A stretch of 49,455 nucleotides of DNA, taken from Treponema sp. (lineage in GTDB: Bacteria; Spirochaetota; Spirochaetia; Treponematales; Breznakiellaceae). The position numbers and the translations under genes are program-made. The notes under the pieces were generated by a model, which saw only the letters and a program-made list of their open reading frames with translations, did not search any database and had not been told where the DNA came from. The stretch covers positions 1 through 49,455 of the forward strand of contig JAITFK010000212.1 of assembly GCA_031281555.1 (NCBI GenBank), given 5' to 3'. How positions within the stretch are numbered: the first letter of the stretch is position 1; each line of letters starts with the position of its first letter. Below, piece after piece: positions 1-49,455 of the stretch.

Positions 1-167
1 GGAGGCGGAGGAGGAAGTTCAGCTAAATCGGTTAATTTCATTACCCGCGGCTCAAGAGTTTCTTCCTGAATGTTATTTTTTACATCGAATACAAGGAAAA
101 ATATTACAATAATATGCAAAGCAGCGGTAATAATAAAAACAAAGAACTTTAACTTTTTTTCATTCAT
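1..167 (-). CDS. tonB: TonB-like energy transducer, N-terminal part (truncated by window edge)
   Basis: Not in the ORF track. Reverse-strand translation from ATG at 167 gives MNEKKLKFFVFIITAALHIIVIFFLVFDVKNNIQEETLEPRVMKLTDLAELPPPPP: N-terminal TM anchor followed by the start of a proline-rich linker. It lies directly downstream of exbB/exbD/exbD. Confidence 0.75.
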   Translation of the reverse strand, partial: MNEKKLKFFVFIITAALHIIVIFFLVFDVKNNIQEETLEPRVMKLTDLAELPPPP

Positions 168-561
168 TGTTTTTTACCACAAAACTTACAACACGGTATT
201 GGAGAAGCTGTAAAATCTCAAGCACGCTGTTGACTTTTTCATAAGGGGTATTGCGATCGGCGATAATGTGTACCCTGGTGTCAGGAGCGTTAAGATACAA
301 CTCCGTTATTTTATTTTCCAATGACAAATAATCAGAAGCTTCTCCGTCAAGAAATATACTGCCTTCAATATTTATCCATACTTCAAGATTCTTTTCCGCG
401 CTTGTTCTCAACGCGGTTTTTGCTTCCGGGTATTCAATTTTTACTTCTTTTCTGTAATTAATCAGCGCTACCAACATTATAAAAATCAGGAGAAGGAAGG
501 CTACATCGGACATTGAATTAAGCGGAATGAAGAACTCTTTCTTCCTGCGTCTTAAATTCAT
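160..561 (-). CDS. exbD: ExbD/TolR family biopolymer transport protein
   Basis: Probable start MNLRRRKKEFFIPLNSMSDVAFLLLIFIMLVAL: single N-terminal TM helix with the ExbD-type S-D-V-A-F-L-L-L-I-F motif. The ORF track start at 645 is probably too long. Confidence 0.85.
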   Translation of the reverse strand: MNLRRRKKEFFIPLNSMSDVAFLLLIFIMLVALINYRKEVKIEYPEAKTALRTSAEKNLEVWINIEGSIFLDGEASDYLSLENKITELYLNAPDTRVHIIADRNTPYEKVNSVLEILQLLQYRVVSFVVKNNE

Positions 562-962
562 GGACTGTCCTTTTTCATTGTAAATGAAAACGAATCTACT
601 TTCATATCCTGTACAAGTTCCACAAATGAAACAACATTCTGCCATCGAGCCTGTCTGTCAATTGCAATTAACACGGCTATATTCGGATTGTTTTTTTGAG
701 CGCCTGAAATAAGGCTTTGGGCTGATGAAATATTTATTGCGTCATCTTTGTAAATAATCCTTCCACTGCTGTCCATTTCAAAACGAAGGAGGTCTTCTTT
801 TAATATTAACCTTGTTGAATTTTTTGCGGGAAGATTTATCAAAAAGCCTTTATTTATATTAAAACCCGCGATTACTATAAAATAAATAATCAAAAGAAAC
901 GCTACATCGCTTGCGGAGCTTGATTCAAGTATAGAATGTTTTTTAAGACGTTTTATTTTCAT
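558..962 (-). CDS. exbD: ExbD/TolR family biopolymer transport protein (second copy)
   Basis: MKIKRLKKHSILESSSASDVAFLLIIYFIVIAGF: ExbD-type TM with SDVAFLL. Overlaps the next exbD by 4 nt. Start chosen at 962. Confidence 0.85.
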   Translation of the reverse strand: MKIKRLKKHSILESSSASDVAFLLIIYFIVIAGFNINKGFLINLPAKNSTRLILKEDLLRFEMDSSGRIIYKDDAINISSAQSLISGAQKNNPNIAVLIAIDRQARWQNVVSFVELVQDMKVDSFSFTMKKDSP

Positions 963-1644
963 TTTGTCTCTTTGTTCTTGCCTTTTCAAACTGGACAATT
1001 GCGGCTTGTTCCGCAAGCTGGGTAATTAATACAGAACAGGCTCTTTCAACTCTTGAAGCAAACCTGTCAACAATATGGCTGAAAATAGAGTGAGAGATCA
1101 TTGCGATAATCGCGATAACAAGACCGAATACTGTGGTAATAAGAGCTTCGTAAATGCCGTTTGCGACTATTTGCGCGTTAACTTCGGTCGCTTCGGCAAT
1201 TGATCTAAACGCGCCGATCATTCCGGAAACTGTACCGAGAAAACCTGTAAGCGGCGATAAAGAACCAAGAGCTGTAAGAAAATTAAATCCGTTTTCAAGT
1301 GAATTTACGCAATTTATAGCTTCTGTTTCCGCAGCTTTTTCGGCGCGGTGTTCGGAAAAGACAAAACCCTTTGTAGTATGCTGCATAAGCGCAAGTAAAA
1401 TTCTAGCTCCCATGCGCCTGCCTTTAAACGCGGAAAGATAACTTGCGGCTCCTTTATAATCACGTTTTTTAACAAAAACAGATACTTTGGCTGAAAGGTC
1501 GTCAACACGGAGATTATGAAATAAAAGATAAATCGCACGTTCCAATGAAATTGCGACAGTGGCGATTGAGAAAAATAAAAGGGGCCACATAAAGACGCCC
1601 CCAAGTTTAAAAAGTTCAAGTACTGAAAAAGACGCTGTTTCCAT
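943..1644 (-). CDS. exbB: MotA/TolQ/ExbB proton channel family protein
   Basis: Three predicted TM segments and the family motif LTALGSLSPLTGFLGTVSGMIGAFRSI...GIYEALITTVFGLVIAIIAMISHSIF. GAGG ribosome-binding site upstream. Confidence 0.9.
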   Translation of the reverse strand: METASFSVLELFKLGGVFMWPLLFFSIATVAISLERAIYLLFHNLRVDDLSAKVSVFVKKRDYKGAASYLSAFKGRRMGARILLALMQHTTKGFVFSEHRAEKAAETEAINCVNSLENGFNFLTALGSLSPLTGFLGTVSGMIGAFRSIAEATEVNAQIVANGIYEALITTVFGLVIAIIAMISHSIFSHIVDRFASRVERACSVLITQLAEQAAIVQFEKARTKRQNENKTS

Positions 1645-1696
1645 TGTGTATTACCTCATTTTTACGATAATTATCCGTAAACAAAAATTCCGTATA

Positions 1697-2545
1697 TTAT
1701 TTTTTTTCAAGAATTATCTTGTTGCTAAGCAATTCTATTATATTATCCCATTTATATTCCATATATATCCACGCAAGCGCTTCTTCCCAATCCCTTAACA
1801 GTGTCCCTGAATTTCGTACATAGACAAGTTCGTCAGGAAAGACGCGCTCAGTATAGCTTGTATTCCAGCGTATGTCTTCCGCTTTTTTAAACTGATCATT
1901 ATCTTGCAGCCAATTTGCGGGTCTTTTCTTTTTTGAAACTGTTTCAGGAAAAAGGATTGGTTTCCAGTATTTTTCAAAATTTTCCATATTATCAGTTTCT
2001 GCGGCCTTTGAATTTTCAATTAAGCGCATCCATTCAACAAGCGTTGAAACGCGTTCTCTTCTGTTTCGCAAGGCTGTTACCGCTTCCGAACTTGTAATAC
2101 GTGTATCGTAACGTTGAATACGCCCAAATGTAATTTGTGCAGGCTCGATTTTTCCTTTTAACATAAAAACAGCTGTTTTTACAAAGGATAGAGAGCCTTC
2201 TCCAAGAAGTTCTAACGTGAATTCATTCCAGCCGTGTGTATTGCCGCCAAGATACTCAAGCGAATTAATATGAATAATTTCATTGCGGTCAGGTACAGTA
2301 CCGTAAAGCTTCATCATTGGGAATTTATCCATTGTTATCCTGATTGACTGCTCTCCGTTCTTTCTTTCAACTACAAGGATTTCAATTTTAAAATCTTCTT
2401 CTGACGAATGGTATGCCGATATAGTTTTTTCCGCAAATACGCTTCTGTCAACTACACGGCCTGTTTTCTCCATTAACGAAACGCATCCTGTAAATAAAAA
2501 AAACGTGGTAAAAATTAACAAATTAATTTTACTGACCTTCTTCAA
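1697..2545 (-). CDS. Predicted lipoprotein of unknown function
   Basis: MKKVSKINLLIFTTFFLFTGCVSL: signal peptide with lipobox-like FTGC. Lies between the TonB-dependent receptor and exbB. Confidence 0.7.
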   Translation of the reverse strand: MKKVSKINLLIFTTFFLFTGCVSLMEKTGRVVDRSVFAEKTISAYHSSEEDFKIEILVVERKNGEQSIRITMDKFPMMKLYGTVPDRNEIIHINSLEYLGGNTHGWNEFTLELLGEGSLSFVKTAVFMLKGKIEPAQITFGRIQRYDTRITSSEAVTALRNRRERVSTLVEWMRLIENSKAAETDNMENFEKYWKPILFPETVSKKKRPANWLQDNDQFKKAEDIRWNTSYTERVFPDELVYVRNSGTLLRDWEEALAWIYMEYKWDNIIELLSNKIILEKK

Positions 2546-2562
2546 TATTATCTCCCAAATAA

Positions 2563-5154
2563 TTAATAGCTATATTTAAACCCGAATGACGGTATGGGAA
2601 TAGGTATGTCATACCTTGCCGTATTGCTTCCTGTGTCTATTTGCCCTGTATACTGGTTAAAGCTTGTATTTCTCTGAGGAGTATAAATTAATGAAAGGAC
2701 ATTTTCTACCGCAATATATATTTCGTATCTTGTTTTTCCGTTCTTATTGCCTCCGAAAATGGAAAATTTTATATCCATAGGAAGCGACGGAGTAGTGCGG
2801 TTTGTTTGATCAACAACGGAAGGCCAGCGGTATTTTTCTATAAAATAACTCTCTGCAGGATTATCTTTATTATAAATTAAAACAGGATAACTTTCAGGAC
2901 CGTCTCCGATACGCCGTGACAGCAGTATACCGGAAGCGATTCCAAGACGCACGTAAATATTGATCTTTTGAACAGGCTTAATGTTCATGACGAGATTGAG
3001 ATAATGGTATCTGTGAAACGACGGAAAATACCAGTCATTTCCGTTGTTTCCGCCTGACATACCCATTGAACCGGATTGTCCTTGAGGGTCGCGGTATTTT
3101 GTCCAATTCCAAGAGTACGCAAGCCAGCCGTCCCAGAAACGGCTTTGAATCTTCTGAAGCATAATGTCAACGCCGAAGATTCTCCCTACTCCGTCAAAAT
3201 TCGGTTTTACTTCCATTTCTTCAAGCCCAAATCCAACAGGAATATACATTCTGTCGAAAACATATTTATAATAGCCTTCTATGTTCAAGCTTAAAGATTC
3301 AGGAAATTCAAGCCTGACGCCGATTATTGATGTCCAGCTTCGATTTGGTTTTATGTAATCAATATTGTATTTTTCTTCCGCGGAAAAAACAGCGTCGTTT
3401 ATTGATGAAAAAAGTCCTGTACCCGCGGATATGTCAAAAGATTTTATTAAATCATGATTTTTAAAGATATTGTAATCAAGATTAAGCCGCGGATTTAACG
3501 CGAGGCTGCTGTACGCGGTAAAACCTTTTCCCTGCAGAATAAAATGATCAATACGAAGGCCAAGTTCGGTATTCAACCGGTTGTCAAATGTGTTGAATTC
3601 TGTAAGAACGTACCCTGAGCTTGTAAAAATGCTGTTTTGCAAATCAGGTGAATATGGTATGTTGGAAGCAATTCTGATATCGTCCCATACAACAGCCGGT
3701 ATTAGCGGAAAGAAAGACTTTAACGCAGACTGTTCTTTGTTTCCGAGGTATGCAAACCGGATATTATCATTTGAAATTTGAGAATCACCTGATGATCTAT
3801 ATTCGTTAAACATTTCCTGTAATCCGGTTGAAATTAAGAGATTTTGTGTTATTTCCCAGTCGTAATCTATCCTTCCCTGTACGTTAAAAATAAAATCTGA
3901 CTGATGTACCGTATTTTCTATATTGTATTGGTAGGAATCGCTAACTCTTGAAAAAGGATATTTATCCATGAATTCTTTGGAAAATTTTTTGTTATGAATA
4001 TTATATGTCATTTTTCCGTTAATAATCGCGTCTTCATATCCGGTTCCTGCTGTGAACTTCAGAAGCATATCAGCTCTCGGATTCCATGCCAATGAAGATG
4101 TTAAAAACCCCTGGTAATTTGTATAATCAAAATCTAAAGCTGTGTCGGTGTTAAGGGCGTCCGTACGGTTTGAGTTGAGGTAACTTACACCGGTGCCGTC
4201 CATGCCCCAAAAGCCTGTTGCTGTAAGTTCAAGCTTATCAGTAAAGCGGTAATTTCCGTTTACTATTCCCGCTCTAATATACGGAGCCTGCCTGATATAG
4301 TTTACAGAATCCAAAGACGGAAATGCTTTAGCAAGCTGTTTTGCGGTCCAAATTACGGGATCGTAGTATGTGATACGCCCCATAAGCAAAACGCCTCCCT
4401 TTCCAAACAAAGGAATAGACAGATTAATATTTGCCGCGCTTGTATTCATACCAAGCTCAAACTGGGTTTCCGTCGGAGAAGGTTTTTTTGATGTTATTTC
4501 AAGCAAGCCGGATATTGTATGCCCGTAACGTGTTGAAAAAACACCGTGTGAAAGCTGCGCACTTTGTACCATCCGCGGATCAAATATGGAAAAACCTCCG
4601 CCCCAGTGGTAAGGGTTATTGATATAATAGCCGTCAAGAGACGCGCTCATATCGCCGGGATGACCGCCGCGAATACTCGGCTGGGCGCCGAAAACTCCGG
4701 TATAGCTTACGCCCGGAAGCAGTTTAATAGTGCTCATAACATCTTCTACGATGCCGATTTCAGCTGTCTGGGCAATATCTTTTGCGCTTACCGCAATGCT
4801 TCTGCCTGTTCTGGTTTCACTTGAACCGGGTTTAGATGTTTCAATTACAAGTTCACGGCCTTGCAAAACGCCTGATAGGTTTAATCCAATAAAGAATTCA
4901 TCGCCTGTAACCGGGATTACAATTCTTCCTGTTTCATATCCTGGATAGGCTGCCTGAATTAAAACCTGCCTGCCGTCAGGGGCCTTTATTACTGCTTTTC
5001 CGTTAATATCGCATATATATTCATTCCCTTCCATACGGATAACAGCGCCTTCCAGCGGAAGATCAAGATCAACGTCTTTTACGGTTACCGTAATATCGCG
5101 GGAATAAACAGAGAAAGTTAAAAGTAAAAATATAATTACAAAACTTTTTTTCAT
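2563..5154 (-). CDS. TonB-dependent outer membrane receptor with N-terminal carboxypeptidase-regulatory-like domain
   Basis: Signal peptide MKKSFVIIFLLLTFSVYS; CarboxypepD_reg-like segment; plug motif (IVEDVMSTIKLLPGVSYTGVFGAQPSIRGGHPGDMSASLDGYYINNPYHWGG); long beta-rich barrel ending in an aromatic residue (FGFKYSY). Confidence 0.88.
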   Translation of the reverse strand: MKKSFVIIFLLLTFSVYSRDITVTVKDVDLDLPLEGAVIRMEGNEYICDINGKAVIKAPDGRQVLIQAAYPGYETGRIVIPVTGDEFFIGLNLSGVLQGRELVIETSKPGSSETRTGRSIAVSAKDIAQTAEIGIVEDVMSTIKLLPGVSYTGVFGAQPSIRGGHPGDMSASLDGYYINNPYHWGGGFSIFDPRMVQSAQLSHGVFSTRYGHTISGLLEITSKKPSPTETQFELGMNTSAANINLSIPLFGKGGVLLMGRITYYDPVIWTAKQLAKAFPSLDSVNYIRQAPYIRAGIVNGNYRFTDKLELTATGFWGMDGTGVSYLNSNRTDALNTDTALDFDYTNYQGFLTSSLAWNPRADMLLKFTAGTGYEDAIINGKMTYNIHNKKFSKEFMDKYPFSRVSDSYQYNIENTVHQSDFIFNVQGRIDYDWEITQNLLISTGLQEMFNEYRSSGDSQISNDNIRFAYLGNKEQSALKSFFPLIPAVVWDDIRIASNIPYSPDLQNSIFTSSGYVLTEFNTFDNRLNTELGLRIDHFILQGKGFTAYSSLALNPRLNLDYNIFKNHDLIKSFDISAGTGLFSSINDAVFSAEEKYNIDYIKPNRSWTSIIGVRLEFPESLSLNIEGYYKYVFDRMYIPVGFGLEEMEVKPNFDGVGRIFGVDIMLQKIQSRFWDGWLAYSWNWTKYRDPQGQSGSMGMSGGNNGNDWYFPSFHRYHYLNLVMNIKPVQKINIYVRLGIASGILLSRRIGDGPESYPVLIYNKDNPAESYFIEKYRWPSVVDQTNRTTPSLPMDIKFSIFGGNKNGKTRYEIYIAVENVLSLIYTPQRNTSFNQYTGQIDTGSNTARYDIPIPIPSFGFKYSY

Positions 5155-5159
5155 GCAGC

Positions 5160-7055
5160 TTATTTTTCTTCAAGTGTAACAACGCCATCCCAATTTTCAG
5201 GCGGAGGATTGCGTTCAAATCCAATTGAACGTTCAAGATAGAGCCTTGAAAGAAAATCATTATTGTTTGTTTCAATAGCTTTTTCAAAATATTCCTGCGC
5301 CAATTTCCATTCGCGCAGATAAAAAGTACGAAGCCCTTTATTATAATTATCAAGCGTTTCCCTGTTAATAAGCAGGGAGGGCACAGACGGCAGATTTGCG
5401 TTTTTTCTTGGCACATGGCTTTCTTCTGCGCCTGAAAAGCCGGTATAAACAGTATATATACCGACAGGTTTTACTTTTCCTTTAACACGGACATTGTCTA
5501 TTTGGCGGTGGATAAATTTATCTTTTGTTGTTTCATATACATACTCTGTTATTATCAAAGGGCGGCGGTATTGTTTGGTAAGACTTTCTATTCGCGATGC
5601 AAGATTGACAGTATCGCCTATTACAGTGTAATCCATTTTATTTTGAAAGCCTATGTTGCCTAAAATGCATTCGCCGTAGTTAATCCCGATCCCAATGTCA
5701 ATATTATTATGTGAAATTTTTGAACCGGATGAATTCATTTTATCAAGAGCAGCAAGCATTTTTATAGCGGCGTATATTGCATTTTCCGGGGAATTCTCCA
5801 TGCTTGCGAATGCACCGAATACAGCCATAATCTCATCGCCTATAAATTTGTCAATGTGTCCGCCTTCGCTCATTATTTCATTTCCCATTTTTGAAAAAAA
5901 GGCGTTCAGAAAATCAACGACTTCCTGCGCTATTGAATGTTCAGAGATTGCCGTAAAGTTCCTGATGTCGCTGAAAAGAACGGAAACATTCCTGCTTTCA
6001 CTGTTACGTCCTTTATTTACGGTTTCATTGATTATTTCATCCATTACGTCGACAGGAACATAACGCGCAAATGCAATACGGGTATTTTTCTGAAGTTCCG
6101 CAATTTCGTGCATGGAAAGCGCGTTTGCTATAACAGGAGACGCAGCTCCTGTAAATACATTGATATTTTCCATAATTGACGGAATAAAATATTCGTTAAT
6201 GGTATTAGCTATATGTATTGAAGCAAAATTTTTACCTGCAATTGTAAGAGGGAGGGTAATATATGACATTAGTTTTTTGCTGTTTGTTCCTGTAGGATGG
6301 AAATTTTTTGTCTTTTTTTCAGATAATTTATAATCAGGAAAATGCTTTAAAAAGTCTGATATGCATATTTCAAAAAAATTAGTTGATATTTCCTTTGTAA
6401 ACTCTCCGTAATTTGCAGTGTATATATAAAGCGTCCTGTTTGTACCTCTGATCATCATTGTAATAATTTCAGCTTTACAGACTTTATTAAGCAAATCAAA
6501 AATACCGTTTGCTGTTATTTCCATGGAATGTACCTTGCTTGACAAATCTGTAAGCATTCCGATTATTGTCGTCTGAAAAAGCTTGTTATCCAAAAGATTA
6601 TTGACAATTTCCATGATGGAATCATCGTTGATTTTTCTGCCTTCCCTTTCTATCGCGGTAAAATCAATATTTTCCGATAAAGGAAGGATGCCGGCGATGG
6701 TTTCACGCAGTAATTCTAAATTATCAGGCGATTTTTCTATATAAGCATCGGCTCCTGCCTGACTGCCCCAGAACTTATCCTTTGTTTCGTCAAGGCTTGT
6801 GAACATGATAACGGGAATAACTTTTGTATTTTTCCGTGATTTTAAAAGACGCGTTGCCTGATAACCTTTTAATATCGGCATCTCAATATCGGTAATGACA
6901 AGATGAGGCATAAAACTGTATACTTTTTTTATTCCTTCAAATCCGTTAACTGCTCTCTGTACTTCATAATTTTGCGAAGTTAAAAATGAAGTAAGCATAT
7001 CGGCAAAAATGTCTGAATCTTCCAAAATTAAAATGCGTTTTTGGTCATCTGACAC
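5160..7055 (-). CDS. Response regulator receiver - GAF-like - class III adenylate/guanylate cyclase fusion
   Basis: N-terminal REC (LILEDSD...LVITDIEMPILKGYQ...VIMFTS...YIEKS). C-terminal class III cyclase catalytic domain (NVSVLFSDIRNFTAISE, IDKFIGDEIMAVFGA, MDYTVIGDTVNLASRIE). Confidence 0.92.
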   Translation of the reverse strand: MSDDQKRILILEDSDIFADMLTSFLTSQNYEVQRAVNGFEGIKKVYSFMPHLVITDIEMPILKGYQATRLLKSRKNTKVIPVIMFTSLDETKDKFWGSQAGADAYIEKSPDNLELLRETIAGILPLSENIDFTAIEREGRKINDDSIMEIVNNLLDNKLFQTTIIGMLTDLSSKVHSMEITANGIFDLLNKVCKAEIITMMIRGTNRTLYIYTANYGEFTKEISTNFFEICISDFLKHFPDYKLSEKKTKNFHPTGTNSKKLMSYITLPLTIAGKNFASIHIANTINEYFIPSIMENINVFTGAASPVIANALSMHEIAELQKNTRIAFARYVPVDVMDEIINETVNKGRNSESRNVSVLFSDIRNFTAISEHSIAQEVVDFLNAFFSKMGNEIMSEGGHIDKFIGDEIMAVFGAFASMENSPENAIYAAIKMLAALDKMNSSGSKISHNNIDIGIGINYGECILGNIGFQNKMDYTVIGDTVNLASRIESLTKQYRRPLIITEYVYETTKDKFIHRQIDNVRVKGKVKPVGIYTVYTGFSGAEESHVPRKNANLPSVPSLLINRETLDNYNKGLRTFYLREWKLAQEYFEKAIETNNNDFLSRLYLERSIGFERNPPPENWDGVVTLEEK

Positions 7056-9270
7056 TGTTTCCTCCGATTAATTCATTTACAGCTTCAAGCAGGTTATGAT
7101 TATTAAATGAATTTTTGATAATATAACGCGACGCGCCGAGCGTAAAAGCCTTTTTTTGGTCTTCATCATCCGCTTTGGATGAAATAACAATAACAGGAAT
7201 ACCTGAAAGCTCATTGTTCTTTTTTATATTTTCCACAAGCATAAAACCGTCCATGACAGGCATATTTATATCGGTGCATACAAGATCATACTGTTTTGCC
7301 TTAAGAGCTTTAAGAGCCTGAGCGCCGTCAGCGGCAGTATCAACAAGGTAACCTTCCGATGTTAGAATATCGCTTTCAATTTCACGTGTCGGCGTTGAAT
7401 CATCTACAACAAGAATTGACTTTCGTAAATTCTCAAACTCTACAGTTCGTTTTTTCATGTCAATTGTTTTTATGCGTTTTGCCATTTTTATTACAGTAGG
7501 AATATGCATGACGCTTACCATTTCATAATCTTCATTAAGGATAATACCGGAAAATAAAGACATATTTTCCATAAAAGCAGGCATTGTTTTCAGCATCACG
7601 GCTCTCATACTGTCAATATTGTCAACCGCAATCGCCGCAATATCTTCATATGAGCGGACAATAACAATAAAAATAGTGTCGCGCAGCCTGTCAGTTTCCG
7701 CGTTAATACGTAAAATATTGCTTAAATAAAAAAGTTTTATTATATGTCCGTTATATTTAATTTCAGGACGGTCAACAACTGTAATAATATCTTCCCTGTT
7801 TAATAGCATTATTGTTTCAACAAAATTCGCGGGTATAATAAAACGTAAACCTCCGCATTCAACAGGGAATCCCATGAGGACAGCTATGGAAAGGGGAACC
7901 ATGATTGTAAAAGTTGTACCTTTTCCAAATACGCTTTCTACTACTATACTGCCTTTTAAAGCTTCAATACTGTCGCGTACAACGTCCAGTCCTACGCCTC
8001 TTCCGGAAATGCTGCTAACTTTTCCTGATGTTGAAAAACCGCTTTTAAAAATAAAACTTATCAACTCCTCATTGGAAATAGAAACGGCGGCTGCTTCTGA
8101 AACAAGGCCTTCTTTTATTACCTTTTGTCTTATTTTTTCATGATCAATTCCGTGTCCGTCATCTGAAATTACAATCTTCATGCTGCCGCTTTCGCGTGAA
8201 CATGTTATGGAAAGGTTTCCTGTTTCGTCTTTTCCCGCCGCAATTCTTTCACTTGGCGTTTCAATTCCATGATCGATTGAGTTACGAACCATGTGCATAA
8301 AAACATCGGAAAGGCCTTCAATAATGTTTTTATCAATTTCGTTTTCTTTTCCTGTAATGGTAAAATGCACTTTCTTTCCCAATTCCTGTGAAAGTTCATA
8401 AACATAACGCGGATAACTGTCGAAAATTGTAGAAAGCGGAAGAGTTCTGAGTGAGATTACGCTGTTATAAGCGCCGGTTATGCTGTTTCCCGCGTCAATT
8501 GAATAATTTTTTATAGAAGAATTTAATCGGTCTCCAAGCCGTTCCAACTTTCTTAAGTTTGACGCAAGCGGAAGATCCTGTTTAATGTGATCTTTTATTA
8601 GTTTGGAATATTCCTTTAACGATTTATTGAATAATTCGCTTTCTTTTAAAATGCTTTTTGCGGCTATCTCCAGCGATTGTAATGAAGCGATACTTTTTAT
8701 AATTAAATTTATTTTATCAAGAGACAAACGTATACTATTGCTTTTCGCGTCTTTTTTTGTTTCTTTTTTGTTTTTTTCCGTGTTGTCTTCAGTTTCATGT
8801 TGATTATTTTGAGCAGAAATTTCTCCGTTATGAAGACCGGTATATTCTTTTTGTTCGTTAACGGTTTCCGGCAGTGAAAAATCTTCATTTGCCGCCAAAA
8901 GCGAAAGATTTTTTACATACTCGTTGATTTCAATATTGTCGTTTTTAGTCTGTTGAATTTCTCCAAATCCTGATTTTATTAAATCAAGAGAAAAAAGGAC
9001 AAGTTTTACGGCGTTTTCAGAAAGTCCGATACGCTGTTCCCTGAAAGCGACAAAGATACTTTCAAGAGAATGGCTTAACTCTTCTATACGCTTAAATTCA
9101 AGCATACGCGAAGAGCCTTTCAGCGTATGCAGCGCACGAAGAAGGGTTGCAAGATCATCTTCAACCGAAAGACCGTCTTTAATATCAAAGATCAAAGTCT
9201 CAACAAGGTTAACATTTTCAAGCCCTTCTTCGGTATATTTTTTAATATATTTGTCTTTGTCAATAGCCAT
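7045..9270 (-). CDS. cheA: CheA-type hybrid histidine kinase (HPt-HATPase-CheW-REC)
   Basis: HPt ALHTLKGSSRML; P3/P4 with HMVRNSIDHGIETPSER, DDGHGID and GRGVGLDVVRDSIEALKG; CheW-like P5; C-terminal REC ILVVDDSTPTREIESDIL...LVCTDINMPVMDGF...VIVISSKA. Confidence 0.94.
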   Translation of the reverse strand: MAIDKDKYIKKYTEEGLENVNLVETLIFDIKDGLSVEDDLATLLRALHTLKGSSRMLEFKRIEELSHSLESIFVAFREQRIGLSENAVKLVLFSLDLIKSGFGEIQQTKNDNIEINEYVKNLSLLAANEDFSLPETVNEQKEYTGLHNGEISAQNNQHETEDNTEKNKKETKKDAKSNSIRLSLDKINLIIKSIASLQSLEIAAKSILKESELFNKSLKEYSKLIKDHIKQDLPLASNLRKLERLGDRLNSSIKNYSIDAGNSITGAYNSVISLRTLPLSTIFDSYPRYVYELSQELGKKVHFTITGKENEIDKNIIEGLSDVFMHMVRNSIDHGIETPSERIAAGKDETGNLSITCSRESGSMKIVISDDGHGIDHEKIRQKVIKEGLVSEAAAVSISNEELISFIFKSGFSTSGKVSSISGRGVGLDVVRDSIEALKGSIVVESVFGKGTTFTIMVPLSIAVLMGFPVECGGLRFIIPANFVETIMLLNREDIITVVDRPEIKYNGHIIKLFYLSNILRINAETDRLRDTIFIVIVRSYEDIAAIAVDNIDSMRAVMLKTMPAFMENMSLFSGIILNEDYEMVSVMHIPTVIKMAKRIKTIDMKKRTVEFENLRKSILVVDDSTPTREIESDILTSEGYLVDTAADGAQALKALKAKQYDLVCTDINMPVMDGFMLVENIKKNNELSGIPVIVISSKADDEDQKKAFTLGASRYIIKNSFNNHNLLEAVNELIGGNSVR

Positions 9271-9271
9271 T

Positions 9272-10801
9272 TTATTCTGTTTGTACCTTTGCTTCTCCCT
9301 GTGAATTGGTAAGCAAAGCGCCGAGTTTTTCTATCAGCTGTGAAAGATCTTCGGCCGATGAAGTTGCGACTCTTGTTGACTGTAAAAAATTAGAAAGACC
9401 CTTGGAAATATCCGTTATAGCAATATTTATCTGCTCTGTTGATTTTTGTTGTTTCTGGGTTGATACCGTTATTGTCTGCGCCTGGTTAGCTGTTATTTCA
9501 GCGCCGGAACGGACTTCACGGAATATATCTTCAAGTTCTTTTATAAGGTTGTTGCCTTCGTTGATCTTGTCGGCGCTTTCTTCGCTGGAAATGATCAATG
9601 AAGACGAAGAGCTTTGAATTTCCTCCGCTTGATCGCGTATTTGTTTTGTAAGCGAGGCAATATCGTCAGCAAGCCGGTTTACCTCGCTTGCGACTACAGC
9701 GAAACGTTTTCCTTTTTCCCCGGCGCTCGCCGCTTCAAGAGCGGCGTTAAAGGCGATAACCTTTGTTTGATCTGTAATTGTATTTATGGATTTAATAATG
9801 TCGCGTATTTTCGCGATTTTGTTCCCAAGAGCGATGATTCCTGAAATAATACCGTCGTTTTTTTTCTTGATATCTTCAAGTTGATTTACATTGCGTTCAA
9901 GGACAGAAAAACCCTGAATAACATCGTTTTCCATTTTGGAGGCGATGGTAGCGACGCTGTTTGTTTTAGCGGCTATTTCAACAGCGATCTGCGTATTTTC
10001 ATTGATTGTTCTTTCAATTTCCTCAATGCTTGCGGCTTGATTATTCGCGGTAGAAAAAATATCTTTGGACGAAAGGAAAATTTCATCTGTAGATTTTCTG
10101 ATTGTATCCGCCATGTCTCTTGTTTGTTCAACCGTTCTGGAAGCAGCTTCAGACGCGGAGCTTTCGACTTTTATAATATTGCTCATTAGCGCAAGGTGGC
10201 GTTTACTGGCCATACTGGCAATTATGCCCCCTACTATCATTCCCATGACACGGAAAGTTTCATTGTAAAGCGGAAAACGTACATCTATGGTTTTTGAATC
10301 AACCATAAAATAGTAAGGTAAATCAATAACATTTCTGTTTACGATAATGACTATTGAATAGCAGATACCGGCGTATATACCGGAATAAATCGCGCATGAA
10401 GAGCTGTATCTGAAACAGCCTGTCAGAATTAACATAAGGTAGAACATAGCTAAAATGGAAAGAAAAGAAACAGGCGGATAGTTTTCATAATATGTACAAA
10501 TGACCCAAATACTCACGCTGATGATTGTCATATCAAGAGTAACGCAGAAATATTTATACGCTCTGTGAAGTACTTCTTTTTTACGTAAATAAAATAATAA
10601 AAATAACGAATACAGAAAAAAGATAACAGTACAAACATGGGTACGCCATGGAAGATACCCGTAGCCTTCTATGTTTCTGGCTATGGAAATGACCGGTATA
10701 CCGGCTGCATAAATGAAAGCGAGCGTAAGACGGAAATAGTTAATTATTTTTTCGCTGTCGCATTCATCGTTTTTAATTCTTTCCCTGATTTCACTCTGCA
10801 T
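9272..10801 (-). CDS. Methyl-accepting chemotaxis protein with multi-TM N-terminal domain and no recognisable periplasmic sensor
   Basis: Several hydrophobic TM helices in residues ~20-200, then a coiled-coil signalling domain with tip sequence ITDQTKVIAFNAALEAASAGEKGKRFAVVASEVNRLA. Confidence 0.88.
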   Translation of the reverse strand: MQSEIRERIKNDECDSEKIINYFRLTLAFIYAAGIPVISIARNIEGYGYLPWRTHVCTVIFFLYSLFLLFYLRKKEVLHRAYKYFCVTLDMTIISVSIWVICTYYENYPPVSFLSILAMFYLMLILTGCFRYSSSCAIYSGIYAGICYSIVIIVNRNVIDLPYYFMVDSKTIDVRFPLYNETFRVMGMIVGGIIASMASKRHLALMSNIIKVESSASEAASRTVEQTRDMADTIRKSTDEIFLSSKDIFSTANNQAASIEEIERTINENTQIAVEIAAKTNSVATIASKMENDVIQGFSVLERNVNQLEDIKKKNDGIISGIIALGNKIAKIRDIIKSINTITDQTKVIAFNAALEAASAGEKGKRFAVVASEVNRLADDIASLTKQIRDQAEEIQSSSSSLIISSEESADKINEGNNLIKELEDIFREVRSGAEITANQAQTITVSTQKQQKSTEQINIAITDISKGLSNFLQSTRVATSSAEDLSQLIEKLGALLTNSQGEAKVQTE

Positions 10802-12797
10802 TTAATATCTCCTTATCTGTGGTTTTGTATTTTGAAAGAGTTTCTTTTAATACAACTGACATATTATTCAGTTTATCAATTGCGGAAGACGCCATTGAGG
10901 TGGCGGAAACAAATTGATTTACGCTTCCAGATATTTCTTTTAACGCAGTAAAAATCTGGGCGGAAGCCAGTTCCTGCTGTTTGCTGATGCTGGAAATATG
11001 CATGGAATGGACAGCTACATTTTCCGAAGCCTCTACAATATTTTCAAATACTTTTTTCTGCTCAACTATCCTGTTAAAACCTTCATCAATTGTACGGGAG
11101 CCGTTATCTGCTTCTGTAACAAGAATTTGAGAAGCATCCTGAAGTTCAGTAATTTTTTCTTTTATCTCTGAAACTGAATCTACTACATTATCCGCAAACC
11201 GCCGTATTTCACCTGCTACAACCGAAAAACGCGTACCTGCTTCTCCTGATGATGCAGCTTCAAGCGCCGCGTTAAAGGCAATCAATTTTGTTTTGTCCGC
11301 TATTACGTTGATAAGGTGGACAGTTTCATTAATACTGGAAAGTATGTCCGCAAGGTTTTTTATATTTTCGATTATTTTGGCGTTTTGCAGCTTTATTTCT
11401 TTCATCATATTTTCGTTTGCGTCGCGCAGACTTGCGCCTTTTCTGCTGAGTTCCTGCGTATGAGCCGCTATAACCGCTACCTCTTCGGTTTTTTTTGCGG
11501 CTTGTACGGAAATGTTTCTGTTGTTTTCCATTGTGCTGACAATTTCCCCAACGCTGGTCGATTGTTTGTTGGCGGTAGTTGTTATTTCTTTCGCCGATGT
11601 TGAAAGATCAATTACGGCAGTAGAAACCATATTGGCGTTTTCTGTGAACGATGAGAAAGCAGTATTCAGTTTATTCAGGAAAGCTCCGAGAGCTTTCATC
11701 AATTCGCCCATTTCGTCGCTTGTCACGACTTCAATCCTGGAAGTTAAATCATTATTATCCAGTTTCTGAAAAACTATTCCGATAGTTTGAGTTGATATAT
11801 GAAGATAATGTACAGTAATAATAATAAATAAAAATGCCAGAATAATCGCCAATAGCGCTGTAGTAAGCGATATGGAAAAATGCCGTATATAACTGTTTAT
11901 TCTGTTTGAAATTAAGCTCTCAAGTCTTTCAAAAGACGCTACCTGAAGGCGGTATGCCGCATTATTAGCATGACTTGATGTTTCGTATAACGCGGGAATT
12001 ATTTGCATGTTATTTTCAGTGTTATCAATAATATATTCAGCAGATTTTGCGAAATATTCCATTCTGTCATAACAGGTTTTTAAAAGAAGCTCAAATGTAT
12101 CAAGGTTTTCGATATTGCGGGAATTCAGCGTTTTTATCTTGTCAAATCTGCTCCGTATTCTTACATTATCCGAATGCATTAATAGTTCAACATTTAATTT
12201 AAATTCTTCTTTTCGCTTTTGTGTAAACGCGCCTGTTTCTATGGTTCTAAGTAAATTCCCGATTGTAACAAGCCTGTTTTGCGCCTGGGGCAATTCATGG
12301 ATAGCCGCAGCGATAAGGTATGCGCTTTCAAGTTCGCTGTCTGTAACCAATCCTGATATATCTCCGACATAAATAATTAAATTATAAATATCTTCCATAA
12401 TTACTTTATATGCCCAAAGAATTGTTTCTTTTATTTTTGTATTTTCCAAATGCTCCCAATTTTCAGAAAGCGATTTCATGGAAACAATGAGAGTTTCATC
12501 TCCGAAATATTTTGTATATTTTTCATTTAACTCATCAAGCAAATCAGAAGTGTATTGTTTGGAAAATTCCAAATCACCCGGATCGAGATCGACTGTAAAC
12601 CTGACATATTGCGGAATAATCTGCATAAGTGAAATCGCGGGACGTAAAACTTCAATGCCGCTTAATTCTATTCTGTCTTTTTTTATTGAAGCGTAAGATG
12701 ATGATATAATTGAATAAAATAATATTCCAAGCGGTAATAAAAATGCTGCCACGCTTATTGTCAATTTAGTTGTTATTCTTAAATTTTTAAGACTCAT
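10791..12797 (-). CDS. Methyl-accepting chemotaxis protein with extracytoplasmic helical sensor domain and HAMP
   Basis: N-terminal TM, ~270-aa extracytoplasmic domain, second TM (SLTTALLAIILAFLFIIITV), HAMP-like segment, and signalling tip IADKTKLIAFNAALEAASSGEAGTRFSVVAGEIRRFAD. Confidence 0.88.
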   Translation of the reverse strand: MSLKNLRITTKLTISVAAFLLPLGILFYSIISSSYASIKKDRIELSGIEVLRPAISLMQIIPQYVRFTVDLDPGDLEFSKQYTSDLLDELNEKYTKYFGDETLIVSMKSLSENWEHLENTKIKETILWAYKVIMEDIYNLIIYVGDISGLVTDSELESAYLIAAAIHELPQAQNRLVTIGNLLRTIETGAFTQKRKEEFKLNVELLMHSDNVRIRSRFDKIKTLNSRNIENLDTFELLLKTCYDRMEYFAKSAEYIIDNTENNMQIIPALYETSSHANNAAYRLQVASFERLESLISNRINSYIRHFSISLTTALLAIILAFLFIIITVHYLHISTQTIGIVFQKLDNNDLTSRIEVVTSDEMGELMKALGAFLNKLNTAFSSFTENANMVSTAVIDLSTSAKEITTTANKQSTSVGEIVSTMENNRNISVQAAKKTEEVAVIAAHTQELSRKGASLRDANENMMKEIKLQNAKIIENIKNLADILSSINETVHLINVIADKTKLIAFNAALEAASSGEAGTRFSVVAGEIRRFADNVVDSVSEIKEKITELQDASQILVTEADNGSRTIDEGFNRIVEQKKVFENIVEASENVAVHSMHISSISKQQELASAQIFTALKEISGSVNQFVSATSMASSAIDKLNNMSVVLKETLSKYKTTDKEILNAE

Positions 12798-14352
12798 TTT
12801 TTACCTCTTGTTTTAATGTCAATTTCTTTTTAAGAATTCTTAAAAAATAATCCGGTGAAAACCCGCCCATAAAGCATTCATAATTGTCCTTGTTGATCTG
12901 TTTATCTGTCTGCGAAAGCTCAATACTTTCAATTGCCTTTTTTATTTTATATTCATAACTTGTCCTGTTACTTTCGGCGGAGAGGGATACAATTCTGTAA
13001 TAAGCGGGCCAGAAAAATTTATTCTTGACAGCGGCTTCATGGAAACAGTTAAGAGCTTCTTCTCCCTGTTTAAGCATAAAATAATATTCACCGCGTAAAA
13101 ACTTAGTGTATGCTCCAGAATTTGATTTTTCAAGGAGAGTTAAAATCATGTTTGCAATGTCAAAATACTGATTATGTAAATAATAAAGAGCAGCCGCCGC
13201 AAAACAGCTTCCCGAAATTGAATTTGTATCTCCGTTATTAAGCGTATCCAGTACATTTTCCGCGTTTTGTTTTCCTTCTTCATGTTTTATTATAACGTTA
13301 ATTTCGTTTAAGTTTATGAGAAGCCGCGTATGCTTTAGCGTTTGCGCAGGTGAAGATTTTGTATGTATGGGATCTGTTTGTGAATATTCTCTTTTTTCTT
13401 CATAAGTTTTATTTGCGTTGAAAATACTTTTATTATACGATTTTTGGGCGGGAATATTTATTGGATTCCATTCAGGCACTGGCAAACTTAATGCGCTGTT
13501 TATTTTCTTAAAATAAAAAGTTTTGGATGAACAGCAGTTTAAAAGCAGAGGATGCTTTACAGAAGAAGTTTCCGAGATTCCCAAAAAAAGAAGTCCGTTA
13601 TTATAAAGTGAATCCGCCAGATTATTAATTACATTAAACCTGTTTTTTGTTGAAAAATAAATTAATGAATTCCTGAAAAAAATTATATCATACTGCTTTT
13701 CTAGACCGCGCATTATATTATGAGGAAAAAAACGTATCTTGCTTTGTATACTAGGGGAAATAACATACTCATCTTTGTCTTGAATAAGATATGAATAAAG
13801 AATATGTCTCCAGTTCGCGGAATTGTCTCTAATGGTGTTTAACGTATAACGGGCTTTTCTTGCTGTTTCTATGGCTTCAAGATTGACATCAAAAGCATCT
13901 ATAGAAAAATCAATATTAAGCCCGTTTCTGGAATAATAATCAAATAACATCGCGATGCTGTAAGCTTCACAGCCGGAAGAAACTGCCGCCGAGCATATCT
14001 GAACAGGACGGTTTAATTCGGCAAACCGGGGCATAAGCTCTGTTAAAAGTTCGAAATGCTCGCCTTCTCTGAAAAAATAAGTTTCACTGACAGTCAGGAA
14101 TTTTGAAATTTTAAAAATTTGTTCGCGTGATGTCAGTAGTTTTTCATAGGAAGCCGGATCTTCAATAAAAGAAGAACCGCATGTTTTTTCGAGATATTTA
14201 TTCAAATTTTGAAGAGCTTCGCTTCTTGCCCTTATTCCAAGTATATGTTCAATCCGGTAATATAAAAACAACAGGGAAGGACTTGAAAGTACCTCCGCAG
14301 AAATTTCAACGGGAACTTCATCCGGTAAAACTACAGCCGTGTTTAATACCAT
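12787..14352 (-). CDS. cheR: CheR-type chemoreceptor methyltransferase with C-terminal TPR-like extension
   Basis: SETYFFREGEHFELLTELMPRF, SAAVSSGCEAYSIAMLFDYY (SAM motif), IIFFRNSLIYFS; C-terminal helical repeats. Confidence 0.88.
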   Translation of the reverse strand: MVLNTAVVLPDEVPVEISAEVLSSPSLLFLYYRIEHILGIRARSEALQNLNKYLEKTCGSSFIEDPASYEKLLTSREQIFKISKFLTVSETYFFREGEHFELLTELMPRFAELNRPVQICSAAVSSGCEAYSIAMLFDYYSRNGLNIDFSIDAFDVNLEAIETARKARYTLNTIRDNSANWRHILYSYLIQDKDEYVISPSIQSKIRFFPHNIMRGLEKQYDIIFFRNSLIYFSTKNRFNVINNLADSLYNNGLLFLGISETSSVKHPLLLNCCSSKTFYFKKINSALSLPVPEWNPINIPAQKSYNKSIFNANKTYEEKREYSQTDPIHTKSSPAQTLKHTRLLINLNEINVIIKHEEGKQNAENVLDTLNNGDTNSISGSCFAAAALYYLHNQYFDIANMILTLLEKSNSGAYTKFLRGEYYFMLKQGEEALNCFHEAAVKNKFFWPAYYRIVSLSAESNRTSYEYKIKKAIESIELSQTDKQINKDNYECFMGGFSPDYFLRILKKKLTLKQEVKNES

Positions 14353-14358
14353 AACATA

Positions 14359-15360
14359 TTAATCCGAATTTGCAAGCGATACTAATTTATCCGCAATTTC
14401 ATTCAGCGGTAATATAAACTCTACACAGCCTGTTTCAATAGCGGCCTGAGGCATTCCGAAAATCATTGATGAAGTTTCATCCTGCGCGATAGTTATACCG
14501 CCCGCCTTCTTTACAAACCGTGTTCCCTCGGCGCCGTCGTTACCCATGCCTGTAAGCACTATACTGACAAGAGAATTCCTGTAAATATCTGAAGCGCTTT
14601 TAAACAATATATCCGCGGAAGGTTTCTGATTATTTACAGGTTCGCCGTTATCAAAAGCAATACCTGAATTATTTATAATAATGTGCTTGTCTGTCGGTGC
14701 TACATATACATTGCCGCCGCAGGGTATTGTCCCTTCTTCGGCAAGCTGTATTTTAAGACGTGAATATCCGTTAAGCCATTGCACGAAGCTTTTGTCAAAT
14801 CCTGACGTATTATGCTGTACAAGTAAAATCGGTACCGGAAAGTTTTCAGGAAGAGCGGAACAAAGATGACATAACGCCATTGGGCCGCCTGTAGAGGAAG
14901 CGATTGTAACGCAGTTAATTGTTTTTGCGGCTGCGATGTTACTGTCTGCTTCATTGCGTATTGAAGATTCCTTATTCAGTTTTGATATCTGTTTAAACAG
15001 TCTGAATATCTCATCACGTTTAACATCGCTTAATTGGGAAGTAAACAGATCTTTCGCGAGAAAATCATGCGCTCCGTTAGCTATGGCGTCATACGCCATT
15101 TTCGCGGTATCGTGAGTGCTTATTACTACAATACCGCAGGAACTTGTTTTCCTTATTTCCGTGATAGCGTCAAGCCCGTTCATTACGGGCATTTCTATAT
15201 CCATTGTGATAAGATCAGGGGAAAGCTCTCTCGCCTTGTTTACGCTGTCCTGTCCGTTTTCCGCTTCACCGATAATTTCAAAAGACCCTTCGCTTTCAAG
15301 AAAATCCCTTAAAATTCCCCGTGCAAGAGAACTGTCGTCTGTAATTAATATCTTTATCAT
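14359..15360 (-). CDS. cheB: CheB chemoreceptor methylesterase (REC + methylesterase)
   Basis: REC ILITDDSSLARG...LITMDIEMPVMNGLDAI. Methylesterase with catalytic Ser (IASSTGGP), His (VQHNTSGFDKSF) and Asp (LTGMGNDGAEG). Confidence 0.94.
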   Translation of the reverse strand: MIKILITDDSSLARGILRDFLESEGSFEIIGEAENGQDSVNKARELSPDLITMDIEMPVMNGLDAITEIRKTSSCGIVVISTHDTAKMAYDAIANGAHDFLAKDLFTSQLSDVKRDEIFRLFKQISKLNKESSIRNEADSNIAAAKTINCVTIASSTGGPMALCHLCSALPENFPVPILLVQHNTSGFDKSFVQWLNGYSRLKIQLAEEGTIPCGGNVYVAPTDKHIIINNSGIAFDNGEPVNNQKPSADILFKSASDIYRNSLVSIVLTGMGNDGAEGTRFVKKAGGITIAQDETSSMIFGMPQAAIETGCVEFILPLNEIADKLVSLANSD

Positions 15361-15797
15361 TCTAGTTCCTTTTGCAGGTTTTGTATTAAAACTTCAGGAT
15401 TAAGGAATAAAAACATATTTTTGTCCTGCCTATCCGGTTCAAACAAAATTCCGCTGAAAACACGTGAAATTTTAATCTTGTCCAGTATTTTAGGCATTGA
15501 ATATATTCTTTCTTCCGGAATATTTATTTCATGTTCTATTTCCGTGGTAAGTAAAATGGTTTTATTTTTAATGATGCCGTTGTTTTCGTCATTCATATTA
15601 TTTCTAAGAATTATTCCATGACGTGGAGTTTCACCTGTGTAATCAAAAAGGATGGGAAGGGAAATATATGTATTATGGTTTTCGCTGTTATGTTCGATCT
15701 TTTTATCGCTATTACCGGAGTAAAGCATAATGGAAGAAATATAGGTTATCGGAATCGCAAGATAAAAATTTCCATAGGCACTCAAAAATACTCTCAT
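15357..15797 (-). CDS. Divergent CheW-like adaptor (tentative)
   Basis: Small protein between cheW and cheB with translationally coupled overlaps at both ends. Begins MRVFLSAYGNFYLAIPITYISSIMLYSG, resembling the first CheW strand (F-x-x-x-x-x-x-Y-x-A-I-P). No strong CheW signature beyond that. Confidence 0.5.
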   Translation of the reverse strand: MRVFLSAYGNFYLAIPITYISSIMLYSGNSDKKIEHNSENHNTYISLPILFDYTGETPRHGIILRNNMNDENNGIIKNKTILLTTEIEHEINIPEERIYSMPKILDKIKISRVFSGILFEPDRQDKNMFLFLNPEVLIQNLQKELE

Positions 15798-16285
15798 TGC
15801 GGGCCTATATCCTCTTTTACATGTGATAAAATTTTTTTAATATCCAGAATAAAAACATCACTGCCGTTCCAGCTAAATGAAGACTGAACAGCTTCCGTTA
15901 AATCATTTGAGCCGGCGTTTCTTTCAACATTAAGCAATTTTTCCTGCTGTATGCCGGTAATTCCCATTACATCATCAATAAGAAAAGCGATACGATCAAT
16001 ATCGTCTTTTATAATCAATACCTTACCTCGGGGACTTGGAGTATTGTGAAACAGAAGTCCGATATCGAATAACGCGTATGGTATTGAATAACGGTTTATA
16101 ACGCCTAATATATAAGGCGGCATAAGCGGCAGGGGATATACCGTATCAAAAAGCGCAATTTCTCCTATGTAATGTGACGGAAAACTGTAAAATCTGTTCA
16201 TTAACGAGAAAATCAATTGTTTTTCATCTTCTGAATTTTCATGCGATATTGCAGTACCGTTTGAAGATTCCGTCATATCCGGCAT
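15794..16285 (-). CDS. cheW: CheW-like adaptor protein
   Basis: QLIFSLMNRFYSFPSHYIGEIALFDTVYPLPLMPPYILGVINRYSIPYALFDIGLLF...RIAFLIDDVMGITGI: CheW fold signature (P-PYILGVIN-R). Confidence 0.85.
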   Translation of the reverse strand: MPDMTESSNGTAISHENSEDEKQLIFSLMNRFYSFPSHYIGEIALFDTVYPLPLMPPYILGVINRYSIPYALFDIGLLFHNTPSPRGKVLIIKDDIDRIAFLIDDVMGITGIQQEKLLNVERNAGSNDLTEAVQSSFSWNGSDVFILDIKKILSHVKEDIGPQ

Positions 16286-16332
16286 ATTTCCTCCCCTTAA
16301 AAAACCCTATTGGATCTTAAAGGATTCATATA

Positions 16333-16361
16333 ATTATATTGTTAAAACAAAAATTGCTCAA
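16333..16361 (-). promoter_or_regulatory. Putative sigma70-type promoter of the che/cyclase/TonB operon
   Basis: Minus-strand TTGAGC (16361-16356), 17-nt spacer, TATAAT (16338-16333), located ~48 nt upstream of the cheW start. Confidence 0.5.
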
Positions 16362-18432
16362 TATCTTTCAAAATACTGTCTATATCGGTGAAGCTGGTTC
16401 TGGTTTCAGGCAGGGATTGAAGAAAAAGCTGACCGTATTTTTTTTTGAGAAGCCTGCTGTCAAGAACCGCCACAACGCCGCGGTCGCTTGAACGGCGTAT
16501 AAGCCTTCCGAAGCCCTGTTTAAATTTCATTACAGCGTGGGGCAGTGAAAGCTCCATAAAAGAATTTCCGCCGCGTTTTTCCACCGTTTCACAGCGGGCT
16601 TCAAAAACAGGATCGCCGGGAGTGCGGAACGGAAGTCTGCAAATTACAACAAGTCTCAGCGTATCGCCCGGAGCGTCTACTCCTTCCCAAAATGAATCTG
16701 TTGCAAAAAGGCACGAGCGTTCGTCTGAAATAAAATCCTGTAAAAGGCGGCTGCGATCATCATCTCCCTGTTTAAGGCAGCGAATACCAAGCGGAGTAAG
16801 CTCATCTTTCGCGGTTTTATACGCGCTGCTTAAGGATTGATATGAAGTAAACAGGACCAGAGCCGATCCTCCCGCTGTTGCGGCGAGGCTTGCGGTAGTT
16901 TTGTTGATAAAATCCTGGTATTCCGGTTCGTCGGGAAGAGGCGCGTCCTCCGGAGAAGCAAGAAGAACCGCGTTTGTGTATGGGAAGGGTGAGGGAAAAC
17001 AGCCTGAAAGCACAGTGTTGTTTTCAGAAAATGTAATTCCGCTTCTGCCTGCCCAATAGGAGAAATTACCGTTTATGGCAAGAGTCGCCGACACGCAGAC
17101 AACAGTTTTGTTCGGGGAAAAGACGCTGTCTTTAAGTTTAGCTGCCAAATCAAGCGGAGTTCTTGTAAAAACCGCCCAGGGTTCTTTTGATATTTGTAGT
17201 CTTTCTATCCAAAGCACTTCGTCTTCATATTTGTGGTAATTACAAAAAGCCTCGCAAATTTCCGCGATACTTTCCAGCCGCCTCACTATTGTTTTTATTT
17301 CCCAAACTACGGGATCCGCTGATCTTTCATCATCAAGATTTTCTGTTATTTGACGGATCAAGGAAGTGAGAGCAAGAATACATTTACGCAGCGAAATGAA
17401 ATAAGGAAAAAGTGATTTTTTCAGGAACGATTCGTCTGACTTGGATGATGAAAGCCTGAAAATCCCCTCTATGCCGCAAAGCTGAACAGCACATTCATCA
17501 AGTTCTTCCGATGAAGCGCGCACTTTCTTTACAGCTGCCGTGAGACCGTCAAGAACGTCTTCCTTTGAAGGAAGCATCGCGTTAAGTTTTACGAGCAGTC
17601 CTCGCTGATTTGCGCGGCGTTTGTAATAAAGTTTTGACAGTTGTCGGAATATTCCTGTACGCCCGAATTCCGCTGAAAAAAATGAAGTAGCGGAATTCTC
17701 CATTGTATGCGCTTCATCAATGACAAGCCTGTTAAAGGGCGGAAGAACAACAGCGTTTTCATAACCCGCGCCCTGAAAACGCGCAGCCAAATCCGCAAAG
17801 AGCAGATGATGGTTTACTACAATAATATGAGCGTTATTTGCTTCTCTGCGCAGTTTAAAAACAAAACAGCTTTCACGCCAGGGGCAATGATTGCCGAGAC
17901 AAAGATCGGACTCGGAACAGACGCTTGACCATGTTATGTCTGACGGCATAAATGACAGTTCCGATCTTGTGCCTGTTTTTGTGTTTTTAGACCATTCTGT
18001 TATGTGTTTTAATTCGTCAAAATCAAAATCGTCAAGCGGCGGTTCCCGTATTGCCTCATCAAGCCTGCGCACGCAAAGGTAATTTCCCCTTCCTTTCATA
18101 AGAACAGACTTAACATCTGCGCCAATTGCCGAAGCTACAAGCGGAATATCTTTTTCATAAAGCTGCTGTTGAAGGGTAATGGTAGCCGTGGATATTACAA
18201 CCTTTTCCTTGTTTTCAAGGGCAAAGTGCATTGCGGGAAGAAGGTAGGCAAATGACTTTCCTACGCCTGTGCCCGCTTCCGCCATAACGTGAACGTCCTT
18301 ATTAAAGGCTCGGATTATAAGTTCCAGAAGATCAAGCTGCGCCTGACGCGGTTCATAGGAATTAAGACGGGAAGCGACAGCGCCTCCTTCCTGTAAGGAA
18401 GCAATAATTTTTTCATGGTCTAAAAGCGGCAT
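16342..18432 (-). CDS. dinG: DinG/XPD-family ATP-dependent DNA helicase
   Basis: Walker A MAEAGTGVGKSFAYLLPA; Cys cluster SVCSESDLCLGNHCPWRESC (FeS type); LVIDEAHTMENSA (DEAH); C-terminal motif VI KFKQGFGRLIRRSSDRGVVAVLDSR. Confidence 0.9.
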   Translation of the reverse strand: MPLLDHEKIIASLQEGGAVASRLNSYEPRQAQLDLLELIIRAFNKDVHVMAEAGTGVGKSFAYLLPAMHFALENKEKVVISTATITLQQQLYEKDIPLVASAIGADVKSVLMKGRGNYLCVRRLDEAIREPPLDDFDFDELKHITEWSKNTKTGTRSELSFMPSDITWSSVCSESDLCLGNHCPWRESCFVFKLRREANNAHIIVVNHHLLFADLAARFQGAGYENAVVLPPFNRLVIDEAHTMENSATSFFSAEFGRTGIFRQLSKLYYKRRANQRGLLVKLNAMLPSKEDVLDGLTAAVKKVRASSEELDECAVQLCGIEGIFRLSSSKSDESFLKKSLFPYFISLRKCILALTSLIRQITENLDDERSADPVVWEIKTIVRRLESIAEICEAFCNYHKYEDEVLWIERLQISKEPWAVFTRTPLDLAAKLKDSVFSPNKTVVCVSATLAINGNFSYWAGRSGITFSENNTVLSGCFPSPFPYTNAVLLASPEDAPLPDEPEYQDFINKTTASLAATAGGSALVLFTSYQSLSSAYKTAKDELTPLGIRCLKQGDDDRSRLLQDFISDERSCLFATDSFWEGVDAPGDTLRLVVICRLPFRTPGDPVFEARCETVEKRGGNSFMELSLPHAVMKFKQGFGRLIRRSSDRGVVAVLDSRLLKKKYGQLFLQSLPETRTSFTDIDSILKDIEQFLF

Positions 18433-18435
18433 ATT

Positions 18436-19665
18436 TTAATGAATCGCAAGCAACGTTATAACTTTCGCGTCTCCGAGGATATTGTCAATCAGCGCGTATT
18501 CGTCAGGCTGGTGAAGCGTTTCAGCTGTCTTTGTCCAGACAGCGCAGTCAATTCCGATGTTACGCAAAAATGCCGCCATTGTGCCGCCGCCTATGCCTAT
18601 CAGTTTTGGTTTGACAGCATAAACTTCACAAGCGGCTTCGTTTAATTTCATGACAATGGGCGCGTCAGGCGCGGTAGGTTTGGATTCAGTTTTTTGAAAT
18701 ATCCCGTATTCAACTGTTACGCGGTATTTTTTTTCAACTTCAGCCTTGATTTTGTCAATTTCTTCCAGTATTGAAGCTGTCGGGTAACAGGGAAGAACGC
18801 GCATATCCATGTAAAAAATATCTTCACCCGGGATTGTGTTTACATTCGGGACATTGGCTTCTTTTTTTGTCGGCTGAAAAGTAGAGTAGTTAGGATCAAA
18901 CATACTGTCGCGCTTATTGAATGCGGAAGAAAGCCCGTTATAAAGGCGTACGGCAAGATCGCTTCCTGCCAGAAACGCGTTTATGCCCGTATCAGGCATT
19001 GATCCATGTGCCTGTTTTCCTTTTGTAACAAATCGCATCCATAAAATATTTTTTTCCGCTATTTCTATTAACTCGCCTTTTAAGTCACCGCCGTCAGGAA
19101 TAAGAACCATGTCGTCTTTATTAAATAATCCGCTCTTGTTTTTAACCAGCCAGTCCATACCGTAAATAGAACCGGTTTCTTCATCTGAGGCAAAAAGCAG
19201 TTTTATGGTACGCTGAGGTTTTAGTCCCTGTTCTGTAAAGCTGAGAGCCGCAATAATTGAAGAAACAATTCCCTGCTGGTTGTCTTCTGTTCCGCGTCCG
19301 TAAAGCCGCTTTTCGGCAGTGTCGTATTTAACCGTCCACGGATCGCTGTTCCACAGTTTTGCTTCTCCCGGAGGAACAACGTCAATATGGCTCATGATCC
19401 ACAAGCGTTCATTGTCTTGAGTTCCCGGAATTGTCGCAATTAAATTAGGACGCACTCCGCCTTTTGCCCTTGCATCGGGAGAGTCGTACCGTTCAATCTG
19501 CGCAATGCCGTGCGCCTTAAGCCAGTTTTCAAGAAAAAGGCACTTGTCAAGTTCTCCTTCTCCGCATGAATCAGGTGAAATCGCAGGCCGCTTTGTAAGT
19601 TCTGTTTCAAGTTCTACTGCAAGGGAGACCGAATTGTCTATCCATGAAAACAATTTCTCTTTCAT
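18436..19665 (-). CDS. M20 family metallopeptidase/deacylase (ArgE/DapE/Sapep-like)
   Basis: MSHIDVVPPGEAKLWNSDPW, LYGRGTEDNQQGI, LLFASDEETGSIYGMDWLV, dimerisation domain, C-terminal metal ligand region ETLHQPDEYALIDNI. Confidence 0.88.
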   Translation of the reverse strand: MKEKLFSWIDNSVSLAVELETELTKRPAISPDSCGEGELDKCLFLENWLKAHGIAQIERYDSPDARAKGGVRPNLIATIPGTQDNERLWIMSHIDVVPPGEAKLWNSDPWTVKYDTAEKRLYGRGTEDNQQGIVSSIIAALSFTEQGLKPQRTIKLLFASDEETGSIYGMDWLVKNKSGLFNKDDMVLIPDGGDLKGELIEIAEKNILWMRFVTKGKQAHGSMPDTGINAFLAGSDLAVRLYNGLSSAFNKRDSMFDPNYSTFQPTKKEANVPNVNTIPGEDIFYMDMRVLPCYPTASILEEIDKIKAEVEKKYRVTVEYGIFQKTESKPTAPDAPIVMKLNEAACEVYAVKPKLIGIGGGTMAAFLRNIGIDCAVWTKTAETLHQPDEYALIDNILGDAKVITLLAIH

Positions 19666-20637
19666 TTATTCTCCGTTATACGCAATCCAGCTTGTTTTTA
19701 TCAATGTTTCCATATCGGAATAACGCGCCTGCCAGCCTATCAATTCACGGGCAAGAGCGGCGGAAGCTGTAAGTTTCGCCGGGTCTCCGGCCCTGCGCCC
19801 CGCGATTTTTGAAAGGATTGGCTTTTCCGTAATCTTACGCGCCGTATCAAGAACTTCTTTTACAGAACTACCTGTTTCGCTTCCAAGATTGATAATAAGG
19901 CTTTTGTCATTTTTGCAGATATAATCAAATGTCATTGTATGCCCAATTGCAAGATCGCTTACATGAATATAATCCCTGATGCAAGTTCCGTCAGGAGTGT
20001 CGTAATCATCTCCGAAGATTTGCAATTCATTCCTTTTACCGCAGGCGGTTTCCATGATTATCGGAATAAGGTTTGCGGGATTTTGCTCAAGCCCTTTAAT
20101 GCGTCCCTTTACATCGTAACCTGCGGCATTAAAATAGCGAAGGCATCCAAACCTTATGCCTTTAAGTTTTTCATACCATGATAAAATACGTTCAATTTCA
20201 AGTTTGGTAAAACCGTAATAGTTTTCTGGAACGGCGGGGTGTTTTTCATCAATAGGGAGATACTGAGGTTCTCCGTAAACAGCGGCGCTGGAAGAAAAAA
20301 CAATTCTTTTTATTTCCGCTTCGCTTGCGGCATTAATAATATTAATAGTTCCGGCAATATTGTTACGCGAATACTTTTCAGGATAAATCATAGATTCCCC
20401 AGCCGCCTTTGATGCCGCAAGATGAATTAAAGCGTCAAAAGAGCCGGTTTTCATGGTTTGTAAAAGATGAGGATAATCATGAATGTCGCCGTGGATAAAT
20501 GAAGCTTCGGGAAAAAGATTTTCTCTCAGTCCGCTTGAAAGATTGTCATAAACGGTACAATTATGCTCCAGATCAAGAAATTCCCTTGTTACATGACTTC
20601 CTATGTAACCCGCTCCGCCGATTATTAATATGTTCAT
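19666..20637 (-). CDS. galE: UDP-glucose 4-epimerase
   Basis: MNILIIGGAGYIGSHVTREFL (Rossmann), YGFTKLEIERIL (YxxxK), DGTCIRDYIHVSDLAIGH (GalE signature). Confidence 0.93.
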   Translation of the reverse strand: MNILIIGGAGYIGSHVTREFLDLEHNCTVYDNLSSGLRENLFPEASFIHGDIHDYPHLLQTMKTGSFDALIHLAASKAAGESMIYPEKYSRNNIAGTINIINAASEAEIKRIVFSSSAAVYGEPQYLPIDEKHPAVPENYYGFTKLEIERILSWYEKLKGIRFGCLRYFNAAGYDVKGRIKGLEQNPANLIPIIMETACGKRNELQIFGDDYDTPDGTCIRDYIHVSDLAIGHTMTFDYICKNDKSLIINLGSETGSSVKEVLDTARKITEKPILSKIAGRRAGDPAKLTASAALARELIGWQARYSDMETLIKTSWIAYNGE

Positions 20638-20681
20638 AAGGAAATTATAACGGAAATGAAGATAAAATAGCTATTATAATA

Positions 20682-21041
20682 TTAGAAATTTCTGGCTGTT
20701 TCGTATATGCCGCGTGCGCCCCAATGCGGCATTTCCAAAATATTAGTATAAATATTGCCGATGGGAATATCTAACAGCTTACTCAATGCTGCTTGAGCTG
20801 CGACAACAAACTTTTCCTGGCCTTCTTCGCTTTCATGCCCTAAAAGCCTTAAATCCATAAAGGCGGAGCGTTCCAGTTCTGCTCCGGCCAGATAATGTGT
20901 ATAACCGTCATTTATACTGACCATGAGATATTTTTCGCTTCGTCCCGGCATAAGGTTGATAAGCCGCCCCAGCTCTTTAGCTGCGTTATTTTTATCCTCA
21001 GAACTAAGAGTTGCGGAAACCTGTAAGTTGATCATTGGCAT
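20682..21041 (-). CDS. MIF-family (phenylpyruvate tautomerase-like) protein
   Basis: 119 aa, Pro immediately after the initiator Met (MPMINLQVSATLSSEDKNNAAKELGRLINLMPGRSEKYLMVSIND...), MIF-like length and pattern including YTNILEMPHWG. Confidence 0.75.
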   Translation of the reverse strand: MPMINLQVSATLSSEDKNNAAKELGRLINLMPGRSEKYLMVSINDGYTHYLAGAELERSAFMDLRLLGHESEEGQEKFVVAAQAALSKLLDIPIGNIYTNILEMPHWGARGIYETARNF

Positions 21042-21043
21042 AA

Positions 21044-22057
21044 TTACACCCTCTCTTCAAACGGATACCATACCCCCGCTTCGTGCCTCAGAAATTCCGA
21101 GATTCTTACCATATCAAGAGTTTCCTGCCAGGGGGTAGTTTCACATTCCTTTTTACCTTGGCGGAAGCAATCTATTGCGGCTTGAGCTTCATACTGAAAA
21201 CCAAAAGGGCGGAAAGGTATTTCGATAATTTCATCCTGTCTGTGATAAGTAACATTATATTCATGACGTTTCACAATAAGCCGATATGGGTGATCATTCT
21301 GTTCAACAATAATCGTACCTTTACTGCCGATAATACGGGTGTCAAAACCCGTGCTGCGTAAACCGCATCGCAACAGAGCTAATACGTCAGGATTTTCATA
21401 GCGGAACAGGAAGGCAGCATCGTCATCAACGCCGGTTTCACAAAGATGATAGACGCCTTTTATTTCCGAGGGAAGCTTCCCTTTCATTATTGAAAAAGCA
21501 GCGGAGAGAGGATATGCGCCGGCATCCAGTATACTTCCGCCGGCCAGTTCAGGTTCGTAGAGCCGGTTTTTGGGTATAACTTTTTGGTGAGTCCAGCTCA
21601 TAGCGGACTCTATAACACGTATTTCGCCGATCGTACCGTTATTGATTAACTCAAAAGCCTTTTGCCATATCGGAAAGAAACGAGCCCACAGACCTTCCAT
21701 AAGAAATACGTTATTCTTTTTAGCCGCTTCGATCATCCGCTGGGCGGATTTATATGTGACAGTGAAAGGTTTTTCGCATAAAACGCCTTTTCCGGCATTG
21801 GCCGACATGATCACATTCTCTTCATGCATAGGATGCGGTGTAGCGACATATACCATATCCACATCAGGGTCGCTAAGAATTTCCTGATAGCTCCCATAGG
21901 GATTCCCGCCGTAAGTCTCTGTAAATTTTTTTGCTTTCTCTATTGAACGTGAACCGGCGGCGGCAACCTTTGTCCCGGGCACTAATCGTAAGGATTCCGC
22001 AAACTCACCGGCAATCCGTCCAAGCCCAATAATACCCCAACCAATAGTTTTTTCCAT
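21044..22057 (-). CDS. Gfo/Idh/MocA family NAD(P)-dependent oxidoreductase
   Basis: WGIIGLGRIAGEFAESLRLVPGTKVAAAGSRS, VDMVYVATPHPMHEENVIMSANAGKGVLCEKPFTV (EKP motif). Confidence 0.93.
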   Translation of the reverse strand: MEKTIGWGIIGLGRIAGEFAESLRLVPGTKVAAAGSRSIEKAKKFTETYGGNPYGSYQEILSDPDVDMVYVATPHPMHEENVIMSANAGKGVLCEKPFTVTYKSAQRMIEAAKKNNVFLMEGLWARFFPIWQKAFELINNGTIGEIRVIESAMSWTHQKVIPKNRLYEPELAGGSILDAGAYPLSAAFSIMKGKLPSEIKGVYHLCETGVDDDAAFLFRYENPDVLALLRCGLRSTGFDTRIIGSKGTIIVEQNDHPYRLIVKRHEYNVTYHRQDEIIEIPFRPFGFQYEAQAAIDCFRQGKKECETTPWQETLDMVRISEFLRHEAGVWYPFEERV

Positions 22058-22171
22058 ATTTATATATCATGCTTTTTTAGGTCTGTTGTCAATAACGGAT
22101 TATTTGACCGTAAATGCTTTATATCGTTGATTATCCTAAATAACGTTTTATAACTTCCGTCATAGCTAAAT

Positions 22172-22516
22172 TTATGTTTTCACCCGTTCATTGTCCGCAA
22201 ATGCCTTTATCACGGCTTTAATCGGTTCAAGGGTTTCGGCGGGCAGAATAGCCAGATCATCTATAACATCCTTGAACCGTAAATAAGCGGAAATGTCTAC
22301 AGATTGGCGGTATTCCTTGCCTGTTATCAAATATTCTACCGAAATACCGAGGACGGACGCTATTTTTACCGCTATGTCGGCGGGCGGCATGGACTGTTGG
22401 GTTCGTAAATAAGCGTCTAAAGCCCGTTTTTTAATACCTGCTTTTGCTGCAAATTCTTTTTGAGTAAGACCCAAATAGTCTATTTCAGAACGCAGCCTTT
22501 GCGAAAAATCGGACAT
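22172..22516 (-). CDS. XRE-family HTH transcriptional regulator
   Basis: FSQRLRSEIDYLGLTQKEFAAKAGIKKRALDAYLRTQQSMPPADIAVKIASVLGISVEYLITG: classic Cro/C1 HTH. Confidence 0.9.
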   Translation of the reverse strand: MSDFSQRLRSEIDYLGLTQKEFAAKAGIKKRALDAYLRTQQSMPPADIAVKIASVLGISVEYLITGKEYRQSVDISAYLRFKDVIDDLAILPAETLEPIKAVIKAFADNERVKT

Positions 22517-22530
22517 TTATATCGAAAGTA

Positions 22531-22601
22531 ACATAATTATGTCATTATAGGCTTGCTAAAGACATATTTATGTATATAACAAAAATCGTACATAATTATG
22601 T
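22531..22601. promoter_or_regulatory. Cluster of three ACATAATTATGT-like palindromic operators
   Basis: Perfect 12-bp palindromes ACATAATTATGT at 22531-22542 and 22590-22601, and near-palindrome ACATATTTATGT at 22562-22573. A minus-strand TATAAT (22549-22544) lies between sites 1 and 2. Confidence 0.7.
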
Positions 22602-22724
22602 CTTTTGTGAATTTTTTATATGTATTTCTTTAAGTTCGGAAAGGATATGGTCTGAATTTAGTTTTACAATAAATATTCCAGATAGTGTTATGGAAACAGA
22701 ATATTTTAGGTTGGAGTATGTCGT

Positions 22725-23444
22725 ATGGAAACAAAGAATATTTTCGGACTTAATTTAGAAAAACCAATGGAAAAAGAAATATTCGGTTTTAATTTTGGGA
22801 AACCGTTTGATTATGAAAACGGTTTTTATTTGACAAGCGCTTCTTCAAGAATTGCTAAAAGTATATCCCATTATGAATTGTATAAAAAAATTATTGAATT
22901 ACCTGGAGAAGTAGTGGAATGCGGTGTTTTTAAGGGTGTTTCATTAATTCGGTGGGCAACATATCGTGAAATTCTTGAAAGTCAATTTTCCAGAAGAATA
23001 ATAGGTTTCGATGCATTCGGAAAATTCCCCGAAAATATATCAATGGAAACAGATATAAAATTTGTCAAAAGTTTTGAAACCGTTGCCGGAGACGGAATAT
23101 CAAAAGAGGACTTGGATAATATTTTGGAATATAAGAAGTTTCAAAATATATATTTAATAAAAGGTTTTATACCAGATACATTCTTTGGATATTTTGAAGA
23201 AAAACCAGCAACACAAATTGCTTTATTACATATTGACGTTGATGTATATGAAGCAACAAAAACTTGTTTGGATAATCTGTATGAACGGGTTGTAAAAGGA
23301 GGAATAATAATTTTTGACGATTATGGGCAAGTTGAAGGAGCGACAAAAGCCATTAACGAATTCATAAAAACACTAGAAAAGAGAAATTATATTATTCAAA
23401 AATTACCATATAATTATGTTCCTGCATATATGATAAAGGAATAA
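22725..23444 (+). CDS. TylF/MycF-like (macrocin O-methyltransferase family) SAM-dependent methyltransferase
   Basis: GEVVECGVFKGVSLIRWA, IIGFDAFGKFPE, ALLHIDVDVYEATKTCLDNLYERVVKGGIIIFDDYGQVEGATKAINEF. GGAG ribosome-binding site ~8 nt upstream. Confidence 0.85.
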   Translation: METKNIFGLNLEKPMEKEIFGFNFGKPFDYENGFYLTSASSRIAKSISHYELYKKIIELPGEVVECGVFKGVSLIRWATYREILESQFSRRIIGFDAFGKFPENISMETDIKFVKSFETVAGDGISKEDLDNILEYKKFQNIYLIKGFIPDTFFGYFEEKPATQIALLHIDVDVYEATKTCLDNLYERVVKGGIIIFDDYGQVEGATKAINEFIKTLEKRNYIIQKLPYNYVPAYMIKE

Positions 23445-23483
23445 ATCGTGTAATGTTGTGATCGTCAAAATTTGATATGACAT

Positions 23484-25415
23484 TCAAGGGTTAAGTTTTA
23501 CCGCTAGTGTTTCCCATTCATGAGTTTTTGAATCAATGTTCGCAACGCATTTATCCAATTTTTGTTTTATTTCTTTTGCTTTCTCCGCGCTGGAATATAC
23601 TTCAGGCCGTGAAAGTTCCGTTTCAAGCGCTGCCTTTACGTTCTCAAGTTCATCAAGCGTTTTTAAAATTTCAGCTTCCTGCCTTTCCATTCTGCGCAGA
23701 TTAGCCTGTTTTTGTTTGTCTTCAATGCGTTTTTCAGCGGAACTTTTTTGTTTTACAGAGGCTTCAATTTGTACTGAGCTTTCAGTTTCATTTGATATTC
23801 TGTCAAGGTAATAGGCGTAGTTGCCGTAAAAAAGTTTGGCTTGTGCGGGCTCGCAGTCTGTTCCCGGAATAAGCTCCAGTGTTTTTGTAGAGAGTGCTTC
23901 CATAAAATAACGATCATGTGAAACAAAAATGACAGTGCCGCCGAATTCGGAAAGAGCCTCAAGCAGTATGTCCTTTGAGTTGAGATCAAGGTGGTTTGTA
24001 GGCTCGTCAAGGATTAAAAGGTTAAGCGGCTTAAGGAGCATTTTTAAGAGCGCGAGACGGCTTTTTTCTCCGCCGCTTAAAACAGAGACACTCTTGTATA
24101 CATCATCATCGCTGAAAAGAAAAGAACCCAGCATATCGCGTAACTTCGGGATTAGATGGGTTGGCGCGTCCTGGTCCATAAAATCAATTACCTGCGTATC
24201 GCTGTCAAGAGCTTCCGCCGCGTCCTGAGAAAAATAACCTGCGCTTATTCCTGTACCGTATTTTACATTTCCCTCGTAATGAGTATCGGCTCCGGCAATT
24301 ATGCGAAGCAGAGTAGTTTTACCTGCTCCGTTTGGACCTGCGACAACAAGCCTCTCTCCGGCTTCCAGGCAGATATCCAGGTTTGAAAGCACTCTGCGTT
24401 CTCCGTAGCTTTTTCCTATACCTTCAAGCGTTAGGGCAATTTTTCCCGAATGGGGCGCGGGAGGAAAATTGATTTTTATTTTCTTTAATGATTCAGGTAT
24501 TTCTATTCGTTCCATTTTTTCAAGACGCTTTATGAGTTCCTGCGCAAAAGCGGCCTTGCTTGCCTTGTAACGGAAACGGCGGATAAGGGCTTCTGTTTTT
24601 GTTATTTCTTCCTGTTGTTCCGCATATCGCTTTATAAGGCTTTCCATTTCTATTTTGCGTGTTTTTTCGTAAGAAGTGTAATTACCCGCGTAACGTTTCA
24701 CTTTACCCTGAAAGATTTCATAGACTTCATTTACGCATACGTCAAGAAAATACCTGTCGTGGGAAACCAGTAAATAACCGCCAGTAAATGTTTCAAGCCA
24801 TTTTTCAAGCCAGGCTCTCGCTTCTATGTCAAGGTAATTTGTCGGCTCGTCAAGAAGCAGAATGTCTGGTTTTTCAAGGAGAATTTTTGCGAGAGCAATT
24901 CTCATCTGCCAGCCGCCTGAAAATTCTCCTGTATCTCGGTTTATTTCTTTTAAGGAAAAACCCAGTCCTGAAAGAACCATGCTGATGTCGGCTTCCCTTC
25001 TGTAAAAGCCGGAATCTTCGATCATCTCCTGAAGCCTGTGATGTTCTTCAATCATTGCCTGTGTTGACGCGTCGTCATTTTTTGACTTTTCAAGAATTGC
25101 TCCGGTTTCTTCAAGGCGGCTTATTAATTTGTGAATATAACCGAATGCGTTTTCTGTTTCTTCACGGAGGGACTTACCGCTGTGAACAATACCGGACTGC
25201 GGAAGGTATGAAATACGTGTTCCTTTTTGAATAGCCCTTTCTCCTGAGTCGGGTTTTATTTCACCTGCCATTATTTTCATCAGTGTAGTTTTTCCGCTGC
25301 CGTTTGCGCCTGAAAGACACGAACGGGAACCAAGAGCAAGACGAAGATTTACATCCTTTAAGATGTCTCTGTCGCCGAAGGCATGTGAAATATTTGTAAA
25401 TTGAACAAAAGCCAT
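23484..25415 (-). CDS. ABC-F family ATPase
   Basis: Two ABC domains (SGANGSGKTTLMKI / FSGGWQMRIALAKILLEKPDILLLDEPTNYLD; AGPNGAGKTTLLRI / LSGGEKSRLALLKMLLKPLNLLILDEPTNHLD), no TM segments, C-terminal coiled coil. Confidence 0.93.
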   Translation of the reverse strand: MAFVQFTNISHAFGDRDILKDVNLRLALGSRSCLSGANGSGKTTLMKIMAGEIKPDSGERAIQKGTRISYLPQSGIVHSGKSLREETENAFGYIHKLISRLEETGAILEKSKNDDASTQAMIEEHHRLQEMIEDSGFYRREADISMVLSGLGFSLKEINRDTGEFSGGWQMRIALAKILLEKPDILLLDEPTNYLDIEARAWLEKWLETFTGGYLLVSHDRYFLDVCVNEVYEIFQGKVKRYAGNYTSYEKTRKIEMESLIKRYAEQQEEITKTEALIRRFRYKASKAAFAQELIKRLEKMERIEIPESLKKIKINFPPAPHSGKIALTLEGIGKSYGERRVLSNLDICLEAGERLVVAGPNGAGKTTLLRIIAGADTHYEGNVKYGTGISAGYFSQDAAEALDSDTQVIDFMDQDAPTHLIPKLRDMLGSFLFSDDDVYKSVSVLSGGEKSRLALLKMLLKPLNLLILDEPTNHLDLNSKDILLEALSEFGGTVIFVSHDRYFMEALSTKTLELIPGTDCEPAQAKLFYGNYAYYLDRISNETESSVQIEASVKQKSSAEKRIEDKQKQANLRRMERQEAEILKTLDELENVKAALETELSRPEVYSSAEKAKEIKQKLDKCVANIDSKTHEWETLAVKLNP

Positions 25416-25417
25416 TT

Positions 25418-26746
25418 TTAGTACGAGAATGAATCTCTAAAGAAGTATAATACCATTGGTGAGGCTGTCCTTCTTGTAACAGTTATGTCTTCAATACCAA
25501 AGTCCTGTACGACTTCAAGACGCAGTCCCTGATTGTCAAGTCCGTACATGAAACGTAAATCCCTGTTTGGTATAACATCTGTCAATCTTAAGGTAAACGC
25601 GCCTGAGTAAAGTTCCGAAAGAGTAGGGGAAAGAAAAATATCCATATAAACCTTTCCTCTTCCGTTTGATTCTGCCGGGATTAGCTGCGGGACAAGAAGT
25701 TCGAATCCTGTCCATGTAAAGCTTTCAGATTCGTTAAATGTAATGGTTCCGAAATTGCTGCTTGTAAATACGGGTCCCTGATTATATATTGCCATATACT
25801 GCGTTTCCCGCCTTGTTTTTTCCTGCATAATAATGTCATCGACATCGGCGGAAAGAGCTACAAAAAGTAATGTGCGCTTTGAGTTTGAACTGTCAAGATA
25901 TTGCACAGCAAGCGTCGTATTTGAGCGCAGGCTTATCTGAAGGTCGGCTCCTTCAAAATGCCACGCGCGCTCACCGTCGGGATATATGCCCTCGTATGTA
26001 AATTCCTTTTCAATATCAGGCAGGAAAATTCTTGCGATTCCTGTATCCTGCCCGGGATCAAAACGGTAGTTTTTTTCAAGTTCGCTGATATTTATCCTTC
26101 TTGCGTTTATCATTTGCTGATAAAAATCAGGCGACCATGTTTTTGACAAAACCATTTCAAGATCGGGATCCGGCGGTAATTCTTCCCGTGAAGAAGCAGA
26201 GGCAACAATTGAAGAATCGTAATGGTTGAATAACTTAAGCCTGTATGAAAAGCAATAACCGGTTACGCCTTCATTTGTAAGCACATAATACCAGTCGCCG
26301 GGCAGGGGGTCTCCTGTTGTGCTGATAGGCGGGTTTCCTTCCGCTTTATCAAGGATTTTTATAATTTCTCCCACCCGCAGCCTGTATACACGCCGTGAAC
26401 CGTTATCGGGATAATCACGAATGGGAAGCCCGTCCTGCATATTTTCCGCGTAAGTTAACGCGTAAGCGGCAAATTCATCAGCTCTTTTATTTGCTTTTCG
26501 TTTACTGCCTGAAAATTCAAATTGTGAAAGAGGGATTTCGATTTTTTTTGATGAATCCGGAACGCCGACTACCCAAACATGATCGATATTTGATCTGATG
26601 TATACGGGAAGCACAGTACCTGACAATATGGGAGGATCATCTGTGGACCAAAGTAAGATACCCCACCCGAGTTTTGAGCATGACGGGAAAAATAAAATGA
26701 CTGTAAGAGGTAATAAGAATAACAAATATTTTGCTTTAAAAAGCAT
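25418..26746 (-). CDS. SH3-domain-containing predicted lipoprotein
   Basis: MLFKAKYLLFLLPLTVILFFPSCS (lipobox-like FPSC); bacterial SH3-like segment LRVGEIIKILDKAEG...GDWYYVLTNEGVTGYCFSYRLKL. Confidence 0.7.
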   Translation of the reverse strand: MLFKAKYLLFLLPLTVILFFPSCSKLGWGILLWSTDDPPILSGTVLPVYIRSNIDHVWVVGVPDSSKKIEIPLSQFEFSGSKRKANKRADEFAAYALTYAENMQDGLPIRDYPDNGSRRVYRLRVGEIIKILDKAEGNPPISTTGDPLPGDWYYVLTNEGVTGYCFSYRLKLFNHYDSSIVASASSREELPPDPDLEMVLSKTWSPDFYQQMINARRINISELEKNYRFDPGQDTGIARIFLPDIEKEFTYEGIYPDGERAWHFEGADLQISLRSNTTLAVQYLDSSNSKRTLLFVALSADVDDIIMQEKTRRETQYMAIYNQGPVFTSSNFGTITFNESESFTWTGFELLVPQLIPAESNGRGKVYMDIFLSPTLSELYSGAFTLRLTDVIPNRDLRFMYGLDNQGLRLEVVQDFGIEDITVTRRTASPMVLYFFRDSFSY

Positions 26747-26775
26747 TTTTCCTATTACCTCTTGCAGGTTATGAA

Positions 26776-27042
26776 TTATTCAACAACAGCCAGAATATCG
26801 GACATTTTAAGGATCAAATGCTCTTCACCGTCAATTTTAATCTGGGTTCCGGCATACTTATCATACATGACTTTTTGTCCGGGCTTAACCTTTATAACTT
26901 CCTTGTCATCCCCGATTTCTACGACTACTCCCTGTTGGGTTTTTTCCTGGGCAGTATCGGGAATAATAATTCCCCCGGCGGTTTTCGCCTCGTTTTTCTC
27001 CAGTTTTACCATGACTCTGTCCAGTAAGGGCTTAACTTTCAT
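26776..27042 (-). CDS. groES: Co-chaperonin GroES
   Basis: MKVKPLLDRVMVKLEKNEAKTAGGIIIPDTAQEKTQQGVVVEIGDD...VKPGQKVMYDKYAGTQIKIDGEEHLILKMSDILAVVE: full GroES signature. CCTCC (27050-27054) gives a GGAGG RBS. Confidence 0.97.
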   Translation of the reverse strand: MKVKPLLDRVMVKLEKNEAKTAGGIIIPDTAQEKTQQGVVVEIGDDKEVIKVKPGQKVMYDKYAGTQIKIDGEEHLILKMSDILAVVE

Positions 27043-27065
27043 ATTTTTACCTCCGTATTTATATA

Positions 27066-27106
27066 ATTGTTGTCAACAATATACAAAAACAGGGTAAAAA
27101 CGTCAA
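27066..27106 (-). promoter_or_regulatory. Putative groES promoter with overlapping 15-bp palindrome
   Basis: Minus strand TTGACG (27106-27101), 17-nt spacer, TATATT (27083-27078). Perfect palindrome ATTGTTGTCAACAAT at 27066-27080 covers the end of the -10 and the expected +1. Confidence 0.6.
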
Positions 27107-27165
27107 TACGGGTGTCATGTAATGTTTTGAAATTAAGAGTATAATAAAAGATAAGAGAGGTTGTT

Positions 27166-28626
27166 TTGGGAAATCAAAGTCTGCCGAAAATTAACACCAT
27201 GATACTTTGTACCGCCATATGCGGCGCTTCCGTGTTTTTAACAGCATGTAATTCTGATAATTCCGGTAAATTGGGAAACAGCGGAATAGGTTCAAATGAT
27301 GCTCTTAAGGTCGATGCTCTTAAGGTCGATGAAAATGGTTATCTGCGCAACCGTCTGGGTAAGGAAGTAGTACTGCGCGGCGTTAACTTTGGCGGTTGGA
27401 TGATTCAAGAATCGTGGATGTGTCCTGTTTCAGGTACGGACAGACAGTGGGCCAACCTAGACACCATTAATGCCATGAAAAATCAAGGGTTTACCGACGC
27501 GCAAATTCAGGAATTGTTTGATACCTATCAGGATAACTGGATAACAGCCGATGATTTTGATTTTCTTAAATCCAGGGGAGTAAACAGTATCCGCATTCCG
27601 TTTTGGTACCGTAACTTTATGTCGGACGAGTCAGGTACATGGATCAACGGCGATAACGGAAGCGCCGTTGAAACGGCTAACCCGGGTTTCAAGCGGCTGG
27701 ATTGGGCTGTAACAGAAGCAAAAAAGCGCGGTATATATGTCATTCTGGATATGCACGGCGTGCCGGGAGGCCAGTCAATGGATCACTCTTGCGGCACGCT
27801 CGGTAAAAATGAAGTATATACCGATTATACTTATGAGCAGATAACAGTCGATCTGTGGAAAGCTATCGCGTTTCGGTATAAAGATGAAGCCGCAGTTGCC
27901 GCGTACGATTTATTAAACGAACCTCAGAACAACGGCGGGTACTCGGGACCTAACGCTTGGGCGCCCGGAGGTACCAGGGCTGTTTATGAAACTATTCGGA
28001 TGTACGATATTCTTTACCGGGCGGTAAGGTCTGTAGATCCTTTTAAAATCTGCATCATGGAAGGTATATGGAGTATGAATCTGCCTGATCCAAAGTACGT
28101 GCATAAAGGCAGTCCGGATCAAAACAGGCGTTACAGCGGAAAAACAACGGTGTGGGATAACGTCATGTATTCTATGCATCTTTATGACAGCAAATTGAAT
28201 GATATTAACAAAAGGGTAAATGAATTGAAAAAAGCGCGGAATGACTGGAAAGTTGCTATTCATGTGGGAGAATTTAATAACGGCGATAACCAGCAAACTA
28301 ATGCGTATGATCTTTATAACAACAATAAATTTAGCTGGAATATGTGGACATATAAGATCGCGGGCGCAAATATGGGCAACTGGTCTCTGTATCAGGCGGC
28401 AAATAAGGCAAAAGCTGATCCCCGAACCGATAGTTTTGAGACTATCAAACAAAAATGGGGTGAAACGCTTTTAACTTTTTCTTCGGAAACGAATGATATT
28501 AATAACGGTTTTTCCGTGATGAGGGGAATGGAACAGTATTTCAGCCCGGCTATGAATCATACCATTAGTGACGTTATTACCAATTCAAATCAAACAGGTT
28601 TTCCGGTTGACCCGGTTTCAGAATAG
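27166..28626 (+). CDS. GH5-family glycoside hydrolase, predicted lipoprotein
   Basis: TTG start with AGAGAGG RBS; lipobox-like LTAC; VLRGVNFGGWMIQESWMCP, GVNSIRIPFWYRNF, YVILDMHGVPGGQ, AAYDLLNEPQ (acid/base), VAIHVGEFN (nucleophile). Confidence 0.88.
   Translation: MGNQSLPKINTMILCTAICGASVFLTACNSDNSGKLGNSGIGSNDALKVDALKVDENGYLRNRLGKEVVLRGVNFGGWMIQESWMCPVSGTDRQWANLDTINAMKNQGFTDAQIQELFDTYQDNWITADDFDFLKSRGVNSIRIPFWYRNFMSDESGTWINGDNGSAVETANPGFKRLDWAVTEAKKRGIYVILDMHGVPGGQSMDHSCGTLGKNEVYTDYTYEQITVDLWKAIAFRYKDEAAVAAYDLLNEPQNNGGYSGPNAWAPGGTRAVYETIRMYDILYRAVRSVDPFKICIMEGIWSMNLPDPKYVHKGSPDQNRRYSGKTTVWDNVMYSMHLYDSKLNDINKRVNELKKARNDWKVAIHVGEFNNGDNQQTNAYDLYNNNKFSWNMWTYKIAGANMGNWSLYQAANKAKADPRTDSFETIKQKWGETLLTFSSETNDINNGFSVMRGMEQYFSPAMNHTISDVITNSNQTGFPVDPVSE
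27298..27330 (+). repeat. 15-bp perfect tandem duplication in the GH5 linker
   Basis: gatgctcttaaggtc gatgctcttaaggtc gat, encoding D-ALKVD-ALKVD. Confidence 0.9.
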
Positions 28627-28690
28627 AGAGATTAAAATCATCAAATCAGATTATTTTGTTTGCAGCTATATACGCTTAACGCTTAATTAA

Positions 28691-30370
28691 TCAAAACATC
28701 TTGTCAAGCTCAAATCTGACGGCAAGATTTTCAGGATCCAACTCTGCCGCGTATTGAAGAGCTCGCAAGGCTTCGTCAGGGCGGCCAAGAGCGGAAAAAC
28801 ACTTTGCGATACGAAGTTGAATTTTGACGGATGTTTTATAATTTTCTGTTTTAAACGCGGCAAGGTTGTACTGTTCAATGGCGCGGGAAGGGGAGTGTTG
28901 GGCTTCAATGTTCCGGCCAAGATTGGCATGGACTGTCCAATCCGCTTCCTCTGCAGGAATCGAGCGCAGTATGTTTTCCGCAGATTCAAGATCGCCTTCA
29001 AACATCAAATCTATGGATCTGCAAACTTCCGCCCAATGGGTAGAAGACCAATAAGCGGGCGTCCATTGCCCGTTTGACTTTAGGTTTTCAACGCGATTAA
29101 GAAGAATTCTTAATTCGTCGTAGTTGCGCTGAAAAAGGAACAGCCATGAAACCCACTTGTACAATTCTTCGTTGTCATAATGCCGATCGAGAAGAAGCCA
29201 TGCCTCCGCAAATTGTTTTCTGAGTTCCCGTACAGGAGCCTGCCGCTTGCATAGTTCAAGATCAACATACGGGTAATCTGCAGGTTTTATTTTTTCCAGT
29301 ACGTTTATTGCCTGCGGAATATCAAGGAGGCGGCTGTAATATATAAGGCCGAATTGTCTTTCCGCGGAAACCGTAACGTTATTCGCAATTTCAATATTAA
29401 TCAGTTTTCCGAAGTATAAAGCCGCTTCATATTTATCATTTGCGGTTACCCCAAGGTTATAAAGACTGCGTTCTTTTAACGGTTCATTTACAGAATCAGA
29501 AAGCATGGACCAAATTAATCTTGCGCTTCCTTCAAAACCGGCAAGGTAAAGAGCGTCGGCTTCGCGGCCTATTGCCTTTTCATCGTTAATTAACGAAAAA
29601 ATTTCAGCGCTGCGTTCAAGATCGCCGAAATCATAAAAAAACTCGGCTGAAAGGCGCAGTAAATCAAAGGACGGGGAGGGTGAATGAAGTATTGCCTGTA
29701 CATCAGCAGCCGCGCCGTGAATATCATTGTTAAGAATTTTTAATATTACCATATCGAGTAAGACAGCTTCTGTTAAGTCTGATGAAACTGATGAGAGAAA
29801 AACAGGAACCTGCATTGCTCTTGCGGGATTCTTAAAATCTCCCAGTAAAACATGCAGCACAAGACGCAATGTATTAAAAGAAGGATCATTTAACAGAACA
29901 ATCCAATCCCGTAATTTAGTTTCGGCTTCTCTGTTAATTGCCGTATTCTTAATAAGAGCTTCGGCGGCAATAGCGGCGACAGGCTGTGACATTGGGTATA
30001 ATTCCATCGCGTTATTGACTGATTTTTTGTAATTTTCCAAAGAAGGCTGGTGTATACGGGCAAGAGTTCTCCTGCGTTTTAAGACGGAAAGCCACGATTC
30101 TACGCCTATTGTCATTTTTTCAAGCCTGTCAAGTTCGCGGTTTAAACGTTCAAAGTCCCTGTTAGCGCTTGTATCCCTGAACTGCGCATCGTATTCGTTC
30201 AGGCGTCTGCTGAAATTGTCCTGCTGTCTCGTTGTTTTAGTCGCGTTTCTTTCTATAAGATAAAAAAACGCCAGCGCGCCTGAACCTAAAACAAAAAATA
30301 TTAATCCCAAAATAAACGTTATGCGTAATACTCTGCGGTTTTTGGTTCCGGTTATGTTTGGCAGACGCAT
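28691..30370 (-). CDS. TPR-repeat protein with N-terminal TM anchor
   Basis: N-terminal TM (LRITFILGLIFFVLGSGALAFFYLI); helical repeats, e.g. SIPAEEADWTVHANLGRNIEAQHSPSRAIEQYNLAAFKTENYKTSVKIQLRIAKCFSALGRPDEALRALQYAAELDPENLAVRFELD. Confidence 0.75.
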   Translation of the reverse strand: MRLPNITGTKNRRVLRITFILGLIFFVLGSGALAFFYLIERNATKTTRQQDNFSRRLNEYDAQFRDTSANRDFERLNRELDRLEKMTIGVESWLSVLKRRRTLARIHQPSLENYKKSVNNAMELYPMSQPVAAIAAEALIKNTAINREAETKLRDWIVLLNDPSFNTLRLVLHVLLGDFKNPARAMQVPVFLSSVSSDLTEAVLLDMVILKILNNDIHGAAADVQAILHSPSPSFDLLRLSAEFFYDFGDLERSAEIFSLINDEKAIGREADALYLAGFEGSARLIWSMLSDSVNEPLKERSLYNLGVTANDKYEAALYFGKLINIEIANNVTVSAERQFGLIYYSRLLDIPQAINVLEKIKPADYPYVDLELCKRQAPVRELRKQFAEAWLLLDRHYDNEELYKWVSWLFLFQRNYDELRILLNRVENLKSNGQWTPAYWSSTHWAEVCRSIDLMFEGDLESAENILRSIPAEEADWTVHANLGRNIEAQHSPSRAIEQYNLAAFKTENYKTSVKIQLRIAKCFSALGRPDEALRALQYAAELDPENLAVRFELDKMF

Positions 30371-30798
30371 GTTTTTTCCGGCTCAAGAAGAGTTTTGCGG
30401 ATACTGTCAAGAACTCCGTTAATAAATCTGTACGATTCGTCAGCGCCGAATTCCCTGCAGATTCCGATAGCTTCATCAATTACTATGGACGCGGGAATAT
30501 CTTTTTGAAACATAAGTGAATAAACAGACATTCTGAGAATGGCAAGATCAACGCGGTTTAACCGCGATATGTCCCAGTTCTCAAGATGATCTTTTATCAT
30601 CCTGTCAATATTATTGATATTCTCAATTGTTCCGGCGATTATTGCTCTTGAGAAAACAGAGGTTTCTTCATCAAGTGAAATACGTTTTTGCTCTTCAAGC
30701 CAGGCGAAATTAACGAGTTCCTCTACCGGAACACGGTTGGATTCCCAGAAGTAAAGTGCTTGAAATGCGAGAATGCGCCCCTTTCGCCTGGAAGCCAT
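30352..30798 (-). CDS. nusB: Transcription antitermination factor NusB
   Basis: MASRRKGRILAFQALYFWE...LENWDISRLNRVDLAILRMSVYSLMFQKDIPASIVIDEAIGICREFGADESYRFINGVLDSI: NusB signature. Confidence 0.95.
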   Translation of the reverse strand: MASRRKGRILAFQALYFWESNRVPVEELVNFAWLEEQKRISLDEETSVFSRAIIAGTIENINNIDRMIKDHLENWDISRLNRVDLAILRMSVYSLMFQKDIPASIVIDEAIGICREFGADESYRFINGVLDSIRKTLLEPEKTCVCQT

Positions 30799-30802
30799 TT
30801 AT

Positions 30803-31846
30803 TTACCAGTTAAGAAGGTTATTCTGGATCTTAAAATCCCTGCCTGCTCTTAATTCATTAACGATTTCCTGACTGGCCTGCGTAAAAACGGCCTGCTGCC
30901 GCTGAGAAAGCAATCCTTGAATGATAGCATCCCTTACAGTAACTTTGGATCCGGGTTCAACAAAGTCATACAGATCAAGAATTTTTTCCGGATGATTTTC
31001 CGTTACTTTAATTATCTGAAACCCGTCAATACCTTCAATTAACGGTGAAACTTGTCCCTGCCGTAATGAAAACGCTGTATCCATAAATTTATCGCCTAAA
31101 CGCGCTCTTGCTTGCTGATTCCTTGGAAGATATCCCGCATCTCCTGCCTGAAAGCCTGAATTAGGAGATGCGTGGCGCATTGAAACTTCATCAAATTTTG
31201 AAGGGTTTGAAGCAATTTCTTTTACCAGATTATTGGCAAGATCTCTTGCTTTTGAACGGGCTGCTGCGTCTGATCCGTACGGAACCTGTATCAGTGAAAT
31301 ACGCACAATCTCGGGGCGCAAAAGCTCGCTTCTGCGTACAATGTATTCGGCTTGAATTTCTTGTTCTGTAGGCGCTTTGACGGAATTTATCAAATCACCT
31401 TTTTTTGCCATTAAATATTTCTGAACAATTAACTGTCTTCGAGTTTGATCCCTGTAAACCTGCGGTTCCATGCCAAATTCGTTTCTTATAGCTTGGGCAA
31501 ATTCAGCGTCTGTCGGTTGGCGTCCGATATTCTGGGCCAGTACGGCTCTTAACTGTTGAAGTTGTTGATTTACTTCATTGTCGTTTACAACAATTTTATC
31601 ACGCTCCGCAGCCTGAACAACCAAGCGTTCATTGATCATTCCGTCAAGCACCAGTTTACGTTGTTCAGAGTTTAATTGTACTTTTGCAGTTTTTTCCATC
31701 ATTTCCACTTCGGAACGAAGTTGCTTGACAGTTATTGGCTCAGTTCTGATCAGATTAACAATGGCGATAGTCTGTAAATCCGACTGAGAAAAACCGGAAA
31801 CCGCTGTTAATACGGTTAAAAATATAAAAATTACTGCTCTTTTCAT
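30803..31846 (-). CDS. PpiC/SurA-like periplasmic peptidyl-prolyl isomerase
   Basis: Signal peptide; SurA_N-like region (LVLDGMINERLVVQAAERDKIVVNDNEVNQQLQQL); parvulin-type segment (FDEVSMRHASPNSGFQAGDAGYLPRNQ...QVSPLIEGIDGFQIIKV). Confidence 0.88.
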   Translation of the reverse strand: MKRAVIFIFLTVLTAVSGFSQSDLQTIAIVNLIRTEPITVKQLRSEVEMMEKTAKVQLNSEQRKLVLDGMINERLVVQAAERDKIVVNDNEVNQQLQQLRAVLAQNIGRQPTDAEFAQAIRNEFGMEPQVYRDQTRRQLIVQKYLMAKKGDLINSVKAPTEQEIQAEYIVRRSELLRPEIVRISLIQVPYGSDAAARSKARDLANNLVKEIASNPSKFDEVSMRHASPNSGFQAGDAGYLPRNQQARARLGDKFMDTAFSLRQGQVSPLIEGIDGFQIIKVTENHPEKILDLYDFVEPGSKVTVRDAIIQGLLSQRQQAVFTQASQEIVNELRAGRDFKIQNNLLNW

Positions 31847-31901
31847 AAAATTCCTTTTACTTGTAATATATCATATTATAAACAAAAAGTAATGAGAAAG
31901 G

Positions 31902-33704
31902 TTAACTTAAAATAGCGCGAATCCGTCTTACGCCTGCCGATGAAGATTGTTCTTTTTTTATTTGAAATTTACCCAGAGTTCCGGTTTTTTCAACATGCGG
32001 ACCGCCGCATACTTCTTTTGAAAAAAAGTCCGATGAGGAATTACCTATAGTATAAACTTTTACCTGTGATTCATATTTTTCACCGAAAAGTGCGATTGCT
32101 CCGGAAGATACAGCTTCTTCCAACCCCATTGTTTCTATAAAAACAGTAAGGTTTTTTTGTATCTGTTGATTAACAATATCCTCTACCATTTTGATTTGTT
32201 CCGTTGTCATAGGTGTGTCATGGGAAAAATCGAATCTTAGCCTCTCCGCTGTGATATTGCTGCCTTTTTGTCCGACATGCTGTCCTAAAGTCATCCTGAG
32301 AGCCTGATGCAAAAGGTGTGTAGCTGTGTGGTATTTAACAGCCATATCTCCCTGATCGCCAAGACCGCCCTTGAATGTCTGACCGCTTTGGGAACGGGAT
32401 AATTCCTGATGTTTTTTAAAAGCCTCGTCAAATTCTTCTCTGTTTATTGTCATCCCATGTTCGGCGGCAAGTTCTTCCGAGAGCTCGATTGGGAAACCGT
32501 AAGTATCGTAAAGGTTAAAAGCAAGCCGCCCGGACATGATTTTTCTGGGGTCTTTCAGCAGATTCGGCAGGAGTTTTTCAAATTCATGTTCGCCTTTTTG
32601 CAGAGTTTCCATGAATTTGGACTGTTCTTTTTCCAGTTCGCCTAATAAAAAAGCCCTGTTTTTCTCAAGTTCCGGGTAAGCAATCCCAAAAAGCTCAATA
32701 ATAACTGTTGCTATTTTAGAAAATTCTATTCCTTCGCCGGAAATTTTCCGTCCGTGCCGGACAGCGCGGCGGATAAGTCGGCGTAAAACATAACCTGCTC
32801 CTACATTTGAGGGAGTTACAGCCTTGGGATCGCCTAAAATAAAGACTGAGGAACGAATATGATCGGCAATAATCCTGATTGATCTGTCCTTTTCGCTGTC
32901 TTTTCCGTATTTACAGCCGCAAGCTGTCTCAATTGCTGCAATTATCGGTGTAAAAATCTCTGTATCGTATACACTTACCTTACCGCTAAGGATGGTTACG
33001 GTTCTTTCAATACCCATGCCGGTATCAACGCATTTTCGCTCAAGCGGTTCGTACTCGCCTGATGTGTTCTTGTTGTACTGCATAAACACATCGTTCCAGA
33101 TTTCAAGCCATTTTCCGCAGGAACAGCCCGGTTTGCACTCAGAACCGCAAGGTGCCTCTCCTGTATAGTAAAACATCTCGGTATCAGGGCCGCATGGGCC
33201 TGTGGTTCCCGCAGGTCCCCACCAGTTATCTTTCCTAGGTAAATAGGCAATGCGGTTTTCAGGGATACCCAATTTTTTCCATAATGCTGCCGATTCTTCA
33301 TCACGCGGTACGCTTGTATCACCCTGAAAAACCGTAACTCCCAATTTTTCAAGCGGAATATTGAGCCATTGAGGCGATGTGAGGAATTCAAAGCTCATTC
33401 CGATAGCCCCTTCTTTGAAATAGTCCCCAAGCGACCAGTTACCCAGCATCTCAAAAAAAGTCAAATGGCTGGAGTCGCCGACACTGTCAATATCTCCTGT
33501 GCGTATACATTTTTGGTAATTTACAAGTTTTTTCCCCGCCGGATGTTCTTCTCCCAGAAGATAGGGAACCAGCGGATGCATTCCCGCAGTGGTGAAAAGT
33601 ACTGTAGGGTCATTTTCGGGCAGGAGCGATTTGCCCTGTATCTGAGCATGACCTTTGGAAACAAAGAAATCTATGTATTTTTTACGAAGTTCACCTGCGT
33701 TCAT
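31902..33704 (-). CDS. alaS: Alanyl-tRNA synthetase, short form lacking the C-Ala domain
   Basis: MNAGELRKKYIDFFVSKGHAQIQGKSLLPENDPTVLFTTAGMHPLVPYL; editing-domain motifs TATHLLHQALR and CGGPHVEKTGTLG; protein ends at GVRRIRAILS (600 aa). Confidence 0.95.
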   Translation of the reverse strand: MNAGELRKKYIDFFVSKGHAQIQGKSLLPENDPTVLFTTAGMHPLVPYLLGEEHPAGKKLVNYQKCIRTGDIDSVGDSSHLTFFEMLGNWSLGDYFKEGAIGMSFEFLTSPQWLNIPLEKLGVTVFQGDTSVPRDEESAALWKKLGIPENRIAYLPRKDNWWGPAGTTGPCGPDTEMFYYTGEAPCGSECKPGCSCGKWLEIWNDVFMQYNKNTSGEYEPLERKCVDTGMGIERTVTILSGKVSVYDTEIFTPIIAAIETACGCKYGKDSEKDRSIRIIADHIRSSVFILGDPKAVTPSNVGAGYVLRRLIRRAVRHGRKISGEGIEFSKIATVIIELFGIAYPELEKNRAFLLGELEKEQSKFMETLQKGEHEFEKLLPNLLKDPRKIMSGRLAFNLYDTYGFPIELSEELAAEHGMTINREEFDEAFKKHQELSRSQSGQTFKGGLGDQGDMAVKYHTATHLLHQALRMTLGQHVGQKGSNITAERLRFDFSHDTPMTTEQIKMVEDIVNQQIQKNLTVFIETMGLEEAVSSGAIALFGEKYESQVKVYTIGNSSSDFFSKEVCGGPHVEKTGTLGKFQIKKEQSSSAGVRRIRAILS

Positions 33705-33843
33705 AGGGCAATACTAACAAAATTAAAGCGTGTTTACAATGGTTATATGGAAACTAAGTCATTACTCATAATTAATTGAGGATTAATAAATTCCAGTTGA
33801 TTAAAAAAAGAAAATATCATAAAATTACAAAAAAGAGGGAGTT

Positions 33844-35364
33844 ATGGCAGCTGAAGATTTAATGGATAAAGTCTTTTCTTTCTTTTCTAATGACGGTTTG
33901 TCTGATGAAAAGCAAAATATGCTTAGAGGCATAGCAAAGGAGCTTAATCAGAACAAATATGTCAAGTTTTGCAGGATTAGGAGTGAGGAAGTCGATCCGT
34001 CATTTTCATCTTTGTTGTTTTCTATTTATAAGACAATATACCCGATAAAAGAATTCTATAAAGATGAGAAAAGACTAGCCAAACTTAAATCCCTGGTTGT
34101 TGAATCTTGTATTGACAATAACATTAAGGAAACTATTCATCAGCTTAATCCGGCTGTTCTTGACGCGAAAGCTAAAACAACAACTCCTGAAGCTCTTATT
34201 AATGACATACAGGCGAAAGTCGAAATGCTTGTTTCCCAATTTAATATGGATCGTATAAATACTGTCAACCATCGTTATGAATTGGCGGGTCTTCTTGGAA
34301 TGTTTGTTAATTTTAATTTCGCGGGTTTTTTTAAAAAATTTGATCAGCATTTTGCTGACGGCAGTTTTTTAATAGAGCCGAAATTTCCCGCGATAAAAAC
34401 AATTTTAGTTATTGATCAAATAGGAGATTTTCTTTCTGTTACTCAATCTTTAAAACCGGAAGATGACTGGGTCAGCCTTCTTAGCCTTTTAAAAGCATGC
34501 GAAGGACATGATCTTGTTATTCCTGAGCAATTTACCGCGATGATCAAGACAATAAGGGAAATACACGCTTCAAATATCCTGGAATTAATGGTGCAATACA
34601 CTTTAAGAAATCCTGTTTGGCAGTATAAAGATACGATTATCCATGAAACAATCGGCGAAGAATGGCTTGCACTCAATAAAGCGGAAGCTCAGGCATATAT
34701 CGCGAAAATCAACAATGCCAAGAAGAACAGCCAGATAAAGGCGTTAACCAATGAAATTTTTGAATCTTCTGATCTTATAAGGCTTGAAAACTATATTGTA
34801 CAAATCAGTGAAACATATCGGAGAAAAAGAGTTGATTACTTTCTGTATGCTGAAGGATTGGGGTATTTAAAAGCGTTTCTGGACGATTATGTTGATAAAG
34901 AAATAAAAGAAGTTTGCGATATCCTGCTTATACGCGGTCAGTGGACAAATAACCTGATGTCAAGAGAAATGAGCGAAGCTTTGCACAGTCTTATTGATCT
35001 AATTGAACTTATTACAAGGCTTGACGTTGAATTATCCGAAGACGGTCCTGATGGTTCCCGTTTGCGCGCAGCATTACTCAGACTTGATCGTGATCCGACA
35101 CAGGCTCGTTACATTAACAGTATTGTAGGAAAGGTAAATGATCAGGCTCAGGAAATAATTAATGATGCGGCGCAGGCGTTGATAATTATTGGGAAACACA
35201 TGAAAAACCTTATTGAAGACATCAAGAAAAAACATCCTGAATTACTCATTAACTGGAGAGAATTAAATTTTGCTTCCAAAGAGCCCCTTGCTCAAAGGAT
35301 GGTGACGGATTATAAAAGGATAAATTATTTTATCCAGCTTTTGCATCTTTGTACTCAGGTTTAA
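33844..35364 (+). CDS. Conserved spirochaete-type protein preceding the V-ATPase operon (possibly DUF5312)
   Basis: 506 aa, soluble, strong RBS (agaggga). Position directly upstream of the V-ATPase operon, as I recall for Treponema. Family name from memory, not searched. Confidence 0.6.
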   Translation: MAAEDLMDKVFSFFSNDGLSDEKQNMLRGIAKELNQNKYVKFCRIRSEEVDPSFSSLLFSIYKTIYPIKEFYKDEKRLAKLKSLVVESCIDNNIKETIHQLNPAVLDAKAKTTTPEALINDIQAKVEMLVSQFNMDRINTVNHRYELAGLLGMFVNFNFAGFFKKFDQHFADGSFLIEPKFPAIKTILVIDQIGDFLSVTQSLKPEDDWVSLLSLLKACEGHDLVIPEQFTAMIKTIREIHASNILELMVQYTLRNPVWQYKDTIIHETIGEEWLALNKAEAQAYIAKINNAKKNSQIKALTNEIFESSDLIRLENYIVQISETYRRKRVDYFLYAEGLGYLKAFLDDYVDKEIKEVCDILLIRGQWTNNLMSREMSEALHSLIDLIELITRLDVELSEDGPDGSRLRAALLRLDRDPTQARYINSIVGKVNDQAQEIINDAAQALIIIGKHMKNLIEDIKKKHPELLINWRELNFASKEPLAQRMVTDYKRINYFIQLLHLCTQV

Positions 35365-35501
35365 CCGGTTAAGAGGCGTACCGGTAATTTACGGTAAATT
35401 GTTATTTTTGCCACTAGCAAAAAACAAGGAAGTATTGTAATATATTTAAGTGTTTCAGGTCTAAAATCTGAACGCTTTATTTTCTGCAAAAAGAGGATGA
35501 T

Positions 35502-36116
35502 ATGGAAATTCAGGTTCAGGAACTTATTGATAAAATAAAAAAGGACGGGATCAATACAGCATCGGAAGAAGCATCGCGTATAAGAACGGAAGCTGAAGCT
35601 GAAGCGCGGCGGATTGTTGATGTTGCCAAAAAAGAAGCGGAGAATATAATAAGCCGTGGAAAACAGGATGCCGAACGTTTTGAAAAAGCGGGAATAGCCG
35701 CTTTGGAACAGGCTTCCCGTAACCTTGTACTCGCATTTAAGGATGAAATCCAGGCTTTATTAAAGAAAATCATCAGTACACACGTTGCCGCGCAATACGG
35801 CGATGATGTTTTAAAGAATACACTCCCCGGCCTGCTTAAATCATGGGCGGAAAAAAACTCAGGCGATCTTGCCGTAATTCTGCCGGAGGACGCATTATCA
35901 AGGCTTCAATCTTTCTTTACGGAAAAGTTTACCGGCGAACTTAATAAAGGGGTGGAATTAAGATCCAGCCGGAAATTAACTTCCGGTTTTCATATTTCCA
36001 ATAAAGACGGTTCCGCATATTACGATTTTTCGGCGGAGGCTGTTGTTGAAATGCTTTCAGCTTATTTAAATCCGAAATTAGCTGAAATAATGAAAAGTTC
36101 AACTAAAGGAATTTAA
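35502..36116 (+). CDS. atpE: V-type ATP synthase subunit E
   Basis: Charged N-terminal coiled coil (ASEEASRIRTEAEAEARRIVDVAKKEAENIISRGKQDAERFEKAG); first gene of the V-ATPase cluster. Confidence 0.85.
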   Translation: MEIQVQELIDKIKKDGINTASEEASRIRTEAEAEARRIVDVAKKEAENIISRGKQDAERFEKAGIAALEQASRNLVLAFKDEIQALLKKIISTHVAAQYGDDVLKNTLPGLLKSWAEKNSGDLAVILPEDALSRLQSFFTEKFTGELNKGVELRSSRKLTSGFHISNKDGSAYYDFSAEAVVEMLSAYLNPKLAEIMKSSTKGI

Positions 36117-36118
36117 CG

Positions 36119-36706
36119 GTGAGTTTTTATTACCTCATGTCGCAGCTTCCTGTACTCATCTACGATCAAAAGCTGCCGATGTCTTCTGAGGAATTTAAAG
36201 CTCTTGCCTTATCCGTTTTGGATGAAAATGATTCATTTTTTTTAAATCTTATTTCACTTGATCCTGATCCTGAAAAAACGGAACCGGCCTATAAGGAGGT
36301 AACTCCTGCTACAGGCTGCGAATTTATTGACAACTGGCGTGAATGGGAACGTACGTTCAGGCTTAACCTTGCCAAACAGCGCGCTCATCATTTAAAAAGA
36401 GAAATTTCATCAATAGAACCGCCTGTCATGCCGGCGGATGCCGCGTTAGCTGCTTCAAAAGCCGTTTCCGGAGATTACTCTCCGTTAGAAGCGGAGTTTT
36501 TAATTGATAAGGCCCGCTGGAATGCCATTGTTGAAATCGCGGGCTTTGAATATTTTAGTTTGAGTCATGTCCTCGCATATTATCTGAAATTATTATTGAT
36601 GGAGCGAAGAGCGTCATTCAATAATGAAAAAGGAATTTCTGAATATAAATCGTTGTACGCTTCCATTCTAGGAAAAGCGCAGCAATCTCCGGGAGAACTT
36701 AAATGA
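36119..36706 (+). CDS. DUF2764-type V-ATPase operon protein (candidate subunit C analogue)
   Basis: Starts MSFYYLMSQLPVLIYDQKLPMSSEEF (GTG start). Located between E and A subunits, overlapping atpA by 4 nt. Confidence 0.7.
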   Translation: MSFYYLMSQLPVLIYDQKLPMSSEEFKALALSVLDENDSFFLNLISLDPDPEKTEPAYKEVTPATGCEFIDNWREWERTFRLNLAKQRAHHLKREISSIEPPVMPADAALAASKAVSGDYSPLEAEFLIDKARWNAIVEIAGFEYFSLSHVLAYYLKLLLMERRASFNNEKGISEYKSLYASILGKAQQSPGELK

Positions 36707-38463
36707 TCGGAACAAAAGGAACAATAGTCGCTGTTAACGGCAATATGGTAAGCGTTCGTTTTAATGGAATCGTTTCCATGAACGAAGTAGGCTATGTAAA
36801 AGTCGCAGGCAAACGGCTGAAAAGTGAAGTTATCAGGATTCGCGGCGAAGTAAGTCAGCTGCAGGTCTTTGAAATCACCAAAGGTATAACCATTGGCGAT
36901 GAAGTGGAATTCACGGGCGGAATGTTGTCTGTAGAATTAGGGCCCGGTCTTTTGGGGCAGGTTTATGACGGTCTTCAAAACCCGCTTCCTCAGCTTGCTC
37001 AGGCGGCAGGCTACTTCCTTGAACGGGGTGTTTATCTTGACGCACTGTCGACAGAAAAAAGCTGGCAGTTTACACCTAAAGCCAAAGCGGGTGATAAAGT
37101 AGAACGCGCCGATACTTTGGGCAATGTTCCCGAAGGTTCTTTTACTCACAGAATAATGGTTCCGTTTAATATGTACGGAACTTATACCGTTTCATGGATA
37201 AAACCCGAAGGATCATATAAAATCCGCGATACTATCGCGGAACTTACGGACGAAAAAGGCAACAAAGTTCCTGTTACGCTCAGTTTCCATTGGCCTGTAA
37301 AAAGAGCGGTTGACTGCTATGAAGAGCGGCTAAAACCCGCTGAGCCGATGGTTACGCGCGTACGCTTAATTGACACTTTTTTCCCTGTAGCGCGCGGCGG
37401 CACCTACTGTATTCCCGGTCCGTTCGGCGCGGGTAAGACGGTTCTTCAGCAGATAACAAGCCGTTTTGCCGATGTTGACATTGTAATTGTAGCAGCGTGC
37501 GGCGAGCGCGCCGGAGAAGTAGTTGAAACACTAAAAGAATTCCCAGAATTAAAAGATGAAAGAACAGGCCGCTCCCTTATGGAAAGGACTATTATTATTT
37601 GTAACACATCGTCCATGCCGGTCGCAGCCCGTGAAGCGTCGGTTTACACCGCCGTTACACTTGCGGAGTATTACAGGCAAATGGGGCTTAACGTTCTCCT
37701 TCTTGCCGATTCAACAAGCCGCTGGGCGCAGGCAATGCGTGAAATGTCTGGGCGTCTTGAGGAAATCCCCGGAGAAGAAGCGTTCCCCGCGTATATGGAA
37801 TCTACAATCGCGAGTTTCTACGAAAGAGCCGGTATTGTAAGACTTAAAGACGGAAGTCTTGGTTCCGTAACAATCGGAGGAACGGTAAGCCCCGCAGGCG
37901 GTAACTTTGAAGAACCTGTAACACAGGCGACATTGAAAGTTGTCGGCGCATTTCACGGACTTTCGCGCGAAAGATCCGATGCACGCAAATTCCCCGCGAT
38001 TCATCCGTTGGATTCATGGTCAAAGTATAAGGGAATAATTGACAGCGAAAAAGTTGGTTACGCGCACAGTTTTTTACGCCGCGGTTCCGAAGTTGAACAA
38101 ATGATGAAAGTAGTCGGCGAAGAAGGTACAAGTATTGATGACTTTGTTATTTACCTGAAAGGCGAACTCATAGACTCTGTATACTTCCAGCAAAACTCGT
38201 TTGACGCAGTAGACGCCGCTGTAAAACCCGAACGGCAAATTTATATGTTTTCCAAATTGATTGGAGTATTAGCTTCCATTTTTGAATTTCATGACAAGAA
38301 CGAAGCGAGGTCATGGTTTAACAGGCTGAGGCAGAAATTCCTGGATTACAACGGTTCGGAATGGAAGAGCGAGCGTTTTGAAAAACTTGAAACGGAAATA
38401 GCGAAAGCCCTGAGTGAACAATCAAAAGGCATTGATAAAGCTGCCGAAAAATACCTTGCGTAG
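36703..38463 (+). CDS. atpA: V-type ATP synthase subunit A (catalytic)
   Basis: [79 protein letters not shown]. Confidence 0.98.
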
Positions 38464-38480
38464 AGGGTAAAGAGGTTAAT

Positions 38481-39779
38481 ATGAATAAAGTATACAGCAA
38501 AATTGAATCGATAACAGGAAGCGTTATTACCGTTAAAGCTGACGGAATCCGCTATGGGGACCTTGCCGAAGTAGATACAGTATTCGGCACTTCGCTTGCC
38601 GAAGTAAACCGTCTGCAGGGTGACACTGTCGCGCTCCAGGTATTTGCGGGCGGACGCGGTATCTCAACAGGCGATACAGTCCGTTTTCTCGGACGCCCGA
38701 TGCAGGTTCCGTTTTCCGAGAACCTTATGGGCAGGGTATTTTCCGGTTCAGGTAAACCGCGCGACAAAGGCCCCGAGTTAAGTGAAAACATGATACCAAT
38801 CGGCGGTCCGTCTGTAAATCCTTCTCAGCGCATCATACCGCGGAAAATGATCCGTACAGGTATTCCCATGATTGATCTTTTTAACACTCTTGTCGTATCT
38901 CAGAAATTGCCGATTTTCTCCGTCTCGGGAGAACCTTATAACGAACTGCTTGCGCGTATAGCTATGCAGGCGGAAGTAGATGTAATTGTCCTTGGCGGTA
39001 TGGGGCTTAAATATGACAACTATCTTTATTTCAAAGATACGCTTGAAAACGGCGGAGCTTTGGCTCGTACCGTAATGTTTATTCATACGGCGAGCGATCC
39101 GACTGTCGAGTGCCTCATGATACCTGATATGTCACTTGCAGTTGCCGAGCAGTTTGCCCTGCAAGGTAAAGACGTGCTTGTGCTTCTTACAGACATGACA
39201 AACTTCGCTGACGCTATGAAGGAAATTTCGATTATACAGGAACAGGTTCCGTCAAATCGCGGCTATCCGGGCGACCTATACAGCCAGCTCGCCAGCCGTT
39301 ATGAAAAAGCCGTAGACTTTGAAACCGCCGGATCAATTACAGTTCTCGGCGTTACTACAATGCCCGGTGACGATGTTACCCACCCTGTGCCTGATAATAC
39401 CGGATATATTACGGAAGGCCAGTATTATCTTAAAAACGGCCGCATAGAACCGTTTGGTTCCCTTTCCCGTCTTAAACAGCAGGTTAACGGAAAAACCCGT
39501 GAAGACCACCGCGCTATTATGGACGGTATGATAAAACTTTATTCAGCTTTCCGTGACACTATGGAAAAAATGGCAATGGGTTTTATCATGACAAACTGGG
39601 ATGAAAAACTGCTTAAATACGGATACCAGTTTGAAACCAAAATGATGGATCTCTCCGTTAATATACCGCTTGAAAAAGCGCTTGATCTTGGTTGGGAGAT
39701 TTTATCTGATTGTTTTAGTCCCGAAGAAACGGGATTAAGAACAGAACTAATATCAAAATTCTGGCCGAAAAAAGACTAG
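38481..39779 (+). CDS. atpB: V-type ATP synthase subunit B
   Basis: [81 protein letters not shown]. Confidence 0.98.
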
Positions 39780-39788
39780 GGTAGGGTA

Positions 39789-40391
39789 ATGGCGAAGATT
39801 AAGCTCACCAAGAATGAGTTAAAGAAACAAAAAGATTCCCTTAAAATGTACAGGCGTTATCTGCCGACACTAATGTTGAAAAAACAGCAGTTGCAGAGAG
39901 AAATAAGACTTACTGATTTACGGTTAAGCGAACTTTACTCAGCCAAAGAGAAACTTGATGAATCTTTTAAACCATGGATTGCGGTTTTCGGTGAGACAGG
40001 ATTTTTTACGGATAATACTCTAAAAATAGTTAATCATAAAACAGGAAAAGGAAACATTGCCGGTGTATCGATTCCGGTATTTGAAGGCGCGGATTTTGAA
40101 ACCTCGAAATACGATCTTGCTCGTACTCCTGCATGGATGGATAAAGCAATAGATGTAATAAAACAGGCTCTTCTGCTTGATCTTGAAGCGCAGATTGTTG
40201 AAGAGCAGCGCAGAAGGCTTGATCGTGAACTGCGTATAACTACTCAACGCGTAAATCTTTTTGAGAAAGTAAAAATACCTGAAGCAAGAGGAAATATAAA
40301 AAAAATTCAGGTTTACCTTGGTGATCAGCAAACCGCTTCTGTTGTCCGCGGGAAGATCGCCAAAGGCGGAACAGGGAAGGCGGCTATATGA
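39789..40391 (+). CDS. atpD: V-type ATP synthase subunit D
   Basis: KIKLTKNELKKQKDSLKMYRRYLPTLMLKKQQLQREI...RRLDRELRITTQRVNLFEKVKIPEARGNIKKIQVYLGDQQTASVVRGKIAK: subunit D pattern. Confidence 0.93.
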   Translation: MAKIKLTKNELKKQKDSLKMYRRYLPTLMLKKQQLQREIRLTDLRLSELYSAKEKLDESFKPWIAVFGETGFFTDNTLKIVNHKTGKGNIAGVSIPVFEGADFETSKYDLARTPAWMDKAIDVIKQALLLDLEAQIVEEQRRRLDRELRITTQRVNLFEKVKIPEARGNIKKIQVYLGDQQTASVVRGKIAKGGTGKAAI

Positions 40392-42313
40392 TTGTACCCA
40401 TGAAAAAAGTATGCCTTATGTTACAGGGAAAATCCCAAAATGAAGCTTTGCTGAAGTTACGTGAAGTTGGGGTAGTGCATCTGGAAAAAAAAGTTCTTCC
40501 CGAAAATGTCTCAAAAGCAGTCGCGCGAAAAATAAGAATTGAAAACGCGATAACGTTAATAAATGAAATAAAAAAATCAAAGAAAAAAATTAAGAATTCA
40601 GGAAACGGAACGCATACAGAATTGCATGAGCACCACGCTCACCACATTGCAGACGCGGTAAATGAAGAGAAGCATCCGTATTCACTGGATGCCGTAAGAG
40701 CTCACGTAAAACCTTATCTTCCTGATTTGCTGACGAGTCTAGCGAAAGAGCGAAAAAGTTTACAGGACAGGACCGCCTATCTTGTACGTGAAATTACTCG
40801 TATCAGTTCGTGGGGAGATTTTTCTCCTGCGTCAATAAAGGAAATAGAATCTTTGGGACTGCCTGTGTTTCTTTATGAACTGACACAGGATGCATTTTCC
40901 GCTATTGATAAAGATGTCAGGTATATAAAGTTAAGCGGCAGTAAATCGGCAGTTCGTATTTTAGTACTGGACAAGGAATTACCTGATGTTATTCCGCTTG
41001 TTTTACCTGAAAAATCGCTTTCCGCTCTTTTAAACGAAGTTGATGAAATTGAACTTGGTATTGAAGAAATTGACGAAAAGCTGGCTGGTTTTGCCGGCAG
41101 CTTGCCGGTATTGAAAAAAGAGATGTTAGTCGCGGAACAGGAAATAGAATTTGATAATGCGGCGGCATCTATGAAAAAAGTTGACGGTATACCTCCTGAT
41201 ACGGAACTTTTATACTTGACAGGTTATGTTCCGAAAGACGAGATTGACAGCCTTAAAAAAGCCGCGAGTGATAACAAATGGGCTTTTTCAACGGATGACC
41301 CTGCGGCAACTGATGATGATGTTCCGACAAAATTAAAAAACAACAAATTGGTTAATCTGCTAAATCCAATTACCGGTTTTCTGGGGATTGTACCCGGTTA
41401 CCGTGAAACGGATATTTCGCCTTGGTTTCTTTTATTTTTCTGTATTTTCTTCGGTATGCTCTTCGGGGATGCGGCGTACGGTCTTATTATTTCTTTTATA
41501 GCTTTGTTTGGTATTATAAAAACAGCGAGAAAAGGTGTACCGCAGGCTTTGCAAATGATGTTGTTATTGGGTATTTTCAATACAACATGGGGTGTGCTTA
41601 CCTGTACATGGTTTGGCGTTGACGTAGAAAAAGTTCCGGAAGTTTTACGGGACATTTCCTTTTCATTATTTTCAACCGCAAAAACTGATGAAAAGATTGT
41701 AAGTCAGAACCTTCAAATTTTCTGTTTTTCTCTGGGGCTTTTACAATTAACAATTGCCCATATAAAAGGGATTTTCAGGAATATCAGATCCCTAAAACTT
41801 TTTTCCGAACTTGGATCTATCGCGATGCTTTGGGGAATGTACAATGTAGTGCTTTTCCTTGTTGTAAGCAATGACGCTCGTTCTATACCGTTACTGCCGA
41901 TTTCAATCTATCTTCTTGGCGGCGGATTTGTATTAACATTTATTTTTGCCTCTTATACCGGGAGCGTAGGGAAGTCCGTATTGGAAAGCTGTAAAAATAT
42001 TATTTCTGTTGTATTGGGAATAACCAACGTGTTTTCTGATATAATGTCATATATCAGGCTTTGGGCTGTAGGTCTTGCCGGAGCGTCAATTGCTTCTACC
42101 GTGAATACTATGGCAGGTCCGCTTTTAGGAAATTTCCTTATATTCGCGGGAATAATCCTGCTTGTATTCGGGCATGGGCTTAACATTGTACTTAATGTTC
42201 TGTCGGTCCTTGTTCACGGAGTAAGGCTTAATACACTGGAGTTTTCATCACATATTGGTTTAACGTGGTCTGGTACGGCATACAGACCGTTCGCTAAAAG
42301 AGAGGTCAATTAA
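40388..42313 (+). CDS. atpI: V-type ATP synthase subunit I
   Basis: N-terminal soluble coiled-coil half; C-terminal membrane half with WFLLFFCIFFGMLFGDAAYGLI and DIMSYIRLWAVGLAGASIA. Confidence 0.95.
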   Translation: MIVPMKKVCLMLQGKSQNEALLKLREVGVVHLEKKVLPENVSKAVARKIRIENAITLINEIKKSKKKIKNSGNGTHTELHEHHAHHIADAVNEEKHPYSLDAVRAHVKPYLPDLLTSLAKERKSLQDRTAYLVREITRISSWGDFSPASIKEIESLGLPVFLYELTQDAFSAIDKDVRYIKLSGSKSAVRILVLDKELPDVIPLVLPEKSLSALLNEVDEIELGIEEIDEKLAGFAGSLPVLKKEMLVAEQEIEFDNAAASMKKVDGIPPDTELLYLTGYVPKDEIDSLKKAASDNKWAFSTDDPAATDDDVPTKLKNNKLVNLLNPITGFLGIVPGYRETDISPWFLLFFCIFFGMLFGDAAYGLIISFIALFGIIKTARKGVPQALQMMLLLGIFNTTWGVLTCTWFGVDVEKVPEVLRDISFSLFSTAKTDEKIVSQNLQIFCFSLGLLQLTIAHIKGIFRNIRSLKLFSELGSIAMLWGMYNVVLFLVVSNDARSIPLLPISIYLLGGGFVLTFIFASYTGSVGKSVLESCKNIISVVLGITNVFSDIMSYIRLWAVGLAGASIASTVNTMAGPLLGNFLIFAGIILLVFGHGLNIVLNVLSVLVHGVRLNTLEFSSHIGLTWSGTAYRPFAKREVN

Positions 42314-42378
42314 TTTTTATATATTGACTGATGTTTAACAGACATTGGCAAAAATGAATTTAAACAAAGGAGTTAAGT

Positions 42379-42816
42379 ATGGTGAATTTAGGTTTATTGG
42401 GCGCCGGGTTGGTAATGGGTATTGCTGCAGTCGGTTCCGGAATTGGAGTTGGTTTTGCAGGCCAGGCTACTATTGGCGCCTGGAAAAAATGCTATGTTGG
42501 TAATAAAGCTGCTCCAATGATGCTGTTGGCTTTTGCGGGAGCGCCTTTAACACAGACTTTTTATGGCTTTATTCTGATGGGACAGATGAAGAGCGCGGCA
42601 TTGGATAGGATAGAAGACGCATGGCTTTACCTTGGTTTTGGTATTGCCTCAGGTTTTGCGATTGCGTTTTCAGCCATCGTACAGGGAAAAGCAGGCGCCG
42701 CCGCAGCCGATGCGCAAGCGGAAACAGGTAAGGGTTTTGCTCAGTACATTGCTGTTGTAGGTATTGCGGAAACTGTCGCTCTTTTCGCGATGGTTTTAAC
42801 AATGATTAGTTTGTAA
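42379..42816 (+). CDS. atpK: V-type ATP synthase subunit K (rotor c-ring, 4 TM)
   Basis: GIAAVGSGIGVGFAGQATIGAW, LLAFAGAPLTQTFYGFILM, FSAIVQGKAGAAAADAQAETG, VGIAETVALFAMVLTMI. Confidence 0.96.
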   Translation: MVNLGLLGAGLVMGIAAVGSGIGVGFAGQATIGAWKKCYVGNKAAPMMLLAFAGAPLTQTFYGFILMGQMKSAALDRIEDAWLYLGFGIASGFAIAFSAIVQGKAGAAAADAQAETGKGFAQYIAVVGIAETVALFAMVLTMISL

Positions 42817-42830
42817 ACACTTCATAATCG

Positions 42831-42862
42831 GTTTATGGGGCAGTACAACCGGCCCCATAAAC
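42831..42862. terminator. Perfect 11-bp stem-loop after atpK (terminator-like, weak U tract)
   Basis: GTTTATGGGGC - agtacaaccg - GCCCCATAAAC, 15 nt after the atpK stop; followed by ATTATTTAAG rather than a clear T run. Confidence 0.5.
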
Positions 42863-42962
42863 ATTATTTAAGAATAACGGTTATTCTCTTGGTTAATTCA
42901 ATAAATAGTATAATTTGTTCCATTTGTGATTTTTCTTTTATTAAGCTCATAGAGGAAATTTT

Positions 42963-44102
42963 ATGAATTATACCCTGTCCCTTATTGTCCCCTGTTATAA
43001 TGAAGCGCGGACTATAGAATCCTGTATTGAAAGAGTTTTGGATATTTCAATAGGGAAGGATTTTTCTCTGGAAATTGTCATTGTAGATGATGCTTCAACA
43101 GACGGTAGTTGGCAAATTCTTGAGAAGATAACCGCACAAAATAATAAAATTAGAATTATTAAACATGAAAAAAACCGGGGTAAGGGAGCGGCATTAAGGA
43201 CAGGATTTATCCATGCTACAGGAGACTTCGTGGGGATTCAAGATGCTGATGCCGAATATGCTCCCCGTGACTATCTTACAATGCTGGAACCTTTGCTTGA
43301 CGGCAGGGCGGATGTGGTTTACGGTTCACGGTATCTGCGTCCGGATACCCGCCGGGTACTTTACTTTTGGCATACATGGATGAATAAAGCCCTGACCGGC
43401 ATATCAAATATGTTTACTAACCTTGATATAACGGATATGGAAACTTGTTATAAATTGTTCCGCCGGGAAATAATACAAAAAATTGCTCCTGAGTTAAAAG
43501 AAGAGCGTTTTGGATTTGAACCGGAAGTAACAGCAAAAGTCGCGGAAACGCAATGCCGTGTGTACGAGTGCGCCATATCCTATAATCCAAGAACTTATGA
43601 AGAAGGCAAAAAAATCGGCTGGAAAGACGGAGTTCATGCTCTGTACTGCATTTTCCATTACAGCGCACATATAGCGCCGCTTCCTATGCAGATATTGATT
43701 TATCTGTTTATTGGAGGAGTTTCACTTTTAGTCAATATGGCCTTTTTTGTCGGTTTCACACGTACGGGAGTAGCGCTGGATTATGCAATTATTATTTCGT
43801 TTATTATTTCCGCCTTATGCAACTATCTTCTGTGTATAGCGATCCTTTTCCGCCATAAAGCGCGATGGAACACAGGCGCGGAGCTGTTTTGGTATATTTT
43901 TTCCGTTTTAATAATGGGTGCTGTTGACTTTGCATTAACGCAGCTGCTTATTACTGTAGTACCGTTTTTTACATTGCATTGGAGCGGAGCGAAATTTATC
44001 GCATCGATTATTGGATTTATCGGTAATTTTACGCTGCGAAAGATACTTGTTTTTCCGAAGAGAAGAAACAAGATAGATAATAATATTGATAAAGCGTTGT
44101 AA
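42963..44102 (+). CDS. DPM1/GtrB-like GT2 glycosyltransferase fused to a C-terminal GtrA-like membrane domain
   Basis: SLIVPCYNEARTIESCIERVLD, VIVDDASTDGSWQILEKI, NRGKGAALRTGFIHATGDFVGIQDADAEY. C-terminal four-TM GtrA-like domain (LIYLFIGGVSLLVNMAFFVGF...LCNYLLCIAILF...FIASIIGFIGNFTLRKILVF). Confidence 0.9.
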   Translation: MNYTLSLIVPCYNEARTIESCIERVLDISIGKDFSLEIVIVDDASTDGSWQILEKITAQNNKIRIIKHEKNRGKGAALRTGFIHATGDFVGIQDADAEYAPRDYLTMLEPLLDGRADVVYGSRYLRPDTRRVLYFWHTWMNKALTGISNMFTNLDITDMETCYKLFRREIIQKIAPELKEERFGFEPEVTAKVAETQCRVYECAISYNPRTYEEGKKIGWKDGVHALYCIFHYSAHIAPLPMQILIYLFIGGVSLLVNMAFFVGFTRTGVALDYAIIISFIISALCNYLLCIAILFRHKARWNTGAELFWYIFSVLIMGAVDFALTQLLITVVPFFTLHWSGAKFIASIIGFIGNFTLRKILVFPKRRNKIDNNIDKAL

Positions 44103-44121
44103 AACTGTGTAAAGGTATAAT

Positions 44122-45957
44122 ATGTTTTCAGAAAGTTTAACACGAAAAACAATAATTATATATGCTGTTTTGTTATTTGCGGTTTTCTTTTTGGAAGTAG
44201 TGTTTTTTCGAAGCATGATTTTCCATAAAGATAGAATATTTGGAGACCTTGGAGACAGCAGGCTTGTTTCACTTATTTTAGAACATTGGTATAAAGTATT
44301 CAGCGGTAAGGAAGTTATAAGAGATCTGTCGATGTTTTATCCGGTAAAAAACACGCTGGGTTATTCCGATGCTCTTTTTCTTTTATCATTACCGTATTCT
44401 GTTTTAAGAGCATCCGGAATAAGCTGGTTAACAGCTTATCAGTTGACATTGATTATTACCCATCTTTTCGGCGGTATTTGCCTGGTATGGTTTTTAAGAA
44501 AAAGTTTAAAGCTTCCTTTGTGGGCATGTATCATAGGATTGATTATCGGGAATTACAGCAATTCTTTTTTTGTTAAGATAGGACATACTCAATTTGTTAC
44601 GCATAGTATAGTACCATTGCTTTTTATTTTTTTAAAGAATTTTTATGACAGTTTTACTCCATACCTGAAAAAAAAACGTATGATTTACGGAATTCTGTCT
44701 ATAATCATTTTAGCGGGTATTCTTTTAACCAGTTTTTATGTAGGTTTCTTTTGCGCTTTCTTTTTATTGACAGTAAATGTTGTTATTGCAATATTTCTTC
44801 TTAAGAGTAATTCGGAAAATTTAAGGAAAACAACAAAAATTATTAAAGTTTATAAATTTGAAATTCTAACATATGTAGTGACAGGAATAGTTGTTTTACT
44901 GCCTTTTTTATGGATATATATGCCTGTTTTTAAGGAAATGGGAGCAAGAGGCTGGAGTACTGTTGCCTATTTTTTACCTTATTGGTATGATTTTTTTAAT
45001 GTTTCACCGGCAAATTTGATATGGTCTTTTCCCAATACTTCAGAAAAACATGAAATGATGGTAGGATACCCATTAATAACAGGTATAATTCTTATTATCG
45101 GATGTATTTTTTATATCAAATTATCAAAGAAAAATACATTATCTTTAGAAAAGAAAGAAATGCGCTTTTATATGCTTTTTGGGTTTTCTTTTGCGATAGC
45201 GATTATTTCTTTGTTAATACTGAAAATAGATATAAGTAATATATTTAATACAATAAATAGAACAGGTCTATTTGATATAGCAGGCAATAATGTTGGAAAT
45301 AAAATCAGGCGCATGGGTGAAACAGGTTTTGGTCTTTGGTTTTTTATTTGGTTATTAATACCAGGTACTTCTGCTATGAGGGCTATAGCAAGATTTAACC
45401 ATTTTTTATCACTTCCGGCTGGTATAATAATTGCCTGCTTTTTGGCTGAGCGGATTCGTATTGTAAATAAAAATTATATCAAATATTGGATATGTACCGT
45501 TTTAATCACTGTATTTTTTTTGGAACATCAAAATACCCGGGAAATATCTTTTTGGACCAAATCACAAATAAATAATTATCTTGAAAAAGTATCCGCTCCG
45601 CCTGAAGACTGCGAGTCTTTTCTTCTTGTAAATAACACTATTTCTGTAAATTTTGTTTATCAATTGGATGCATGGACTATCGCTAATAAGTATAATATAA
45701 AAACCATCAACGGTTATTCAGGACAATTTCCGAAAAATTTTGATTATATATGGGAAATGGAGTCAAACAAGAATTACTACGATATTTTGCGTTGGATCAA
45801 TGAACATAATATGAAGAATGTATATTTATATGACTATAAAAATGACAATTGGATAAGGTGTACAGAATCAGTGTTAAAAAAAGAATTAACAATGAAAATT
45901 AATTTTACAAATAAAATTTCCAATTTTTCCGGCTTTTTAATAGCGGAAGTTGTTTAG
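44122..45957 (+). CDS. Polytopic membrane protein, putative GT-C-like glycosyltransferase (paralogue 1)
   Basis: Many TM helices, conserved loop GDLGDSRLVSLILEHWYKVFSGKE, soluble C-terminal tail; adjacent to a GtrBA-like gene. Confidence 0.65.
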   Translation: MFSESLTRKTIIIYAVLLFAVFFLEVVFFRSMIFHKDRIFGDLGDSRLVSLILEHWYKVFSGKEVIRDLSMFYPVKNTLGYSDALFLLSLPYSVLRASGISWLTAYQLTLIITHLFGGICLVWFLRKSLKLPLWACIIGLIIGNYSNSFFVKIGHTQFVTHSIVPLLFIFLKNFYDSFTPYLKKKRMIYGILSIIILAGILLTSFYVGFFCAFFLLTVNVVIAIFLLKSNSENLRKTTKIIKVYKFEILTYVVTGIVVLLPFLWIYMPVFKEMGARGWSTVAYFLPYWYDFFNVSPANLIWSFPNTSEKHEMMVGYPLITGIILIIGCIFYIKLSKKNTLSLEKKEMRFYMLFGFSFAIAIISLLILKIDISNIFNTINRTGLFDIAGNNVGNKIRRMGETGFGLWFFIWLLIPGTSAMRAIARFNHFLSLPAGIIIACFLAERIRIVNKNYIKYWICTVLITVFFLEHQNTREISFWTKSQINNYLEKVSAPPEDCESFLLVNNTISVNFVYQLDAWTIANKYNIKTINGYSGQFPKNFDYIWEMESNKNYYDILRWINEHNMKNVYLYDYKNDNWIRCTESVLKKELTMKINFTNKISNFSGFLIAEVV

Positions 45958-45992
45958 TAATTGAAATTACTGAACAACTTAAATGTTTTTTT
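45947..45992 (+). terminator. Intrinsic terminator overlapping the stop codon of the upstream membrane protein gene
   Basis: AAGTTGTTTAGTAATT-ga-AATTACTGAACAACTT (16-bp arms, one T/C difference tolerated as G-U), then aaatGTTTTTTTA. The TAG stop lies in the left arm. Confidence 0.75.
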
Positions 45993-46068
45993 ATATTTTA
46001 CAATATTTATAAAGCGGCTGGTTATAGTCATCCGCTTTTAAAAAATATATGTTAGATGAGGAAATAAA

Positions 46069-47856
46069 ATGTTTACGGAGAATTCAACGCAAAAAAAGAT
46101 GATTGCGTGGGCTGTTCTGTTACTAACAGTTGTTTTTTTGGAGACAGTATTTTTTCGAAGCATGATTTTTAATAATGATAATATAGTTGGAGACCTTGGA
46201 GACAGCAGGCTTGTTTCGCTTATTCTGGAACATTGGTATAAAGTATTCTGCGGTAAGGAAGGAATAAGAGATCTATCAATGTTTTACCCGGTAAAAAACA
46301 CGCTGGGTTATTCCGATGCTCTTTTCCTTTTATCATTACCGTATTCTGTTTTAAGAGTATCAGGAATAAGCTGGTTAACAGCCTATCAGTTGACATTGAT
46401 TATTATCCATTTTTTCGGAGGTATTTGTCTAGCATGGTTTTTAAGAAAAAGTTTAAAACTGCCTTTATGGACATGTATCATTGGATTGATTATAGGCAAT
46501 TTCAGCAATTCTTATTTTGTAAAAATCAGTATTTCCCATTCGCAATTTATTACACACAGTTTAGTACCATTGCTTTTTATATTTTTAAAGATTTTTTATG
46601 ACAGTTTTACTCCATGCTTGCAAAAAAAACGTATGATTTATGGAATTTTGTCTATATTCCTTTTTGCGGGTATACTTTTAACCAGTTTTTATGTGGGTTT
46701 CTTTTGCGCTTTCTTTTTATTAACAGTAAATATTGTTATTGCAATTTATCTTCTAAAGATTAATTCGGAGAATTTAAGGAAAGCAATAAAAATTATTAAA
46801 GCCTATAAATTTGAAATTTTAATTTATATAGTAACCGGAATAGTTGTTTTACTGCCTTTTTTATGGATATATTTACCTATTTATAAAGAGATGGGAGGAA
46901 GAAACATCGGCGGAGTATTATTTTATTTACCTTATTGGTATGATTTTTTTAATGTCTCCCCAACAAATTTGATATGGTCCTTCCCCAATACTTCAGAAAA
47001 ATATGAATTAATGGTAGGATATCCCTTAATAACAGGTATAATACTTATTATTGGCTGTGTTTATTATATTAGGCAATCAATAAAAAAAACACTATCTTTT
47101 GAAAAAAAAGAAAAGAGCTTTTATATGCTTATTGGATTTTCTTTTGCTATTGCAATTATCTCATTATTACTATTAAAAATAGATATGAGGCAAATAGTTA
47201 GTATATTAGAAGAAAAGGGCATAATAAATATGAAGCAAATAGGCAGTATACTTGATGAAAATGGTATATCTGACGCAGAAAGTAAAATAAAAAACAAAGC
47301 TGGTTTTAGTCTTTGGTTTTTTGCTTATTTTTTAGTACCAGGCGCGTCCGCTATGTGGACAGTAGTCAGATTTAACCAATTTCTATCATTTCCTGCGGGT
47401 ATAATAATTGCTTGTTTTTTGTCTGAAAAACTTCGTATTGTAAATAAGAATTATATAAAATATTGGGTATGTATTGTATTGATTGCGTTAATATTTTTTG
47501 AACATCAAAATACTAGGGAAATGTCTTATTGGACTAAATCATATATAAACAGTTATCTTGAAAAAGTATCCGCTCCGCCCGAAAGCTGCGAATCCTTTCT
47601 TCTAGTAAACAACGACACATCTGAAAATTATGTTTATCAATTGGATGCATGGACCATCGCCAATAAATATAATATAAAAACAATCAACGGATATTCTGGG
47701 CAATCTCCTAAAAATTGGTATTATATATATGATATGGAGTCTAATAGAAATTACAGCGACATCTTACGCTGGATTGATGAACATAATCTGGAGAATGTAT
47801 ATTTATATGATTATAAAAATGATAAGTGGATTAGGTGTACAGAATCCGTACTTTAA
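46069..47856 (+). CDS. Polytopic membrane protein, putative GT-C-like glycosyltransferase (paralogue 2)
   Basis: Aligns nearly end-to-end with 44122..45957 (shared GDLGDSRLVSLILEHWYKVF, FFNVSPxNLIWSFPNTSEK, TINGYSGQxPKN). Confidence 0.65.
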   Translation: MFTENSTQKKMIAWAVLLLTVVFLETVFFRSMIFNNDNIVGDLGDSRLVSLILEHWYKVFCGKEGIRDLSMFYPVKNTLGYSDALFLLSLPYSVLRVSGISWLTAYQLTLIIIHFFGGICLAWFLRKSLKLPLWTCIIGLIIGNFSNSYFVKISISHSQFITHSLVPLLFIFLKIFYDSFTPCLQKKRMIYGILSIFLFAGILLTSFYVGFFCAFFLLTVNIVIAIYLLKINSENLRKAIKIIKAYKFEILIYIVTGIVVLLPFLWIYLPIYKEMGGRNIGGVLFYLPYWYDFFNVSPTNLIWSFPNTSEKYELMVGYPLITGIILIIGCVYYIRQSIKKTLSFEKKEKSFYMLIGFSFAIAIISLLLLKIDMRQIVSILEEKGIINMKQIGSILDENGISDAESKIKNKAGFSLWFFAYFLVPGASAMWTVVRFNQFLSFPAGIIIACFLSEKLRIVNKNYIKYWVCIVLIALIFFEHQNTREMSYWTKSYINSYLEKVSAPPESCESFLLVNNDTSENYVYQLDAWTIANKYNIKTINGYSGQSPKNWYYIYDMESNRNYSDILRWIDEHNLENVYLYDYKNDKWIRCTESVL

Positions 47857-47870
47857 AAGGAATAAAAAAA

Positions 47871-49455
47871 ATGAAAACTAGTTTTGTAAATAAATTTAAC
47901 GAACTAATAAGCAAAATAGAAGCTTCTCGAAATGGGTATGATAAGTATATTGCTATATTAATTTTAATTTCTTTTTCTATATTATGTTTTTTATACATGA
48001 AACTTACAGGAATTCATAATGTTAGATCCGATGGTTTGGGTTATTGGAGATATTTACCAGATTTGTTTATAAGAAAAGACCTCTCTTTTAAGAACAAATA
48101 TACAATCGGCGTTGCCTTAATGGAGCTTCCTTTTTTCCTTGTTGCTCATTTTTTTTCAATTATTAGCAATCTTTATAAAGTTGATGGTTATAGCTTTCCG
48201 TATATATTAAGCTCTTTATTAGCTCAAATGTTTTATTCAAATTTAGGACTAATGTTTGTTTATAAGTCTTTAAGAAAATTTTATAATGTCAAAATTACTG
48301 CGATTACTCTTGCTACAATCGCTTTTTCAACCGGTTTGTTTTTTTATGTTGGTGAAAATTATTCGCATGTATTTTCTTTTTGTGTTATAGCCATGTTTTT
48401 ATACTATATGTTTAAAGCTTATGAAACTGACCGTATTAAAGATCATATAATTGTAGGATTGTTACTTGGTGTTGTTGCTTGCTGTAGAGTAACGAATATC
48501 ATTGTTGTGTTAATATATATTTTTTGTGGAGTCAAATCTCCATCTGACTTTATAGCAAAAGTGAAGTTAAAAAATACATATCTACAATTTACCGCCAGCT
48601 TTATTTCATTCCTGTTTGTGTTTTCATTACAAATGATTTATTGGCAACATGCTTTTAGATCATTTATTGTTAATTCATACGAGAATGAAGGTTTTACATT
48701 TTTACTTAATCCTCAATTATATAATATTTTATTCTCTTTATTGAGAGGATTATTCGTATGGCATCCAATATATTTATTTGTATTTATAGGTTTTTATTTT
48801 TTAATTAAAAATAAGAATTACAGAAGTTATTTAATCGGGACGACAGTATTTTTTATAATATATCTTTGGATTACCAGTTCATGGTGGTGCTGGTGGTATG
48901 ATTGGTCTTTCGGGCAGCGTCCATTCAATGATATTTTAGCTGTTTTTGCCATGCCGCTTGCCGCTCTGATTAAAAAGAGTGACAGCATTCGTTTTCATTA
49001 TTTAAAGAAGACTATTATAAATCACTCGGTTCATAAAAAATATTTTGTAGTAGCTCGTTTACAATTCGCAGTTTTAATAGTTTTTATTTTTTTATTTTCT
49101 ATAAGAAACATAACTTTTTCATTAATGCTGCGGGATGGGTTATTTACAATGAAAAACATAAACGATTTACCTTATAAATTCAGCGATTTTGTATTTATAT
49201 CAAGACCTAAAAATCTTTTTAAAGATAAAATAATTTGGTCTGATGTTAATCAATTTATAACGGCCAGCTTACATAGACCAACAACATTTGCAGCATTTCA
49301 CGGCGTTGAGTTTGCAACCGGCCCTCAAGGTGATAAAGTACACGACTTTAGAATAGCTGGAGACGGTAAAGCATATTACAAAAATAAAGAAATATTGAAC
49401 ACAGATGATTTAAATTACGCAGATTATGAAATTAAAACAAACAAAAAGTGGATAA
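47871..49455 (+). CDS. Polytopic membrane protein, putative glycosyltransferase (3' end beyond window)
   Basis: Absent from the ORF track because it stays open to the window end. ATG at 47871 gives MKTSFVNKFNELISKIEASRNGYDKYIAILILISFSILCFLYMKLTGIHNVRSDGLGYWRYLPDLF...; multiple TMs; ITSSWWCWWYDWSFGQRPFNDILAVF loop. Frame open through 49454. Confidence 0.65.
   Translation, partial: MKTSFVNKFNELISKIEASRNGYDKYIAILILISFSILCFLYMKLTGIHNVRSDGLGYWRYLPDLFIRKDLSFKNKYTIGVALMELPFFLVAHFFSIISNLYKVDGYSFPYILSSLLAQMFYSNLGLMFVYKSLRKFYNVKITAITLATIAFSTGLFFYVGENYSHVFSFCVIAMFLYYMFKAYETDRIKDHIIVGLLLGVVACCRVTNIIVVLIYIFCGVKSPSDFIAKVKLKNTYLQFTASFISFLFVFSLQMIYWQHAFRSFIVNSYENEGFTFLLNPQLYNILFSLLRGLFVWHPIYLFVFIGFYFLIKNKNYRSYLIGTTVFFIIYLWITSSWWCWWYDWSFGQRPFNDILAVFAMPLAALIKKSDSIRFHYLKKTIINHSVHKKYFVVARLQFAVLIVFIFLFSIRNITFSLMLRDGLFTMKNINDLPYKFSDFVFISRPKNLFKDKIIWSDVNQFITASLHRPTTFAAFHGVEFATGPQGDKVHDFRIAGDGKAYYKNKEILNTDDLNYADYEIKTNKKWI

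Follow-up and report, generated by a model that had tools for sequence, protein, structure and literature searches.

The window, a stretch of 49,455 nucleotides from Treponema sp., carries a chemosensory gene cluster in which a CheA with a fused receiver is followed directly by a receiver domain fused to a class III nucleotidyl cyclase. The CheA-cyclase pairing is ancient. Judging from sequence, we lean towards placing the cluster in the 'alternative cellular function' (ACF) class of chemosensory systems, in which phosphotransfer from CheA to D56 of the cyclase would control cAMP synthesis by a soluble class III enzyme; the phosphotransfer, the direction of control and the product are all parts of this inferred scheme. 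Phosphotransfer cannot be the general rule of the family, since in a sister branch the linkage has outlasted the receiver site and, at 18 loci, the kinase as well.

The chemosensory gene cluster

The contig that makes up the window belongs to a spirochaete genome bin of 2.49 Mb that is 83% complete. The named relatives nearest to this genome are mostly Treponema bins, whose isolate codes suggest termite-gut samples. The genes form an unbroken series on the minus strand, given here in that order together with the domains of the two central proteins.

15794-16285, minus strand: CheW (Pfam)
15357-15797, minus strand: orf146, a second CheW-fold protein, divergent in sequence (AF2, pLDDT 86; Foldseek)
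14359-15360, minus strand: CheB, receiver and methylesterase (Pfam)
12787-14352, minus strand: CheR with a C-terminal extension of ~240 aa (Pfam)
10791-12797, minus strand: chemoreceptor 1, HAMP and MCP signalling domain (Pfam)
9272-10801, minus strand: chemoreceptor 2, several N-terminal hydrophobic segments and MCP signalling domain (Pfam)
7045-9270, minus strand: CheA with fused C-terminal receiver, 741 aa, consisting of P1 (H48), P3, P4 (N330, D370, GxG), P5 and REC (D624, D667, K719) (Pfam, residues)
7078-7416, minus strand: C-terminal fused receiver of CheA, residues 619-731 (Pfam)
5160-7055, minus strand: receiver-cyclase, 631 aa, consisting of REC, helical linker, GAF-like domain, class III cyclase and a short TPR-like tail (ORF, Pfam, AF2, Foldseek)
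6708-7034, minus strand: receiver of the cyclase, residues 8-116, with E12/D13, D56, T86 and K108 present (Pfam and residue check)
6096-6524, minus strand: GAF-like domain, residues 178-320 (AF2 topology and Foldseek, no Pfam GAF match)
5469-5999, minus strand: class III nucleotidyl cyclase catalytic domain, residues 353-529, with metal ligands D363 and D407, purine pair K403/T477, and N484/R488 (Pfam, alignments)
2563-5154, minus strand: TonB-dependent receptor, beginning 5 bp past the cyclase stop (ORF)
1697-2545, minus strand: probable lipoprotein, part of the block 160-2545
943-1644, minus strand: TolQ/ExbB-like protein
558-1016 and 160-645, minus strand: two TolR/ExbD-like proteins

The majority of adjacent genes overlap or almost touch, in the manner of an operon. 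The cheA and cyclase genes overlap by 11 bp, the GTG start of the cyclase lying within the 3' end of cheA. The original prediction, that the gene directly after cheA encodes a REC domain fused to a class III cyclase, agrees with these two frames and their Pfam domains. Linkage of the TonB-dependent receptor to the cyclase is confined to the window's subclade.

Pfam identified Hpt, HATPase_c, CheW and REC domains in CheA and no P2 between P1 and P4. The C-terminal receiver, which had not been noticed in the original prediction, is a second phospho-acceptor beside the cyclase. It changes the wiring of the system, as two aspartates in two adjacent proteins, together with CheB, would be able to take phosphate. 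CheB is the sole other response regulator that Pfam identified in the cluster.

For orf146 there was no Pfam match, and profile-profile comparison gave no CheW link. The best 18 Foldseek matches of its model were all CheW or CheA structures, and we take it as a CheW fold because the predicted fold settled what the profile-profile comparison could not. The extension of CheR gave a weak TPR signal, below the Pfam cut-off.

Linkage of cheA and the cyclase

The cyclase sequence was used as query against relatives, the order and the phylum, and the DNA around the matches was then read. A CheA-like gene (P5 and receiver) adjoins the cyclase in 107 loci from several spirochaete families, with an overlap or a spacing of at most 30 bp in 100 of the 107. 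One of these loci, L235, entered the set through its CheA; it represents a remoter paralogue, with 1.6 kb between CheA and the cyclase picked there. Locus L072, where the contig starts within the cyclase gene, is not among the judged loci. Some genomes are present in duplicate, and the cyclase tree contains 103 distinct cyclases.

Seven other class III cyclases are encoded in the genome of the window, and as none of them has a CheA neighbour (0/7) the linkage is more than chance. The order of cheA and cyclase was fixed in the clusters examined, and no CheY was found inserted into them. The strict linkage thus gives good support to a cyclic nucleotide as the output, parallel to WspE-WspR, with the product itself deduced.

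Retention and loss in four groups of loci

The first group is the branch of the window (39 loci). Here the cyclase residues are kept in 39/39, H48 and the fused receiver of CheA also in 39/39, and the complete site of the cyclase receiver in 33/39. In the second group, a distant branch from other families (11 loci), all readable features are intact and the cyclase receiver site is complete in 11/11. Taken together, the two groups keep the catalytic residues (DKDTNR) in all 49 loci where these were fully readable, H48 in 50/50 and the complete cyclase receiver site in 44/50. Within the broad branch of the window D56 is lost in two distinct loci and D13 in four, one locus being common to both.

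The third group (39 loci, all but one from the sister family f3) has an intact cyclase in 39/39 and the CheA fused receiver in 38/39, while the cyclase receiver site is complete in 0/39; Pfam still recognised the degenerate receiver in 4/4 tested. The fourth group (18 loci, family f3) has a 'CheA' of mostly ~500-560 aa without P4 (0 bits) and with the P1 histidine replaced. The P4 region has shrunk to 10-11 residues in 18/18, which is a clean join of P3 to P5. In the same 18/18 loci P5, the fused receiver and the catalytic residues of the cyclase are intact and the cyclase receiver site is gone. The sister loci of groups three and four thus keep the catalytic residues in 57/57, the CheA fused receiver in 56/57 and the cyclase receiver site in 0/57. 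In the fused receiver of CheA the residues read DD/D/K or ED/D/K in 50/50 loci of the first two groups, 38/39 of the third and 18/18 of the fourth.

Mean pairwise identity of the cyclase receiver is 0.74 in the subclade of the window. In the distant intact branch it is 0.66, higher than for CheA P1, P4 and receiver (0.54, 0.52 and 0.54, respectively). In the branch of the window this receiver is conserved to the same degree as the catalytic domain. The sister family has 0.29 for the cyclase receiver versus 0.58 for the CheA receiver and 0.63 for the cyclase. From these figures the cyclase receiver is under strong selection in branches with a complete site, and loss of the site has released it.

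In a tree of the cyclase part (103 distinct cyclases) the kinase-less loci could form one group, with weak support. Seven genomes in which a kinase-less cluster alone was seen (G176, G178, G224, G184, G144, G251, G273) were checked, and each has one other CheA bearing P4, in frames of 791-1322 aa that were judged to be of the flagellar kind from size and similarity. Phosphate could therefore pass from that kinase to the retained receiver.

Decay of the CheB receiver was tried as an added marker. The automatic CheB picks included some wrong ORFs, so only picks with the Ser-His-Asp triad were counted and the marker was given no weight.

Proposed mechanism and the possible role of the CheA scaffold

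For the window we propose that the receptors, CheW, the second CheW-like protein and CheA assemble into an array, in which active CheA would autophosphorylate on His48. Three acceptors would then take the phosphate: D56 in the cyclase receiver, D667 in the receiver fused to CheA, and CheB. Once phosphorylated, the cyclase receiver would shift the arrangement of receiver, GAF and signalling helix in the cyclase dimer and in this way set cAMP synthesis, and the GAF domain may bring in a second input. Since most loci of the window's branch and of the distant intact one keep the phospho-site, we read the window best as a case of phosphotransfer. The fused receiver probably plays a part as well, and so does physical docking of the cyclase to the scaffold of CheA, because these are what the sister branch has kept.

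The linkage outlives both the receiver site and the kinase, and is therefore no proof of phosphotransfer. Two further points count against phosphotransfer to the cyclase as the control step: D56 or D13 is lost in some loci of the window's broad branch, and the fused receiver of CheA offers phosphate another destination that is retained more constantly. The predicted control of the cyclase by CheA phosphotransfer is supported for the branch of the window, with its mostly complete and strongly conserved receiver, and fails as a rule for the whole family, given the 57 sister loci without the site and the 18 without the kinase.

Three features are retained everywhere, save in one decayed CheA (L267): the active site of the cyclase, and P5 and the fused receiver of CheA. 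As the cyclase receiver site and the kinase are dispensable in the sister group and the rest is kept, the lasting link is that between the cyclase and the CheA scaffold and receiver. From this constant core follows the main rival to our reading, namely that a cyclase docked in the array is governed chiefly by contact with the CheA scaffold. The switch would be the CheA receiver (D667) or the conformation of the array, and the cyclase receiver would be a docking or dimerisation module with a phospho-site that is an extra in some branches. The persistence of this core over the 107 pairs, through the loss of the site in the whole sister group and of P4 and the P1 histidine in 18 loci, makes this the likelier mechanism in the sister family. 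In the branch of the window, however, the phospho-site of the cyclase receiver is complete and the domain is conserved like the catalytic one, which a docking module alone would not require, and as an account of the window we regard this reading as doubtful, though it is the main rival.

A broader view of the series is likewise tentative: the array may drive the adenylyl cyclase without phosphotransfer to it, in some treponemes even without a kinase of its own. A CheA that lacks the ATPase domain and the P1 histidine and keeps the array-binding P5 and the receiver would then serve as scaffold and switch for the adjacent cyclase, and the window would represent the form in which the receiver phospho-site is still working.

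The pair persists across the phylum even without the kinase, which makes sensor control of the enzyme a real and testable question. If our reading of phosphotransfer for the window is true, spirochaete chemoreceptor arrays would control a cyclic nucleotide directly, and receptor adaptation by CheR and CheB would lie upstream of cAMP synthesis. The natural series of intact kinase with intact receiver, intact kinase with dead receiver, and no kinase with dead receiver may reveal which contact transmits the array signal to the enzyme. The closed genome G062 (4,059,867 bp) bears the intact version of the cluster, and an organism in culture may therefore be available.

Chemotaxis genes elsewhere in the genome

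A scan of the window proteins found no CheY, CheX, CheD or flagellar switch gene in the cluster; its output regulator is a multidomain protein instead of a single-domain CheY, as in the ACF class. The predicted absence of these genes is correct for the cluster and not for the genome, which has 64 receiver matches, several of them in frames of stand-alone size (121-155 aa), flagellar genes including FliG, and additional CheW genes. CheX and a CheW-CheR fusion lie on contig C7, and complete relatives have a separate flagellar-type CheA; by these observations the genome keeps its flagellar system apart from this chemosensory cluster.

The presence of flagella, CheX and stand-alone receivers could also mean that the CheA of the cluster chiefly serves a flagellar response regulator in trans, with the cyclase receiver as a phosphate sink or as a separate input that shares the operon. 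We consider this unlikely in view of the separate flagellar-type CheA, the fixed order of cheA and cyclase and the lack of an inserted CheY in the clusters examined.

Comparison with known systems

The Pseudomonas WspE-WspR system has a CheA with a fused receiver, a response regulator that makes a second messenger, and no CheY. In domain layout the cluster of the window is alike in these three respects. It differs from WspR in its output domain, for which Pfam identified Guanylate_cyc and no GGDEF, and in the extra GAF-like domain.

Receiver-cyclase regulators in such clusters are already known. In a 2012 census of CheR-TPR clusters, the list of domains fused to response regulators includes mononucleotidyl cyclase and also GAF (PMC3447774). 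Like the CheR-TPR and ACF-class clusters described there, the cluster of the window has no single-domain CheY and a REC fused to an enzymatic output, whereas the TPR signal in its CheR is below threshold. To that census the present analysis adds a spirochaete lineage, a fixed gene order, a Lys/Thr cyclase, and the degenerate-receiver and kinase-less branches.

Control of cAMP by a chemosensory system is likewise known: the Pil-Chp system of Pseudomonas aeruginosa raises cAMP through PilG, which activates the class III adenylyl cyclase CyaB (PMC12632253). Both systems are tied to a class III cyclase, and the catalytic domain of CyaB is among the solved structures closest to the cyclase of the window. 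In Pil-Chp a separate PilG acts on a receiver-less cyclase, whereas the cyclase of the window carries its own receiver and its gene adjoins cheA.

For the kinase-less branch the nearest case is CheA3 of Rhodobacter sphaeroides, an array CheA without P4 that keeps a phosphorylatable P1 histidine and is served by its partner CheA4 (PMC6829392). The kinase-less spirochaete CheA also lacks P4 but, unlike CheA3, has lost the histidine as well, and no CheA4 partner was seen, only a flagellar-type CheA elsewhere. In a literature search covering few subscription papers, no study turned up in which a receiver-cyclase adjacent to CheA had been tested in a spirochaete, no publication on a kinase-less chemosensory cluster beside a cyclase, and none on termite treponeme chemotaxis with a cyclase. 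The sister branch may represent a more novel arrangement.

The cyclase and its probable product

In the 631-aa protein Pfam identified REC at 8-116 (7.8e-20) and Guanylate_cyc at 353-529 (1.2e-28). The phospho-acceptor context LVITDIEMP named in the original prediction contains D56, and with the acid pair E12/D13, T86 and K108 the set is complete. The predicted GAF-like middle domain is supported by an AF2 model with GAF-like topology at 178-320 (pLDDT ~73-93), in agreement with Foldseek, which aligned the model to a dual-sensor kinase across 350 columns; as Pfam gave no GAF match in this protein, the domain is defined by predicted structure. In the model a long helix leads from the GAF-like domain into the cyclase. 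The cyclase part itself was poor (low pLDDT, shallow alignment) and was left out of the mechanism.

Both metal aspartates, K403 and the Asn/Arg pair were found as predicted, and across 24 relatives D363, K403, D407, N484 and R488 do not vary. The two metal aspartates and the transition-state Asn and Arg are those of a class III cyclase. One residue had been misregistered: the Asp of VIGDTVNLA (D481) was taken as contacting the purine, while alignments to PDB structures place K403 and T477 at the Glu and Gly of Cya2. This rules out a Lys/Asp pair, and the purine pair is Lys/Thr. Such a pair is the pattern of bicarbonate-responsive (IIIb-type) adenylyl cyclases, and in this pair the enzyme of the window resembles that type. 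At the second position many members of the sister family have Ser.

The guanylyl cyclase Cya2 has the pair E-G (PMC4215837), and its mutation E488K yields adenylate cyclase activity (PMC5995499). As K403 aligns with Glu488 of Cya2, it points to ATP, and the enzyme is most likely an adenylyl cyclase with cAMP as its putative product. cGMP is a very improbable product: adenylyl and guanylyl cyclases alike can have Thr as the second residue of the purine pair, but Lys403 is kept in every pair examined, whereas guanylyl cyclases carry Glu at this position (PMC4215837).

The genome of the window also encodes a protein of ~448 aa with two cyclic-nucleotide-binding domains, a candidate effector. Seven or eight such domains were found in the more complete relatives that were checked.

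CheA proteins lacking kinase parts

In the sister family f3, a spirochaete family whose cyclase receivers have lost the phospho-site, CheA has neither the P4 ATPase domain nor the P1 histidine at the cheA-cyclase loci L228, L229, L230 and L231, together with 14 others among L237-L253. The P4-less CheA proteins of these chemosensory clusters retain the array-binding P5 domain and the receiver, and are adjoined by an intact cyclase. At L267 (G130:C24), where the catalytic residues of the neighbouring cyclase are intact, the P1, P4 and receiver residues of CheA are degraded, which looks like a separate decay. L235 (G039:C76) is a paralogous cluster of CheB, CheR, CheA and two tandem cyclases, where CheA carries Asp at the P1 histidine position and one of the two cyclases carries His at a metal Asp position.

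Neighbouring genes and a candidate effector

The cyclase is followed at 160-5154 of the window by a TonB-dependent receptor, a probable lipoprotein, TolQ and two TolR genes. The same set is found in the window's subclade (L048, L051, L056, L057, L062), usually with one extra chemoreceptor in between, and none was seen downstream of the cyclase in the other branches looked at. It is possible that these genes constitute a dedicated energised outer-membrane target or input.

A protein of about 448 amino acids with two cyclic-nucleotide-binding domains (G000:C107:5116-5934, in the window's own genome) is a candidate cAMP effector. Comparable two-domain frames of 413-428 amino acids occur in three relatives.

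A second CheW-fold protein without a Pfam match is encoded at 15357-15797; its position is conserved in many relatives, and distant relatives carry a small unmatched ORF there. A family 5 (cellulase family) glycoside hydrolase at 27166-28626 is consistent with the gut of a plant-feeding host.
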